The translations under genes and the position numbers were made by a program. A DNA stretch of 64,000 nucleotides from Puia sp. Its GTDB lineage: Bacteria > Bacteroidota > Bacteroidia > Chitinophagales > Chitinophagaceae. Location of the stretch: NCBI GenBank assembly GCA_031292515.1, contig JARLGZ010000269.1, positions 62,001 through 126,000 of the forward strand, given 5' to 3'. Each line of letters starts with the position of its first letter. Position 1 is the stretch's first letter. The notes beneath the pieces are model-generated. The model was not told the DNA's origin. It did not search any database and saw only the letters and a list, made by a program, of their open reading frames with translations. Positions 1 to 64,000 of the stretch are shown piece by piece.

Positions 1-873
1 GGAGAGGTTGTCTCCGCTGTATTCTTTGGCGGCCTCGGCGAAATTGGCCCCCCTCTGTATGAGTTTATAGATGGAGTCAGCCCTTTGCTTTACGAGATCC
101 TTCTCGGAATCGGTAGCATGCAGGGGGAAGGCCAACAGGATCTGTGCCACCTTCATTTTACCAAGAGATCTTCTCTCCCCGGCATTTCGGAAGATATGAT
201 AGCCGCCTTTTGTGCGGAAGGGTCTCGAATAGTGATCCTGCGGCGTAGAATAGGCGACGTTCTCGAGGTCGTGGGGCAGTGTGAAGACAGTGATATAGCC
301 CAGGTCTCCCCTGTTGGCGGAGGCGAAGGGGTCTTCGGAATATTGCACGGCGGTTTCTCCGAAATCTTTTCCCTGCCTCAATGCTTCATAGGCCGTCGTT
401 ATTTTTTGCCAGGCTTTTGCGGTGTCGCCGGGAGAGGCGCCGGAAGGCAGGCCGACAAAAATATGCTCCAGGTGAATGTCCTTCTGACCGCGTACAAAAG
501 CCTCCCTGACAAGCTTATCGACACTTTCCCTGTCGCTCATGAAATTTTCGACCACCTGGCCCCGGAAAGTCTGCAGCTCCGAAGACTGGGAAGGCAGCGT
601 ATCCATCTTTGCGTCGTAAGCGGCCTGTACTTTGAGTTTATAACGAATATACAGTTCGAGGTAGTCCCGGTAGGATTTTTCGGGGTTTTTTTGAGCGGTG
701 TTATTCTTCCTGTACGCCTTAAGGAAATCGTCTTTGCTGACTTCTTTTCCGTCATAGGTAAAGAGGGTCTGGCCAAATACGGGAACAGCCAGAATGACAA
801 GGAGTGATAGGGTAGACAAGATCCGGGTGATGTTTTTCGTAGCGGGTTGGCTCTTATCAATTCTGTTTGGCAT
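1..873 (-). CDS. Peptidylprolyl isomerase (parvulin/SurA-like), C-terminus truncated by window edge
   Basis: Own translation of the minus strand from ATG at 873: MPNRIDKSQPATKNITRILSTLSLLVILAVPVFGQTLFTYDGKEVSKDDFLKAYRKNN...; later KDIHLEHIFVGLPAG...GDLGYITVFTLPHDLE...PFRTKGGYHIFR, a rotamase domain. Not in the ORF track because it runs off the edge. Confidence 0.85.
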   Translation of the reverse strand, partial: MPNRIDKSQPATKNITRILSTLSLLVILAVPVFGQTLFTYDGKEVSKDDFLKAYRKNNTAQKNPEKSYRDYLELYIRYKLKVQAAYDAKMDTLPSQSSELQTFRGQVVENFMSDRESVDKLVREAFVRGQKDIHLEHIFVGLPSGASPGDTAKAWQKITTAYEALRQGKDFGETAVQYSEDPFASANRGDLGYITVFTLPHDLENVAYSTPQDHYSRPFRTKGGYHIFRNAGERRSLGKMKVAQILLAFPLHATDSEKDLVKQRADSIYKLIQRGANFAEAAKEYSGDNLS

Positions 874-2368
874 GCTGCAACTTCAATTTTATGACTTCGT
901 CAATTTGCTGGTAAGAGAGTTTCTTGGCTATGATCCGCTTGTCTTTATCCAGGAGATACAACAGGGGGGTTTGGTATACATCGTACAATTGCTTGTAGCC
1001 CGGTCTGCCGGCTTTGGTGTCTTCCTCCTCTTGTTCTTTGGTCTGATAAACGTGGATCCAGTCCTTTAAATTGTGGTCTGAAATGAACTTCAGCCAGGCA
1101 TCATGCCCGCCATCGACCATGACGCCGTAGACCTTGACCCCTTCCTGTTTCCATTTGGCCTGGAAGATAGAATCTACTTTGGGAACGATCTCCTTGCAGT
1201 GGCTGCAGGTGGGATCCCAGAAACAGAGCACGACAAATGGCGCGTCAATCCCGTACAGGGTCCGCGGCTTCCCGGCCGAATCGACCATTGGGAGATCCGC
1301 GGCCGGTTGGCCGATCAGGTTGGCCATCAGGCTATAAGCCCTGTCATTGACGAATTTGCGGTATTTGTCCGTGAAAAAGGGCGCCTGACCCGTATTGATA
1401 TATTTCTCAAAGAGATGCACAAATATGGCATCCTGGCCCATATAGTCGGGGTTGATATATTTCTGGACGAAATAGACCAGCAGGAATTTGAACATTTCCG
1501 GGTTGGTGCGGGAGAAAAGCAGCATCAGATCGGCTTCTCTTTCGATGGAATCCGGCTCCGGGGGGACCAGGTCCCTGAAATATTTGTCCAGTCTGGGTTC
1601 GAAAATAGGGGTGCGGAGCAACCTGTCGTCGGTCAGTGAGATGCTGTCCCAGTAATGGGCCTTAAAATAATGGTAGGCGAAAAGGCTGTCCGGCCTCCCT
1701 TTCTCACCCGCAGGCGCCGGGGGGACGACGGGCTCTTTTAATGCATGGAACAGGGTCGCCAGCAGGGAGGAAGGATATTTTGCGATGATGTTCTGTCGGT
1801 ATTGCTGAATATCTGCATTTAGCCTTTTTATCTTTTCGAGCAGGACCGCAGAATCGCTTCTGTTCGATGCTGAAGCCAGCAGATGTTGGGAAGCCGTGAT
1901 TTCCCCCCCGGTTTTGCCGGTAAAACGGCTATAGGACTGAAACAGGGTATTGTCGGAGGATCCCGTAAAAACGACGTTGTTGGGCAGACCCGCCGTGTCG
2001 GCGACAATGGAGAACTCCTGTTGCCTGTCCAGCAACACCTCAAAAAGGATCTCTCTCCTGGGAGAAACCACGAAGTAGATCCCGCCGGGCAGAGCCGTCT
2101 TCCCGGTAAAAAAACCGGTCCCGCTGCCGTCCAGGTTCGCCGAGTCGGCCAACGCTTTGATCTTACCGTAGTAATAGCCCAGATAGATCTTGCTGTCATG
2201 ATAGGGCTTCATGGTGATTTTGATGCGATAGCCCGCTGTATGGACGGGATTTCCGGCAGGTTGGGCGCTCTGATGACCCTGGGCGGCGGATCCCTGCTTT
2301 TTTTGAGGGTAGGCATGCAATAGGGACAAACAGAGAATCAGGGAGGAAAGGATTTTTTGCATATCCAA
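857..2368 (-). CDS. Thioredoxin-fold (TlpA-like) secreted protein, DUF5106/DUF4369-type
   Basis: ORF 503 aa, signal peptide, CFWDPTCSHCKEIVPKVDSIF redox CxxC; overlaps the start of the PPIase gene by 17 bp. Confidence 0.8.
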   Translation of the reverse strand: MDMQKILSSLILCLSLLHAYPQKKQGSAAQGHQSAQPAGNPVHTAGYRIKITMKPYHDSKIYLGYYYGKIKALADSANLDGSGTGFFTGKTALPGGIYFVVSPRREILFEVLLDRQQEFSIVADTAGLPNNVVFTGSSDNTLFQSYSRFTGKTGGEITASQHLLASASNRSDSAVLLEKIKRLNADIQQYRQNIIAKYPSSLLATLFHALKEPVVPPAPAGEKGRPDSLFAYHYFKAHYWDSISLTDDRLLRTPIFEPRLDKYFRDLVPPEPDSIEREADLMLLFSRTNPEMFKFLLVYFVQKYINPDYMGQDAIFVHLFEKYINTGQAPFFTDKYRKFVNDRAYSLMANLIGQPAADLPMVDSAGKPRTLYGIDAPFVVLCFWDPTCSHCKEIVPKVDSIFQAKWKQEGVKVYGVMVDGGHDAWLKFISDHNLKDWIHVYQTKEQEEEDTKAGRPGYKQLYDVYQTPLLYLLDKDKRIIAKKLSYQQIDEVIKLKLQHAKQN

Positions 2369-2476
2369 AAATAAAGGATTTTACCGCTGCCGGACGCTTT
2401 TTAAGGGATCGGCGGCTCTTTTATCCGCCGGCCGGTCAGACCGTTCCGCTAGAAAATTACTCCGTACTTTTGCGGC

Positions 2477-3901
2477 GTGAGAAAAAAGAACAAAAATATA
2501 GTATTCGAAAAAGTCCTGATATCCGACTATGCGGCAGAGGGTAAATCCCTGGCGAGGGTGGATGGAAAAGTGGTATTCGTTGAGCATGCCGTACCGGGCG
2601 ATGTCGTGGATATCAGGATTGGCAGGAACAAAAAAGACTGGGCTGAAGGGTTCGTTACGGCCTGGCATACCTATTCTCCGGATCGTGTCGACCCTTTTTG
2701 TTCGCATTTCGGGGTTTGCGGCGGATGCCGTTGGCAGATGCTGCCCTATGAAAAGCAGCTCCTCTACAAGCAGAAGCAGGTTGCCGACAACCTGGAACGT
2801 ATCGGAAGAATCAAACTGCCTCCTATTCAGCCGATCCTGGGCGCGGCTTCCGCAACCCGTTACCGCAATAAAATGGAATACACCTTTTCAAACAGGCGGT
2901 TCCTGTTACCCGGAGAGCTGAACGATCCGGATATCAGCTCCGCCCGGAATGTAGCCGGCTTTCATGCCCGCGGGCTCTTTGATAAGGTGGTGGATATCGA
3001 CACCTGTTATCTCCAGGAGGAACCGACCAACGGACTGCGGCATGCGATAAAGGACTTCGCATTGGAGAACGGCTTCTCTTTTTATGATATCAAACAGCAC
3101 CAGGGCTGGTTGCGTACGCTGCAACTGCGCGTCTGCACGACGGGGGAAGTCATGGCGAATATGGTATTCGGCTATGAAGATGCGAAAAACAGGACCCGTC
3201 TGCTGGATCATGTCCTCGAGAGATTTCCGGAATTGACCACGCTGCTTTATACCATCAACGACAAGAGGAACGATAGCCTGACCGACCTCGCGCCCCGCAT
3301 CTATCATGGAAAGGGTTACGTAATCGAGAAACTCGAAGACCTCTGTTTCAAGATCGGTCCCAAATCGTTCTTCCAGACCAATACCCGGCAGGGAGAACGC
3401 CTGTACCAGGTGACGCGGGAGTTTGCAGCGCTTACCGGCCGCGAAACGGTATACGATCTCTATTGCGGTACCGGCAGCATCGGCCTTTTCGTCAGCCGGC
3501 TCGCCGGGAAGATCATCGGAGTGGAGCTGATCCCGGAAGCCATCGAGGATGCAAGGGAAAATGCCACCCTGAACGGTATCCGCCATGCGGAATTCCTGGC
3601 CGGCGATGTGACGGATATTTGCAATGATGCGTTCTTTGCCACGCACGGAAGACCGGATGTAATCATCACCGACCCACCACGGGCAGGCATGCATGAGAAG
3701 CTCGTCGGCAAGATCCTGGAGATGGAGGCCCCGACCGTCGTATATGTCAGTTGTAATCCGGCGACCCAGGCCCGGGATCTCAACCTGCTGGATGGGAAAT
3801 ACGAAGTGACGCAGATCCGGCCGGTAGACATGTTTCCGCATACACATCATATCGAAAACGTAGTGCAGCTGAAATTGAGACACCCGATTTCTCCGGAATA
3901 A
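2477..3901 (+). CDS. rlmD: 23S rRNA (uracil-5-)-methyltransferase, RlmD/TrmA family
   Basis: 474 aa, GTG start, N-terminal TRAM domain, CSHFGVCGGCRWQ Fe-S cysteines, VYDLYCGTGSIGLF, DPPRAGMH, VYVSCNPATQARDL. Confidence 0.88.
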   Translation: MRKKNKNIVFEKVLISDYAAEGKSLARVDGKVVFVEHAVPGDVVDIRIGRNKKDWAEGFVTAWHTYSPDRVDPFCSHFGVCGGCRWQMLPYEKQLLYKQKQVADNLERIGRIKLPPIQPILGAASATRYRNKMEYTFSNRRFLLPGELNDPDISSARNVAGFHARGLFDKVVDIDTCYLQEEPTNGLRHAIKDFALENGFSFYDIKQHQGWLRTLQLRVCTTGEVMANMVFGYEDAKNRTRLLDHVLERFPELTTLLYTINDKRNDSLTDLAPRIYHGKGYVIEKLEDLCFKIGPKSFFQTNTRQGERLYQVTREFAALTGRETVYDLYCGTGSIGLFVSRLAGKIIGVELIPEAIEDARENATLNGIRHAEFLAGDVTDICNDAFFATHGRPDVIITDPPRAGMHEKLVGKILEMEAPTVVYVSCNPATQARDLNLLDGKYEVTQIRPVDMFPHTHHIENVVQLKLRHPISPE

Positions 3902-3936
3902 ATATAGTAATTTGCAGAACTTAATCGCAATAGTGT

Positions 3937-4644
3937 ATGACAGAATTTCGCCCGGGCAGTTTCCAGATGATACCGCCGGTTATCAAGAACCTTATCATAG
4001 TCAATGTATTGATCTTTCTTGCGCAGCAGACTTTCGGACAGGCGGTGGAATTGAAAATACTCAACCTGTTTGCCTTACACGATCTCCATTCTGTTTATTT
4101 CAGGCCACACCAGTTGGTCACCTACCTGTTCCTGCATGGCGGCTGGGATCATATTATTTTTAATATGTTCGCGCTTTGGATGTTCGGTGCGATCCTGGAA
4201 AACTATTGGGGCGGCAAACGATTTCTCGTTTTCTATATGGTCTGCGGTATCGGCGCTGCAGTCTGTCATCTGGCGGTATTGTACCCTGAAATGTCGGCGG
4301 AGATCATCAGACTGCAGGAACAATTCGGCGACCAACAAATACAGGAAGCCCTTTATTCGCCGCAATATCCGATCAACGACCCCACACTGGGTGCGTCGGG
4401 GGCCATATTCGGTTGCCTGGCTGCCTTTGGTTATCTTTTTCCCAACAGCCTTATCTATCTCTACTTTTTTGTGCCGATTAAGGCCAAATGGGCGGTTCTG
4501 GGATATGCGGCCCTTGAATTGTTTTCCGGTATCCGCAACTCGGCAGGGGACAACGTAGCCCACTGGGCCCATCTTGGAGGGGGACTGGTCGGGATCATCC
4601 TCGTAATGATCTGGAACCGTAATAATAGAAGCAACTTTTATTAA
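3937..4644 (+). CDS. Rhomboid family intramembrane serine protease
   Basis: 235 aa, multiple TM segments, LGASGAIFG catalytic Ser motif and AHWAHLGGGLVG catalytic His. Confidence 0.9.
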   Translation: MTEFRPGSFQMIPPVIKNLIIVNVLIFLAQQTFGQAVELKILNLFALHDLHSVYFRPHQLVTYLFLHGGWDHIIFNMFALWMFGAILENYWGGKRFLVFYMVCGIGAAVCHLAVLYPEMSAEIIRLQEQFGDQQIQEALYSPQYPINDPTLGASGAIFGCLAAFGYLFPNSLIYLYFFVPIKAKWAVLGYAALELFSGIRNSAGDNVAHWAHLGGGLVGIILVMIWNRNNRSNFY

Positions 4645-4746
4645 ACCCTTTGCCCTGCCTGACTGTTAGAAAAGAATACACTAATACGGCCCTTCATACG
4701 TTTTAGGGGTGCATTTTGGACGTTTTGTAATTTCACACATCATTTT

Positions 4747-5676
4747 ATGCGTCGTGTAATGGAAGATGGCTATCGAAAAAAGATGCTGCTGGGGCAGGAC
4801 GGTAACGCATTGGTTCAATTGGTGGTGATCAATGCCGTCCTTTTTGTGATCCTGAAGTTCATCTATGTTGTCTATGCGGTCACATCCTCGAACGGAGACG
4901 CGTTTTACAATAATATCTTCAATTGGTTCGCCTTGCCGCCAAGCCTGGCAAAACTGTCTTCCAGGCCCTGGACGGTCCTGACCTATATGTTTTCAGACGA
5001 CCATGTATTTCGGTTTATAGCGAACATGGGATGGCTCTGGGCATTTGGTTATATATTACAGGATCTGACAGGCAACAGAAAGCTGGTTCCCCTATACATC
5101 TATGGAGGCGTCGCCGGGGCGGCCTTCTTTATACTGTCTTACACAGTTTTGCCGGGGCTTCATGGTCATACCGGCTCCCCGTTGCTGGCGGGCGCGAATC
5201 CCTCGGTGATAGCCGTTGCAGTCGCCACGACATTCGTTGCGCCCGACTACAGGATCTTTCCAATGATCAACGGCGGCATCCCCCTGTGGATATTGACGGT
5301 GATCTATGTACTGATCAATTTTTCGGGGATTACACCGGGCGATTACGCCGCCTATATCGCAAACCTTGGGAGCGCCGGTCTGGGGTATTTATTCGTCTTC
5401 CTGCTCCGCCGGGGATTTGATGCCGGCATCTGGATGAATAATTTCTTCGACTGGTGTAATGATCTTTTCAATCCGAACAGGCTCAAAAAGAGGGGTTCTC
5501 CCAAAGACGATTTCTACTACAAGGTCTCGGGCACCCAGCCTTATAAGAAGATACCGAACATCACCCAGCAACGTATCGACGAAATCCTCGACAAGATCAA
5601 TCAGCAGGGCTACCGCTTTCTTACAGATGAGGAAAAAGAGATTCTCAAAAGAGCCGCTGACGAAGAAGATTTGTAA
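4747..5676 (+). CDS. Rhomboid-like membrane protein, apparently catalytically inactive, with C-terminal soluble domain (DUF6576-like)
   Basis: 309 aa, rhomboid-like TM pattern; GxSG position reads GANPSV, His position reads IANLGSAG; C-terminal PNITQQRIDEILDKINQQGYRFLTDEEKEIL. Confidence 0.75.
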   Translation: MRRVMEDGYRKKMLLGQDGNALVQLVVINAVLFVILKFIYVVYAVTSSNGDAFYNNIFNWFALPPSLAKLSSRPWTVLTYMFSDDHVFRFIANMGWLWAFGYILQDLTGNRKLVPLYIYGGVAGAAFFILSYTVLPGLHGHTGSPLLAGANPSVIAVAVATTFVAPDYRIFPMINGGIPLWILTVIYVLINFSGITPGDYAAYIANLGSAGLGYLFVFLLRRGFDAGIWMNNFFDWCNDLFNPNRLKKRGSPKDDFYYKVSGTQPYKKIPNITQQRIDEILDKINQQGYRFLTDEEKEILKRAADEEDL

Positions 5677-5688
5677 CTTAGGTCCTCC

Positions 5689-6822
5689 ATGGCGACGCTA
5701 AAAAAATTCACAAGGCGGTTTCTGCTTGTTTCCAACATCATTGTGGTAATCTTATTTTTCGCAGCTTGTGCGAATGCCTTCCTGTCTCCTGCTAAATGGT
5801 GGCTGATCTCCCTGCTGGGCCTGCTCTTTCCCCTTTTGCTATTGCTCGTGCTTGTCTTTTTTGTCGGTTGGATGTTCTCTCCGGCACGCAGATGGGCCTT
5901 GCTTTCCCTGGCCGCGCTGGTCCTGGGATGGAAAAATATACATAGTTTTCTGGCTTTTAACGCCGGTGCGGGTTTTTCGACCGAAAAACCGGATCATTCC
6001 CTGCGGGTGCTGACCTGGAACGTCCGTCGTTGGGATGAATTCATACCAAAAAAAGAGGGTGGCGGGGTTCACAGGAGAAAAATGATGGAATTCCTGGCCG
6101 CGCAAAAGGCGGATGTCATGTGTTTCCAGGAGTTCTTCGAATCTCATATGCCAAAGGAATATGCCGGGAATATCGGCTATATCAGGGATAGCCTTCATTA
6201 CCCGTACTATTACTTTTCCGAAGACTACAGGCGTTACGACGGAGCCTTCGAGACAGGCGTGATCATTTTTTCAAGATATCCCATCCTGCAGACCTTTCGT
6301 ACGCGTTATAACCACCTGGATACCGTCCGCGCCGCGGAGAGCCTGATCGCGGCGGACATCAGCATCGGAAAACAGACGATACGGCTATTCACCACCCACC
6401 TGCAGTCCGTTCTTTTTCACAGCAAGGATTATCACAACCTGGCCATCATCCGGAATGGCGACGATAGTCTCCTGCAGGCATCCCGCTCTATTGTCAAAAA
6501 ACTCAGACGCGCTTACAGTATCAGGGGCGATCAGGCCGATACCGTCAGAGCCCGGTTGGACCTCAGTTCATTTCCCGCCATCGTCTGCGGGGATTTCAAC
6601 GATGTGCCCAATTCCTATACCTACTTCCGGATCCGGGGCGACCGCCAGGATGCTTTTATCCAAAAAGGATTTGGTATCGGCCGGACTTTCGCCCATATCT
6701 CGCCAACCCTGAGGATCGATTATATCTTCGCAGATCCGGTTTTTAAGGTGCTCCAATGCAGGAGATTCACACTGCCCTATTCCGATCATCACCCCGTAAT
6801 AGCCGATCTTCAGCTACCTTAG
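5689..6822 (+). CDS. Endonuclease/exonuclease/phosphatase family protein with N-terminal TM segments
   Basis: 377 aa; LTWNVRRWDEF, CFQEFFES, VCGDFNDVPNS, RIDYIFADP, YSDHHPVIADL. Confidence 0.85.
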   Translation: MATLKKFTRRFLLVSNIIVVILFFAACANAFLSPAKWWLISLLGLLFPLLLLLVLVFFVGWMFSPARRWALLSLAALVLGWKNIHSFLAFNAGAGFSTEKPDHSLRVLTWNVRRWDEFIPKKEGGGVHRRKMMEFLAAQKADVMCFQEFFESHMPKEYAGNIGYIRDSLHYPYYYFSEDYRRYDGAFETGVIIFSRYPILQTFRTRYNHLDTVRAAESLIAADISIGKQTIRLFTTHLQSVLFHSKDYHNLAIIRNGDDSLLQASRSIVKKLRRAYSIRGDQADTVRARLDLSSFPAIVCGDFNDVPNSYTYFRIRGDRQDAFIQKGFGIGRTFAHISPTLRIDYIFADPVFKVLQCRRFTLPYSDHHPVIADLQLP

Positions 6823-6933
6823 TACCCCGTATAATACCCGCGGGGTACCTGTTTTTGGGGACCCGGGAACGTATTTTACCGCTATCTCACAGATATTCTC
6901 TTCGGGTTGTTGCCCGTTTCAGACGGGATCTGC

Positions 6934-6941
6934 TATTTTTG
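6934..6941 (+). promoter_or_regulatory. Candidate -7 element TATTTTTG (Bacteroidota TAnnTTTG) for cysS
   Basis: TATTTTTG in the cysS leader, with TTG about 21 nt upstream. Confidence 0.5.
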
Positions 6942-7004
6942 CGCTTGTTTTGGAGCAAATAAGGGTTCGCCTGTGCTTAACCAATTAAAAGTGAGGAGTA
7001 TATA

Positions 7005-8504
7005 ATGGCCAGTATCAGTTCGCTGAAAGTTCATAATTCATATACGCGGCAGAAAGAGATTTTTACACCGATCACACCCGGTCATGTAGGCATGTATGTG
7101 TGCGGACCAACGGTGAGCGGTGAGAGCCACCTGGGCCATGCCCGCGGTTTTATAACCTTTGACTTCATCTATCGCTATCTGCTGCACCTCGGTTATGAAG
7201 TTCGCTATGTGCGTAATATCACGGACGCAGGCCATTTCGAGGAAGAAGGCCGCGAGGCGGAGGATAAGATTACCCGCAAAGCGGTCCTGGAGAGGCTCGA
7301 ACCTATGGAACTCGTCCAGAAGTATACAAACCTCTTTCATTGGGCCATGCGGGAGCTCAATAATCTTGAACCCAGCATAGAGCCTACCGCAACAGGGCAT
7401 ATAGTCGAAGAGATCACGATGATCGAAGAGATTATCCGGCAGGGATATGCCTATGTCATCAATGGTTCCGTGTATTTCGACGTGAAGAAATATGCATCGG
7501 AATATCCGTACGGGAAACTGAGCGGTAAGGTACTCGATGATCTGCTGGAGACGACCCGGACCCTCGAGGGTCAGGATGAGAAACGCAACCGCCAGGATTT
7601 TGCCTTGTGGAAGTTAGCGCCTCCCGAGCATATCATGCGCTGGGCGAGCCCCTGGGGCGAGGGTTTTCCCGGCTGGCATATCGAATGTTCGGCAATGAGC
7701 ACCAAATACCTGGGTAAGGAATTTGATATCCATGGAGGAGGTATGGACCTGCAATTCCCCCATCACGAAAGTGAGATCGCGCAGAGTACCATTGCCAACC
7801 ACCATATGCCGGCCCGGTATTGGTTGCATAACAATATGATCACCCTGAACGGGAAGAAGATGGGCAAGAGCTATGGCAACCAGATCCGTCTGACCGAGAT
7901 GTTTAGCGGCGGGCACCCTCTTTTGCAACAGGCCTATTCCCCGATGACCATCCGGTTTTTTATTCTCCAGACCCACTATCGGAGTACCCTGGATTTTAGC
8001 AATGAAGCCCTGCAGGCAGCGGAGAAAGGACTGAAAAGGCTGTGGGAAGCCTACCAGGAGCTGCTAAAACTCAATTTCGATCCCGCAAAAACCCGGAATG
8101 AAGAACTGGAGAACCAGTTCTTTAAATATTGCAGGGAATTCGATGAATTCATGAGCGACGATTTCAACACGGCGAAGGTGCTGGCGAATATGTTCACCCT
8201 GGTCAACCATATCAACTCCCTGAAGACGGGGTCCCTGTCGAAAACGACCCTCTCCGCGGAATGTTTTGATTTTGCAAAACGGCAATTTAAAGACTATCTG
8301 GAGAATATATTGGGCCTGAAAGGAGAATCGAAGGCCGATAACGGTAAGTTGAACGGGGTAGTGGAATTGCTGATAGAAATCCGGAAGGACGCCAAGACAA
8401 AAAAAGATTATTCAACTTCCGATAAGATCCGGAATCAATTGCAGCAACTGGGTATCCTGTTAAAGGATGAGAAAGATGGCGGCGTCAGCTATTCTTTCGG
8501 GTAG
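7005..8504 (+). CDS. cysS: Cysteinyl-tRNA synthetase
   Basis: 499 aa; [54 protein letters not shown]. Confidence 0.95.
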
Positions 8505-9186
8505 CCCGAAGCATCTCTCTTTTATGGGGCGGCCCGGGCAGCTTCTCCACGAGGAAACCCGCCTCCTCCAGGCTTCTCCTGACGACCGTCTTGGAACAAT
8601 AGGTCAGCATCAGGGCGCCGGGGGCCAACAGGCTGAAAAGCTTGTCAAAGACCGTCCTCGTCCATAGCTCCGGCTGGTCGCCGGGAGCAAAGGCATCGTA
8701 GTAGACAAGGTCGAAGATCCTTTCCGGCATATAGCTCATCCAATCCACATTTTTCTTATGGATCGTAAAACGATCGCTCAACGCGGTTTCCCGGTTCCAT
8801 TCCGACGCATGCAAAAGGTCAAATACCGGCTGGTACCCAGGCTGCAGCAGCTGGCAATAGTTGAGGGAACAGGTGATCTGGCCTTCCAGGGGATAAAGTT
8901 CCATGGCTTCGTAATAGACCCCCGGACCCCTAAGTTCCCTGTCAGTGGTGGCCTTCGTCTCCACGAATGTCAGCAGGGCATTGAGGCCGGTCCCGAAACC
9001 CATTTCGAGGATATGGATGTCCCGTCCCTGCGGGCTCCATTTTTCCAGCGCATATTTCAGCCCGGATTCTATAAATACATGAAAAGACTCCCGAATGGCG
9101 CCATGCCGGGAATGGTAGAATAGTCCCCGCCCGGGGACGCCGATAGAATGTGAACCGTCTCCTGTGATGACAATTTCCCGATTCAT
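8485..9186 (-). CDS. mnmD: tRNA (5-methylaminomethyl-2-thiouridine) methyltransferase, MnmD-type (Methyltransf_30)
   Basis: 233 aa; ILEMGFGTGLNALLTF, YDAFAPGDQPELWT, LMLTYCSKTVVRRSLEEAGF; stand-alone methyltransferase half of MnmC. Confidence 0.85.
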   Translation of the reverse strand: MNREIVITGDGSHSIGVPGRGLFYHSRHGAIRESFHVFIESGLKYALEKWSPQGRDIHILEMGFGTGLNALLTFVETKATTDRELRGPGVYYEAMELYPLEGQITCSLNYCQLLQPGYQPVFDLLHASEWNRETALSDRFTIHKKNVDWMSYMPERIFDLVYYDAFAPGDQPELWTRTVFDKLFSLLAPGALMLTYCSKTVVRRSLEEAGFLVEKLPGPPHKREMLRATRKNS

Positions 9187-9306
9187 TGGGCGGTCGTTAC
9201 CACAAACCTAGCTGAAAAAAGGAATATCTTTATATGCTTTTTGTCTATGATAGTCCCCATACGCCCCATTAACCGTTCGTAAACTACTCGTAAACCCCAT
9301 TCAAAT

Positions 9307-9915
9307 ATGGAGTATATCGCCCACCTTTCAAAAGACCGGAAATTGAAGAGACTCATCGATGAACAGGAACCCTTCCGGCTCCGCAAACGAAGGAATATTC
9401 ATCTCCATCTGTATGGTTCCATCATGAGCCAACAGCTCTCCACCCGTGTCGCGGAAGTCATTCACAAACGGTTCCTGGCCTTATACGGAGGCAGGACCCC
9501 AACCCCCGAAAAAGTGCTGGCGACCACTCATAGTCAGCTGCGGGCCATCGGCCTGTCGGGCGCCAAGGCCCACTATGTTTTGAATGTGGCAAGATTTGCC
9601 CTGGAACACGGCCTCGATCATAAAGTCCTGACTAAGATGAGCGACGAAGAAGCGATCGCCTATCTCACCCGGATAAAAGGAGTGGGGAGGTGGACCGCCG
9701 AAATGCTCCTGATGTTCTCCCTGGGCCGGGAAGACATCTTTGCCCTGGATGACCTCGGGGTCCGCAATGCCATGATCAAACTCTATAAATTGGATGATTC
9801 CGACAAAATCAGGCTGAAAGAAGACCTCCTCCGGATCTCCGGTAAATGGAGTTCCTACCGCACTTACGCCTGTCTGCATCTTTGGCACTGGAAAGACAAT
9901 AGTCCGGGGAAATGA
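9307..9915 (+). CDS. DNA-3-methyladenine glycosylase II (AlkA-like HhH-GPD)
   Basis: 202 aa; IMSQQLSTRVAEVI, LTRIKGVGRWTAEMLLMFSLGREDIFALDDLGV. Confidence 0.88.
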   Translation: MEYIAHLSKDRKLKRLIDEQEPFRLRKRRNIHLHLYGSIMSQQLSTRVAEVIHKRFLALYGGRTPTPEKVLATTHSQLRAIGLSGAKAHYVLNVARFALEHGLDHKVLTKMSDEEAIAYLTRIKGVGRWTAEMLLMFSLGREDIFALDDLGVRNAMIKLYKLDDSDKIRLKEDLLRISGKWSSYRTYACLHLWHWKDNSPGK

Positions 9916-10188
9916 TCTTTCATCCTTATCTTTAGTGTACCGTTGGTCTTACCACACGGCCCCCATTCCCATCCAGACCTGTTCCGCTACCCTTATTTGA
10001 GAAAAAGAAAACGATTCATCGGTTTTTTTTTAAAATTTACCGATTTTGGATAGACCTTTTACCCGGAACCAGCGTATTAATTTTTAACAGACATTTTTAA
10101 AAGCGGCCAAAGGATCAAAATGACACTTTTTGCCAAAACGATCAGTAAGTATAGAATAAATAATGTTTAACCTCAAAAATTTAAAATT

Positions 10189-10749
10189 GTGAAAAAAGTT
10201 AAAGTGTTTTCCATGGTGTCCTTTGCGGTAGTTTTATTGGGCGGTCTGGTCATGACCGGCTGTAAAAAGGGTGATACCGGCGCTACCGGGGCCACGGGTG
10301 CAACCGGTGCCACCGGCGCCACGGGTCCCGCAGGAACCGATAGCGTACAATACTCCACCTGGGCAGCGCTTGCCATGGATTCATCGACAACCTACCAGGA
10401 TTGGGAGCAGACGATCACAGCTTCGGCCATCACTCAGAGCATTCTTGATAACGGCGTCGTCCTGACTTATTTGAACGATGGGCAAGGCGATATCGTAAAT
10501 GCGGATGGATATATGTCCGTAGTATTCAGCCTGAACACGATCAGCTTATTTTCCCAGGTGAACTGGACCGGGTATAATTTTCGGTATGTGGTCATCCCCG
10601 GCGCGATAGCTACGAGCAGCAGCTCATCTACCCAGACCATCAATGGCTATACGGTAGATCAACTGAAAAAGATGAGCTATGCGAACGTTTCCAAACTGTT
10701 CGCCATTCCCGGCACCGGCGCAGGGAAACAAAAGATAACGACCAACTAG
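10189..10749 (+). CDS. Collagen-like repeat lipoprotein
   Basis: 186 aa, GTG start, lipobox-like MTGC, then GDTGATGATGATGATGATGPAG (Gly-X-Y triplets). Confidence 0.75.
   Translation: MKKVKVFSMVSFAVVLLGGLVMTGCKKGDTGATGATGATGATGATGPAGTDSVQYSTWAALAMDSSTTYQDWEQTITASAITQSILDNGVVLTYLNDGQGDIVNADGYMSVVFSLNTISLFSQVNWTGYNFRYVVIPGAIATSSSSSTQTINGYTVDQLKKMSYANVSKLFAIPGTGAGKQKITTN
10279..10332 (+). repeat. 9-bp tandem repeat encoding Gly-Ala-Thr
   Basis: ggcgctaccggggccacgggtgcaaccggtgccaccggcgccacggg. Confidence 0.8.
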
Positions 10750-10854
10750 GCCATTGACCATTTTCCGTCAGGTAGCCCACAGATCCGGGTTACCGGTAAG
10801 CTCAAAATGTCGATCATACAGGCAATAGAATAAGGCAATAGAATATACATCATG

Positions 10855-10893
10855 AAAAGAGGGTGTCTCAATTACTTTGACACCCTCTTTTTT
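10855..10893. terminator. Bidirectional intrinsic terminator between convergent genes
   Basis: AAAAGAGGGTGTC-loop-GACACCCTCTTTTTTT. Confidence 0.85.
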
Positions 10894-10949
10894 TACGCGG
10901 GATCTTCTTTTTTCACCGGAGCCTTTCTTTGCGCGGATGTTTTTTCTTA

Positions 10950-13154
10950 TTATTTCGCCGTAGCGACCGGCTTAACCAGCTTCAGCTCGTCGATGATATT
11001 GGATGCTCCGCCAAGTTTATCGATACACCAGAGCACATACCGGATATCGACACAGATGGTCCGGTTGTAGACCGGGTCGAACGCGATCTTATGGCTTAAT
11101 GCCTCATAATTGCCGTCGAAAGCCAGGCCCACCAGTTCACCCTGTCCGTCTATGACGGGGGAACCCGAATTGCCGCCGGTGATATCATTGGTGGTAATAA
11201 AAGTCACGACGAGGTCATTTCGCGACTTGTCGATATACTGTCCGAAATCCCTCTTTTTTGCCAGCTCCACCAGCCGGGCTGGCAGATCGAATTCATAGTC
11301 TCCCGGAATATATTTCTCCAACACCCCCTTCATCGTACATGCATAATCATAATGAACCGCATCCCTCGGGCTGTAGGACTTGACATTTCCGTAGGACACA
11401 CGCATGGTGAAAGTGGCGTCGGGATAGCGTATTTTTTTCGGATCCATCTGCATAATGCCTTTCAGATAGAGCCGGCCCAACTCGTTATTCTTCGCGGTAA
11501 ATTGCTGGTAATACGGGAAGTACTTCCCTTGCCAGTTCTTCAGGAAAGTGCTGGCGTGTTTATAGGCGGGATCTCCCTGCAAAACGGTGGCATCCGGGTT
11601 GGCGACGAAGGCATTCCATTTCATGTCGTCGAAGAGTAAGGTACCGTTGAATACCGCGGCCGCATATTTTTCAAAGGTGTTCGGGTTGCTGAGGTCCCCA
11701 TAACTGCCTTTCAGACTTTCAAAGAATCCGATGGGGAACTGGCTCCTGTCGATGTCATTATAATACATCGATGTGGTGACCGCAAGGATATGCTGATCGG
11801 AAATCCTGTTCTCTTCTTTCAGAAAGACCTTTCGGGCTTCGGACGCAGCGGCAACCGCTTTTTTGATATCACCACCGCCCTGCTTTACGAGCACGTTTTC
11901 CACCTGCTGCAGGGTAGCGGCAAAAGCCATGAGATGACACCCGAGGACGCCCTCCAGCAGATATACCCGCTGCTTGGAATAGGGACGCCATTCATCATAG
12001 GCCTTTGCCCATTCTGTAAACAGGTTCTCGAATTCGGGCTTGCCTTCTGCCCATTTCCGGAAAGCTTCCTCCTGTACTTTTTTCTGGTCGTAGATGCCGT
12101 ATTTTACCAGCTGTTTGGATTCCCCGTCGTAGAATTTCCAATAATTCGCGATGCTGGCATAGCTCGGAGCCAGCTGCAGTTTTATACCCGGGTCTTTCTT
12201 CATCTCTTCGAACATATATTTAAGACGGATGTCCCGGAGTTTTACCAGGATCGGGTTGTCGATGTCGAGCTTTTGTTTGATGCCATATGAGGTCTCATAA
12301 CGGTTCGTCGAACCGGGATAGCCGTAGATCATCGCAAAATCACCGTCTTTAAGACCTTTCAGCGAGACTGGAAGGGAATATTTCGGCTTCAGCGGGATAT
12401 CTTCCGGAGAATAATTCGAGGGGCCGCCGTCCTTGCTCATATAGACCCGAAAAATGGAGAAATCACCGGTATGCCGCGGCCATTCCCAGTTGTCGGTATC
12501 TCCGCCGAACTTGCCCACGCTTTCGGGCGGCGCGCCGACCAGCCGGATATCATTGTACACCTGGTAGACAAATACCAGGAACTGGTTGCCTTTAAACAGC
12601 GTACTGACCTTCCCGAGGATGCTTTTTGATTCGTCGGAATAACGCTTATTAATTTCCGTTATGACGGACTGCACTTTGGCGGCCCTGTCGGCGTCATTGA
12701 GGCCTTTGACCGAGTCTTCGATCTCTTTGGTCACGTCTTCGATTTTCAGCAGGAAGTCGGCATGGAGGCCCTGTGCGGGAATTTCCTCGGCCTTGCTGTG
12801 GGCGTAGAAACCATCCCGCAGGTAGTTGTGTTCAACGGAGCTGGCGGAGGTAATAGCCGCATAGCCGCAGTGGTGGTTGGTGAAGATCAGGCCTTCATTG
12901 CTCACGATCTCTCCGGTACAGCCATTGCCGAAGATAATCACGGCATCCTTTATAGATGCCTTATTGATACTGTAAAGCTGCTCTTTGGTGAGCTTCAGCC
13001 CTTTTTTCACCATGTCTGCATAGACCTGTTCTCCCAGCAGGAGCGGCAGCCACATCCCCTCGTCGGCAAAGCCGCGGAGCAGGGTGATGGATAGGAACAG
13101 GGTTAAAAAGAGCTGTTTGGAAAGCAATCTTGCGGAGCGGGATCTGCCTGTCAT
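10950..13154 (-). CDS. S46 family dipeptidyl-peptidase (DPP7/DPP11 family, DPP7-like)
   Basis: 734 aa; FTNHHCGYAAI, GGDTDNWEWPRHTGDF, TGGNSGSPVIDGQGELVGLAFDGNYE. Confidence 0.9.
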   Translation of the reverse strand: MTGRSRSARLLSKQLFLTLFLSITLLRGFADEGMWLPLLLGEQVYADMVKKGLKLTKEQLYSINKASIKDAVIIFGNGCTGEIVSNEGLIFTNHHCGYAAITSASSVEHNYLRDGFYAHSKAEEIPAQGLHADFLLKIEDVTKEIEDSVKGLNDADRAAKVQSVITEINKRYSDESKSILGKVSTLFKGNQFLVFVYQVYNDIRLVGAPPESVGKFGGDTDNWEWPRHTGDFSIFRVYMSKDGGPSNYSPEDIPLKPKYSLPVSLKGLKDGDFAMIYGYPGSTNRYETSYGIKQKLDIDNPILVKLRDIRLKYMFEEMKKDPGIKLQLAPSYASIANYWKFYDGESKQLVKYGIYDQKKVQEEAFRKWAEGKPEFENLFTEWAKAYDEWRPYSKQRVYLLEGVLGCHLMAFAATLQQVENVLVKQGGGDIKKAVAAASEARKVFLKEENRISDQHILAVTTSMYYNDIDRSQFPIGFFESLKGSYGDLSNPNTFEKYAAAVFNGTLLFDDMKWNAFVANPDATVLQGDPAYKHASTFLKNWQGKYFPYYQQFTAKNNELGRLYLKGIMQMDPKKIRYPDATFTMRVSYGNVKSYSPRDAVHYDYACTMKGVLEKYIPGDYEFDLPARLVELAKKRDFGQYIDKSRNDLVVTFITTNDITGGNSGSPVIDGQGELVGLAFDGNYEALSHKIAFDPVYNRTICVDIRYVLWCIDKLGGASNIIDELKLVKPVATAK

Positions 13155-13237
13155 AAATATAATTTTTGCAGTAGCAAACCTACTGCAAAAATTAATAGAC
13201 TACCCCGGAAATGCGGCTTCTTTTCCCGGTTAAATTC

Positions 13238-13666
13238 TTAGTTCAATTCCTTTACTTCCACGTCTTCCACCAGGCGGGTATTGGTGTTGACTTCAAAAAC
13301 CTGTGACGTGTTGTCGCCGTAATTCGTGATCGTGAAAACAAGTTTATCCGCATCTGTCCCTTCCAGTTTGAATTTCTTGTCAAACTTCTTATCGGTAAAA
13401 GAACCCTGGAAGATCAGCGTGCCTTCTGCATCCTGTACCTTCACAGAGAAGCGGGCGCCTGTATTGTTGTCGTAAATGACATTGAACAGACGCTCTCCGT
13501 CCGGGGCGCCGAGATACTTCACTTCGGCCGTTTTATCCCCTTCGCCGCCCGGTTGCTGATGACCGGCGTCGGCGCGGGTTGTCAGGCTGGTAACCAGCAG
13601 GATTGCCGATACAAAGGCAACATTTAAAAATCTTTTAGTTTTTGTGTTGATAGTTTGCATTTTCAT
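13238..13666 (-). CDS. Small secreted protein of unknown function, paralogue of next gene
   Basis: 142 aa, signal peptide; EVKYLGAPDGERLFNVIYDNNTGARFSVKVQDAEGTLIFQGSFTDKKFDKKFKL...NTRLVEDVEVKELN. Confidence 0.7.
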   Translation of the reverse strand: MKMQTINTKTKRFLNVAFVSAILLVTSLTTRADAGHQQPGGEGDKTAEVKYLGAPDGERLFNVIYDNNTGARFSVKVQDAEGTLIFQGSFTDKKFDKKFKLEGTDADKLVFTITNYGDNTSQVFEVNTNTRLVEDVEVKELN

Positions 13667-13704
13667 AAAAGTTCTTTTTAATTTGTTAACAATTCTCTAT
13701 ACGC

Positions 13705-14118
13705 CTAATTCACCTTTCTGATGGCGATATCTTCCACGTAACGGGTATTCACATTGATCGCAAAACTTTGGGACAGATCGGCATCCTTGAAATTCCTGAT
13801 GACGAACGTGAGTTTGCTTTTATCGGAGGTGGGGAACTTGAAGTTTTTCTCAAAGCTCTTTTCGGTATACACACGCTGGAAAAGCTGTGCATTGTCCTGG
13901 TCCAATACGATCACACTGAATTTTTTTCCTTCTGGATTTTTAAAGGCCACGTTGAAGGATACCATCCCATCCTGTGTGCCCAGGTATCTGACAACGGCAT
14001 CCTTGCTTCTCCCGGATGGTTCGTCGCCGGCCGATTGAGCCTGCGCAGCAATGACGCCTGCAAGAAACAGAATGCCTAGAAAGAACTTACTTGTCACAGA
14101 GATAATACGCCGCTTCAT
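13705..14118 (-). CDS. Small secreted protein of unknown function, paralogue of previous gene
   Basis: Start moved to MKRRIISVTSKFFLGILFLAGVIAAQAQ (signal peptide); AVVRYLGTQDGMVSFNVAFKNPEGKKFSVIVLDQDNAQLFQRVYTEKSFEKNFKF...NTRYVEDIAIRKVN aligns with the neighbour. Confidence 0.7.
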   Translation of the reverse strand: MKRRIISVTSKFFLGILFLAGVIAAQAQSAGDEPSGRSKDAVVRYLGTQDGMVSFNVAFKNPEGKKFSVIVLDQDNAQLFQRVYTEKSFEKNFKFPTSDKSKLTFVIRNFKDADLSQSFAINVNTRYVEDIAIRKVN

Positions 14119-14138
14119 ATAAATGGTTTTTAATGACT

Positions 14139-14250
14139 GAATAACTGTTTGAATATGGCGGACAATCGTTTGGAATTGAATGGATAATCGTTTGGAATTA
14201 GGCCGGACAACCATTTTGAAAATGACAGGACAACCGCGTGGAAGGCAGCA
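14139..14250. repeat. Degenerate ~22-bp periodic direct repeats in the leader of the 13705..14118 gene
   Basis: gaataactgtttgaata (14139), ggacaatcgtttggaatt (14160), ggataatcgtttggaatt (14182), ggacaaccattttgaaa (14204), ggacaaccgcgtggaag (14228). Confidence 0.6.
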
Positions 14251-14477
14251 ATAGGGATGGCAAAGACTGGCAGTGATGTTTTAGCAGTAATGTTTTATAT
14301 GACTGGAGCAATCCCGGTGGCGGGCAATCCGGCAAGCTGGAAAACAATCGTGGAATAAAGAACCCTGGCAGGTTCTTCCCTTATTTTATAAATGCAAATA
14401 TATGAATTTTTTCAGGCAGATCTCATCAAAAAAATGAAGTTTATGTTAATTCTAAAATATACAATTAATCGTAATAT

Positions 14478-15518
14478 TTAAAATGCGCTGGCAGTGGCCG
14501 TAGGATCGGGCCTGCCATGTCCCCCCTCCTCGTTGAGTGCCTTCCAGAGCTTGTCTTTTAACTCCTGGAGGCCTAGTTGCTGGATAGAAGAGATGAAAAC
14601 ATGCGGGATATGAGGAGGCAGTTCCCCTGCGATCGCCTGCCGGAGATCTTCATCCAGCATATCGCTCTTACTGATAGCGATGACGAATTGTTTATGCAGG
14701 AGTTCCGGATTGTATTTTTCCAGTTCATGGACCAGGATATTGAACTCTTCCCGGTGATCGCTGCTGTCCGCCGGAATCAGGAAGAGCAGGACCGGATTGC
14801 GTTCGATATGACGAAGGAAGCGGTGTCCGAGCCCCTTGCCTTCTGCCGCCCCTTCAATGATCCCGGGCAGATCGGCAACACAAAAGGATTTGCCGTCGCG
14901 GTAAGCGACCATGCCCAACTGTGGGGTCAGGGTGGTAAACGCATAGTCCGCGATCTTGGGTTTGGCAGCTGTGATCACAGAAAGGAGAGTGGACTTGCCC
15001 GCATTGGGGAAACCGACCAGCCCCACATCCGCCAAAACTTTTAATTCCAGCACCTTCCAACCTTCCACGCCCGCTTCTCCGGGTTGTGCATGCTCAGGGG
15101 CCTGGTTGGTAGGCGTGGCAAAATGAGAATTCCCCAGACCCCCTCTCCCTCCCTTGATCCAGACGACCTCTTGCCCATCTTCCAGGATCTCGGCTTCCTT
15201 GACGCCGGTCTCGTCGTCTTTGGCCAGAGTTCCCAGGGGAACATCGATAATGATGTCTTTTCCAAAACGGCCGGTGCAATTGTTCCCGCTGCCGCCTTCA
15301 CCGTCTTCCGCCAGTACATTTTTATAGTACCGCAGGTGCAGCAAGGTCCAGAGATTCTTATTTCCCCGCAGGATGATATGCGCTCCCCTTCCCCCGTCCC
15401 CGCCATCCGGACCGGCCATACCGTTGAATTTGGTACGCATGAAATGTTTGCTGCCGGCTCCGCCGTGCCCGCTCCTGCAAAATATCCTGATCTGGTCTAC
15501 AAAGTTTGATTTCTCCAC
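14478..15518 (-). CDS. obg: GTPase ObgE/CgtA
   Basis: 346 aa; N-terminal Obg fold ([14 protein letters not shown]), [37 protein letters not shown]. Confidence 0.95.
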
Positions 15519-15585
15519 ACACGGTTATTGAGCGGCGAAGTTACGAACAGAATTCGTTAATCGGGAGCATTCGTCCCCGAAGGCG

Positions 15586-16188
15586 CTAGTTCGTCTTCTT
15601 CCACGGTTTATAAAGGGGTGCCCCGGTCTGCGCGATGCCCGGGTAGCCGGCAGGTAATTCCCGCAAAGGATCGCAAGGCTGCCAACCCTCCTGCATCTCC
15701 CGGGGTAGCGACTGGTAAAGCGCCGTTCCGGCAGTCTTCCAGTCCAGCATCTCCTCGCTGACCTCGCGGATGATCCGTCCGGGATTGCCGGCCACCAGGC
15801 TCCTGGCGGGAATTTTTTCACCGGCCTTTACAAAACTCAACGCGCCGATGATACACTCATCCCCCAGTTCTACCTCGTCCATGATGACACTGTTCATGCC
15901 TACCAGGCAGTTCCGGCCGATACAGGCGCCATGAACCACGGCGCCGTGACCAATATGCGCGCCTTCTTTCAGCAACACTGCAACACCGGGGAACATATGG
16001 ATCGTACAGTTTTCCTGGATATTACAACCATCTTCCACGATGATCCTCCCCCAGTCTCCACGCAAGGCGGCGCCGGGACCGACATAGACATTCCTTCCGA
16101 TGATCACCTGTCCTGTGACAGTAGCCTGGGGATGGATAAAAGATGATTCGTGGACAACGGGAATGACACCTTTGAATGAATAAATCAT
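15586..16188 (-). CDS. paaY: Hexapeptide-repeat protein PaaY (gamma-carbonic-anhydrase-like)
   Basis: Start at MIYSFKGVIPVVHESSFIHPQATVTGQVIIGRNVYVGPGAALRGDWGRI; in the paa cluster. Confidence 0.82.
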   Translation of the reverse strand: MIYSFKGVIPVVHESSFIHPQATVTGQVIIGRNVYVGPGAALRGDWGRIIVEDGCNIQENCTIHMFPGVAVLLKEGAHIGHGAVVHGACIGRNCLVGMNSVIMDEVELGDECIIGALSFVKAGEKIPARSLVAGNPGRIIREVSEEMLDWKTAGTALYQSLPREMQEGWQPCDPLRELPAGYPGIAQTGAPLYKPWKKTN

Positions 16189-16240
16189 AAGCCAATGAAT
16201 AAAACAGATTACAGGTTGGATGCCCCTTACCGGCTGCATG

Positions 16241-17017
16241 TTACTCCCCCTTGAAAACCGGTGCTCTCTTTTCGAGAAAGGCAGCCACCCCCTCCCTGAA
16301 ATCATCGGTATGAGAGGCGGCATACTGAAGACGATCCTCTTCCTGCAATTGCTGTTCGAACGAATTCGTGAAAGAGGCATTCAGGGCGCGTTTGGTATAG
16401 GCAAGACTCTTTGTGGGCATCCCGGCAAGCGTCTTTGCGATTTTCATCGTCTCTACCCCGAAGATCTCATCGGGGTAGACCTTATACAGCAGACCCCAAC
16501 GCTCTGCCTCGGCTGCACTGAGCTTATCGCCTAACATCATCAGCGCGGAAGCCTTCTGCCAACCGATCAACCGGGGCAGCAGGAAAGTGCCTCCACTGTC
16601 CGGGATGAGACCGATCCTGGAAAATGCCTGGATGAACACCGAAGACGAAGCCGCCAGGATCACGTCGCAACAAAGGGCGATATTCGCCCCGGCTCCCGCC
16701 GCCACTCCATTTACGGCCGCGATAACCGGTTTGGGTAAAGCGCGGATCCGGGTGACGATCGGGTTGTAATGCTCGTGAAGAATGCTGACCATCCCCGGTC
16801 CCTCTGGGTCGGTAATCTCCGAGAGATCCTGCCCGGCGCTAAACCCTTTCCCCGCACCTGTTATATAGACGGCCCGTACTGCCGGCGAGGCGGCGCACTC
16901 ATCAAGAAGACGCTGAAGCGACAGCGCCATTTCCCGGTTAAAGGAATTGAGCCTCTCTGGACGGTTCAGCGTCAGGATGGCGATATCGTTTTCTATGGAG
17001 AATAATATGGAAGACAT
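16241..17017 (-). CDS. paaG: Enoyl-CoA hydratase/isomerase, PaaG-type (ring-epoxide isomerase)
   Basis: 258 aa; crotonase fold RPERLNSFNREM, GKGFSAGQDLSEI, AVNGVAAGAGANIALCCD; position in paa cluster. Confidence 0.82.
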   Translation of the reverse strand: MSSILFSIENDIAILTLNRPERLNSFNREMALSLQRLLDECAASPAVRAVYITGAGKGFSAGQDLSEITDPEGPGMVSILHEHYNPIVTRIRALPKPVIAAVNGVAAGAGANIALCCDVILAASSSVFIQAFSRIGLIPDSGGTFLLPRLIGWQKASALMMLGDKLSAAEAERWGLLYKVYPDEIFGVETMKIAKTLAGMPTKSLAYTKRALNASFTNSFEQQLQEEDRLQYAASHTDDFREGVAAFLEKRAPVFKGE

Positions 17018-17103
17018 GTCGCTGTTTCGGATTTAAAGATCAACGGCCTGTAAGGTCAATGACAGATGAGATGAATCGTTTTTCAAATTAATGACATCTA
17101 AAG

Positions 17104-17601
17104 TCAATGACATTTAAAATAATCAAAAGGCTCCTGGCAGGTCCGGCATTGATAAAGTGCCTTGCAGGGCGTGGAACCGAACCGGCTGATAAGCCGGGTA
17201 TCATAAGAGTTGCATCTCGGACAAGGGATCGCCTCTTCTTCGTGGAATGCCCGGGTATGGCAGACGGGTTGACCGGGAAGCGGGGGTGCGATACCAAAAG
17301 CCTTTAACTTGTCCTTTCCTTTTTCCGAGATCCAGTCCGTCGTCCAGGCCGGCGAAAGTTCAGTCCTGACCTGCACATTCCCATAACCCGCCTTTCGCAG
17401 GGTATTGTACACATCGAGTATGATCGCTTCCAGGGCAGGGCATCCGCTGTAGGTCGGCGTCAGCGCCACGACAACCGAATCCGTCTCCGTTTCGATCTTT
17501 CTGATGATACCCAGATCGATGACGGACAATACCGGGATTTCTGGGTCGCAGACCGTTTCCAGCAGACCCCGCACCTCTTTCTCAATAATCCGGTAATCCA
17601 T
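17104..17601 (-). CDS. paaD: Phenylacetyl-CoA epoxidase subunit PaaD
   Basis: Start at MDYRIIEKEVRGLLETVCDPEIPVLSVIDLGIIRK; C-terminal zinc ribbon CPRCNSYDTRLISRFGSTPCKALYQCRTC. Confidence 0.88.
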   Translation of the reverse strand: MDYRIIEKEVRGLLETVCDPEIPVLSVIDLGIIRKIETETDSVVVALTPTYSGCPALEAIILDVYNTLRKAGYGNVQVRTELSPAWTTDWISEKGKDKLKAFGIAPPLPGQPVCHTRAFHEEEAIPCPRCNSYDTRLISRFGSTPCKALYQCRTCQEPFDYFKCH

Positions 17602-17620
17602 ATCCTGATGTTTTACAACC

Positions 17621-18466
17621 TTACCATTCGCAACCGGGGTAGGCCCGCTGCAGGAATTGCATCTCTGCCAGCAGATATCCAAGATGCTCCGTATGCTGAC
17701 CTTCCTTGCCTCCCGCCCTGCTCCGTGTCATTATCGCCGAACCCGTGTGTGCAGAACCATTGCTTGTCCCGTCTTCCGGGGGAAATAGACCGGCCCTCGC
17801 CAACGTTTCAAGGATCGTGTCCTCCCAGGGCAACCTGCAGGAGGAGAGATCGGCCCCATATCCTTCCGCCAGCAGTTCCTGTTCGTAGGGGGCCGCAACG
17901 AATAACTCACCTGTAAACAGCCATAGGTCTTCCAGGGCATGCCTCATACGGCGATGGCTCTCCGCCGTTCCGTCCCCCAGCCGGATCACCCATTCGCTGC
18001 TCCACCTCAGATGATAGGCCACTTCCTTGATCGATTTTTCCGCGATGGCAGCCACCTGTTGATCGTCACGCTGCTTCAATCGGTCATAGAGGAGGAACTG
18101 GAAGGCGCTGAAAAGAAATTGTCTCAGGACGGTCTTCCCCCAGTCACCATTGGGCTGCTCCACCAACAGACAGTTTTTATAATCCCGGCTGTCACGAAAG
18201 TAAGCCAGTGTATCCTCGGAAACCTCGCCGCTGACCTTCACACCCGGCAAAACCTTTTCCTTCATCCCCCTTTCCCTGTTGACAAGCCGGGCCGCATATT
18301 GATACAGGTTTCTCGCCTGGCCGATCAGGTCGAGCGATATATTTGAGAGGGCGATATCCTGTTCCAGGATCGGCCCATGCCCCGTCCATTCGCTGTTCCG
18401 ATGTCCCAGGATCAGGGAATCGTCGGCCAGGTGCAGCAAATAGTGGATATGTTGATCTCTCCGCAT
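17621..18466 (-). CDS. paaC: Phenylacetyl-CoA epoxidase subunit PaaC
   Basis: 281 aa; LLHLADDSLILGHRNSEWTGHGPILEQDIALSNISLDLIGQARNLY. Confidence 0.9.
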   Translation of the reverse strand: MRRDQHIHYLLHLADDSLILGHRNSEWTGHGPILEQDIALSNISLDLIGQARNLYQYAARLVNRERGMKEKVLPGVKVSGEVSEDTLAYFRDSRDYKNCLLVEQPNGDWGKTVLRQFLFSAFQFLLYDRLKQRDDQQVAAIAEKSIKEVAYHLRWSSEWVIRLGDGTAESHRRMRHALEDLWLFTGELFVAAPYEQELLAEGYGADLSSCRLPWEDTILETLARAGLFPPEDGTSNGSAHTGSAIMTRSRAGGKEGQHTEHLGYLLAEMQFLQRAYPGCEW

Positions 18467-18476
18467 CGGGTAACGA

Positions 18477-18803
18477 TTACATATTTTTCAATTCATCCGG
18501 CAGCACATAAAAAGTCGGATGCCGGTAAATTTTGTCATTGGCGGGATCATAGAGGGCCCCCGCTTCATCCGGATCGGAGGCATGAAGATGCCTGCTTTCA
18601 ACGACCCAGATGCTCACCCCTTCCATGCGGCGGGTATATACATCGCGCGCATTTTCGATGGCCATCCGGGCATCTGCAGCATGCAGGCTGCCGGCATGTT
18701 TGTGGTCCAGTCCCTGCCTGCTTCGGATAAACACTTCCCAAAGAGGCCAGCTTCCCGCCCGGGGGGAAGGATTGTTTGAGGAGAGCTCATTTTCAGGATT
18801 CAT
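18477..18803 (-). CDS. paaB: Phenylacetyl-CoA epoxidase subunit PaaB
   Basis: 108 aa; [49 protein letters not shown]. Confidence 0.92.
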
Positions 18804-19777
18804 GATTTTTCGGAATTTTCTTTGACAGAAGAGATTCGTTTGTTTTGCAAACGCAGTTCATGGGCGGTCGCCGCTTCCCTCACCCAGGCGCCTTCTTCAT
18901 GCGCCCGCACCCTGGCGGCCATCCTCTCCCGGTTGCAAGGCCCATTCCCGTTTATCACGTTGCGAAACTCTTCCCAGTCGATCGGGCCGAAATCATACTG
19001 GCCGGTTTGTTCGTTCCAAACCAGGTCGGGATCGGGCAGGGTCATCCCCAGTATTTTCACCTGCTCAGCGCAGACATTGACAAAGCGCTGCCGCAGCTCG
19101 TCATTCGTAAAGCGTTTGATCTTCCATCGCATGCTCTGCCCGGTATGGGGAGAGGCATCGTCGGAGGGGCCGAACATCATGATAGAAGGCCACCACCAGC
19201 GGTTGATGGCATCCTGGCACATCCTCTTCTGCGCGGCGCTGCCCCGGCTGAGGGTCAGCAGGATCTCGAAACCCTGTCGCTGATGGAAGCTCTCTTCCTT
19301 GCAAATCCTCACCATCGCCCTGGAATAGGGACCATAGGAACTCCTGCAAAGAGGAACCTGGTTCATAATGGCGGCTCCGTCGACCAGCCAGCCGATGACC
19401 CCGATATCCGCCCAGGTCAGGGTGGGGTAATTGAATATGGAAGAATATTTGGCCTTGCCGGTATGCAACTGGTCGATCATCTCGTCCCTCGAAATACCCA
19501 GGGTCTCGGCCGCGGCATAGAGATACAGCCCATGACCCGCCTCATCCTGCACCTTTGCGATCAGCGTCACTTTTCTCCGAAGGGAAGGCGCCCGCGTAAT
19601 CCAGTTGCCCTCCGGCAGCATACCGACGATCTCGCTATGCGCATGCTGCGAGATCTGCCGGATTAGCATCCTGCGATAGGCATCGGGCATCCAGTCCCGC
19701 GGTTCTATACGGATCTCCCGGTCGATACGATCCTGGAAACCCTTCTCCGGTTCCTGTATGGATAAAGAATCGTTCAT
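18800..19777 (-). CDS. paaA: Phenylacetyl-CoA epoxidase subunit PaaA
   Basis: Likely start [19 protein letters not shown] (track start 19822); [38 protein letters not shown]. Confidence 0.92.
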
Positions 19778-19799
19778 GGCAAGGCAATGGGTTTGCAGC

Positions 19800-19807
19800 C
19801 AAAGGTA
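19800..19807 (-). promoter_or_regulatory. Candidate -7 element TACCTTTG of paaA promoter
   Basis: Minus-strand TACCTTTG (TAnnTTTG) 23 nt upstream of the paaA ATG. Confidence 0.55.
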
Positions 19808-19825
19808 CATTTTTCCACCCAAAAA

Positions 19826-19839
19826 CTAACGACTGTTAG
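19826..19839. promoter_or_regulatory. Candidate TetR operator upstream of paaA
   Basis: CTAACGACTGTTAG; same motif as at 21675..21688. Confidence 0.65.
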
Positions 19840-20937
19840 CTATTTGTTGTCGAAATCCACTACCACTCTCGCGGTCCGCGGGTGTGACTGGCAGGTGAGA
19901 ACAAAGCCGGCCGCCAGCTCATCGGCTTCAAGGGCATAGTTAGTTTCCATATACACTTCACCTTCGGTTACCCGTGCCCGACAGGTGCAGCAGACGCCCC
20001 CTTTGCAGGCATAGGGGAGGTCGATTCCTTCCAGCAGCGCCGCATCGAGTATCGGCGCGCCCTCATAAGGCAGGTCGAATTCGACACTATTGCCGTCGAG
20101 CCGGATCACGACACGACCCGACTTTCCGGCAGGGTCTTTTTTCCCGGGCGAAACGGATGAGGATACTCCCCCGGGCTCACCGGCCATTCCCGGCGTATGG
20201 AACAGCTCAAAATGGATTTTTTTCGGATCGAATCCTTGCTGGTTTTCCAGCCAGTCTCTTACGCCAAAGATCATTTCTTTGGGCCCGCAGAGAAAGATTT
20301 CGTCCATTTCAGAAAAGGATATCAGCTTCCCGTCCATCTCCCGGCATTTCTCGGGGCCAATCCTGCCGCGTCCTACAGGAGTGTCTGTCTTCTCCCGGCT
20401 CAGGATATGGTGGAGGGTGAAGCGATCCATATAACGGTCTTTAAGGGCTTCCAACTGTTCCCTGAAGATGATGGAGCCCCGGCTCCGGCTACCGTAAACC
20501 AAGGTGAATTCGCTCCGGACTTCCGTCGCCAGCGTAGTCCTGATGATCGAAAGCAGGGGAGTAATACCGCTTCCTGCGGCAAACGCCAGGTATTTTTTGT
20601 CCCGCCGCGGATCCAGTTCCGTATAGAATTTTCCGGAAGGCGGCAGCACATCGAGCAGATCGCCGGGTTGCAGCCTGTCATTGGCATAGACGGAAAACCG
20701 GCCATTCGCGACCCTTTTCACCGCCACTCTCAACTCGTTATCAAGCGGACTGCTGCAGATCGAATAGGAACGCCTGATATCCTCTCCTTCCAGGGTAGCC
20801 CTTAATGTGACGTTCTGACCCTGCCGGAAGCGGAATCTCTCTGCCAGGGCAGGGGGAATGATAAAAGAGAGGGAAACACAGTCGGCAGTCTCCCGACGGA
20901 TATCTTTGATTGCCAGTTGATAGAAATGTGATGCCAT
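19840..20937 (-). CDS. paaE: Phenylacetyl-CoA epoxidase reductase subunit PaaE
   Basis: 365 aa; FAD/NAD reductase (RRSYSICSSP, FAAGSGITPLLSII) plus C-terminal 2Fe-2S CKGGVCCTCRARV. Confidence 0.9.
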   Translation of the reverse strand: MASHFYQLAIKDIRRETADCVSLSFIIPPALAERFRFRQGQNVTLRATLEGEDIRRSYSICSSPLDNELRVAVKRVANGRFSVYANDRLQPGDLLDVLPPSGKFYTELDPRRDKKYLAFAAGSGITPLLSIIRTTLATEVRSEFTLVYGSRSRGSIIFREQLEALKDRYMDRFTLHHILSREKTDTPVGRGRIGPEKCREMDGKLISFSEMDEIFLCGPKEMIFGVRDWLENQQGFDPKKIHFELFHTPGMAGEPGGVSSSVSPGKKDPAGKSGRVVIRLDGNSVEFDLPYEGAPILDAALLEGIDLPYACKGGVCCTCRARVTEGEVYMETNYALEADELAAGFVLTCQSHPRTARVVVDFDNK

Positions 20938-21046
20938 TTTTTAGACTTATTGAAGCGATGGGCCTGCCGGGGGTCTCCTGCCGGGGGCTTATTTCTCAAT
21001 CCTGGTTCACTGCCCCATACTTGTTCAACCCCTATATCCCCAATTC

Positions 21047-21652
21047 TTACATCTTCAGATCCTGCTTCTTCAGGCCCTCGATCAGGAAAGTGACCATATT
21101 GCCCTCCAGCACTTCGGCGCTGATACTTTTTCGCGAGCGTTGCCAGGAGTCGATTCCGCTGACGGCTGATAGTATGGTAAGAACGGCTACATAAGGCTCG
21201 ATATTCTTCATTTCTCCTCTTTGAATGCCTTGCTCGATGATATCGGCCAGACGCTTCCGGTAACTCCTGCGCTGGTTCAGGAAATTTGACAGGTAAGGTT
21301 CCGGCAGATGCCGCCATTCATGATCGGAGATATATACATACTCATATTGATCGAGCATCATCCGAATATGCAGGCGGATAATGGTTTCCATCTTTTTTAG
21401 CGTGGGCTGACTGCTGGCCTCCACGACCTCGAGATGAGAGATGAATTCGTTGGCCACCTTAAAGCAGATGGCCTGCAGGATCTCCGATTTTGACTGGATA
21501 TGATTATACAGGCTGGCTGCCTCGACCCCTACATGCTCCGCCAGATCCCGCATCGATGCGGCGCCAAAACCTTTCTCGCGGAAAAGCTTCGAGGCTTTTT
21601 CCAGGATCACTTCTTTTTTTGTGCTGTTTTTTTTGCTTTGAATCTTTGCCAT
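21047..21652 (-). CDS. TetR/AcrR family transcriptional regulator (probable paa repressor)
   Basis: Start at MAKIQSKKNSTKKEVILEKASKLFREKGFGAASMRDLAEHVGVEAASLYNHIQSKSEIL (TetR HTH). Confidence 0.85.
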   Translation of the reverse strand: MAKIQSKKNSTKKEVILEKASKLFREKGFGAASMRDLAEHVGVEAASLYNHIQSKSEILQAICFKVANEFISHLEVVEASSQPTLKKMETIIRLHIRMMLDQYEYVYISDHEWRHLPEPYLSNFLNQRRSYRKRLADIIEQGIQRGEMKNIEPYVAVLTILSAVSGIDSWQRSRKSISAEVLEGNMVTFLIEGLKKQDLKM

Positions 21653-21661
21653 AATCCGCCG

Positions 21662-21669
21662 CAAATATA
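21662..21669 (-). promoter_or_regulatory. Candidate -7 element TATATTTG for the tetR gene
   Basis: Minus-strand TATATTTG a few nt upstream of ATG 21652. Confidence 0.5.
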
Positions 21670-21674
21670 AAAAA

Positions 21675-21688
21675 CTAACATTTGTTAG
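21675..21688. promoter_or_regulatory. Candidate TetR operator (autoregulatory)
   Basis: CTAACA-TT-TGTTAG, perfect 6-bp arms, overlapping the tetR promoter. Confidence 0.68.
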
Positions 21689-21772
21689 CCTTTTATTATT
21701 TAAAAAACCACGCGGACGCTTTATTGCCTGCAAAAATTCGTATAGATTTGCACGGCAATAAAAAACCAATTT

Positions 21773-22696
21773 ATGTCAATAATCGTTTTGGGGACAATGG
21801 CTTATGACGCTATCGAGACGCCTTTTGGAAAAACCAACAGGATCGTCGGCGGATCGGCGACCTATGTGGCCTATGCCGCCAGCAACTTCGTAAAGCCCAT
21901 CAAGCAGTTGTCCATCGTGGGAAACGATTTTTCCGGCGAAGAAATGAAAGACCTTGAAAGCCGTGGTGTGGAACTGGAAGGGGTCGAAATCGTCAAGGAT
22001 AAGAAATCTTTTTTCTGGAGCGGCAAATATCATATGGATATGAACAGCCGGGACACACTGGTTACAGACCTGAACGTGCTGCTGGATTTTAACCCGGTGG
22101 TACCGGCCAGCTATCAGGGCAGCGAATTCCTGATGCTCGGCAACGTGTCCCCCAACCTCCAGTTAAGCGTCATCGAACAGTTGACGACCCGCCCCAGGCT
22201 GATCGTGCTCGACACGATGAACTACTGGATGGAATCCGCACTTTCCGACCTGGAGAAAGTACTGAAAAGGGTAGATGTGCTGATGGTCAATGACAGCGAA
22301 GCCCGCCAGCTGAGCGGCCAGTTCTCGTTGGTAAAAGCAGCCAAAGAGATCCTGAAGATGGGCCCCAAATACCTGATCATAAAAAAAGGGGAACATGGGG
22401 CGCTCCTTTTCCACGGAGACCAGGTCTTCTCCGCACCGGCCCTGCCCCTGGAAGAAGTCTTCGATCCTACCGGCGCCGGCGACACCTTCGCGGGCGGGTT
22501 TATCGGCCATCTCGCCCATACAAGAGATCTGTCTTTCGACAATATGAAGACCGCTATCATCGTTGGCTCGGCACTGGCTTCCTTCTGCGTGGAGAAATTC
22601 GGACCCACCCGCTTGAAAGAGATCAGGAGAGGAGATATCGACGCACGCATACGCCAGTTCGTGGATCTCGTCAGCTTCGAGATAAAACTGGTCTGA
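21773..22696 (+). CDS. PfkB-family carbohydrate/nucleoside kinase
   Basis: 307 aa; IVGGSATYVAYAASNF, FDPTGAGDTFAGGFIGHLA. Confidence 0.88.
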   Translation: MSIIVLGTMAYDAIETPFGKTNRIVGGSATYVAYAASNFVKPIKQLSIVGNDFSGEEMKDLESRGVELEGVEIVKDKKSFFWSGKYHMDMNSRDTLVTDLNVLLDFNPVVPASYQGSEFLMLGNVSPNLQLSVIEQLTTRPRLIVLDTMNYWMESALSDLEKVLKRVDVLMVNDSEARQLSGQFSLVKAAKEILKMGPKYLIIKKGEHGALLFHGDQVFSAPALPLEEVFDPTGAGDTFAGGFIGHLAHTRDLSFDNMKTAIIVGSALASFCVEKFGPTRLKEIRRGDIDARIRQFVDLVSFEIKLV

Positions 22697-22710
22697 TTAC
22701 AAAAGAATAA

Positions 22711-22741
22711 TTTGGAGAAAAAGTTTTAATTGCTATTTTTG
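22711..22741 (+). promoter_or_regulatory. Candidate promoter of the asd leader: TTTG-N19-TATTTTTG
   Basis: TTTG at 22711..22714 and TATTTTTG at 22734..22741, spacer 19 nt. Confidence 0.65.
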
Positions 22742-22781
22742 GGCCCGCTTTAGAAAAGGAAGCGGAAAAAGACAGCAGGAA

Positions 22782-22847
22782 ATGAACGCAATCATGAAAA
22801 ATACAAAGCAAATCAAGAAGCAGTCCTCGCAGCGGGAAGGAGTTTGA
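22782..22847 (+). CDS. Putative 21-aa leader peptide MNAIMKNTKQIKKQSSQREGV*
   Basis: ATG at 22782, TGA at 22845; 11 of the first 13 residues are aspartate-family amino acids (M,N,I,K,T). Confidence 0.6.
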   Translation: MNAIMKNTKQIKKQSSQREGV

Positions 22848-22891
22848 TTGTTTTGTATACCAAGATAATAAGAGCCTTCCCAAAGCGGGGA
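22824..22891 (+). promoter_or_regulatory. Candidate antiterminator helix
   Basis: TCCTCGC (22824-22830):GCGGGGA (22885-22891), one G.U, enclosing GGGAAGG (22834-22840):CCTTCCC (22875-22881); 3x3 internal loop. Confidence 0.6.
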
Positions 22892-22900
22892 GGCTTTTTT
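22873..22900 (+). terminator. Intrinsic terminator between leader peptide and asd
   Basis: AGCCTTCCC-AAAGC-GGGGAGGCT followed by TTTTT. Confidence 0.85.
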
Positions 22901-22982
22901 GTTTGAATCATTCTATTTATTCATTTATAAAAACAAAAAGTATCCGCCCTTCATCCGGCGGCGGATAGTGGAGGACAAAAAA

Positions 22983-23972
22983 ATGAAAGTCGCAGTCGTA
23001 GGCGCCACCGGCCTGGTTGGCACAAAAATGTTACAGGTGTTGGCGGAAAGGAATTTCCCCGTATCGGAACTGATTCCCGTCGCATCGGAAAGATCCATCG
23101 GGAAGGAAGTCGAATTCAAAGGCAGGAAATATAAGATCGTAAGCGCAGCCGACGCGATTGCAGCAAAGCCGGCAGTAGCCTTGTTTTCTGCGGGTGGCAG
23201 CACCTCCACGGAACTGGCGCCCCAATTCGCGGCGGCAGGGATTACGGTCATCGACAATTCTTCGGCGTGGAGGATGGATCCTTCGAAGAAGCTGGTCGTC
23301 CCGGAGATCAACGCGGATGCACTGACTGCCGCCGATAAGATAATTGCCAACCCCAACTGCTCGACGATACAGATGGTAGTGGCCCTGAACCCCCTCCACA
23401 AAGCATACGGGATAACAAGGATCGTCGTATCTACCTACCAGAGCGTAACGGGAACGGGTGTGAAAGCGGTCAACCAGCTGATGAACGAACGCAAGGGCGT
23501 TGAAGGTGAGATGGCCTATAAATACCCGATCGACCTGAACGTGATCCCCCAGATCGATGTGTTTCTCGGAAACGGCTATACGAAGGAAGAGATGAAGATG
23601 GTGAACGAGACCAAAAAGATCATGCGCGATGAATCGATCCGGGTTACGGCTACCACGGTACGCATTCCAGTTGTGGGCGGCCACAGCGAATCTGTCAATG
23701 TCGAATTCGAAAAAGATTTCGACCTGGCCGAAGTGCGGTCCCTGCTCAGCAAGGCCCCGGGCGTAGTCGTGGTCGACGATCCCGGCGCCCAGCAGTATCC
23801 CATGCCAAAAGATGCCCATGAGAAGGATGAGGTATTCGTGGGAAGGCTGCGCAGGGATGAAACGCAACCCAATACCCTGAATATGTGGATCGTTAGCGAC
23901 AACTTACGGAAAGGCGCGGCCACCAATGCGGTGCAGATAGCCGAGTACCTGCAGAAGAAAGGGCTTTTGTAG
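22983..23972 (+). CDS. asd: Aspartate-semialdehyde dehydrogenase
   Basis: Start MKVAVVGATGLVGTKMLQVL; NPNCSTIQMVVALNPL; GGHSESVNVEFEKDF. Confidence 0.95.
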   Translation: MKVAVVGATGLVGTKMLQVLAERNFPVSELIPVASERSIGKEVEFKGRKYKIVSAADAIAAKPAVALFSAGGSTSTELAPQFAAAGITVIDNSSAWRMDPSKKLVVPEINADALTAADKIIANPNCSTIQMVVALNPLHKAYGITRIVVSTYQSVTGTGVKAVNQLMNERKGVEGEMAYKYPIDLNVIPQIDVFLGNGYTKEEMKMVNETKKIMRDESIRVTATTVRIPVVGGHSESVNVEFEKDFDLAEVRSLLSKAPGVVVVDDPGAQQYPMPKDAHEKDEVFVGRLRRDETQPNTLNMWIVSDNLRKGAATNAVQIAEYLQKKGLL

Positions 23973-24032
23973 TGAATAGTGAGTGGTGATTGGTGAATAG
24001 TGAGTGGTCAGTAGTGAGTAGTGAGTGGGGTG
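23970..24032 (+). repeat. Heptad (7-bp) tandem array starting at the asd stop codon
   Basis: TAGTGAA TAGTGAG TGGTGAT TGGTGAA TAGTGAG TGGTCAG TAGTGAG TAGTGAG TGGGGTG. Confidence 0.85.
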
Positions 24033-24142
24033 AAGACGTGACGAATGGAGTCGTAAGGCGCTAAGTGAGCACAAAGAGTAATGAATGATGGGTGGTCAGT
24101 GATGACTGGTTCGTTTAATGCAATAAGCATTATAAACGTCTA

Positions 24143-24163
24143 TTCAACACTCACTACTGACTA
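24143..24163 (-). repeat. Inverted heptad array encoding the last codons/stop of the DUF2461 gene
   Basis: Minus strand TAGTCAG TAGTGAG TGTTGAA. Confidence 0.8.
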
Positions 24164-24825
24164 TCCCAGATGCGGTTGATGAACAGGAGCAGGGGCTGCA
24201 GCGCTTCAAATGCTTCCAACGTGGTTTTTACCAGGTCTTTGCCACCCAGTTCGGAGTCGGTCAGCGGCTTCATGGCCAGCCAGCTTTTCAGTTTCAGATA
24301 CTCGGCGGCAGGGTTGTCTTTTTCAAATCCCTGCGGCACCTTGCTCAGGCTGATATCTTCTCCCCTGTAGAGGTCGCCATAGACGGACTTGAATTTCTTC
24401 CCGCCGACGATTTTTTTTAATTCGTCGAAGCCGTAGTCGATTTCCTGGCGGATCTGTTTTGTTTCCGCGGGCATGGGCATCCAGACCCCGCCGCCGACAA
24501 AGCTTTCGCCGGGCTGACAGTGGAAGTAATAGCCTGCGAAAACGGACTTCTTTCCACCCCGGTTGATGCTGGCGCCGAAATTATTCTTATAAGGGGATTT
24601 GTCTTTTGAAAAACGGACGTCCCGGTTGATCCGAAATAGGCAATCCTTGGCTTTCAGCGCTCCGATGGTAGGATCTTTTTTGGAATGCCGGTCTATAAGG
24701 GTCTGTATGAAATTTCCAAAATCCTGTTTGGCGCTATCATACTCGCCGCGATGGCTGTCGAACCAGGTCTTATCGTTGTTCTTCGTAAGGTTTTTCAGGA
24801 ACTTGATCGTGCTGGTCTGCAACAT
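24154..24825 (-). CDS. DUF2461 domain-containing protein
   Basis: Start at MLQTSTIKFLKNLTKNNDKTWFDSHRGEYDSAKQDF; FRINRDVRFSKDKSPYKNNFGASI; GGGVWMP. Confidence 0.88.
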   Translation of the reverse strand: MLQTSTIKFLKNLTKNNDKTWFDSHRGEYDSAKQDFGNFIQTLIDRHSKKDPTIGALKAKDCLFRINRDVRFSKDKSPYKNNFGASINRGGKKSVFAGYYFHCQPGESFVGGGVWMPMPAETKQIRQEIDYGFDELKKIVGGKKFKSVYGDLYRGEDISLSKVPQGFEKDNPAAEYLKLKSWLAMKPLTDSELGGKDLVKTTLEAFEALQPLLLFINRIWDSQ

Positions 24826-25005
24826 AACGGTAAAATTTCGATGCCGGAAAAGGAAGGCTTCGGATAAAGAAGACTTCGGATAAAAATTTGGACAATGAAT
24901 CCGTCGCGAAAATACGACAAATGAGAAACCGGAGCCTTGCAAGCGGGAGAAAAAGGGACGCCATCCTGGACAAGGAAGCGATCCCCGGGGAGGGCGACCA
25001 TCAGG

Positions 25006-25040
25006 GAGGAAGGGGCCATGAGAAAAAGGGCCCCTTCCTC
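25006..25040. other. Perfect 12-bp stem-loop
   Basis: GAGGAAGGGGCC ... GGCCCCTTCCTC. Confidence 0.6.
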
Positions 25041-25070
25041 AGAGGGAAAGGAGACTACCACCGTAAATGA

Positions 25071-25098
25071 AAAGGAACCGGCATACACCGGTTCCTTT
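25071..25098 (-). terminator. Strong hairpin, likely terminator of the NUMOD4/HNH gene
   Basis: AAAGGAACCGG-CATACA-CCGGTTCCTTT, 11-bp perfect stem. Confidence 0.65.
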
Positions 25099-25141
25099 AT
25101 AAAGGTAAGGGCCCCTTTTTTGAAAAAGGCCGGGATAGGCT

Positions 25142-25705
25142 CTATTTAATCCGTCCCCAGTTTTCGCCGCTCTTGATACGATACATCGTCATCTCGCTGA
25201 CCTTGTACTTCTCGGCGAGTTTCTTGATGGTTAATTGGCGGTTTTTGCTGGAGAGGGTCTTCTTGATGGTCTTCACCTGTGTCGCAGTCAGCTTAAGACC
25301 CACCGTACGGTTGGCCTGCACTTTTTTGTAGGCGATTTTGGCAGGGCTTTTCTGCTGGTGTTCGATCATTTCTTCAAGCGTGGCCCATTTTAGATTCCTG
25401 GCCGCATTGTCCAGTTTGTTGTGATTCACATGAATCACGTATTTGTGTTTCGGAGAGGCTTTGGGATGAAATAAGCGCGCGATCTCCCGGTGGATGTACA
25501 ATGTGCCGTTGTTACCGGGTCGATGCAGGTTCAGTGTCTTGTAGCCGGTAGTAAGAGAACCGTTAAGCAGTTTGCCATCGGTTAACACATCTTCTGAGTA
25601 ACTGGCTACCCTACCCATAGAAGAAAGTGCGTACTTTTTTCGGAGTTGTTTCCAGCCGGGAAACTGCAGTGGTTTCCACGTTTCACTGGTGAGTTTTCTA
25701 ATCAT
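25142..25705 (-). CDS. NUMOD4/HNH homing-endonuclease-like protein
   Basis: 187 aa; N-terminal WKPLQFPGWKQLRKKYALSSMGRVASY (NUMOD4-like), YIHREIARLFHP...YVIHVNHNKLDNAARNLKWAT (HNH-like), C-terminal helix-turn-helix KLAEKYKVSEMTMYRIKSGENWGRI. Confidence 0.75.
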   Translation of the reverse strand: MIRKLTSETWKPLQFPGWKQLRKKYALSSMGRVASYSEDVLTDGKLLNGSLTTGYKTLNLHRPGNNGTLYIHREIARLFHPKASPKHKYVIHVNHNKLDNAARNLKWATLEEMIEHQQKSPAKIAYKKVQANRTVGLKLTATQVKTIKKTLSSKNRQLTIKKLAEKYKVSEMTMYRIKSGENWGRIK

Positions 25706-25770
25706 TGCCTACAATTTTACTAAAGTTACGGAAAAGATTTTCGAATTACCAGTAACGTAAGAAAATTTTC

Positions 25771-27885
25771 TTATATGTTTAGAAGGCTCATAAACTCCTC
25801 TTCGGTTAAAATTTTGATCGAAGGGATCTTTTTTGCTTTTTCCAGTTTCGACCCTGCGTCTTCGCCCACCACCAGGTAATTGAGTTTGCTGCTAACCCCC
25901 GATAGTAAGGCCCCCCCGTTCTTTTCGACGATTTCCTCCGCATCGGATCTTTTCAGCCTGGTCAAAGTTCCCGTAAACAAGAACGTTTGCCCATCCAGGT
26001 TGCCTCCCGCAGGTTGGCTGGACCTGTTAGATTGGAGTATCAGACCCAGGGAAGCCAGCTTTTCCAGCATATGCACATTATCCGGGTTGTGGAAGAACTG
26101 GTACACGCTGCCGGCTACCTTGGGGCCTACATCTTCCAGATCCTGCAATTTTTCCAGGGAATACTCCTTGAAATCGAATAAGTGGTCAACGGATGCCGCC
26201 AGTACCTTGGCCGTCGTCTCCCCGACATAACGGATCCCCAGGGCGAAGATGAGCCGGTGAAGGGGTTGTTGCTTGGAAGCTTCGATAGCGGTCCGGAGAT
26301 TGGTGACACTCTTCTCTCCAAAACCTTCCAGCTCCCGGATCTTGTCAAAAGGGAGGTGATAGATGCCGGGTATATCCTTTAGATATCCCAGGTCGAAGAA
26401 TTTTCGGGTATTCGCATCGCCAAAGCTGCGGATGTCCATGGCATCCTTGCTGGCGAAATGAATGATACGCTCCACGACCTGTGCAGGACAATTGATATTG
26501 ACACAGCGCCATACCGCTTCTTCTTCCGGCTTCACCAGCTTGTCATGGCAAACGGGACAATGGGTCGGGAACCGGATCTCCTCTTCCTTGCCGGTACGAA
26601 GCTCCGTCAGGGGCTTTACAATATAAGGGATCACGTCCCCTGCCCGTTCTACCAGCACCGTGTCCCCGATTTTAAGGTCTTTCTCCCGTACGACTTCTTC
26701 GTTGAACAGGGACACCGAGCTCACAGAGACCCCGCTGATGGGTACGGGGTCGATCTTGGCTACGGGTGTGACGCTACCGGTTCTTCCCACCTGGAACTCC
26801 ACTTTACGAAGGACGCTGGTCGCCTGGCGTGCCTTGAACTTAAAGGCGATGGCCCAGCGGGGATGGTGTGTGGTCATGCCCATCTTATCCTGCAAGCCGA
26901 TATCGTTTACCTTAACCACCATCCCGTCGATCTCATAGGGCAGTTCGTCCCTTTTTGCCTCGAACAGCTGGCAATACGCTATAACGGCCTGTATACCCTG
27001 TAAAACCTTTTTTTCCTTTTGCGGACTGCGGAACCCCAGCTCCCAAAGCAGTTTCAGAGAGCCGGCATGGGTCTCCAGCTCCTTTGGAAGCGATTTGCCC
27101 TCCAATAGGGCATAGTAGCTGATGTGGTATAAAAAGGCCTCGAGATTCCGGCGCCCGACCTCGCTGGGGTCTTTTATACGCAAGGAGCCGGCGGCAGCAT
27201 TCCGCGGGTTGGCCAGCGGAGGGATGTTTTGTTCAGCCAGTTGCTGATTGTATTTTGCAAAATTATTCTTGTTCATAAGGATCTCCCCGCGGATCTCTAT
27301 CTGGCGGATACCATAGGCTGAAAATTTTGCCGAGAGGGGCACCGACCGGATCTGACGGATATTGTTCGTGATCTCATCGCCGGCCACCCCATCGCCACGG
27401 GTGACACCCCGTAACAACCGGTCGTTCTCATAAATCAGGGAGATACTGGCGCCGTCGAATTTCGGCTCGACGCAATACTCCGGTTCGGCAAGACCCGTTA
27501 GTTCTCTTGCCTTCCGGTCCCAGTCCAGGAGATCATCGGCATTATAGGAATTCTCCAGGGAGAGCATGGGAACGAGGTGCTGGACGGTCGGAAAGTCTTT
27601 CGTAAGGCCCTTGGCGACCCGTTGGGTCGGAGAGTCTTCTGTGACCCATTCGGGGTGTGCCGCTTCGATCGCCTCCAGTTGTTTGTAAAGAGAATCATAT
27701 TCAAAGTCGGATAGCAGCGGATCGTTCAGGATCTGGTACCTGTATTCATGGAAACGGAGAACATCCCGCAAGGCTTCGATGCCGCCCGCTTTTTTTAGCA
27801 GGATGTCCCCGGTAAGAGGGGCGCCCCCGGAAAACAAAGAGCCGGACAATTTCTGCAGGCGTTGGGTCTGGTCGGAAGAATACAT
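25771..27885 (-). CDS. ligA: NAD-dependent DNA ligase
   Basis: 704 aa; CVEPKFDGASISLIYENDRL, RGEILMNKNNF, Zn finger CPVCHDKLVKPEEEAVWRCVNINCPAQ, BRCT C-terminus. Confidence 0.96.
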   Translation of the reverse strand: MYSSDQTQRLQKLSGSLFSGGAPLTGDILLKKAGGIEALRDVLRFHEYRYQILNDPLLSDFEYDSLYKQLEAIEAAHPEWVTEDSPTQRVAKGLTKDFPTVQHLVPMLSLENSYNADDLLDWDRKARELTGLAEPEYCVEPKFDGASISLIYENDRLLRGVTRGDGVAGDEITNNIRQIRSVPLSAKFSAYGIRQIEIRGEILMNKNNFAKYNQQLAEQNIPPLANPRNAAAGSLRIKDPSEVGRRNLEAFLYHISYYALLEGKSLPKELETHAGSLKLLWELGFRSPQKEKKVLQGIQAVIAYCQLFEAKRDELPYEIDGMVVKVNDIGLQDKMGMTTHHPRWAIAFKFKARQATSVLRKVEFQVGRTGSVTPVAKIDPVPISGVSVSSVSLFNEEVVREKDLKIGDTVLVERAGDVIPYIVKPLTELRTGKEEEIRFPTHCPVCHDKLVKPEEEAVWRCVNINCPAQVVERIIHFASKDAMDIRSFGDANTRKFFDLGYLKDIPGIYHLPFDKIRELEGFGEKSVTNLRTAIEASKQQPLHRLIFALGIRYVGETTAKVLAASVDHLFDFKEYSLEKLQDLEDVGPKVAGSVYQFFHNPDNVHMLEKLASLGLILQSNRSSQPAGGNLDGQTFLFTGTLTRLKRSDAEEIVEKNGGALLSGVSSKLNYLVVGEDAGSKLEKAKKIPSIKILTEEEFMSLLNI

Positions 27886-27929
27886 AAATGGTTTTTGATG
27901 CCGTAAAAATAAGCCAATCGAACCTCTTT

Positions 27930-28535
27930 CTACTGCACTTCCTTCTGGTGGTCGATGATGAATTGTATGATCTCCTCCAGGGGATGGTCGATGCGGCTGA
28001 TGGCATCATTGATATCGTCCCGGCTTACCTGTGCAGCAAAAGAAGGAGTCTTCAATTTCTTCAGGATGCCCTTTACGTCCATCCCCTCGTACCGGGAGGG
28101 GCGGATCAGGGCAGCGGCATGGATAAAACCGGATAGCTCGTCAAAAGTATAGATCATCCTGTCCATCGCATTCTCCGGTTCGACGCCGAAGTGACGGGGA
28201 CCATGTGCCGCGATGCAATGGATGACTTCGGGGTCGATATTCATCTCTTCCAGTTTTTCAATAATGACCCGGCAGTGTGAGTCGGGGTGTTTTTCCCAAT
28301 CGGCATCATGCAGGAGACCAGCCAGTTCCCATTTCAACGCCGTCTGTTCGTCGGCCCCCTCTTTTTCCAGCGCCCAGGCTTTCATCACCGCGCCGACCTG
28401 GCGCATATGCAGCCGCAACCGCTCGTTGGGCACCCATTCAGTAAGCAGGCATAACGCATCGGAAATGGGTAGCAGGCGGCCCTTGTTGTCCGGATGACCG
28501 AACTCGCTTCGTCCGAGGTGGAGAGGGGATGGCAT
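27930..28535 (-). CDS. HD-domain (HDIG) phosphohydrolase-like protein
   Basis: 201 aa; LAGLLHDADWEKHPDSH, CIAAHG, FDELSGFIHAAALIRPSR. Confidence 0.78.
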   Translation of the reverse strand: MPSPLHLGRSEFGHPDNKGRLLPISDALCLLTEWVPNERLRLHMRQVGAVMKAWALEKEGADEQTALKWELAGLLHDADWEKHPDSHCRVIIEKLEEMNIDPEVIHCIAAHGPRHFGVEPENAMDRMIYTFDELSGFIHAAALIRPSRYEGMDVKGILKKLKTPSFAAQVSRDDINDAISRIDHPLEEIIQFIIDHQKEVQ

Positions 28536-28752
28536 AAAATAATTGTTTGAGGCAATTTACTTCCCTTTATCGGCACTTCCCGGCCAAAACGTCAATCGCC
28601 CTGAGGCTCTTTTTTTGGGTTCTGCTCCTTCGCGTCTTGTTCCCTTTGCTCTAAAAGGGACCATGTTCGACAGCGACATAAATTATCGGGCAAAATATTT
28701 ATTGAAAACCAACCAGTTGCAAAGGTGTCTTCAAAAATAGTCCTCTTTTTTC

Positions 28753-28784
28753 TTGGAACTGTTCCTCTCTTCATCCTACCTTTG
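28753..28784 (+). promoter_or_regulatory. Candidate rplM promoter: TTG-N21-TACCTTTG
   Basis: TTG at 28753, TACCTTTG at 28777..28784. Confidence 0.55.
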
Positions 28785-28789
28785 CGGTC

Positions 28790-28959
28790 CATTTTAAAAG
28801 TGAACCGATGGTTCGCAGAAGCAAACCGCAGGTTCGCTGGCCGAAGGCCCCATCGTTTAGCCATTTTGCATCGAATGGCTGAATGATGAAAAAGATATTC
28901 GGTGCAAAACAATTTAGTGTCGCTGGGATAGCAGCGGCTTCATGTAAAAACAAAAGACA
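28790..28959 (+). promoter_or_regulatory. Structured ~170-nt 5' leader of rplM-rpsI (candidate ribosomal-protein leader)
   Basis: Successive hairpins: GGCCgaaGGCC, AGCCATT...AATGGCT, CGCTGggatagCAGCG. Confidence 0.4.
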
Positions 28960-29403
28960 ATGAGCAAATTACATTTCACCACAAAACATGCGAATGAGGC
29001 TACCGTTCAGCGCGACTGGTATGTTGTCGACGGTACTAATCAAACCGTAGGTCGCATGTGTGCCAGGATCGCAGCGGTACTGCGAGGCAAGAATAAGGCT
29101 TATTATACCCCCCACGTGGATTGCGGCGACTTTGTCGTCGTGATCAATGCCGACAAGGTCATCTTCACGGGCAATAAGCTGGAAGACAAGATCTATATCA
29201 ACTTCTCAGGCTACCCGGGCGGTAAAAAGGAAGAGGCGGCTAAAAACCTCCTGAAACGCCGTCCCGATGCGGTGATCGAAAGGGCCGTAAAAGGCATGCT
29301 GCCGAAGAATCGTCTCGGCCGCAAGATGTACAAGAAATTATTTGTGTATGCCGGTGCACAGCATCCGCACACCGCACAGCAACCTAAAACATTCAACTTC
29401 TAA
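28960..29403 (+). CDS. rplM: 50S ribosomal protein L13
   Basis: 147 aa; [44 protein letters not shown]. Confidence 0.96.
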
Positions 29404-29414
29404 TTTTTCTGATA

Positions 29415-29804
29415 ATGGAAAAGCAAAAAAATGCAGTTGGTCGTCGTAAGCAGGCGGTTACCCGCGTGTTCCTCAGCAAGGGGGACGGCAAAATCACGAT
29501 AAATGGCAAAAGCTATAAGGACTATTTCTCCCTGGTATATCTCCAGAACCAGGTCGAACTTCCTCTGAAGACCGTTGAACTCCTGGATAAGTATGATGTG
29601 AAGATCAATGCTGCAGGTGGTGGAATCAAAGGACAGGCAGAAGCCGCTAAGCTCGGTATCGCAAGAGCCCTGCTCGAAGTGAATCCTGAACTTCGCCCCG
29701 CCCTGAAGGCCGCAGGCGTACTCCGGCGCGATCCCAGATCCGTCGAGCGTAAGAAACCGGGTCGTAAGAAAGCAAGAAGAAGCTACCAGTTCAGCAAACG
29801 ATAA
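29415..29804 (+). CDS. rpsI: 30S ribosomal protein S9
   Basis: 129 aa; AVGRRKQAVTRVFL...GGGIKGQAEAAKLGIARALL...KKPGRKKARRSYQFSKR. Confidence 0.96.
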   Translation: MEKQKNAVGRRKQAVTRVFLSKGDGKITINGKSYKDYFSLVYLQNQVELPLKTVELLDKYDVKINAAGGGIKGQAEAAKLGIARALLEVNPELRPALKAAGVLRRDPRSVERKKPGRKKARRSYQFSKR

Positions 29805-29890
29805 TTGTAAACTCGAATACTCATACAATATTTCCGGCTGCCTTCGTCGACCAATAGGCGGAGGACAGCCGGAAACTCAAAAAAAATACA

Positions 29891-30772
29891 ATGGAAAACA
29901 ACACTTCATTGCAACAGCAACTCCTCGAAGCAGGTGTTCACTTTGGTCACCTGCGTAAGAAGTGGAACCCCAAAATGCTGCCTTATATCTTCGCGGAGAA
30001 AAAAGGCATCCATATCATCGATCTGAACAAGACCACCGAAAGCCTGCAGGAGGCTGCCGCTGCGTTGAAACAGATCGCCAAGAGCGGGAAAAAGGTCATG
30101 TTCGTCGGCACGAAAAAACAAGCGAAAGAAATCATCACGGATTGCGCCCGGAAGGTGAATATGCCTTTCGTCACCGAACGCTGGCTGGGTGGTATGCTCA
30201 CCAATTTCAATACCGTTCGCAAGAGCGTGAAGAAAATGCAGAGCATCGACAAAATGCTGACCGACGGCACTTTCGACAGCATCACAAAAAAAGAACGACT
30301 GACACTGGCCCGCGACAAGGACAAGATGGAAAAAGTACTCGGAGGTATCGCCCAACTGGGTCGTGTCCCCGCAGCGCTCTTTATCGTGGACATCGGGCAT
30401 GAGCACATCGCCCTGGCCGAAGCAAAACGCCTCGGTGTCATGACCTTTGGCATGGTGGATACCAACTGCGATCCCAATAAAGTAGACTTCGCCATTCCCG
30501 CGAACGACGACGCTACCAAATCCATCGCGATCATCGCCAACTATGTAACCGCCGCTATCGCAGAAGGCCTCGCCGAAAGACAGGCTGCCAAAGATGACGA
30601 CGTTGAAGACGTGACTTCCGATGAGAACGAGAAAAAAGCTGCCCGTCTGCAGGCGGAAGCAGAATCGGAAGCCGCCCGCGCACGTGGCGAAAAGGTTAAA
30701 GGCAGCAGCCAGCCAAAGCGCAGGATTGCCAATTCCGGACCTCGCCGCCCGGGCGGTGGAGGACCTCGCTAA
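29891..30772 (+). CDS. rpsB: 30S ribosomal protein S2
   Basis: 293 aa; [24 protein letters not shown]...[10 protein letters not shown]...[10 protein letters not shown]. Confidence 0.96.
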
Positions 30773-30815
30773 TATTCAGACAGGATCCTATTACCAACCA
30801 TTCAAATAAACTGAT

Positions 30816-31664
30816 ATGTCAACTGCAACGATAACAGCAGCCGATATTAATAAATTGCGCCAATCGACCGGTGCCGGCATGATGGACTGCCGCAAAGCCC
30901 TCGTGGAAAGTGATGGCGATTTCGAAAAGGCCATCGACTACCTGCGTAAAAAAGGCCAGAAAGTGGCTGCCCTGCGTAGTGATCGCGAAGCAAAAGAAGG
31001 CGTCATCATCGCCAGTACAGCCGCCGACAACAAAGTCGGTTATATCATCACCTTGGCTTGCGAGACGGATTTCGTCGCCAAGAACGCCGATTTTGTGGCG
31101 TTTGCGCAGGGAATCATGGACATCGCCGTTAAAAACGATATCAAGTCCCTCGACGGGCTCCTTGCTGCAAAGTTGGATGGAGTCTCCGTGTCCGATAAGA
31201 TCAATGACCAGGTAGCCAGGATCGGTGAAAAGATCCAGCTGGCCCGTTTCGAAAGGATCGAAGCCGACGGCGTAGCTGCTTATATTCATGGCGCATATCG
31301 CATGGGCGTGCTGGTGGGGCTTACAAAAAACACGGCCCCCATACTGAGCGCAGGCAGAGACCTGGCCATGCAGATCGCCGCGATGAATCCCGTCGCCGTG
31401 GATGCGGATTCCGTTCCCGCCGAAGTGGTGGCCAGGGAAAAAGCGATCGTCACCGAGCAGATCAAGAACGATCCGAAAATGGCCGGCAAACCCGATCAGA
31501 TGATCGAAAAGATCGCCATCGGCAAGTTGAATGCCTTTTTTAAAGAGAACACGCTGGCTGCACAGCCCTTTGTAAAAGATGGCTCCAAGACCGTGGAGGA
31601 ATACCTGAAAAGCGTAGACCCCACTGTCAAAGTCACGCAGTTCAAGCGGGTTCAGCTGGGATAA
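30816..31664 (+). CDS. tsf: Elongation factor Ts
   Basis: 282 aa; INKLRQSTGAGMMDCRKALVESDGDFEKAIDYLRKKG. Confidence 0.96.
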   Translation: MSTATITAADINKLRQSTGAGMMDCRKALVESDGDFEKAIDYLRKKGQKVAALRSDREAKEGVIIASTAADNKVGYIITLACETDFVAKNADFVAFAQGIMDIAVKNDIKSLDGLLAAKLDGVSVSDKINDQVARIGEKIQLARFERIEADGVAAYIHGAYRMGVLVGLTKNTAPILSAGRDLAMQIAAMNPVAVDADSVPAEVVAREKAIVTEQIKNDPKMAGKPDQMIEKIAIGKLNAFFKENTLAAQPFVKDGSKTVEEYLKSVDPTVKVTQFKRVQLG

Positions 31665-31732
31665 GGCCGGCAGACGGCTCGGCGAAGATCCGTAATAATC
31701 GGACAGAGATCAGCATAAAGAACCTACTATAG

Positions 31733-31757
31733 AAGGAGAGAAAAAACTCTCCTTTTT
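31733..31757 (+). terminator. Intrinsic terminator after tsf
   Basis: AAGGAGAG-AAAAAA-CTCTCCTTTTTTT. Confidence 0.85.
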
Positions 31758-31836
31758 TTATGCCCGTATAAGAGGTTAGCTGAAAAAAATCCTTTCTTTG
31801 CACTGCAAACAATAATGAGAAATTATAACTTTCCAT

Positions 31837-32550
31837 ATGCACCCCAGATATAAACGTATTTTGCTCAAATTGTCCGGTGAAGCACTGATGGGTGATAAAA
31901 GCTTTGGGTTCGACAACGAGGTCATTGCACAATATGCAAGAGATATAAAAAGCATAGTCGACCTGGGCACCCAGGTCGCCATTGTAATCGGCGGCGGAAA
32001 TATCTACCGGGGGATGAATGAAGCGGAAACGGGTATCGAAAGGGCGCATGGCGACTATATGGGCATGCTGGCGACCGTTATAAACGGAATGGCGATGCAG
32101 GCAGGTCTGGAAAAGATCGGCGTCTACACACGGCTGCAAAGCGCCATCAAAATGGAGCAGATTGCGGAGCCCTATATCCGGCGGCGGGCCATCCGCCATG
32201 TCGAAAAAGGGAGGGTCGTCATTTTCGGGGCGGGTACCGGAAATCCCTATTTTACAACCGACACCGCAGGCTCTCTGAGGGCCATTGAAATCAGCGCGGA
32301 AGTTATCCTGAAGGGCACCCGGGTGGATGGTATTTATACGGCCGATCCGGAGAAAGATCCCCACGCACAGAAATTCCAGACCATCACTTTCCAGGAGTGC
32401 ATCTCGAAAAATCTCCGCGTCATGGATATGACCGCTTTTACTCTATGCATGGAGAATCAACTGCCTATCATCGTCTTCGATATGAATAAACCCGGAAACC
32501 TTTTAAAGGTCGTCAAGGGCGAAGAAGTCGGAACATTGGTAAGTGACTGA
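31837..32550 (+). CDS. pyrH: UMP kinase
   Basis: 237 aa; [49 protein letters not shown]. Confidence 0.95.
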
Positions 32551-32622
32551 TATACAAGAGATTCAAAAAAACATCTTTAATAACTTGCATATCCGCAGGA
32601 AGCATAGTATTTTTCCGGTCTG

Positions 32623-32650
32623 AAAAACCACCTCAGTTGGTGGTTTTTTT
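32623..32650 (+). terminator. Intrinsic terminator after pyrH
   Basis: AAAAACCACC-TCAGTT-GGTGGTTTTTTT. Confidence 0.85.
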
Positions 32651-32746
32651 ATAGTTGAGCGCTGTTCATATCCCCTGAAAGCCATTTATGATTTTCCAAC
32701 CCGGAGGACCATATACTTAAGTTTGGGTAATATATTCCGAACCATT

Positions 32747-33784
32747 ATGAACACCTTACCGTTAATACTGGCTTTTCAATTAACCCTCGGCCTCCCCGAA
32801 ATCATCGTCTGCCAAATAGGGGCGCTCGTCTTAGGGTTTACCATACATTTTTTTTGGAGATCCAGGAAGTCCCTGAAAATGGAAGTTCCCGACGAACAAA
32901 CCGGTATCAGCGAAAATGATAACTGGAAGCTCAAGTATTACAATGACATGGACATGCAGGAACGGCTGCAGCAGCAACTCCGGGAACGGGTGGCGCAACT
33001 TCAGGAGAATGAACAGATCATGAACATCGAACTGGAAGAAGTACGCAACCAGTTGGAAGAAGCCGAATACCGCCACCCCGTGGTTGAAAAGAGACAGGCG
33101 GAAGAACCTGTGGCCGTCGCCCAAAGCCAATTGACAGCCGAGCCTGCGGCGGAATACCTGGAGCAACTGAAATCAGCACAGGAGAACCTGTTCGAACACA
33201 ACAACAATATTCACCGGTTGCTTGACCAGATAGCGGCCCTGCAGGAATCTGAAAGCAAATACCAGGCCCTCCAGAAAATAAATGAGCAACTGAACGAACA
33301 GCTGAAAGAGACGAGCCGATCCCTTGCAGATAAAGAGAGCGAGGTCAAACATGCACGCCAGCAGCAGAAGCTCGCGGAAGAGATAACCGCCCGCCTCGAC
33401 AAAGCATACGAAGAATACAATATACTACAGGGTAAGCTGCAGAAGCTGGACGGTTACCTCGGCCAATCCAATAAGAAAAGCGCCGAATACGAAGAACTGC
33501 AGGACTCCTATTTCAAGCTCACCAAAGAGTTCGACGAGATGAAACTGCGCCTGATTTCTCTGCGCGACGAAAATCAACGCCTGAGCCGCATTTTGGCGGA
33601 TACAGAAGACAAGTTGCGCGAAGCCAATTTCCAGCGTCAGCAATTTCAAAAGCGAGCCGCCTTCCTCGAAGAACTTAATAATGACCTGCAACAGGTTTCT
33701 GAGCATAATAAGAAACTCGAAGGCCAGCTCCGCCGCATCAGCGAGATGGAAACCTTACTGGCAAAAGCCACTAAGGGAAAGTAA
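32747..33784 (+). CDS. Coiled-coil protein with N-terminal TM segment, unknown function
   Basis: Likely start MNTLPLILAFQLTLGLPEIIVCQIGALVLGFTIHFFW; remainder Gln/Glu-rich heptads. Confidence 0.65.
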   Translation: MNTLPLILAFQLTLGLPEIIVCQIGALVLGFTIHFFWRSRKSLKMEVPDEQTGISENDNWKLKYYNDMDMQERLQQQLRERVAQLQENEQIMNIELEEVRNQLEEAEYRHPVVEKRQAEEPVAVAQSQLTAEPAAEYLEQLKSAQENLFEHNNNIHRLLDQIAALQESESKYQALQKINEQLNEQLKETSRSLADKESEVKHARQQQKLAEEITARLDKAYEEYNILQGKLQKLDGYLGQSNKKSAEYEELQDSYFKLTKEFDEMKLRLISLRDENQRLSRILADTEDKLREANFQRQQFQKRAAFLEELNNDLQQVSEHNKKLEGQLRRISEMETLLAKATKGK

Positions 33785-33833
33785 GCCGCCCATCCGTTTC
33801 TTTTTGCTAATTTTGGAGTCTGAATGCCAAATC

Positions 33834-34565
33834 ATGACTCCAACAGAAAAGAATCCGGCGACGACGAATCCGACAGCAACGAATCTTCCGGGATCGACCC
33901 CGATAGCCGCAAACCCGGCAGCCACAAGCCCGATAGCGGCCATCCGGAAAGAGTATAAGAGACAGTCACTTTCCGAACAAGACATCCTTTCTGATCCCAT
34001 CGGACAGTTTGAAAAATGGTGGAACGAGGCCCTGCAGTCACAGATTGACGAAGTAAATGCCATGACGCTTTCCACGGCGTCGGCGGCCGGAGAACCCGAT
34101 GCCAGGATCGTCCTGCTAAAAGGATTCGATAAGACAGGCTTCACGTTTTTTACAAACTATAATAGCGCCAAGGGACACGAGCTCCTCGAAAATCCGCATG
34201 CCTGCCTGGTCTTTTTCTGGAAAGAGCTGGAGCGGCAGATAAGAATAAAAGGCCCCGTGGAAAAACTAGAGCCGCGGGAAAGCGACGACTATTTTAGCAG
34301 CAGGCCCGCAGGTAGCCGGATAGGTGCCTGGAGCTCACCCCAAAGCCAGCTCATAGAAAGCAGGGAATGGCTGGAACAACAGGAGAAGGAAAGGCTGGAA
34401 GAGTTCAGGGGAAAAGAGATCCTTCGGCCCCCTCATTGGGGCGGGTACCGCCTGACCCCCCATACCATAGAATTCTGGCAGGGAAGACCAAACCGCCTTC
34501 ATGACAGGATCCTCTATACGATCGGCGGGAAAGGCGACTGGAAAATCGGGCGACTGGCGCCGTGA
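33834..34565 (+). CDS. pdxH: Pyridoxamine 5'-phosphate oxidase with low-complexity N-terminal extension
   Basis: Core IRKEYKRQSLSEQDILSDPIGQFEKWWNEAL...ARIVLLKGFDKTGFTFFTNYNSAKGHELLENPHACLVFFWKELERQIRIKG...EFWQGRPNRLHDR. Confidence 0.92.
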   Translation: MTPTEKNPATTNPTATNLPGSTPIAANPAATSPIAAIRKEYKRQSLSEQDILSDPIGQFEKWWNEALQSQIDEVNAMTLSTASAAGEPDARIVLLKGFDKTGFTFFTNYNSAKGHELLENPHACLVFFWKELERQIRIKGPVEKLEPRESDDYFSSRPAGSRIGAWSSPQSQLIESREWLEQQEKERLEEFRGKEILRPPHWGGYRLTPHTIEFWQGRPNRLHDRILYTIGGKGDWKIGRLAP

Positions 34566-34614
34566 TGGTGGGTAGTGAGTAGTCAGTAGTCAGTGGTGAG
34601 TAGTCAGTGGTGAG
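34566..34614 (+). repeat. Heptad array immediately after the pdxH stop codon
   Basis: TGGTGGG TAGTGAG TAGTCAG TAGTCAG TGGTGAG TAGTCAG TGGTGAG. Confidence 0.85.
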
Positions 34615-34877
34615 ACCGTCGTAAGACGGTCAATCGAGACCGATGAAGAGACCTTGAGATCGAGATAAATCGACGAAACTCGGGATCTACGGGGGCAAAT
34701 GAAAGGCATCGTGGGCGGGATAATAGTCGGCGGTAAGTGCCGTTGGAGTGATAAACAGACAATAAAACGGGAGTCGCCGGTAATGAACGATAAATGACGG
34801 TAATAAGAAGCCTTAAATGTAAGCAGTCAGTCGGGAACGGGGAGTAAGCATCTATTAAGCCTAAAACTTTAATAAAG

Positions 34878-34905
34878 CTACTCACCATTCACCACTGACC
34901 ACTCA
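34878..34905 (-). repeat. Inverted heptad array, right end of the same element
   Basis: Minus strand TGAGTGG TCAGTGG TGAATGG TGAGTAG. Confidence 0.8.
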
Positions 34906-34954
34906 CAAGTTATCAGACGATCTGCGATCAGCAACCCTTGGCCATCGGCCAGCG

Positions 34955-35083
34955 CTATTTCGCGTCCTTCTTCGCCGCGTCTTTCTTGGGAGCAGCCTTT
35001 TTAACAGGATTCGCAGGACGGCTCTTTCCAAAAGACCCCTTGAATATTTTTCCTTTCTTGGTTTTTTTATCACCTCTTCCCAT
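34955..35083 (-). CDS. 30S ribosomal protein THX (bTHX)
   Basis: 42 aa MGRGDKKTKKGKIFKGSFGKSRPANPVKKAAPKKDAAKKDAK. Confidence 0.85.
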   Translation of the reverse strand: MGRGDKKTKKGKIFKGSFGKSRPANPVKKAAPKKDAAKKDAK

Positions 35084-35114
35084 AAAATGTTTTTTTATTG
35101 TATTCTTATCAAAT

Positions 35115-35150
35115 AAAAAGCTCCGACACCTGTGCCCGGCGTCAGAGCTT
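35115..35150 (-). terminator. Probable terminator of the HU gene, upstream of THX
   Basis: AAGCTC...GAGCTT imperfect stem, minus strand followed by TTTTT. Confidence 0.6.
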
Positions 35151-35218
35151 ATAAGCTTTACCGGGCCCGTCAAAAAAAGCCTGATAAAACAAGAGGCATT
35201 CCTTGCAGGGATGCAGCA

Positions 35219-35488
35219 CTATAATTTCGCAGACAATTCTTTTCCTGCTTTGAACTTGGCTACTTTTTTAGCTTTGATCTTGATAACGGCACCGGTCTGA
35301 GGATTACGCCCGTTGCGCGCAGCTCTCTTCGAAACAGAAAAAGTACCGAAACCTACGAGGGTAACTTTACCGCCGCCTTTCAAAGTCTTGGTAACTGCTT
35401 CAACAAAAGAATCCAGGGAAGTATTTGCCTGAGTTTTTGTAATGCCAGCATCGTCGGCAATCTTTGTGATTAATTCAGCTTTGTTCAT
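35219..35488 (-). CDS. HU family DNA-binding protein
   Basis: 89 aa MNKAELITKIADDAGITKTQANTSLDSFVEAVTKTLKGGGKVTLVGFGTFSVSKRAARNGRNPQTG. Confidence 0.95.
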   Translation of the reverse strand: MNKAELITKIADDAGITKTQANTSLDSFVEAVTKTLKGGGKVTLVGFGTFSVSKRAARNGRNPQTGAVIKIKAKKVAKFKAGKELSAKL

Positions 35489-35839
35489 AGTGTAATTTTT
35501 TAATTAATTAGCAGCAACAAATATACCCGCTTTTTGAATCCGACAAAATTTTTTTAACACTTTTCACAATTTGTACAAAAGGCCTATAAACCGCATTGGG
35601 AAAGGATTAGAACAAAATCAAAATATCCGGGATGCGATGAATGAGAGAATGCTGTCTCGTGAAATGCAGGCCAGCTGAGGGTTTGAAGCTTTGCATGCTG
35701 AAATCCTTGCCAGTGAAGGATTTGAAAGGAAGTTAATTTTAATTCAATAAACTTTTTTAATTCTTTTCCACAATTAGTGCACAGGTCGAAAATGGCATAT
35801 CCTGGGCGATAGCCGGGCGGAGCACGGCGTTCCCCCCAT

Positions 35840-36151
35840 CTATTCCGTCTCCACCAATTCCATCACCGTATGGAAAGTGATACATTTGTCGCCCCATTTA
35901 TTCGCCGTTTCCTGTCTGAACAGGGAGGCGAAGCCTTCGTTGTAGAGGCGGTATCTTTCTGTATCCGTGGTGAAGAACTGGATCGTAAAACCGGGGCCGT
36001 CCGTGTCATCCTGTTCCAGCAGGCGATACATTTTAAAGTCGTCGAAGAATCCCGTGGCCAGCATGGCGGGGATCTGTTTGTCCAGTTGCCAGACCAGCCA
36101 CTCTTCAAGGATGCTCCAATCTATTTTTATACTCGTATTATAAGCGATCAT
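35840..36151 (-). CDS. DUF4286 family protein
   Basis: Start MIAYNTSIKIDWSILEEWLVWQLDKQIPAMLATGFFDDFKMYRLL. Confidence 0.75.
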   Translation of the reverse strand: MIAYNTSIKIDWSILEEWLVWQLDKQIPAMLATGFFDDFKMYRLLEQDDTDGPGFTIQFFTTDTERYRLYNEGFASLFRQETANKWGDKCITFHTVMELVETE

Positions 36152-36251
36152 CGTTTGTCTTTTGTAACCTGTTTCATGCTTCGCCTTCCTTCGCAGAATA
36201 GCGTCTCCCGTTGAACAGTTCTCCTGCGATTTTGTTCTCAACACCCTCTTA

Positions 36252-37529
36252 TCACCTGTCGCGGTCTGTCTTTTGTCGCTCCGTGATGGACTGTATCATC
36301 CGGAAACTGAGAAGACCCAACAACAGGAGTACCACTGCCAGGACCAGCCAGAGCCAACCGCCTGAGGTCTTTTTTTGCTCAGTGGGCGGCTTTTCCAAAA
36401 GGACGATCCTTTCCGGAAGTCCCGCCGTCATTACCTGCGGATTGGCCATAAGGCTGTCATCTGCGGCGGTAAGATCATAGTCCGGGCTGAGGGCGCTGCT
36501 GTTGCCAGTCAGCAAGGTATAGCTATTCCCCGCCTGAAGATAAGCGAGCAGGTATTGGTTTAACTGGTAGCTTTCCGCCTCCCGTATCGTCAACGGGGGG
36601 TTGTCTCCATTGTCGATGTCTATCAGCAGTTGACTGGTCTTGACGGAGGGAATCCGGAAAGTACCGTTGGAAGGTGAGAGTTCTATTTCCGCCACTCTTC
36701 TTCCGTCGGCCATATTGCCCGCATAGACCCAGGCTTTCCTTTTATAAAATACGGGTCCCCGTATATGCAGCACTACCTGGTCGATAAAATAAGATGCGTC
36801 ATAATGCAATCCGATATAGGAGTGTTTGTCCGCGCTGTCCCGTTGAACAATGGCAGGGTCGGGAATCGATAGATATTTCCCATTGACGGAATTGCTTGTG
36901 TAGATGCCGGCCCCGAGGATTTTTATAGGAAGCTTGCCCCTGTCTTCGATCTTCATCCGGAAGAAACGATAACGCGACGGCGGGAAGGAGATCGATTGTA
37001 CATGGTATTCCCGGGTATTGCTATTAGCCTCTTCCAAAGCGATGGATTCCCGGATCACATACCAGTGATTCCGGTCATCACTCCCGCTCAACGTGGCTTT
37101 TCGGTCGGCACTGTAATTGCTGACTTGCAGCAACAGGGATCCTATCAGCGTATCTGCCTTATTGCCGACAACCAGTTCGGTCGTGCTATCCTCCCGCTTT
37201 GCATTGAAAAGAACGGGAAACGGCTGGAAAGTCTGCGAAGAGAACAGCGGGAGATCGGATTTCAGCACATAGGGGACATACTTGCCGTCTCCGCCGGCGA
37301 TACGTATATCCGACCGATCCTCTTTGCAGGTGGCGAGCAGCCGGGGAGCCAGGGTAATCTTATAAAAGCCGTCTTTGCCGGCCTGTCCTAAAACAGCATG
37401 ATAAAGGAAGGGTTCCTGCCCCTGGCTGCGCGCTATCGACAAAATCACCGCGATGCCACCACCCGCTTTCCTCAGGGAATCTTTTATAGAGGGGATATTC
37501 ATTATTTTTTTATTCATTTTTCTTTTCAC
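36252..37529 (-). CDS. DUF3999-like membrane-anchored protein
   Basis: 425 aa; signal/TM N-terminus, discoidin-like beta segments, C-terminal TM (GWLWLVLAVVLLLLGLLSF); paired with a DUF2339 gene. Confidence 0.65.
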   Translation of the reverse strand: MKRKMNKKIMNIPSIKDSLRKAGGGIAVILSIARSQGQEPFLYHAVLGQAGKDGFYKITLAPRLLATCKEDRSDIRIAGGDGKYVPYVLKSDLPLFSSQTFQPFPVLFNAKREDSTTELVVGNKADTLIGSLLLQVSNYSADRKATLSGSDDRNHWYVIRESIALEEANSNTREYHVQSISFPPSRYRFFRMKIEDRGKLPIKILGAGIYTSNSVNGKYLSIPDPAIVQRDSADKHSYIGLHYDASYFIDQVVLHIRGPVFYKRKAWVYAGNMADGRRVAEIELSPSNGTFRIPSVKTSQLLIDIDNGDNPPLTIREAESYQLNQYLLAYLQAGNSYTLLTGNSSALSPDYDLTAADDSLMANPQVMTAGLPERIVLLEKPPTEQKKTSGGWLWLVLAVVLLLLGLLSFRMIQSITERQKTDRDR

Positions 37530-39912
37530 CGTCCTCCGCGATAAGGATCTTTCTGAGCCGCTGATACATGAAGGACACGACCAGCAGCAATACGCCCAGG
37601 CAAAAGAACGCAGCGATCTTTCCCGTCACGGGAATATCGCGGATATCGAAGAGGAATAATTTTAGCAATGTAATGGAGAACAGGCTCAAAGAGATGATGC
37701 GAAGAGGCCTGAATTTGTTGCGCATGCCGGCCCACATAAAACCGAATGAGCAAAGCCCCCACAAAACCGGCAGGCCGGCCTTTATATAGACCTGTTGTAT
37801 ATAGGCGAATGAAAGCCGCGGGCTATGGAAAAGCTGGTTGACAATGAGCTGGATCTCCGCGCTGAGAAAAATCACGGTTACGGCGCAGGACAACCAGGTC
37901 ACGAAAGGCAAAGAGGCTCCCAAACTCATTTTCCCATTTCTTATCCATCCGGTCAGCCGGACAATCATCCCGGCGACCAGCAGGGCCCCTGCCCAATGAG
38001 CCATGAAATGAACGGAATAGAGGCCGGATGACAATATGGTTGTCTGGATCTTATAGACATCGGAAATAAATAACAGGTAAAGAACGATGTTGTACACCAA
38101 TAGCCAGGAGCCGTATCGCATGTCAGGGAACCAATTCCACTGACTGGCCGCATAGGAGATAATCGTGGACCAGCCCAATACATACAATAAGAGATAGAGT
38201 TCGGCCAGGCTGGTATGGGGATGATAATAGCTGAACTGGTGATGGATCTCCAGGATGCCGCCTCCAAACATCAGGAAAATTCCGATGACGATCGTAGCAT
38301 AACGAGCCATCCTGATACCGTTTCCAGGGCCTTCTTTTTTCCGGTTAACACCCTGTAGCCTGAACAAAGCATAACAGCACAGGGCTGCATACAGGGTTGT
38401 CATCAGACCCTTATTGAATACGACCGGCAGGAGGACAGATACGGAGCCGTAGACATTTTCCCAATCCATAAACAGGCTTATGAGCATGGCCGACCATACG
38501 AGCAGGCAGGCGGCTCCGAGGATCCGGATTCCGGATTTTGTAAACAACCAATACAGGACCACCGATTCGGAAGCCCAGAAGAGGGTTATATAATGACCGT
38601 TCAACTGAATCGGGGCCGTAAGCGAAATAAAGCTCAAGGTGATACCGATGAGCAGGTAGAGAATATTGGTATCCACTTTTTTCTTGCGGAACAGAAAATA
38701 AGAAGCCGCCAGGTTGAACAAAGCCATAGAAGCACTGAACAGCCCGAGCCGGCCATCTTCATGAAGTTGTTTCAGCAGGTAGAGCCCCGCAGCGGAATAG
38801 ACACAGGTATTCGCCAGCAGGATGCCGAAATCGGAAGCGATAAAACGCTTATTTCCCCGTACCGTATGCGCGATATTGATGGCAAAGAAAAGCACATAAA
38901 ATAGCGTGGCGAACAATAGCCCGTCCCGGTAGACCTTGAGTGCCACCGGATCGCCGAGAGTAAACAACCAGGATGAAAAAAGCAGGATGGTAAAGACAAA
39001 AGCCAGCAGGTTGAGGAGCCGCCACGCTTTAAAATATGCGATCACCAGCAAACCGGTATTCAGGATCAGCAGGTAGAGGAACAGGGAGATATAATCCCCA
39101 CTCCCGTTGCTGGCCATAAAAGGAGATGCAAAACCTCCGACCAGTGCGATGACCGCCAGCTCCTGCCGCTCATACAGCAGGGATAGCAGGACGGCAAACC
39201 CGGTGATGACAAGCATGATGATAAAAGCCACTAGCTGCCCGAACAACGCATATTGATGGAAAGCCAGCGCGACACTGAAATAAAGGATGGCCAATCCCCC
39301 GCCTACCAGTACCGAGCTGAAAGCCTTGTAGCTATTTCGCATCCGGTGGGCCAGCGCGATCAGGATACCCCCGCAAAGCAAGCCGATACCTACCCGCCCG
39401 ATGGGACCGATCCAGTCGTTGTCGATGGCATATTTTACAAAGAACCCGATCGCGAGTACCAGGATGGCGATACCGATCTTCGAGACGAGATTTTCGCCGA
39501 TAAATTTTTCGAGATCCGGATGGCGCTCAAAAAACCCGGGTTCGGAATGGGCATTCTGCAAAACGGGTGGAACGGGGACAGACTGCTGACCCGAACCGAT
39601 CTTCATCAATGGATCACCTGTCTCGCCGGATCTTACAGCTGCCGGAGATTCCACCAGAGATTTCGCCGGAGACTGCGTTGGAGCTTGTGCCGGAGAGTGT
39701 TTCGGGGATTGTTCCCCGGGAGTCACGACGGTCTTTTCCTCCTTTTCCTTCGTCTCCATTTTTGTCTCCATTCCCCGAACGAACCGGTCGAGTTGCGCCT
39801 GTAGACGGCGGATCTCTTCTTCCAGGTTTGTGATGCGATCCCCGACCCTCTTCCGCAAAGAGAGGATCACCCCGAGGATGATAAAAAAGAGTAAAATGAT
39901 GATCGCATCCAT
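37510..39912 (-). CDS. DUF2339 multi-pass membrane protein
   Basis: 800 aa, N-terminal TM plus coiled coil, Pro/Ser linker, then ENLVSKIGIAILVLAIGFFVKYAIDNDWIGPIGRVGIGLLCGGILI. Confidence 0.82.
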   Translation of the reverse strand: MDAIIILLFFIILGVILSLRKRVGDRITNLEEEIRRLQAQLDRFVRGMETKMETKEKEEKTVVTPGEQSPKHSPAQAPTQSPAKSLVESPAAVRSGETGDPLMKIGSGQQSVPVPPVLQNAHSEPGFFERHPDLEKFIGENLVSKIGIAILVLAIGFFVKYAIDNDWIGPIGRVGIGLLCGGILIALAHRMRNSYKAFSSVLVGGGLAILYFSVALAFHQYALFGQLVAFIIMLVITGFAVLLSLLYERQELAVIALVGGFASPFMASNGSGDYISLFLYLLILNTGLLVIAYFKAWRLLNLLAFVFTILLFSSWLFTLGDPVALKVYRDGLLFATLFYVLFFAINIAHTVRGNKRFIASDFGILLANTCVYSAAGLYLLKQLHEDGRLGLFSASMALFNLAASYFLFRKKKVDTNILYLLIGITLSFISLTAPIQLNGHYITLFWASESVVLYWLFTKSGIRILGAACLLVWSAMLISLFMDWENVYGSVSVLLPVVFNKGLMTTLYAALCCYALFRLQGVNRKKEGPGNGIRMARYATIVIGIFLMFGGGILEIHHQFSYYHPHTSLAELYLLLYVLGWSTIISYAASQWNWFPDMRYGSWLLVYNIVLYLLFISDVYKIQTTILSSGLYSVHFMAHWAGALLVAGMIVRLTGWIRNGKMSLGASLPFVTWLSCAVTVIFLSAEIQLIVNQLFHSPRLSFAYIQQVYIKAGLPVLWGLCSFGFMWAGMRNKFRPLRIISLSLFSITLLKLFLFDIRDIPVTGKIAAFFCLGVLLLVVSFMYQRLRKILIAEDGEKKNE

Positions 39913-40063
39913 GACAGGCTATCTTTGTGAAAGATAAAGATAGAAGGCGAAATCGGCAAGTACAAGAGAAATGGGAGGGAGTTAGGGCGCATAGCCCGGA
40001 TTCAGCCAGGGAAAGCCGGTCATGGCAACCCCAAACCCGGGTCATCGTGAGCCCAAACCGGGG

Positions 40064-40843
40064 TCATGGCAGGTTCAATTCGAGGTAGACGGGACAATGG
40101 TCGCTCTGCTTTACATCCGGGTAGATATCCGCCCCGGTCAAATTCTTTTGAAGGGTGTCCGTCACGTTTATATAATCGATCCTCCATCCCTTGTTCTGCT
40201 GTCTAACGGTGGGAAACCTTTGGCTCCACCAACTGTAACGGTGCGGTTCGGGATGGAATTGCCGGAATGCATCGATCCACCCGGCAGCCAGGAGCCGATC
40301 CATCCAGGCCCTTTCCGGCGGTAAAAAGCCCGATGAATTTTTATTGCCTTTCGGATCATGGATATCTATTTCCCGGTGGGCGATATTATAGTCTCCGCAG
40401 AGGATCAGCCGGGGATGCTCCTGTTTCAGCTTTTCGAGGTAGAGAAAGAATTCCTCCAGCCAGTGATATTTGAACGCTTGTCTTTCCTCGCCGGAACTGC
40501 CGGACGGAAAGTAAGCATTGATCAGCCTGAGGGGACCGAAATCCAGCTGGATCACCCTTCCCTCGTCGTCGCTTACCTGGTGGCCCGTTCCATATTCTAC
40601 ATGATCGGGGGTGATCTTTGTAAAGACCGCGACCCCGCTATAACCTTTTTTTTGGGCAGAGAACCAATAGTCCCGGAAGCCCAGATTGGTAAACTGCCTG
40701 TGGTCGACATTGTCCTTGTGAGCCTTTGTCTCCTGGAGACAAATGATATCAGCGGGGTTGGTCTTCAGCCATTCCATAAGACCCTTGTTCATGGCAGACC
40801 TTATGCCATTAACATTATAACTGACGATACGAAGTGAAGACAT
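40064..40843 (-). CDS. xth: Exodeoxyribonuclease III / AP endonuclease
   Basis: 259 aa; LRIVSYNVNGIRSAMNKGLMEWLKTNPADIICLQETKAH...CGDYNIAHREIDIHDP...WRIDYINVT...SDHCPVYLELNLP. Confidence 0.92.
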   Translation of the reverse strand: MSSLRIVSYNVNGIRSAMNKGLMEWLKTNPADIICLQETKAHKDNVDHRQFTNLGFRDYWFSAQKKGYSGVAVFTKITPDHVEYGTGHQVSDDEGRVIQLDFGPLRLINAYFPSGSSGEERQAFKYHWLEEFFLYLEKLKQEHPRLILCGDYNIAHREIDIHDPKGNKNSSGFLPPERAWMDRLLAAGWIDAFRQFHPEPHRYSWWSQRFPTVRQQNKGWRIDYINVTDTLQKNLTGADIYPDVKQSDHCPVYLELNLP

Positions 40844-40909
40844 ACCTTAGTTTGCATTAAATTTGAAGCGCTGCAATTTACAATTTGTCAATAGACCAGC
40901 CTTGTTAAT

Positions 40910-41662
40910 ATGGAAAAAACAGACAGGATTATCCCGGCAAAAGAGCCTATCTACCTGGAAGGACCGCGGAGCCGCAGATATGAGTTGGGCTTTGCCTGGC
41001 AGGTATTCACCGAGTTCATCAAAGGATTCCGGACCCTTCATTTTGCAGGCCCCTGCATCACGGTTTTCGGCTCCGCCCGTTTCAAGGAAGACCATCCGGA
41101 CTATCAATATGCGCGGGAATTTGGCGGCCTGATTGCCGGGATGGGCATGACTACCATGACAGGAGGTGGTCCGGGCATCATGGAAGCTGCCAACCGGGGC
41201 GCCTTTGAGCAGGGGGGGGCTTCGGTCGGTTGCAATATCAAGCTTCCCTTTGAACAGCAGCCCAACCCTTATGTGCAGACGTCCATCACCTTCGATCACT
41301 TTTTTGTGAGAAAGACGATGATGATAAAATACTCCTATGCATTTATCATCATGCCGGGAGGATTTGGGACGATGGACGAGTTCTTCGAGACGCTGACGAT
41401 GGTACAAACCAAGACCTTATTGCAGTTTCCGATCGTATTGTTCGGCAAGGAATACTACCGGGAACTCTGGGAATATATGGAATACATGGCGCAGCAGGGG
41501 ACGATCTCGAAAGAGGATCTTTCCCTGGTCATGCTTACCGACAGCACCCGTGAGGCCATGGAACACATCATGACCTTTATAAATAAGAATTACAAGGCCC
41601 GTCCCCGAAAGAGACTTTGGTGGTTGTTCGAAAAAAAAGCCAGGATTCCGTCCTCGAAATGA
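40910..41662 (+). CDS. LOG-family (TIGR00730) Rossmann-fold nucleotide-processing protein
   Basis: 250 aa; TVFGSARF, MTGGGPGIMEAANRGAFE, IIMPGGFGTMDEFFETLTM. Confidence 0.88.
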   Translation: MEKTDRIIPAKEPIYLEGPRSRRYELGFAWQVFTEFIKGFRTLHFAGPCITVFGSARFKEDHPDYQYAREFGGLIAGMGMTTMTGGGPGIMEAANRGAFEQGGASVGCNIKLPFEQQPNPYVQTSITFDHFFVRKTMMIKYSYAFIIMPGGFGTMDEFFETLTMVQTKTLLQFPIVLFGKEYYRELWEYMEYMAQQGTISKEDLSLVMLTDSTREAMEHIMTFINKNYKARPRKRLWWLFEKKARIPSSK

Positions 41663-41695
41663 TTAGGATTCCTGCATATCCGCTATGCGCGCAAT

Positions 41696-42028
41696 ATGCT
41701 GTTTATCGTCGCCGGCATCCAGTTGCTCGGCCTGTTCGGTATAAAAGCCGCCGAAGGCCCCGAAAGAACGCTCACCGTCGGCATCGTCGTTTTTATTGCA
41801 CTGGTATTTGCCGGCCTGGGCTTATGGACAAAGAAGAAGCCCTATGCAGCCATTCTGACGGCCCTGATCTTTTACGGCGCCCTGCTGATCCTGGACGCGG
41901 TCTTTGAGCCGGCCAGCCTATTTAGTGGCCTCCTGCTAAAGATCGGGATCATCGTCGCTCTGATATCAGGCCTTCGCAATGCGAAAGAAGGAGAGGACTT
42001 GAAAAAGACATTCGGCCAGGACCAGTAA
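41696..42028 (+). CDS. Small multi-pass membrane protein, unknown
   Basis: 110 aa with several TM-like segments. Confidence 0.5.
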   Translation: MLFIVAGIQLLGLFGIKAAEGPERTLTVGIVVFIALVFAGLGLWTKKKPYAAILTALIFYGALLILDAVFEPASLFSGLLLKIGIIVALISGLRNAKEGEDLKKTFGQDQ

Positions 42029-42091
42029 TAGGCCGGTAGCTTCGAAATAACGGCATCAATGCATATGATTAGCTTTGTACGAATCGCCTGT

Positions 42092-42450
42092 TAGCCATAT
42101 CGCATCGGCGCTGTAATTAATTACCGCAATGGCGACAGCATGGGATAGCAGCTTGCGTTCGCCGGGTGACAACTTATGTATCTAGCTAATTTTGCGGTAA
42201 AATAAGACCTCCTGCGACATCGCGTCCGGCGCAAGCTTCGGCAGACGATAAAGACATTCCAAAGCATAACAGCTGGGTGGAATATCCGGTAACGTGCTGC
42301 AGGCAGCTGCACGTCATGTACTTATCGGAAGAACTAAAACAATCCTCGATAGCCATTCAAAGGTCATCCATATCTTGATTACGTCTGCGCCGAGACGATA
42401 TGGCTATTCCGGCGCGGCTTCAACACAGATGAAGCTGGCTATTCCGGCGC
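42092..42450. repeat. Non-coding element bounded by imperfect inverted repeats, with nested IR and direct repeats
   Basis: TAGCCATATCGCATCGGCGC at 42092 vs reverse complement of 42387..42406 TAGCCATATCGTCTCGGCGC (18/20); inner TTACCGCAA (42121)/TTGCGGTAA (42192); direct repeat TGGCTATTCCGGCGC at 42401 and 42436. Confidence 0.6.
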
Positions 42451-42497
42451 ACCTTAAAACTCTGAACCTAAGGAGATTCTAAAAGTCTTTAAAAAAT

Positions 42498-43334
42498 CTA
42501 ACTCTTCTTATTAGTCGGGATCACGACTCCCAGGCTCAATATCATTTCATAAGTCCCGAACGACTGCTTGGCCTTCCCCTCGTACACATTCACCCCTGAA
42601 TAACGGGCATAATCCAGTTTGTTGGAATATTCCAGGTAGACATGCCTGAAGAAAGTAGCGCGAAGAGATCCTTCGGCGCCTGTATTCCAGCCTCCGAATT
42701 GAAAGCCCTGGTGATTGGCTTCACCGAACAGGCTGTTTTGCGTATGTGGGATGACGGGACCTACGCCGAATTTGCCGAGGAAATCCAGTTTCACCTTTTC
42801 ATCATGAGTGTGCAGGATATGCATTTTTTTCGTGACATTGAAAAGCAGGAAGTTCGCGCCGTTGTTGAGGAAATAATAAAAACCGTTGTTTGCATTAAAG
42901 ACGACCATGGAATCTACCTGGCGATGGTTCAACTCGCCCTTGATATGCATGTTCTGATCGGACATGATATATTTGGTGTGATCAAAATTGATCTCAAAGC
43001 CCCATCCTCTTTTATCGTCCAGGAGAAAACCCAGCCGGTAATTGTATTGAGGGATGCTGAGGGCTTCCTGGAACAAGCCCTCGTTCCAGCCTTTATGATC
43101 ATGCGCGGAGACATTGGAAAAGGTATAGTTGTTACCCAGGGAGGGCTGGGATACGTGGAGGCTGCTGCGGGTGTACCACTCGCCGTTATAACCCCAGGAG
43201 GCATAGACTTCCTTGATAAAATGTTTCTTTTTCTTGGGAGGCTGGGTCTGTGAAAAGCCCCTGAAAGAGAGGGCAGCAGCCATAAAGGTCAGTAAAAGCG
43301 CCGGAACACGGAATCCTGTCATTTTTTTACTCAT
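42498..43334 (-). CDS. Secreted/outer-membrane beta-rich protein of unknown function
   Basis: 278 aa, signal peptide, alternating hydrophobic strands; no family recognised. Confidence 0.55.
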   Translation of the reverse strand: MSKKMTGFRVPALLLTFMAAALSFRGFSQTQPPKKKKHFIKEVYASWGYNGEWYTRSSLHVSQPSLGNNYTFSNVSAHDHKGWNEGLFQEALSIPQYNYRLGFLLDDKRGWGFEINFDHTKYIMSDQNMHIKGELNHRQVDSMVVFNANNGFYYFLNNGANFLLFNVTKKMHILHTHDEKVKLDFLGKFGVGPVIPHTQNSLFGEANHQGFQFGGWNTGAEGSLRATFFRHVYLEYSNKLDYARYSGVNVYEGKAKQSFGTYEMILSLGVVIPTNKKS

Positions 43335-43466
43335 AACTATCAGAGGTGCAAATACATGTGAATAAACCCGTTTGCGGGTGCGAAATTAGCCAAAAACAGC
43401 CACAATCACACCGGTTAACAACTGATTACCAAATTGGTTCACGGCCTTTCCAAGCCCCATCCGGTG

Positions 43467-46202
43467 TCAAACGTCATATTCCAAAACCGGCCGGAGCCAT
43501 CTCTCTACTTCTTCGAGCGGCATCTTCTTTCGGGCGGCATAGTCCACTACCTGGTCTTTCTCTATTTTTCCGACCCCGAAATATTTGCTTTCCGGGTGGG
43601 CGAAATACCAGCCGCTGACTGAGGAGGCGGGATACATCGCCAGCGATTCCGTCAGGATGATACCGGTATGGGTGGTCGCATCGAGCAGGTCGAACAGCTT
43701 CCTTTTCTCCGTATGATCCGGGCAGGCGGGATACCCGGGTGCGGGGCGGATGCCCATATACTGTTCCTGGATAAGCTGTTCATTGGTCAGGTGTTCGTCC
43801 GTCACATAGCCCCAATATTCCTTTCTCACCTTTTCATGCAGCAACTCTGTAAAAGCCTCGGCCAGGCGGTCAGCGAGCGCCTGCAGGATGATCTTGTTAT
43901 AATCGTCGTAGGCCGCCTCGAATCGTTTGATATGGGGTTCGATCCCTTCGATGGTGACGGCAAAGGCGCCGATATAATCGGTTTCTCCAGGTTCCCCGGG
44001 CTGGCTGGCCGGCTTGACAAAGTCCGCAAGGGAGAGGTTCGGCTGGCCCGGCGCTTTTTTTATTTGCTGACGCAGGCATTCGAGGCGCACTTCTCTCGCT
44101 GAACCCGCTTGCACGGTGAGGGTGTCTTTTCCGTCAGAATTGGCGGGCCAGAAGCCGATCACGCCTCTTGCCTTCAGCCAGTTTTCTTTTACGATCTGCG
44201 CGAGCAGTGCTTGGGCGTCGTTGTAAAGCCGGGTGGCTTCAACGCCCACTTTTTCATCGGTCAGGATCTGCGGAAATTTTCCATGCAGCTCCCAGGCGAT
44301 AAAAAACGGCCCCCAGTCGATATAAGGTACGATGGCGGCAAGATCATAGCCGTCGAAGGCTTTGGTGCCGGTAAACGACGGGGTCACCGGTTTAAAATGT
44401 TCCCAGTCGATGACCGTTTTGTTCGCTTGCGCTTTTGGAAAAGACAGGTATTGTTTGGAGGACTTCTTGTTGCTGAAATCCTCCTTGAGCTTTGTGTATT
44501 CTTTCCGGATGGTCGCTAAAAATTCCGGTTTCTGTTCTTTGTTTAGCAGGGAACCGGCCACCGTCACGCTGCGGGAGGCGTCCAGCACGTGCACGACACC
44601 GTGGTCGAATTCCGGGGCGATCTTTACAGCCGTATGCATACGGGACGTCGTGGCGCCTCCGATCAGCAGCGGAACGCCGAAATCCAGCCTTTTCATTTCG
44701 CGGGCGACGTGTACCATTTCATCCAGGGAGGGGGTGATCAGGCCGCTGAGCCCGATGATCGCCACCTTCTCTTTTTTGGCTGTGTCCAGGATCCTGTCGG
44801 CGGATACCATCACGCCCAGGTCGATGATATCATATCCGTTACAACCCAGTACCACTCCGACGATATTTTTTCCGATATCATGCACATCTCCTTTCACGGT
44901 GGCGAGCAGGATTTTAGCCGCGCCGGCTCCTTCTTCGTTTTTCGTACCCGATTTTTCGTGCGCCAGGCGGCGTTCTTCTTTTTCGGCTTCTATATAGGGG
45001 GTCAGCACGGCAACCGATTTTTTCATGACGCGCGCACTCTTTACGACCTGGGGCAGGAACATCTTGCCGCTGCCGAAAAGATCGCCGACTACATTCATCC
45101 CGGCCATCAGTGGCCCTTCTATGACGTCCAGGGGCTTCGGATATTTTTGTCGCGCTTCTTCCGTATCGGCGTCGATATATTCGGTGATGCCGTTGACGAG
45201 GGCATGTTTGAGGCGTTCCTCTACATCTTTCTTGCGCCAGGCCTCATCTTTTACTTCCACCTTATCCTTGGCCTTCACCGTTTCGGCAAAGGCAAGCAGT
45301 TTGTCGGTCGCATCGGCATGGCGGTTCAGGATTACATCTTCGCAGAGATCTCTCAGGACGGGTTCTATCTCATCGTATACCACCAGCTGACCGGCATTGA
45401 CGATACCCATGTCCATGCCGGCTTTGATCGCATAGTAAAGGAATACGCTGTGCATAGCCTCACGCACGGTCTCATTGCCGCGGAAAGAGAAGGACATATT
45501 GCTGACGCCACCGCTGATCTTCGTGAGCGGCATTTTTTGCTTGATCTCTTTGATGGCTTCGATGAAATCTACCGCATAGTTGTTGTGTTCTTCGATACCC
45601 GTTGCGATGGCGAATATATTCGGGTCGAAGATGATGTCCTGCGGATCGAAGCCCACTTGTTCCGTCAGTATTTTATAGGCTCTCCAGCTGATATCCACCT
45701 TTTTCCGGAGGGTGTCCGCCTGGCCGTTCTCGTCGAATGCCATGACGATCACCGCTGCGCCATAACTCTTGCAGATGATGGCCTGTTCGATAAATTTCTC
45801 CTCTCCTTCCTTCATGGAGATGGAGTTCACTATGCATTTGCCCTGCACGCATTTAAGACCCGCTTCTATGATAGAGAACTTCGAAGAATCGATCATGACC
45901 GGGATCTTCGCGATATCGGGTTCGGCCTGGAGCAGGTTGAGATAGGTCTGCATGGCTTTCTCTCCGTCGAGCAGCGCATCGTCCATGTTGACGTCCAATA
46001 CCTGGGCCCCGTTCTCCACTTGCTGTCTGGCTACGCTCAGGGCTTCTTCATATTTGTTGTCGCGGATAAGACGGGCGAACTTCTTGGAACCCGTCACATT
46101 GGTGCGTTCCCCTACGTTCACGAAATTCGTTTCCGGGCGGATCACCAGCGGCTCGAGACCCGATAACCGGAGAAAAGGCTTGATGATAGTTGTTCCTGAC
46201 AT
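43467..46202 (-). CDS. metH: Methionine synthase, C-terminal half (pterin-binding, cobalamin-binding, reactivation domains)
   Basis: 911 aa; [64 protein letters not shown]. Confidence 0.93.
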
Positions 46203-46325
46203 CGTTACGGTATCTATTTAAATTTCATTACATCTTCTTATAAACACGTCTCCTATAAGTATCTTCTCATCACTCAAGTATCCACTCTCCAATACACCCA
46301 CTCTCCACCTAACGACTCTTCATCC

Positions 46326-46360
46326 CACTCACCACTCACCACTCACCACTCACCACTCAC
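46326..46360 (-). repeat. Five perfect heptads at the end of the N-terminal metH gene
   Basis: (CACTCAC)x5 on plus = (GTGAGTG)x5 on minus; supplies TGA stop of 46357..47379. Confidence 0.9.
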
Positions 46361-47379
46361 AATGGCGCCAGCTCCGTTTCGACGACGGGCAGCTGTCTTG
46401 GCCTGATCTTCTTCACTTGTTCCGCAATATGACGGATATGATCGGGTGTGGTCCCGCAACAGCCCCCTACGATATTTACAAAGCCTTCCTCGGCCCATTC
46501 CTCGATAAAGTGGGCGGTCTGCTCGGGCTGTTCGTCATATTCTCCCATCGCATTCGGCAACCCGGCGTTGGGATAGGCGGAGGTATAACAGGCAGCGATC
46601 TGGCTAAGCTCTTCTATATGGGAGCGCATTTCGACGGCGCCAAGCGCGCAGTTCAGGCCGATGCTGAGCGGCCGGGCATGCATCACCGAAACATAGAAGG
46701 CTTCCAGGGTCTGACCGCTCAGCGTGCGGCCGCTGGCATCGGTAATGGTCCCGCTGATCAGGATGGGTAATTCCTTTTGCTTCGAATCCCGGAAATATTT
46801 TTTGATGGCAAAGATGGCTGCCTTGGCATTGAGCGTATCGAATATCGTCTCGATCAGCAGCAGGTCCACCCCGCCATCGACAAGGCCCTTTACCTGTTCG
46901 TAATAGGCCGCGGAGACTTCATCGAAGCTGACTGCGCGGAAGCCCGGGTTATTCACGTCGGGAGAAAGAGAAAGCGTCTTACTCATGGGGCCGATCGCGC
47001 CCGCTACAAAACGGGGCTTTTCAGGGTTGCGCGCCGTATAGTCTCCCGCTGCCTTCCCGGCAATCTTCGCGGCCGCTACATTCAGCTCATATGACAGGGC
47101 CTCCATATGATAGTCGGCCATGCTGATCGCCTGCGAATTAAAAGTATTGGTCTCGATGATATCGGCGCCCGCTTCCAGGTATTCGCGGTGTATCCCTTCG
47201 ATGATGGCAGGCTGCGTGAGACATAACAGGTCGTTATTGCCTTTCACATCGGTAGGCCAATCTTTAAACCTGTCTCCGCGATAATCTTTTTCTTCGAGCT
47301 TGTGTCTTTGAATCATGGTCCCCATGGCCCCGTCGATGATCAGTATGCGTTCTTTCAGGCAATCCTGGATAGTCTTCAT
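46357..47379 (-). CDS. Methionine synthase, N-terminal homocysteine-binding half
   Basis: 340 aa; [23 protein letters not shown]...[15 protein letters not shown]...[18 protein letters not shown]. Confidence 0.92.
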
Positions 47380-47696
47380 ATCTTCTCCTTTTTCCCATCA
47401 TTGCATGGGACGTTTCGTGAATAGATAAAAATACAATCGGCAAGCCGACAGCCTTAAACCTGTTAACGTAATCCGATAAAATGTTGCTGAATACTGTCTT
47501 ACGAGGGAAATAACCGGCTGGTAGGTATTGTGGGATTATTTCAGTCGTTTATTAGTTCAGTTTTTCCTTTCACTTCATCGAAGCGTTAGAACCGGCAGGC
47601 TGAACAATAAACAAATCCGCCTGCCCGAGCACCGCAAATATACGAGGAAATCACGAAACTACCAATGGCCGGTGCCGGACGCCCGTTTGAGGTGCT

Positions 47697-48323
47697 TTAT
47701 TTCCCGGACATATAGTTTTCTACGGGGAGCCGGTTGGTGATGGAACGGGCCAGCGTCATTTCGTCGGCATACTCCAGTTCGCCGCCAAACGCGATGCCAC
47801 GCGCGATCGTAGTGATCCGGGCAGGTATTCCGGCAGCCTGCAGTTTTTTCTGGATATAATAGATGGTGGTATCACCCTGTATATTGGGGTTCAGGGCAAA
47901 GATCAGTTCCTGGATCTTTTCTTTCTGCACACGTGCGATCAGGGGTTCTATCGTCAATTGGTCGGGACCGATGCCGTCAAGGGGAGAAATGATACCCCCG
48001 AGGACATGATAGGTTCCGCTATACTGTTGGGTATTTTCTACGGCGATGACGTCCCGGACATTTTCTACGATACAGATCAGGTCCTGCTTGCGCATGGAAT
48101 TGGAACAGATCGAGCAGATATCACCATCGGCCACATTGTAACAACGTTGACAAAATTTGATCTCCGTCCTCATCTTGATAAGGGTCTCGCCGAACCCCTG
48201 TACAAAGGAAGGCTCCTGTTTCAGGAGATGCAATACCAGGCGGAGCGCGGTCTTCTTCCCGATCCCCGGCAGCTTGGCAAATTCATTGACGGCATTCTCC
48301 AGTAAGACGGATGAAAATTGCAT
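47697..48323 (-). CDS. recR: Recombination protein RecR
   Basis: Start MQFSSVLLENAVNEFAKLPGIGKKTALRLVLHLL; CQRCYNVADGDICSICSN zinc finger; TOPRIM segment. Confidence 0.95.
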   Translation of the reverse strand: MQFSSVLLENAVNEFAKLPGIGKKTALRLVLHLLKQEPSFVQGFGETLIKMRTEIKFCQRCYNVADGDICSICSNSMRKQDLICIVENVRDVIAVENTQQYSGTYHVLGGIISPLDGIGPDQLTIEPLIARVQKEKIQELIFALNPNIQGDTTIYYIQKKLQAAGIPARITTIARGIAFGGELEYADEMTLARSITNRLPVENYMSGK

Positions 48324-48398
48324 GCGGCAAAGATAAGAAATAGCGCCGACCTTGGGGAGAACGCTTCGATACGGGATCATGATACGGGATCATATCCT

Positions 48399-49850
48399 CT
48401 ACAGCGTTATATCCTTGTCATTATCCCAGTTGGCCTTTACATTTATTTTATTACGGATCGTCTGTACCCTTTCAGGCTGCCTGTGTTTACCGATAAACTC
48501 TCCGGGATCCCAGACGCCATTCCTGTTGGCGTCGTAGAGGATACGCAGCTCATATTCCCCGGGTTCGAAAAGCCTGGTCCTGAATATGGGCGAATTCGTG
48601 AAGGGATAGGAGAATTTTATATTGTCGGTCTGCACGAACTGCAGCACGGGATGCCTGGATAAATCCAGGTTACGAAAACGCAGTCTGACCTCCCCGTAAT
48701 CGCTCTCCTTTGTCGTCGAAAAAGAGATCGTATCGGTCTTGAGAAGCTTTCTCCCTGCGGAATCCTGTGCAAATTCCTTCGTGGCGATAATGTGGAACCT
48801 GGTGTCCAGTACATCGAGCCATTTGTAGACGAGGGTGATCCGCTTGTTCGCGGAATCATGGAGGTAGTGATAGTTTCCTAGATCCTTATAATTCTCGTCG
48901 GTAAATCGTATCTGGGCGCTGTCGAAGACTTTCAGGGGGCTGGGAAACTGAAAATAGAGGGTATCCAGCACGTCGAACCGTTCATTTTTGATGGAGGTGG
49001 AAAACTGCAACCGCTTGTCTTTTTCTTTGTCTTTTTCCTTCTGTTTATCGGGCTTGGCGCCGGAACTGCTCTTGGTTCCCGAACTCTTGCCGGATGTTTT
49101 CCCATCGTCTTTTTCAGCATAGGCATAGAGGGTCAGCGGGATACTCGTCGGTCCGACGACGACCGGTGAATCCGCAAAGGCGAACAGGGAGCTCTTCGAG
49201 AGATATCTCCTTGAACCGGCATCGTCTTTCAGGGCATAGAGATAAAAAGTGCCGGGAGCGATATGACGGAATAAAAAATGCCCGGTACTGTCCACCCGGG
49301 TAAAATAGCGCGGCCGCTCTTTCACGACGGCGGAATCGTCTCCGTTCCGGTGCAGCATGACGATCAGCGTGGTGTCCACTTTGCCCGTATTGGCGACGAT
49401 GACCCTTCCGGAATATTCCATCGAGTCCAGGTAATTGCCTGTACTGAAGCTATAGCTGAAATTCTTGAGGATATTGGCTTCGTTTACGTCCCGGATGGCC
49501 TTTCCGAAATCAAGGGTATAGGTCGTATTGGGTTGGAGAGAATCTTTTAACCGTATGGTGACGGTCCGGAGCTTAGACTCCACGATCGGGTTCACCTTTG
49601 GAACCGGAGACACGATGAGGTTCGTATTGACGTCCTTGACATCCACATACTCGTCAAAAGTCAGGACGATCTTGTTGGCGCTGAAGTGAAGGGCAGAGAC
49701 ACGGGGGTTGGCAAACACCAGGCGGGGAGCCAGGGTATCTTTCGGTCCTCCGGTCGGTGGAACGATCACCGCGCAACTCGAATTACCCAGGAAAACGATA
49801 AAGATCGAGGAAAGCAGTATCAGGGAGAACAGGACCTTAAAAAAATTCAT
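48399..49850 (-). CDS. Lipoprotein with bacterial Ig-like (Big_5-type) domain
   Basis: 483 aa; SSCAVIVPPTGGPKDTLAPRLVFANPRVSALHFSANKIVLTFDEYVDVKDV. Confidence 0.78.
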   Translation of the reverse strand: MNFFKVLFSLILLSSIFIVFLGNSSCAVIVPPTGGPKDTLAPRLVFANPRVSALHFSANKIVLTFDEYVDVKDVNTNLIVSPVPKVNPIVESKLRTVTIRLKDSLQPNTTYTLDFGKAIRDVNEANILKNFSYSFSTGNYLDSMEYSGRVIVANTGKVDTTLIVMLHRNGDDSAVVKERPRYFTRVDSTGHFLFRHIAPGTFYLYALKDDAGSRRYLSKSSLFAFADSPVVVGPTSIPLTLYAYAEKDDGKTSGKSSGTKSSSGAKPDKQKEKDKEKDKRLQFSTSIKNERFDVLDTLYFQFPSPLKVFDSAQIRFTDENYKDLGNYHYLHDSANKRITLVYKWLDVLDTRFHIIATKEFAQDSAGRKLLKTDTISFSTTKESDYGEVRLRFRNLDLSRHPVLQFVQTDNIKFSYPFTNSPIFRTRLFEPGEYELRILYDANRNGVWDPGEFIGKHRQPERVQTIRNKINVKANWDNDKDITL

Positions 49851-49992
49851 ACTGTATACTTGTCGGAATAAATATCTGCAAACTTAGGATCTTTCATTCG
49901 TAAATAATTGTTATATCAATGGTCGAATGCCGGGCTTCGCCGGACCGTCGTCCCGCGGTCCTTCTGGCTTCTGGCCTTCACCGGCCGAACGT

Positions 49993-52900
49993 CTATACCT
50001 CTTCTTCCTCCTCTTCATGGATTTCATGGAGGGCAATGGCCAGATCGTTTGTCTTTACAAAATTGCACCAGTGACAATCCGGTTTGCCGCAGCCGGTATA
50101 GAACTCTCTTTTCTGGATCTTTTCCCAGGTTTCGAGAATTTGCCGGGAAACGGCGCGGATATCGTCCGGGGTGATCGTTATTTTTACCTTCCTGTATTCT
50201 TTCTTTTTGTCGGGTTCGACAAAGTCGAATTCGGTACAGGTCACTTTCCAATCCTTTTGCTCGTAGTGGTCTACCAGGATCTTATAGAATACGGCTTGTC
50301 TCCAGTAATCGCCTCCATCCGGCTGCCTGGCCGAGGGCGGGGCCAGCTTGTCCCGGGCTTTCTCTACGTCGCCGGTCTTGTAATCGACGACCGTCACCTC
50401 CTTCCCGGAGAACTCCAGTTTGTCGAGCTTCCCTTTCAACGGGACGCCGTTGACCACTACATTGCGGATATTCCGCTCCACGGCTACGATCTTATTCCAC
50501 TGATCTATATATTTGTCATAATAGTCCGTCAATACCTGCAGCCCATACTCCATCCTCCTGCCAAAAGCCTCGCGGGTAAAGCTTTCCCGGTGACGCCGCA
50601 TATGCCATTCAAAATCCCGGAGCATTTCCTCCCGGGAGGGGAACCGTTCCTCTGCATGGGCTTTCATCTTCTCAAACAGACGTTGCAGCGCGAAATGTAC
50701 CGCCGAACCGAATTCCGTTGCCTCGTTCTTGGGGGAAGGGATACGGATCAGGTTTTTAAAATAGAATTCCAGCGGGCATTTCAGGTAGTTATTCAGAGCC
50801 GTCACATTCATCACGAACTTCTCCAGCATACGGCTGACAAAGGCTTCTTCCGTTTTCGCGATTTCAGGGGCAACGACCTCGCTGAAGGGAAGCGCTTCAA
50901 AGGCTGCCAGGGCCTCCCCTTCGAGTACCGGCTTCTCCACCGGCAATAGATGTTTTTCGAGTATTTCGGCAATAAACCGGGAGGGCTCCAGCTCCTTGCC
51001 GTCATTTTTGAAATGCGGGTAAGAGATAAATAATCGCAACTCCGCCCGGGTCAACGCCACATAAAACAGCCTGCGCAGTTCTTCTTCGTCGGCCGGGGTG
51101 GCTCCCTGGCTAAAAAGCGTATCCGGAAATTTGTATCCGGAACCCGGTTTCCGTTTCTTTTCCCAGGAAGAGGCATTACAGCCGGCGAAAAACACCCATT
51201 CGAATTCCAGGCCCTTGGAGCCATGCGCGGTCAGCAGGTTCACGGCTTTTTCGCTGCCGGCTACCTCGACGAGCGGAATGGAGATCGCGTTGTCTTCCAT
51301 CAGGTCGATCATCTGGACCAGGCCTTCCAGGTCGAGGTCAGGGTCCCGGTGGCTCTCTTCTTTCACAAAATCAAAAAGCGCCGTCAGGATCTGCATCCCA
51401 TCGACCTTGTCGGGCTGTTTCATGATATGGGCGAGGATCCCGGTGTCGCGGACGATATTTTCAAACAACGTCTGCAGCGTCTTGTTGGCGACGTCCCCGA
51501 TCAGTTTTTCCAGGCTGTCGGAGGCTTTCTTCATACCTGGCGGCAATCCTTTGTCGAAGAGGTCCCGCGGCGGCCGGCTGGCCCTTTCGGATAAGAGCCT
51601 CCGTAAAGAGGTCTTGTCTTCCCCGAATTGTTTATCGGCGACTTCGACCGTGAGTTTGGCTATTTCGATGGGGGGGATCGCAAAAAAATCGAAATGCAGG
51701 ATTTCGAACAGCATCTCGTCACCGCCATACGGCGTATCGTGTTCGGCGGCCAGGTAGCGGAGGATCTGGATGATCTTCCCCGCTTCGGGGATCCCAAAGA
51801 GATCCCTGCTGCGTTTACTATAGACGGGTATTTTTTTCAACTGCAGGAACCGGGTCAGCTCTTCCCCGTATCTGTTTTCCTTATAGATAACGGCGATCTT
51901 TCCGGGGGGAATCCCCCTGTCATTGACAAGGCTTTCTATTTGCAGGCAGATGCCCGCCATTTCCTGGCGCTGGCTCGGATATTCCCGTATGACCGGAGGC
52001 TGTTTGTCAGCATCGGCCACGGTCTTGCGGGATATCAGTTCTTTGGACAGACCCGGGAGCTGTCTGACGAGACGCTCCTCGTTATTGTCGATCAGCGTCT
52101 TTGAGATATCCAGGATCGGTTGGGTGGATCGGTAATTGTGGGTGAGCACCACCGTCATGAGATCCTTTTTATAGGAATCCGCGAAGGTGAGCATATTTTC
52201 CACGTTCGCGCCCTGGAAACGATAAATACTCTGGTCATCATCGCCGACGACAAAGACATTCGGGTGATCCCAGTAGCTGATGAGGAGCTCCACAAGCCGG
52301 TTCTGCGTGCCGCTTGTGTCCTGGTATTCATCGACCAGGATATACTGGTATCGTTCCTGGTACTGCGAGAGCAGGTTCTTATTGTTCTCAAAGGCGCGGA
52401 TGACCCAGTTGATCATATCGTCGAAATCGTACCGGTTCCGTTTGCGCATGAGCTCCTGGAAGGCGTCGAATTCGCCGACGGCCGCCCGCAGCTTTGCCAT
52501 CTTTGCTGTTTCCTCTTCTATCTTATCGGTACGCAGGTCCCCCTTTTTAAATTCTTTTGAAGCCCGTTTGGCGATATATTCGTCCCGGAGCGGCAGACCG
52601 GCCAGGTATTCGTCTATCTTATCATTGATAAACGTCGGGCTCCAGCCTTCCTTTTTCATGACGGAGAACAGGCCCTGAAGAGGACCGATCTCGTAGTAAA
52701 CGTCCCCACGATATCTTTTAAGCGGGTGATCCTTGCGGAAGCCGTCGATAAGGGTCTTGAAGAGCTGGATCTTTTCGAGCTCGGAAATGGGGTCCAGGCT
52801 ATTCTTCTCGAACAGGGACAGGTTCTCCTGGATGAGCTCGTTGCAAAATGAGTGAAAAGTATGGATACTGACTTTGTAGGCATCCGGGCCGATAAACGAG

Positions 52901-53151
52901 AGCAGCCTCCGGCGCATCGCAAAGGCCCCCGCTTCCGTATAGGTCAGGCAAAGGATATTCGCCGGGTAGACATCCGTATCCAGCAGGATCTTGCCGATCC
53001 TGGCCGCCAGGATCTGGGTCTTTCCGGTCCCGGGCCCCGCGATGACCATGACGGGCCCTTCAATTTGATCCACGGCCAGCCGTTGTTCCGGATTCAGTTT
53101 CCTGTATTCTTCCCCGAATTGTCGGGCTAAATGCTCACGATTGATAGGCAT
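49993..53151 (-). CDS. UvrD/PcrA-like helicase fused to a C-terminal PD-(D/E)XK Fe-S nuclease
   Basis: 1052 aa; VIAGPGTGKTQILAARI, VDEYQDTSGTQNRL, DDDQSIYRFQGA, LLTAHGSKGLEFEWVF; C-terminal LKCPLEFYF ... DYKTGD ... YTGCGKPDCHWCNF. Confidence 0.88.
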   Translation of the reverse strand: MPINREHLARQFGEEYRKLNPEQRLAVDQIEGPVMVIAGPGTGKTQILAARIGKILLDTDVYPANILCLTYTEAGAFAMRRRLLSFIGPDAYKVSIHTFHSFCNELIQENLSLFEKNSLDPISELEKIQLFKTLIDGFRKDHPLKRYRGDVYYEIGPLQGLFSVMKKEGWSPTFINDKIDEYLAGLPLRDEYIAKRASKEFKKGDLRTDKIEEETAKMAKLRAAVGEFDAFQELMRKRNRYDFDDMINWVIRAFENNKNLLSQYQERYQYILVDEYQDTSGTQNRLVELLISYWDHPNVFVVGDDDQSIYRFQGANVENMLTFADSYKKDLMTVVLTHNYRSTQPILDISKTLIDNNEERLVRQLPGLSKELISRKTVADADKQPPVIREYPSQRQEMAGICLQIESLVNDRGIPPGKIAVIYKENRYGEELTRFLQLKKIPVYSKRSRDLFGIPEAGKIIQILRYLAAEHDTPYGGDEMLFEILHFDFFAIPPIEIAKLTVEVADKQFGEDKTSLRRLLSERASRPPRDLFDKGLPPGMKKASDSLEKLIGDVANKTLQTLFENIVRDTGILAHIMKQPDKVDGMQILTALFDFVKEESHRDPDLDLEGLVQMIDLMEDNAISIPLVEVAGSEKAVNLLTAHGSKGLEFEWVFFAGCNASSWEKKRKPGSGYKFPDTLFSQGATPADEEELRRLFYVALTRAELRLFISYPHFKNDGKELEPSRFIAEILEKHLLPVEKPVLEGEALAAFEALPFSEVVAPEIAKTEEAFVSRMLEKFVMNVTALNNYLKCPLEFYFKNLIRIPSPKNEATEFGSAVHFALQRLFEKMKAHAEERFPSREEMLRDFEWHMRRHRESFTREAFGRRMEYGLQVLTDYYDKYIDQWNKIVAVERNIRNVVVNGVPLKGKLDKLEFSGKEVTVVDYKTGDVEKARDKLAPPSARQPDGGDYWRQAVFYKILVDHYEQKDWKVTCTEFDFVEPDKKKEYRKVKITITPDDIRAVSRQILETWEKIQKREFYTGCGKPDCHWCNFVKTNDLAIALHEIHEEEEEEV

Positions 53152-53410
53152 ATCCCAAAGATAAGCATGTTCCGCCGCCTGTCTGTACCGTCCCGGCCGT
53201 ACAACCTTCTTTCCCGATTCAGAAAGGGTCTTAATACACTATGACGAATTGGCATCCTTATGCCTTATTGACTAGATGTAAATACCTAATATTTGTCGCT
53301 GTAAACGATTAAAATGGAAAATGAGAAAATATAATCCGGAAATTGTCTTAATATGGGAATAATTTGTTCGTTATTACGTTAGATCCTAACCCTAGAAGGA
53401 AATCCAAAAT

Positions 53411-54772
53411 ATGAAAAACCATCAGTCCTTTAAAGTCTTTATCGTAGAAGATGATGTCTGGTACGGCTCCATGCTGCAGCACTATCTCTCACTGAACCCC
53501 GAATATGAGGTCAAACGATTCGAGTCTCCCCGTGAGTTTTTCTCACAACTTCATGAGAACCCGGATGTTGTAACATTGGATTATTCCCTCCCGGATTGTG
53601 ACGGGGCCGAGGTTTTGAAAAAGATAAAAGAGCATAATCCCGATATAAGGGTCATCGTCATCTCCGGGCAGGAAGATGTGGCGACGGCCATCAATCTCCT
53701 GAAGAACGGGGCCTTCGATTATATTGTGAAGGACGATGATACAAAGGACCGCCTCTGGAACAGCATCCTGCACCTGCGGGAGATCAGCAACCTGAAACAG
53801 GAGGTGGAGACGCTGAAGACCCAGGTAGGCCGGAAATACGATTTTTCACAGATGATCATCGGTAAGAGCGAAGCCATCGAAAAAGTGTTTTCTCTTATCG
53901 AGAAGGCGGCGAAAACCAATATCACCGTTTCAGTAACGGGGGAGACGGGTTCGGGGAAGGAGATGATCGCCCGTGCCATCCACTATAATTCTGAAAAACA
54001 CAAACAGCCTTTTGTCGCGGTCAATGTAGCCGCCATCCCCAGGGAGCTTATCGAGAGTGAATTATTCGGTCACGAGAAAGGAGCTTTCACCGGCGCCGTC
54101 ACCCGTCGTATCGGGAAATTCGAAGAAGCCGACAAGGGTACCCTGTTCCTCGACGAGATCGGCGAGCTGGATATTAACCTCCAGGCCAAACTGCTGCGCG
54201 TATTGCAGGAGCGGGAAATCACACGCGTTGGCGGCAACGCGGTGACAAAGATCGACGTACGCATCGTGGTCGCCACCCACAAGAATCTGCTGGAAGAAGT
54301 CAAAAACAAGAATTTTAGAGAAGACCTGTACTATCGCCTGATCGGTCTGCCTATCCAGCTGCCTCCTTTACGGGAACGAGGCAACGATATCCTGATCCTG
54401 GCCAAGCATTTTATCGACGGATTTTGCAAGGAGAACAAACTGGCAAAAAAGACTCTGTCACCCGAGGCGCAACAGAAGCTGCTGCAATACCCCTTTCCGG
54501 GGAACGTGCGGGAGCTGAAATCGGTGGTTGAGCTGGCAGTCGTGATGGCAGACGAAGAGTTGATACAAGCGGAGCATATAACCCTTAATACTTCGGCGAG
54601 CATCGCGGATCTTCTTAGCAAAGAGATCACGCTGAAGGAATTCGAAATCCAGATCATACAGCATTACCTCGACAAATATGAAAAGGACGTGTTGTTGGTG
54701 GCAAAGAAATTGGATGTAGGGAAGTCTACCCTGTATCGAATGATCCAAAACGGCGAGCTGAAAATCAAATAA
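53411..54772 (+). CDS. Sigma54-dependent response regulator (NtrC family)
   Basis: 453 aa; REC (VTLDYSLPDCDG), AAA+ (GETGSGKEMIARAIH, HEKGAFTGAVTR), C-terminal Fis-type HTH. Confidence 0.93.
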   Translation: MKNHQSFKVFIVEDDVWYGSMLQHYLSLNPEYEVKRFESPREFFSQLHENPDVVTLDYSLPDCDGAEVLKKIKEHNPDIRVIVISGQEDVATAINLLKNGAFDYIVKDDDTKDRLWNSILHLREISNLKQEVETLKTQVGRKYDFSQMIIGKSEAIEKVFSLIEKAAKTNITVSVTGETGSGKEMIARAIHYNSEKHKQPFVAVNVAAIPRELIESELFGHEKGAFTGAVTRRIGKFEEADKGTLFLDEIGELDINLQAKLLRVLQEREITRVGGNAVTKIDVRIVVATHKNLLEEVKNKNFREDLYYRLIGLPIQLPPLRERGNDILILAKHFIDGFCKENKLAKKTLSPEAQQKLLQYPFPGNVRELKSVVELAVVMADEELIQAEHITLNTSASIADLLSKEITLKEFEIQIIQHYLDKYEKDVLLVAKKLDVGKSTLYRMIQNGELKIK

Positions 54773-54786
54773 CACCCCAGGCCCTC

Positions 54787-57384
54787 ATGAATCTTCAACA
54801 GGAATTGATCATGCTCAAGCAGCAACTGCAAACCGAGCGGGTAGCCCGCCGGAGGGCGGAGCAATTGCTGGAAGAGAGCAGGAAGTTGATGATGGAGGGA
54901 GGATGCCTGGCCGGCCGGCCGGCCGCTGTCGCGAATGGACAGGAAGATTTTCCGGTCGCCGCCAAACCCGAAGCCGGCAATATGTCCGGGGGAGGTGTCG
55001 ATTCGGGCAAAGAGGCTTTCGACGAACGCCTTTTCCTGGAAGAAGTCCTGAACGAGACCCCGGCTGAGATCATTGTCGTAGACAATCAATACCGCTATCT
55101 CTTTGTCAACCCGATGGCAGTCGGGGATCCCGCTGTCCGGGAGTGGATGATCGGTAAGACCAATGAAGAATATTGCCGGTACACCGGTAGCTCTCAGGAG
55201 AAAGCCAGGACACGCAGGGAGGTCTTCGAAAAGGTCCTGCAGACCCGGCAACTGGTGGAATGGGAGGAGAAACTCGAAAATGCCCGGGGGGAGATAAAAT
55301 ATATTCTACGCAAGGTATACCCCGCCATCGATGAGCTGGGTGAAATCCGTTGGGTGATCGTCTATGGCGTGAACATCACGGAAAGAAGAATATTTGAAGA
55401 GAAAGTCCGGCTCAGCGAAAAGCGATACCGGGATCTGTTTAACTATAGCCAGGCGCTTATTTGTACCCATGATATGGAAGGTCGCCTGTTGACGGTCAAC
55501 CCGGAGATCGCCAGAACGCTGGGTTATCTCCAGGAGGAGATGATCGGGAGGAAGATACATGAGTTTATCCCGGAAGACCAGCAGGAGTCATTCGCAATGG
55601 AATATTTGTCGGCCATACGCAATACCAATAATATCGTAAATGGCGTGTTCTGCATCCTCGACAAGCAAGGCCAGCGGATCTATCTATTATACAAGAACTA
55701 CCGGGTCGAAGAGCCGGGACTGGAGCCTTATGTGATCGGGTTTGCCCAAAATGTAACCGATCGCATCCAGGTGGAGCGGGAGCTTCGGTTTGCCAAACAG
55801 ATAACGGAGGATGGCGCCCGCGCCAAGGAGACATTCCTTGCGCATATGAGCCACGAGATCCGTACCCCGATGAGCGGTATATTGGGGATCGCCGGACTGC
55901 TGGCAAAGACGAGGCTCGATGACCAGCAACGGAACTATCTTCAACTGATACAGGAATCGGCTAACAACCTGCTGGTGATCGTAAACGATATCCTCGACCT
56001 GGAAAAGATCATCGCCGGCAAATTGAACCTGGAAAGGATCGGTTTCCGTATCGTCAACAAGATTGCTACTACCATCCAGTCTTTTATCTATAAGGCGGAG
56101 GAAAAGGAATTGGGGCTTATTTTCAGGAATTTTATCCCGGCAGACCTGGTAGTCAACGGTGACCCGTACCGGCTCAGCCAGGTGTTGAATAATATTTTGA
56201 GCAATGCCTTGAAGTTCACGGAGACAGGTCATATCGATATCTCGACGGGCGTGGCAGAACAGGATGAAGAGACCGTCACGATCGAAATCACGGTAAGGGA
56301 TACGGGTATTGGAATCAGCGAAGACCGCATCAAAAGGGTATTCGACCCCTTTGTCCAGGCCGATGCCACGATCTCGCGCAAATACGGCGGAACGGGTCTG
56401 GGACTGACCATCTGCAAACACATGATCGAGATGCAAAATGGAGAATTTTTTGTGCAGAGCGAAGAAGGCAAAGGCTCTGCCTTTACAGTAAGAATCCCCT
56501 ATCATTTAAGTATAGAAGAAATGGAAAACGAAACAAATCAGGAAAATCAGGAAAACCAGGAGATCAATTACAAGAGCTTGGGACACAAAAGGGTATTGGT
56601 GGCCGAAGACGTAGAACTCAACCAGTACCTGGCAAAACATATACTTGAATCCTGGGATTTCGAGGTAGTCATAGCCAATAACGGAAAGGAAGCTCTCGAC
56701 CAGGTCAAAAAATCATCGTTCGACTGTATTTTGATGGACGTGCAGATGCCGGAGATGGATGGCATCGAAGCCACGCAGCATATCCGTCAGCTGGCGGACA
56801 CGACCCTGGCGTCCATACCGATTATCGCCCTCACGGCAAATGCCCTGAAAGGCGATAGCGAAAAATATATATCCGCGGGGATGAACGATTATCTGGCTAA
56901 ACCATTCGACGAAGTCAAACTGTTCAAGGTCATCTCCCGTAACCTGCGCAGCCGGGATCCTTTGTTAAGGACGACACCGGAAAAGCCGAAGAACGGGAGT
57001 TCCACAAATGAAAAAACCGGAATCGATATGCAGCAGATAGAAGAAGGTAAACTGTACGATCTCACTATGGTGCAATCCGTCTCGGGTGGAGATGAAGGGT
57101 TTATCAAAAAAATGGTGGCCCTTTTTATCGAGACGGTTCCGCAAAACGTACAGGAACTAAACAAGGGTCTCGAGGCGGAAAATTGGGACCAGGTAGGCAA
57201 AATGGCTCATAAACTGAAGTCGACGGTCGACTCCATGGGAATCCAGTCGATCCGGCAGGATATCCGGACCGTCGAATCCAATGCAAAACACAAGGAATCC
57301 CTCGACCAGATACCCCAGCTCGTCAAGCGGATCGAGACCGTCATCAACCGTTGCATCGGGCAATTACAGGCCGAAATCGGCTAA
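54787..57384 (+). CDS. Hybrid histidine kinase (PAS-PAS-HisKA-HATPase-REC-HPt), no TM
   Basis: 865 aa; LAHMSHEIRTPMSGILG, GTGLGLTICKHMIEMQNG, DCILMDVQMPEMDGIEAT, MAHKLKSTVDSMGI. Confidence 0.93.
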   Translation: MNLQQELIMLKQQLQTERVARRRAEQLLEESRKLMMEGGCLAGRPAAVANGQEDFPVAAKPEAGNMSGGGVDSGKEAFDERLFLEEVLNETPAEIIVVDNQYRYLFVNPMAVGDPAVREWMIGKTNEEYCRYTGSSQEKARTRREVFEKVLQTRQLVEWEEKLENARGEIKYILRKVYPAIDELGEIRWVIVYGVNITERRIFEEKVRLSEKRYRDLFNYSQALICTHDMEGRLLTVNPEIARTLGYLQEEMIGRKIHEFIPEDQQESFAMEYLSAIRNTNNIVNGVFCILDKQGQRIYLLYKNYRVEEPGLEPYVIGFAQNVTDRIQVERELRFAKQITEDGARAKETFLAHMSHEIRTPMSGILGIAGLLAKTRLDDQQRNYLQLIQESANNLLVIVNDILDLEKIIAGKLNLERIGFRIVNKIATTIQSFIYKAEEKELGLIFRNFIPADLVVNGDPYRLSQVLNNILSNALKFTETGHIDISTGVAEQDEETVTIEITVRDTGIGISEDRIKRVFDPFVQADATISRKYGGTGLGLTICKHMIEMQNGEFFVQSEEGKGSAFTVRIPYHLSIEEMENETNQENQENQEINYKSLGHKRVLVAEDVELNQYLAKHILESWDFEVVIANNGKEALDQVKKSSFDCILMDVQMPEMDGIEATQHIRQLADTTLASIPIIALTANALKGDSEKYISAGMNDYLAKPFDEVKLFKVISRNLRSRDPLLRTTPEKPKNGSSTNEKTGIDMQQIEEGKLYDLTMVQSVSGGDEGFIKKMVALFIETVPQNVQELNKGLEAENWDQVGKMAHKLKSTVDSMGIQSIRQDIRTVESNAKHKESLDQIPQLVKRIETVINRCIGQLQAEIG

Positions 57385-57573
57385 AAAAAAGCTAAAATAC
57401 GGGCTTTATCGGCCGCACCCGCTCTTTGATTCGCTTCCCAATATTATTTTTATTTCCCATTCGTGGAAGCCCTTGAATTCGACTTTGTTCATAATATGTT
57501 GATAATCAAATTGTTATGTGAGGTTTTTTTCTGGCACCATTTTCATGATTTGTAAGGTACTTACACAATCAGT

Positions 57574-57963
57574 ATGGAATTGAAAAACGGCCCGATCATT
57601 TTCGTTGTGGAAGACAATCTCTTCTATCAACACCTTGTCGCCAAGGAGCTCGAATCAATAGGCGCGGAACTCTATTTTTATACGAACGGCGAAGCCTGTC
57701 TCCGCGAGCTTCACAGGAGCCCTTCAGTCATCGTAATGGACTATAACCTCGACGGTGAACTGAATGGCCTCGATACCCTGCAAAAGGTGCGTTCGATCAG
57801 TCCCGATGTGTATGCGATCCTGTTTTCCAGCCAGAAGGGACTCAATACCAAGGACATCTTCGTAAAATACGGATCCTTCGATTTCCTTGAAAAGAACAAC
57901 CTGTCCTTTCGCATCCTGAAGCAGATGGTGATCTGCGCCATCGAAGAGCCGGGCTTGATCTAG
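57574..57963 (+). CDS. Single-domain response regulator
   Basis: 129 aa; IIFVVEDNLFYQHLV, VIVMDYNLDGELNGLD, conserved Lys in FDFLEKNN. Confidence 0.85.
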   Translation: MELKNGPIIFVVEDNLFYQHLVAKELESIGAELYFYTNGEACLRELHRSPSVIVMDYNLDGELNGLDTLQKVRSISPDVYAILFSSQKGLNTKDIFVKYGSFDFLEKNNLSFRILKQMVICAIEEPGLI

Positions 57964-58028
57964 CAGAGCCATTTAATAAACTTCAGTTCTTCCAAACTTT
58001 TTATACCGGACGGAGTTATTGAGTAATC

Positions 58029-58583
58029 ATGGCCGTTCATTCTTTCAAACAAACCCAGCGTATACCGATCAACGTATCAAAAGCCTGGGATTTCTTTTCC
58101 CGCCCCGCAAACCTGCCTTCCATAACACCACCGGACATGAAGTTCCGGATCATTTCAAAATACCACGGAGAGAAAATGTATGCCGGCCAGCTCATAGAAT
58201 ACAGGGTCCGGGTAGCTCCCTTCCTGCCTTCTCTGTATTGGATGACCGAGATCACCCAGGTGCACGAGGGGATCTATTTCATCGACGAGCAGCGGTTCGG
58301 CCCCTATCGGTTCTGGCATCACCAGCACCATTTCCGGGCGATTTCCATCCCTAAGGAGGGCCACTCAGAAACCGTTGACGCAGCGGGTATCGGTACAGAT
58401 ATTGCCGGAACGGAGGGCGTCGAAATGACCGATATTGTACATTACGAAGTTCCTTTTGCGGCCATCGGCTACCTTGCCGATAAACTATTTGTAGCGCGAC
58501 GCCTGCGAAATATCTTCGATTATCGGCTCAAACGGATAGAAACACTTTTCGGGACCTTTCCGCAACCCGCTAATCCTTCGTGA
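58029..58583 (+). CDS. SRPBCC family (START-like) protein
   Basis: 184 aa; FKQTQRIPINVSKAWDFFSRPANLPSITPPDMKFRII...YRVRVAPFLPSLYWMTEITQV. Confidence 0.8.
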   Translation: MAVHSFKQTQRIPINVSKAWDFFSRPANLPSITPPDMKFRIISKYHGEKMYAGQLIEYRVRVAPFLPSLYWMTEITQVHEGIYFIDEQRFGPYRFWHHQHHFRAISIPKEGHSETVDAAGIGTDIAGTEGVEMTDIVHYEVPFAAIGYLADKLFVARRLRNIFDYRLKRIETLFGTFPQPANPS

Positions 58584-58622
58584 CCGTATTTCACGCGGCT
58601 ACCTCGCATTTAAACGCCATTT

Positions 58623-59273
58623 CTATCCCGGAATCCTGGAAATATATTTTTCGATCTGTTTGATCTGGTCGACGATTTGAGGGGTGGTGGCTTTGAGCGA
58701 TTTAGCCTTGCGGAAGAACTCCTTGGCAGCCCGGAACTCGCGTTTGGTCATCATGATAGAGCATAGCTGGAGATAGGCGGCGGCCTGGTTTTCCTTGTCG
58801 GGCAGCCCCTTGCGGAGAGCCTGGCGGATATAGCTTTCAGCCTGGCGCAGGTCGTTTTTCTGCATGGAAAGCATACCCATTTGCAACAAGCTGGCGCCTT
58901 CGGCTTCTTTCATCGGCATCCCCAGATCCAGACCCTTTTTCATGTTCTTTTCGGCGCCCGCAAAATCCTGCTTCATCATCGCGATGTTTCCCTTCAGGGT
59001 ATAGTAGACGGAGCGGATCGGCTTATAAAGGAGGTTGGGATACCTGATCGAACTCAGCACTTTTTCGGCGCCTTCCATATCACCCGCTTCCATATATTCC
59101 TGGATGAGGCGCAGCGGGCCGAAGAAGAAATAGCTGAAAATCAGGATGACGGCAATCAGGTAAAGCAGGAATGCAGGCCAAAAGCCGGCGTACACATGGG
59201 TCAGGATGGCCAGTGCCAGCACTAAGATGGCAATATAAGGGCGGTATTTGATGATGAGGTTATAAAACTTCAT
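58623..59273 (-). CDS. TPR-like protein with two N-terminal TM segments
   Basis: 216 aa; YIAILVLALAILTHVYAGFWPAFLLYLIAVILIFSYFFF then helical repeats. Confidence 0.65.
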   Translation of the reverse strand: MKFYNLIIKYRPYIAILVLALAILTHVYAGFWPAFLLYLIAVILIFSYFFFGPLRLIQEYMEAGDMEGAEKVLSSIRYPNLLYKPIRSVYYTLKGNIAMMKQDFAGAEKNMKKGLDLGMPMKEAEGASLLQMGMLSMQKNDLRQAESYIRQALRKGLPDKENQAAAYLQLCSIMMTKREFRAAKEFFRKAKSLKATTPQIVDQIKQIEKYISRIPG

Positions 59274-59471
59274 AGTCTTTTTTATGCTTAATGTACACTT
59301 AATGAATGCTTAACGAATGCCTCCGACACACCGGAATGCCTTCCGGTACGCCGGGCTTGCCGGAAGGGTCAAAGTTTTTACCCGCCGTAAGCTTTACAGG
59401 GGCAGCAAAGATAGGACTATGAAGCCAATTTCCGGGGTGGATATTGTCATGTAAAGGTTATCATCCCCGGT

Positions 59472-59927
59472 TTAAAAGTTGTCGTCGTCGACTTCCAGCC
59501 AGTAGCCGTCCGGATCCTGAAAATAGACCTGTTTGATGCCATCGGGGCGGACCTGGGGCGTTTGGCTGTTCTGCGCCCAGTTGCCGTATTTGATACCCAT
59601 TCCGTCGAGATGTTTCAGGAAGGGCTCGTAGGGATGGACGCTAAAAGCCAGGTGAATATTGATGTCATGGGGAACGATCTCTTTGGCGCCCAGGACCACA
59701 TGGAGCTGGCCGTGGTTGCCCATATCGAACCAGACATGCTTGCCGTCATGAAAGGGCTCGGGTATCTTTTTTAACCGCATGACTTTCTCATAAAAATCCG
59801 CGCTTTTCTGCAAGTCCGTGACATATACGGTCGTATGGTTGAAATGCGGGCCTTGCGCCCGGGCAGCCGGGGTGCAAAAAGCCAAAAGAACAAACAAGGC
59901 GCCGGGGATTCCCACGATTTTTTTCAT
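59472..59927 (-). CDS. VOC family (glyoxalase-like) secreted protein
   Basis: 151 aa; FNHTTVYVTDLQKSADFYEKVMRLKKI...YFQDPDGYWLEVDD; signal peptide. Confidence 0.85.
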   Translation of the reverse strand: MKKIVGIPGALFVLLAFCTPAARAQGPHFNHTTVYVTDLQKSADFYEKVMRLKKIPEPFHDGKHVWFDMGNHGQLHVVLGAKEIVPHDINIHLAFSVHPYEPFLKHLDGMGIKYGNWAQNSQTPQVRPDGIKQVYFQDPDGYWLEVDDDNF

Positions 59928-60040
59928 ATTTCATCATTTGAGCCTTCAAATTAAGCAATTATCGGCCAGGAAATTGACGGCGGATAAACCGGAATGTATT
60001 ATTTTTGCGGCCCTTCCCATCGGTTTTCGCCGTGGAAAGC

Positions 60041-60112
60041 GGTCCCGTAGTTCAATGGATAGAATAGAAGTTTCCTAAACTTTAGATACAGGTTCGATTC
60101 CTGTCGGGACCA
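60041..60112 (+). tRNA. tRNA-Arg (anticodon CCT)
   Basis: Acceptor GGTCCCG/CGGGACC, anticodon arm AAGT-TTCCTAA-ACTT, T arm ACAGG-TTCGATT-CCTGT; CCA tail not encoded. Confidence 0.92.
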
Positions 60113-60375
60113 CATCCAGCACGAATGAAAAATAGGTAAAAAGAATAGAACCCCCGTCAAACTCAATACAGGTCAATTGAAACTGTTTTTTACGTACGCA
60201 GTAAGTGTGCAAGTAAGTGCACAAGAAAGCCATAAATTCTTCCTTAAGCAACAGCTGACCTGTAAAAGGCATCAGATATTCACGCGCCATGAGCCGGTGA
60301 AGCAAGTAAATTGAGCTCGTCGCGCAAACAGACCGGCACCCTGCTATGCTACCTTTGGTTTTCAAATCAACAGAC

Positions 60376-61182
60376 ATGAAAACAATTTTTATTACAGGGG
60401 CATCCAGCGGCCTTGGTAAAGCAGCCGTTAAGCTGTTTGCGGCCAAAGGCTGGAGAGTGATCGCCACCATGCGTAAACCGGAGCAGGAACGGGAATTGAT
60501 GAATATTCGGAACGTAACCCTCCTGCCACTGGATGTCACAGATCCGGAACAAATACAGGAAACCGCGGAAAAAGCCATTGCATCAGCCAGGATCGATGTC
60601 GTATTCAACAACGCCGGCTATGGTTTAATGGGACCTCTCGAGGCCACTACCGATCCGCAGATCATCAGACAGATCGAGACAAACCTGCTGGGCGTCATCC
60701 GTGTAACCAGGGCATTCATTCCGCATTTCAGGAAGAACGAGGGTGGCTTGTTTGTCACGACGACGTCCATAGGAGGCCTGACCGCGTTTCCCTTCGCGAC
60801 CCTCTATCATGCGACCAAATGGGCACTGGAAGGTTTCAGCGAAAGTTTGTCCTTCGAGCTCAAACGATTTGGGATCGGCGTAAAAACGGTATCGCCGGGG
60901 GGCATCGGAACCGACTTTGCGGGCCGCTCGATGGATCTGGCCAGGCATGAGGCCTATCAGGGCGCATTTGACAAAATGATGACCGGTGCATTCGGAGAGG
61001 GATCCGTATTTCATTTTTCGACACCGGAGGCTATTGCCGAAGTGGTTTATGATGCCGCCACCGATGGCAGGGACCAGCTTCGCTATACCGCGGGACCCGA
61101 TGCCGCCGCTTTATATGGCCGGCGCCTGGAGATTGGGGCAGAGGCCTTTCGCAAGGAGCTGGGCCAGGCACTATTAGGTTGA
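60376..61182 (+). CDS. SDR family oxidoreductase
   Basis: Start MKTIFITGASSGLGKAAVKLFAAKGW; NNAGYGL; YHATKWALEGF. Confidence 0.9.
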   Translation: MKTIFITGASSGLGKAAVKLFAAKGWRVIATMRKPEQERELMNIRNVTLLPLDVTDPEQIQETAEKAIASARIDVVFNNAGYGLMGPLEATTDPQIIRQIETNLLGVIRVTRAFIPHFRKNEGGLFVTTTSIGGLTAFPFATLYHATKWALEGFSESLSFELKRFGIGVKTVSPGGIGTDFAGRSMDLARHEAYQGAFDKMMTGAFGEGSVFHFSTPEAIAEVVYDAATDGRDQLRYTAGPDAAALYGRRLEIGAEAFRKELGQALLG

Positions 61183-61200
61183 TTATTTATCTTTGATACT

Positions 61201-62022
61201 ATGGATATTGAAGTGAAGAATATCGGGGGTATTATCTATTCCACCTATCCGGAAGAGAGCCGGTCAGGCGAGCAGTTCATTGCCGAATATATGGTGGGTT
61301 ATACCCTGTCCGGCAGCATCATTGTCCTGGACGGAACCGACGCGCTGACTTTTCAGGAAGGGGAGATCGCCTTATTCCGGAAAAACCATCTTGCGAAATT
61401 CATAAAGAGACCGCGCAAAGGGCATCGGATGATGTCAGTTTCCGTTGTCCTCGACCCGTCTACCTTACAGGATCTCGCGAAAACACAGCTTCCGCCTCCC
61501 GAGGGTTCCATTCCTGCGGGAGCCGTACTGCACGTCGGGCCGGACCCGTTGCTGAAGCATTACTTCGATTCGCTCTTAATACTGTCCGGCCAACAGGTTG
61601 CCCCCGAACTGGTGAAACACAAAATACGGGAAGTGGTCCTTTTGCTGCTTCGGGCCCGGCCCGAACTTCATCGGGTGCTATTCGATTTCGGCATGCCGGG
61701 AAAGATCGATCTGCAAGGCTTTATGAACCGGAACTTCCGTTACAACGTCCCACTCGAAAAAATGGCCTACCTGACCGGGAGAAGCCTCGCAACATTCAAA
61801 CGGGACTTCGAACAGATCTTCCACGCACCCCCCGGGCGGTGGCTGCTGGAAAAGCGCCTAAAAGAAGCTTATTTCCTGATCAGTGAAAAGGGCGCCCGGC
61901 CTTCGGATGTATACCTGGACGTCGGCTTCGAAAGTCTGTCACATTTCTCAAACGCATTCAAACGATCCTTTGGCATGTCACCGTCCATGTTGACGGCGAA
62001 GATTTCCGCGGATAAAGCATAG
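61201..62022 (+). CDS. AraC family transcriptional regulator
   Basis: 273 aa; C-terminal VPLEKMAYLTGRSLATFKRDFEQIFHAPPGRWLLEKRL...DVGFESLSHFSNAFKRSFGMSPSML. Confidence 0.9.
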   Translation: MDIEVKNIGGIIYSTYPEESRSGEQFIAEYMVGYTLSGSIIVLDGTDALTFQEGEIALFRKNHLAKFIKRPRKGHRMMSVSVVLDPSTLQDLAKTQLPPPEGSIPAGAVLHVGPDPLLKHYFDSLLILSGQQVAPELVKHKIREVVLLLLRARPELHRVLFDFGMPGKIDLQGFMNRNFRYNVPLEKMAYLTGRSLATFKRDFEQIFHAPPGRWLLEKRLKEAYFLISEKGARPSDVYLDVGFESLSHFSNAFKRSFGMSPSMLTAKISADKA

Positions 62023-62136
62023 ACGGAAGACTATCCCGTTGCGGTACTGCAGTACGAGGGCTATAAAGACCAGTAGAGTATCGCCTGTATATCTCAGCAT
62101 TTTTTTCATCGGAGAAGGAGGGTGCTTGTTCCGGGC

Positions 62137-63057
62137 CTATCTGTTTAAAGCCGCTTTCAGCCTTGTCAGTTCTCCAAGCAGCCTTGTCTTCTGAACCAGC
62201 TCCTCTTTATTCAAGGTCCTGGCCATCCGGACAATGGCAAAATTCAACGTGTCTATTTCGGTTTCACGCTTTTGCCGGATATCCTGCAGCGTCGAGATGA
62301 GTTGACCGTCCGAAAACCGGCTGATCGATAGAAGGCTTTCCGTGATCTCACCGGCCTTCAGCAAAATTCCCTGTTCGCGGGCGATGAGCAAGCATTCAGC
62401 AATAACCTCGTTCGCCATTTCCAGCGCCGATGCATCCCGGTGAAAGATGCCGTTGTCGGTATCCAGCAATGGACAAATCGAGTTGAAGACACAATTGGCA
62501 ATCGCTTTTTTCCAGATGACCGGCTGAATATTGGCTTCTGCCCGGAACCGGAAATGCGGACTGTCCAGTTGTCCGACGATAGTACCCAACCGAACCGCAT
62601 TACCTTGTATCGGTCCTATCGGAGATACTGCCACCGGCTTAAACCGGACCTGGTTGGTGGAAACGACCAGGCTGGTGGCAAACAGCACACACCGGTAGAC
62701 CTCCGGGTAGTGATGATCGATAAAAGCCTCTTCAACACCCAGACCGTTCTGCAGGATGACAAGCGGGGATCGCCCCGTTTTTTTTGCCAGCGACGCGGCG
62801 AGGCGTTCATTTCCATAAGACTTGTTGGCAAACACGATGATGCCGTCCAACGCGGCGAAGTTGCTGAATGTGCTTACCGATACCCGCGCCACAAGCTTCT
62901 CCTGGTCGGCAAGGACCATCTCTATTTCTTCCGTCTGGCTCGATCCGTCATCCACGCTCCCTCTCAGTAATACAACCTTCCTGCCTGCCAATACGAGAGA
63001 AACGGCCAATGCCTTTCCAATAGCCCCCGATCCGATGATATAAATAGTGTCAGTCAT
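62137..63057 (-). CDS. Ketopantoate reductase family (ApbA/PanE-like) protein
   Basis: Start MTDTIYIIGSGAIGKALAVSLVLAGRKVVLLRG; LVILQNGLGVEE; PVIWKKAIANCVFNSICPLLD. Confidence 0.82.
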   Translation of the reverse strand: MTDTIYIIGSGAIGKALAVSLVLAGRKVVLLRGSVDDGSSQTEEIEMVLADQEKLVARVSVSTFSNFAALDGIIVFANKSYGNERLAASLAKKTGRSPLVILQNGLGVEEAFIDHHYPEVYRCVLFATSLVVSTNQVRFKPVAVSPIGPIQGNAVRLGTIVGQLDSPHFRFRAEANIQPVIWKKAIANCVFNSICPLLDTDNGIFHRDASALEMANEVIAECLLIAREQGILLKAGEITESLLSISRFSDGQLISTLQDIRQKRETEIDTLNFAIVRMARTLNKEELVQKTRLLGELTRLKAALNR

Positions 63058-63119
63058 AGTTGAACCCGGGTTTAAAGCGCCGGGTATTTTGCAATATCCC
63101 AAATATTCGAAGCAGGTTG

Positions 63120-64000
63120 CTACACAGTTTTTGGATATTTCGGGGTAACAGTTGCACTAAAAAGCCGACCCAGGTTGATGAGCGCCTTTTCAATTTTTGG
63201 TCCCCACAAATTGCAGAAACAAATCCTTAGATAATTGGGATAGTCACCCTTCGCTGAGAAGATTTCTCCGGGTGCATAATTGATATCCTGATCATAGACA
63301 CGGTTTTGCAGTTCTACGGTATGGATACCCGCCGGTAACTCGATCCAGATGACGAGGCCGCCGCTCGGCCGGCTGATCTTGGTTCCCTCTGGAAAGTACT
63401 GCTCAATAAGTGTCGTCGTCCGAACCAGATTTTTCTGCAGCTCGAACCGGAACTTTCGCAGATGACGGTCATAGATGCCGGAACTAAGCAGCGATTCGAC
63501 AACCCGCTGGCTGAAATTCGAAGTAGATCCGTTGTGCATAGACTTGATACGCTCGACTTCATAGGCGAAGCGACCCGGTGCACACCAACCGATCCGGAAA
63601 CCCGGAACAAGCGTCTTGGTAAAAGAATTACAGGAGAGCACCCATCCCTCGGCATCATAGGCTTTTATCGTGTCGGGCCGGCTTCCGGTAAAGAACAGCT
63701 CCCCGTAAAGATCGTCCTCGATGATCGGGACCCGGTGCTTTGCGGCAAACTTAGCAAGCTGTTTCTTTTTTTCGGTGCTTAGACAGGCCCCGTCCGGGTT
63801 ATTAAAATTGCTGACCAGTATACAGGCCTTAATAGTCAACTTACCGAAGGCCTCCTGCAGATCGCCCACTTCGATCCCGGTTTCAGGATGCGAGGGTATC
63901 GTAGCCACTTTCAGATCGAGACACTCCAGGATCTGCATGATCCCATAATAACAAGGATCCTGAACGAGCACGGTATCTCCCGGTCGCGTCACCGCTTTCA
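63120..64000 (-). CDS. MocR-type (GntR-aminotransferase) or related PLP-dependent fold-I protein, N-terminus truncated by window edge
   Basis: Minus frame open to the window end; DTVLVQDPCYYGIMQIL, VSNFNNPDGACLS, VPIIEDDLYGELFF, NSFTKTLVPGFRIGW. Confidence 0.75.
   Translation of the reverse strand, partial: KAVTRPGDTVLVQDPCYYGIMQILECLDLKVATIPSHPETGIEVGDLQEAFGKLTIKACILVSNFNNPDGACLSTEKKKQLAKFAAKHRVPIIEDDLYGELFFTGSRPDTIKAYDAEGWVLSCNSFTKTLVPGFRIGWCAPGRFAYEVERIKSMHNGSTSNFSQRVVESLLSSGIYDRHLRKFRFELQKNLVRTTTLIEQYFPEGTKISRPSGGLVIWIELPAGIHTVELQNRVYDQDINYAPGEIFSAKGDYPNYLRICFCNLWGPKIEKALINLGRLFSATVTPKYPKTV

Follow-up and report, generated by a model that had tools for sequence, protein, structure and literature searches.

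A putative PaaR-type TetR repressor in Puia whose operator recurs at phenylacetate, acyl-CoA, branched-chain amino acid and gluconeogenesis genes

The window, that is, the whole 64-kb stretch of Puia DNA that was analysed, carries on its minus strand, in the order of transcription, tetR, paaE, paaA, paaB, paaC, paaD and the paaG-like and paaY-like genes (Table 1). PaaA to PaaE passed their family cut-offs, whereas the matches of PaaG and PaaY were good yet below theirs. The tetR product is by family a TetR-type DNA-binding protein (PF00440, 50 bits; PF17932, 70 bits). A PfkB/ribokinase-like gene (21773-22696) lies divergent to tetR and adjoins it across Chitinophagaceae; an NCBIfam search at E ≤ 1e-30 gave no match for this gene.

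Table 1 Genes, candidate operators and promoter elements of the tetR-paa locus (window coordinates)
Feature	Position	Strand	Description
paaY-like	15586..16230	-	hexapeptide protein; TIGR02287, 228 bits (cut-off 320)
paaG-like	16241..17017	-	isomerase/hydratase; TIGR02280, 313 bits (cut-off 345)
paaD	17104..17610	-	TIGR02159, 201 bits
paaC	17621..18466	-	TIGR02158, 264 bits
paaB	18477..18803	-	TIGR02157, 139 bits
paaA	18800..19777	-	TIGR02156, 535 bits; ATG at 19777
paaA internal-promoter -7 box	19800..19807	-	TACCTTTG; 18 bp from operator 2
Operator 2 (paaA)	19826..19839	-	CTAACGACTGTTAG; minus-strand reading CTAACAGTCGTTAG; upstream of paaA
paaE	19840..20937	-	phenylacetyl-CoA epoxidase reductase; TIGR02160, 435.9 bits (cut-off 420.8); follows tetR, without own operator
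tetR	21047..21652	-	201-aa regulator, TetR_N + TetR_C_24, PaaR-like; ATG at 21652
tetR -7 box	21662..21669	-	TATATTTG; Bacteroidota-type; 5 bp from operator 1
Operator 1 (tetR)	21675..21688	-	CTAACATTTGTTAG; minus-strand reading CTAACAAATGTTAG; upstream of tetR

Both candidate operators are 5-4-5 inverted repeats with CTAAC/GTTAG arms. Read on the minus strand, the tetR promoter consists of CTAACAAATGTTAG-ttttt-TATATTTG-10 nt-ATG, and that of paaA of CTAACAGTCGTTAG-18 nt-TACCTTTG followed by the start codon; the paaE stop codon (19840) directly abuts operator 2. Scored on the -7 box, the TAnnTTTG element of the Bacteroidota primary sigma factor was found near the operator at both tetR and paaA, in the window as well as in congeners, where it lies 2-11 bp from the operator in most tetR promoters and 16-20 bp from it in 11 of 17 paaA promoters. 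The two palindromes just upstream of such -7 boxes, as described in the first-pass annotation, were thus confirmed. A sigma-70 scan of 19700-21800 gave no match, as expected for Bacteroidota promoters. The 10-nt spacing between the end of the tetR -7 box and the ATG (21652-21669) is kept in most congeners, and this short, conserved distance suggests that the tetR transcript probably has little or no leader.

From base composition, CTAACRNNYGTTAG is expected 0.015 times per 64 kb, and the probability of two or more chance occurrences is about 1e-4; hence the tetR/paaA operator pair is not attributable to chance. It is extremely improbable that the palindromes arose by coincidence or form a repeat without regulatory function. 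Nothing speaks for this except that other short palindromes exist in the window, and it is opposed by the low expectation, by conservation of the sites and by their co-occurrence with tetR. Judged from the sequence, the two matching palindromes are almost certainly landing sites of the adjacent TetR repressor.

The operator upstream of tetR is kept in 21 of 23 congeners, and the exact operator precedes paaA in all 19 genus genomes with testable upstream sequence. The proposed autoregulatory site at tetR and the internal operator and promoter at paaA are both supported by this conservation, the latter even where paaA has been parted from tetR-paaE. Several congeners (e.g. G007, G009 and G011; loci L092, L100 and L126) retain the paaA operator with unrelated genes between paaE and paaA; the inserts in these three loci are sigma-factor/anti-sigma/TonB-receptor-like sets or lipoproteins. 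In G030, tetR and paaE-paaA are on separate contigs with one site at each, and G024 and G039, which have paaA and lack this tetR, have no operator. Neither an operator nor a convincing terminator was seen between tetR and paaE in the window, and the operator was absent upstream of paaE in all 21 relatives in which paaE follows tetR. The absence of a site from this gap was therefore borne out, and it fits a single tetR-paaE transcript, as had been suggested.

Across Chitinophagaceae the usual gene order is tetR-paaE(-paaA). Among 80 loci fetched by protein similarity, 46 have an operator upstream of tetR, the call requiring 9 or more of the 10 arm bases within 200 bp; the other 34 have no clear site in that interval, indicating that not all of these tetR genes are autoregulated. 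TetRs with 32-41% identity in several other families of the order directly precede paaABC, and the operator is located 3-65 bp upstream of tetR. Six loci from these families (L129, L131, L132, L133, L135 and L139) carry a second, divergent kind of paaABC directly after tetR (PaaA about 55% and PaaB about 30% identical).

The strict motif occurs 108 times in the genus against 28 times for the reversed control, and 3 against 5 times in five genomes of the order lacking this tetR. At E ≤ 1e-20, at most one such TetR is present per congener. Since the motif is in excess only together with this tetR and no congener has more than one such protein, the paa-linked TetR suggests itself as the regulator at all of the sites. 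The assignment of the palindromes to the adjacent TetR is accordingly favoured, as the sites track the presence of its gene. A second such TetR (C145) is confined to the own genome; it was rejected as regulator of the wider sites, given this restriction and the lack of an operator upstream of it.

A pattern search of the own genome (7.34 Mb) found 6 strict sites, compared with 1.7 expected from composition and 0 for the pattern read backwards; sites with 2 mismatches were mostly background and were left uninterpreted. Besides tetR and paaA, the strict sites precede genes for a branched-chain aminotransferase (BCAT; C28), citrate synthase (C33), a thiolase (C143) and a short-chain-type acyl-CoA dehydrogenase (ACAD; C149), and a variant site, CTAACAACCGTTCG, precedes a second acyl-CoA dehydrogenase gene (C198). 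With 1.7 chance sites expected genome-wide, one of the six may be due to chance, namely the citrate synthase site, which was seen in the own genome only. Sites found once or within genes, at a carbamoyl-phosphate-synthase-like gene (G022) and a gene for a hypothetical secreted protein (G009), were treated as chance, as were those that fall within open reading frames in Flavihumibacter, G024 and G035.

In congeners, strict sites recur at tetR, paaA, ACAD1, ACAD2, thiolase, BCAT and in the gap between pckA and the Xaa-Pro aminopeptidase gene. Because this list came from loci fetched by the motif, the targets were tested again with loci fetched by protein. In the genus, the operator was then present at 9 of 14 thiolase, 9 of 12 BCAT ortholog and 8 of 10 pckA promoters; it was absent from BCAT paralogs (0/7) and from the outgroup families (thiolase 0/9, BCAT 0/9 and pckA 0/8). 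Fisher tests gave p values of 0.001-0.003 for the thiolase, BCAT and pckA enrichment, a statistic that ignores relatedness. ACAD1 has a strict site in 10 of the 10 near-complete genus genomes looked at, the ACAD counts being conditioned on motif-fetched loci. No such pckA is present in the own genome, where the site next to the aminopeptidase gene is degenerate (CTAACAAGTGATAG). In a single congener (G017), the operator also occurs before the genes encoding phosphoenolpyruvate synthase and 2-oxoacid dehydrogenase E2 (L212:3034-3047 and L215:3053-3066).

Restriction to paa operons is a usual, though not strictly defining, feature of PaaR. Here, the operators conserved at thiolase, BCAT, pckA and ACAD genes suggest that the regulon is wider than paa, and the view of a paa-only regulon could not be upheld. 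The expectation that scanning the genome with the motif would reveal the remaining paa genes, paaK, paaZ, paaJ and paaH, failed for paaZ and paaK. No site within 2 mismatches was found near paaZ (G000:C137:40977-42995), located on the same contig about 38 kb from paaA, and no paaK scored above the family cut-off in 30 genomes (the own genome and 29 relatives), indicating that phenylacetate ligase is missing or non-canonical. The thiolase (C143) could be PaaJ; its best-matching families are acetyl-CoA acetyltransferases.

One might still suppose a dedicated PaaR that controls only tetR-paaE and paaABCDGY, with the sites at acyl-CoA, BCAT and pckA genes either serving a different regulator whose operator is similar or arising by chance. 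Loci from the order's other families indeed showed the operator only at tetR/paa, without the wider targets, and the PaaR of Thermus is known as a paa regulator. However, the wider sites have the same core and many congeners carry them at the same genes, and no other close TetR relative was detected in those congeners at E ≤ 1e-20; we consider such a narrow regulon unlikely.

The operators reported for Thermus thermophilus PaaR (TTHA0973) are CNAACGNNCGTTNG and AACnAACGTTnGTT, as quoted in PMC6651687 from Sakamoto et al. 2011, and the consensus given there rests on two promoters. Compared with CNAACGNNCGTTNG as quoted in that source, the Puia sites match 9 of 10 (paaA) and 8 of 10 (tetR) specified bases. 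In both organisms, going by the quoted sequences, two paa promoters, one of them the regulator's own, share a nearly identical 14-bp operator, and the TetR-family gene lies beside the paa epoxidase genes, which for Puia holds across Chitinophagaceae. The Puia system differs in its core, CTAACRNNYGTTAG, and in the presence of the operator at acyl-CoA, branched-chain amino acid and PEP-carboxykinase genes in the genus. By analogy of family, gene neighbourhood and operator, the Puia protein is a candidate PaaR of the Thermus type. The site that the first-pass annotation derived from the window is thus real, but its sequence is not new, being nearly that published for T. thermophilus PaaR as quoted in PMC6651687. 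In the literature searched, no paper on this regulator or regulon, or on a Bacteroidota counterpart, was found. What the present analysis adds is not the kind of site but a Bacteroidota member, the phylogenetic support for it and its expanded regulon.

PaaR of Burkholderia cenocepacia is also of the TetR type, represses paa operons and is released by phenylacetyl-CoA, but its operator, ACCGACCGGTCGGTT (PMC9493321), is unrelated in sequence to that of Puia. The AlphaFold model of the Puia protein (pLDDT 92) is a standard TetR, and its best PDB matches in Foldseek include the acyl-CoA-type regulators KstR2, PfmR, AibR with isovaleryl-CoA and Bacillus subtilis FadR. T. thermophilus PfmR (TTHB023), a close structural match, has a mixed regulon, as predicted for the Puia protein, but differs in its operator, of the TACCGACCGNTNGGTN type (PMC7022988), and shows 25% identity. 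AibR, KstR2 and B. subtilis FadR, of the same TetR fold class as the Puia protein, have CoA-thioester effectors, 19-25% identity and different targets. These structural matches, together with the release of Thermus PaaR by phenylacetyl-CoA (PMC9493321), make a CoA thioester the likely ligand, as judged from the model and by analogy.

Which thioester this would be separates two variants of the same explanation. The TetR may be mainly a fatty-acid or branched-chain (FadR/LiuR-like) repressor that senses short or branched acyl-CoA, retaining paa as one target from its PaaR ancestry, with phenylacetyl-CoA not the main ligand. This variant, to which we give somewhat less than even odds, agrees with the acyl-CoA and branched-chain amino acid genes being the targets most conserved in the genus, with the fold resemblance to AibR (isovaleryl-CoA) and KstR2/FadR and with most of these genomes lacking a canonical paaK. 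It sits less well with the placement of tetR beside paaE/paaA across Chitinophagaceae and with an operator that resembles that of Thermus PaaR rather than those of Thermus FadR or PfmR in the sequences quoted; TTRNACYNRGTNYAA, the Thermus FadR operator, was not matched by the tetR and paaA sites of Puia.

Taken together, the most probable explanation (roughly 80%) is a PaaR-type, acyl-CoA-sensing TetR repressor whose regulon has expanded to acyl-CoA and branched-chain amino acid catabolism and gluconeogenesis; from the sequence, its conservation, the co-occurrence of the sites with this tetR and the modelled fold, we infer its binding, the sign of regulation and the ligand. The protein encoded at 21047-21652 would bind CTAACRNNYGTTAG as a dimer. 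Right against the tetR -7 box, it would repress tetR-paaE and thereby its own gene; about 18 bp upstream of the paaA -7 box, where the -33 region is expected to lie, it would repress the internal promoter for paaABCDG(Y). This repressive action is suggested by operator position and the habit of the family. Phenylacetyl-CoA or another acyl-CoA would release it. Within Puia, this operator appears to have been recruited upstream of pckA and of genes for short-chain acyl-CoA dehydrogenases, acetyl-CoA acetyltransferase and branched-chain aminotransferase. The TetR would thereby coordinate gluconeogenesis with the catabolism of acyl-CoA, branched-chain amino acids and aromatic CoA intermediates. 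We lean slightly towards a further step, in which one lineage of Chitinophagaceae converted a local PaaR-type phenylacetate repressor into a master switch; under it, PEP carboxykinase would increase along with the catabolism of CoA thioesters (from acyl-CoA, branched-chain amino acids and aromatics), one operator having multiplied over 5-8 promoters with the ancestral tetR-paa sites kept.

Local regulation of catabolism is little described in environmental Bacteroidota, and the finding offers a concrete operator and a list of targets. The expansion of a local repressor's regulon is, moreover, a case that can be placed on a tree, and it predicts that phenylacetate, branched-chain amino acids and gluconeogenesis would be coupled in these soil bacteria.
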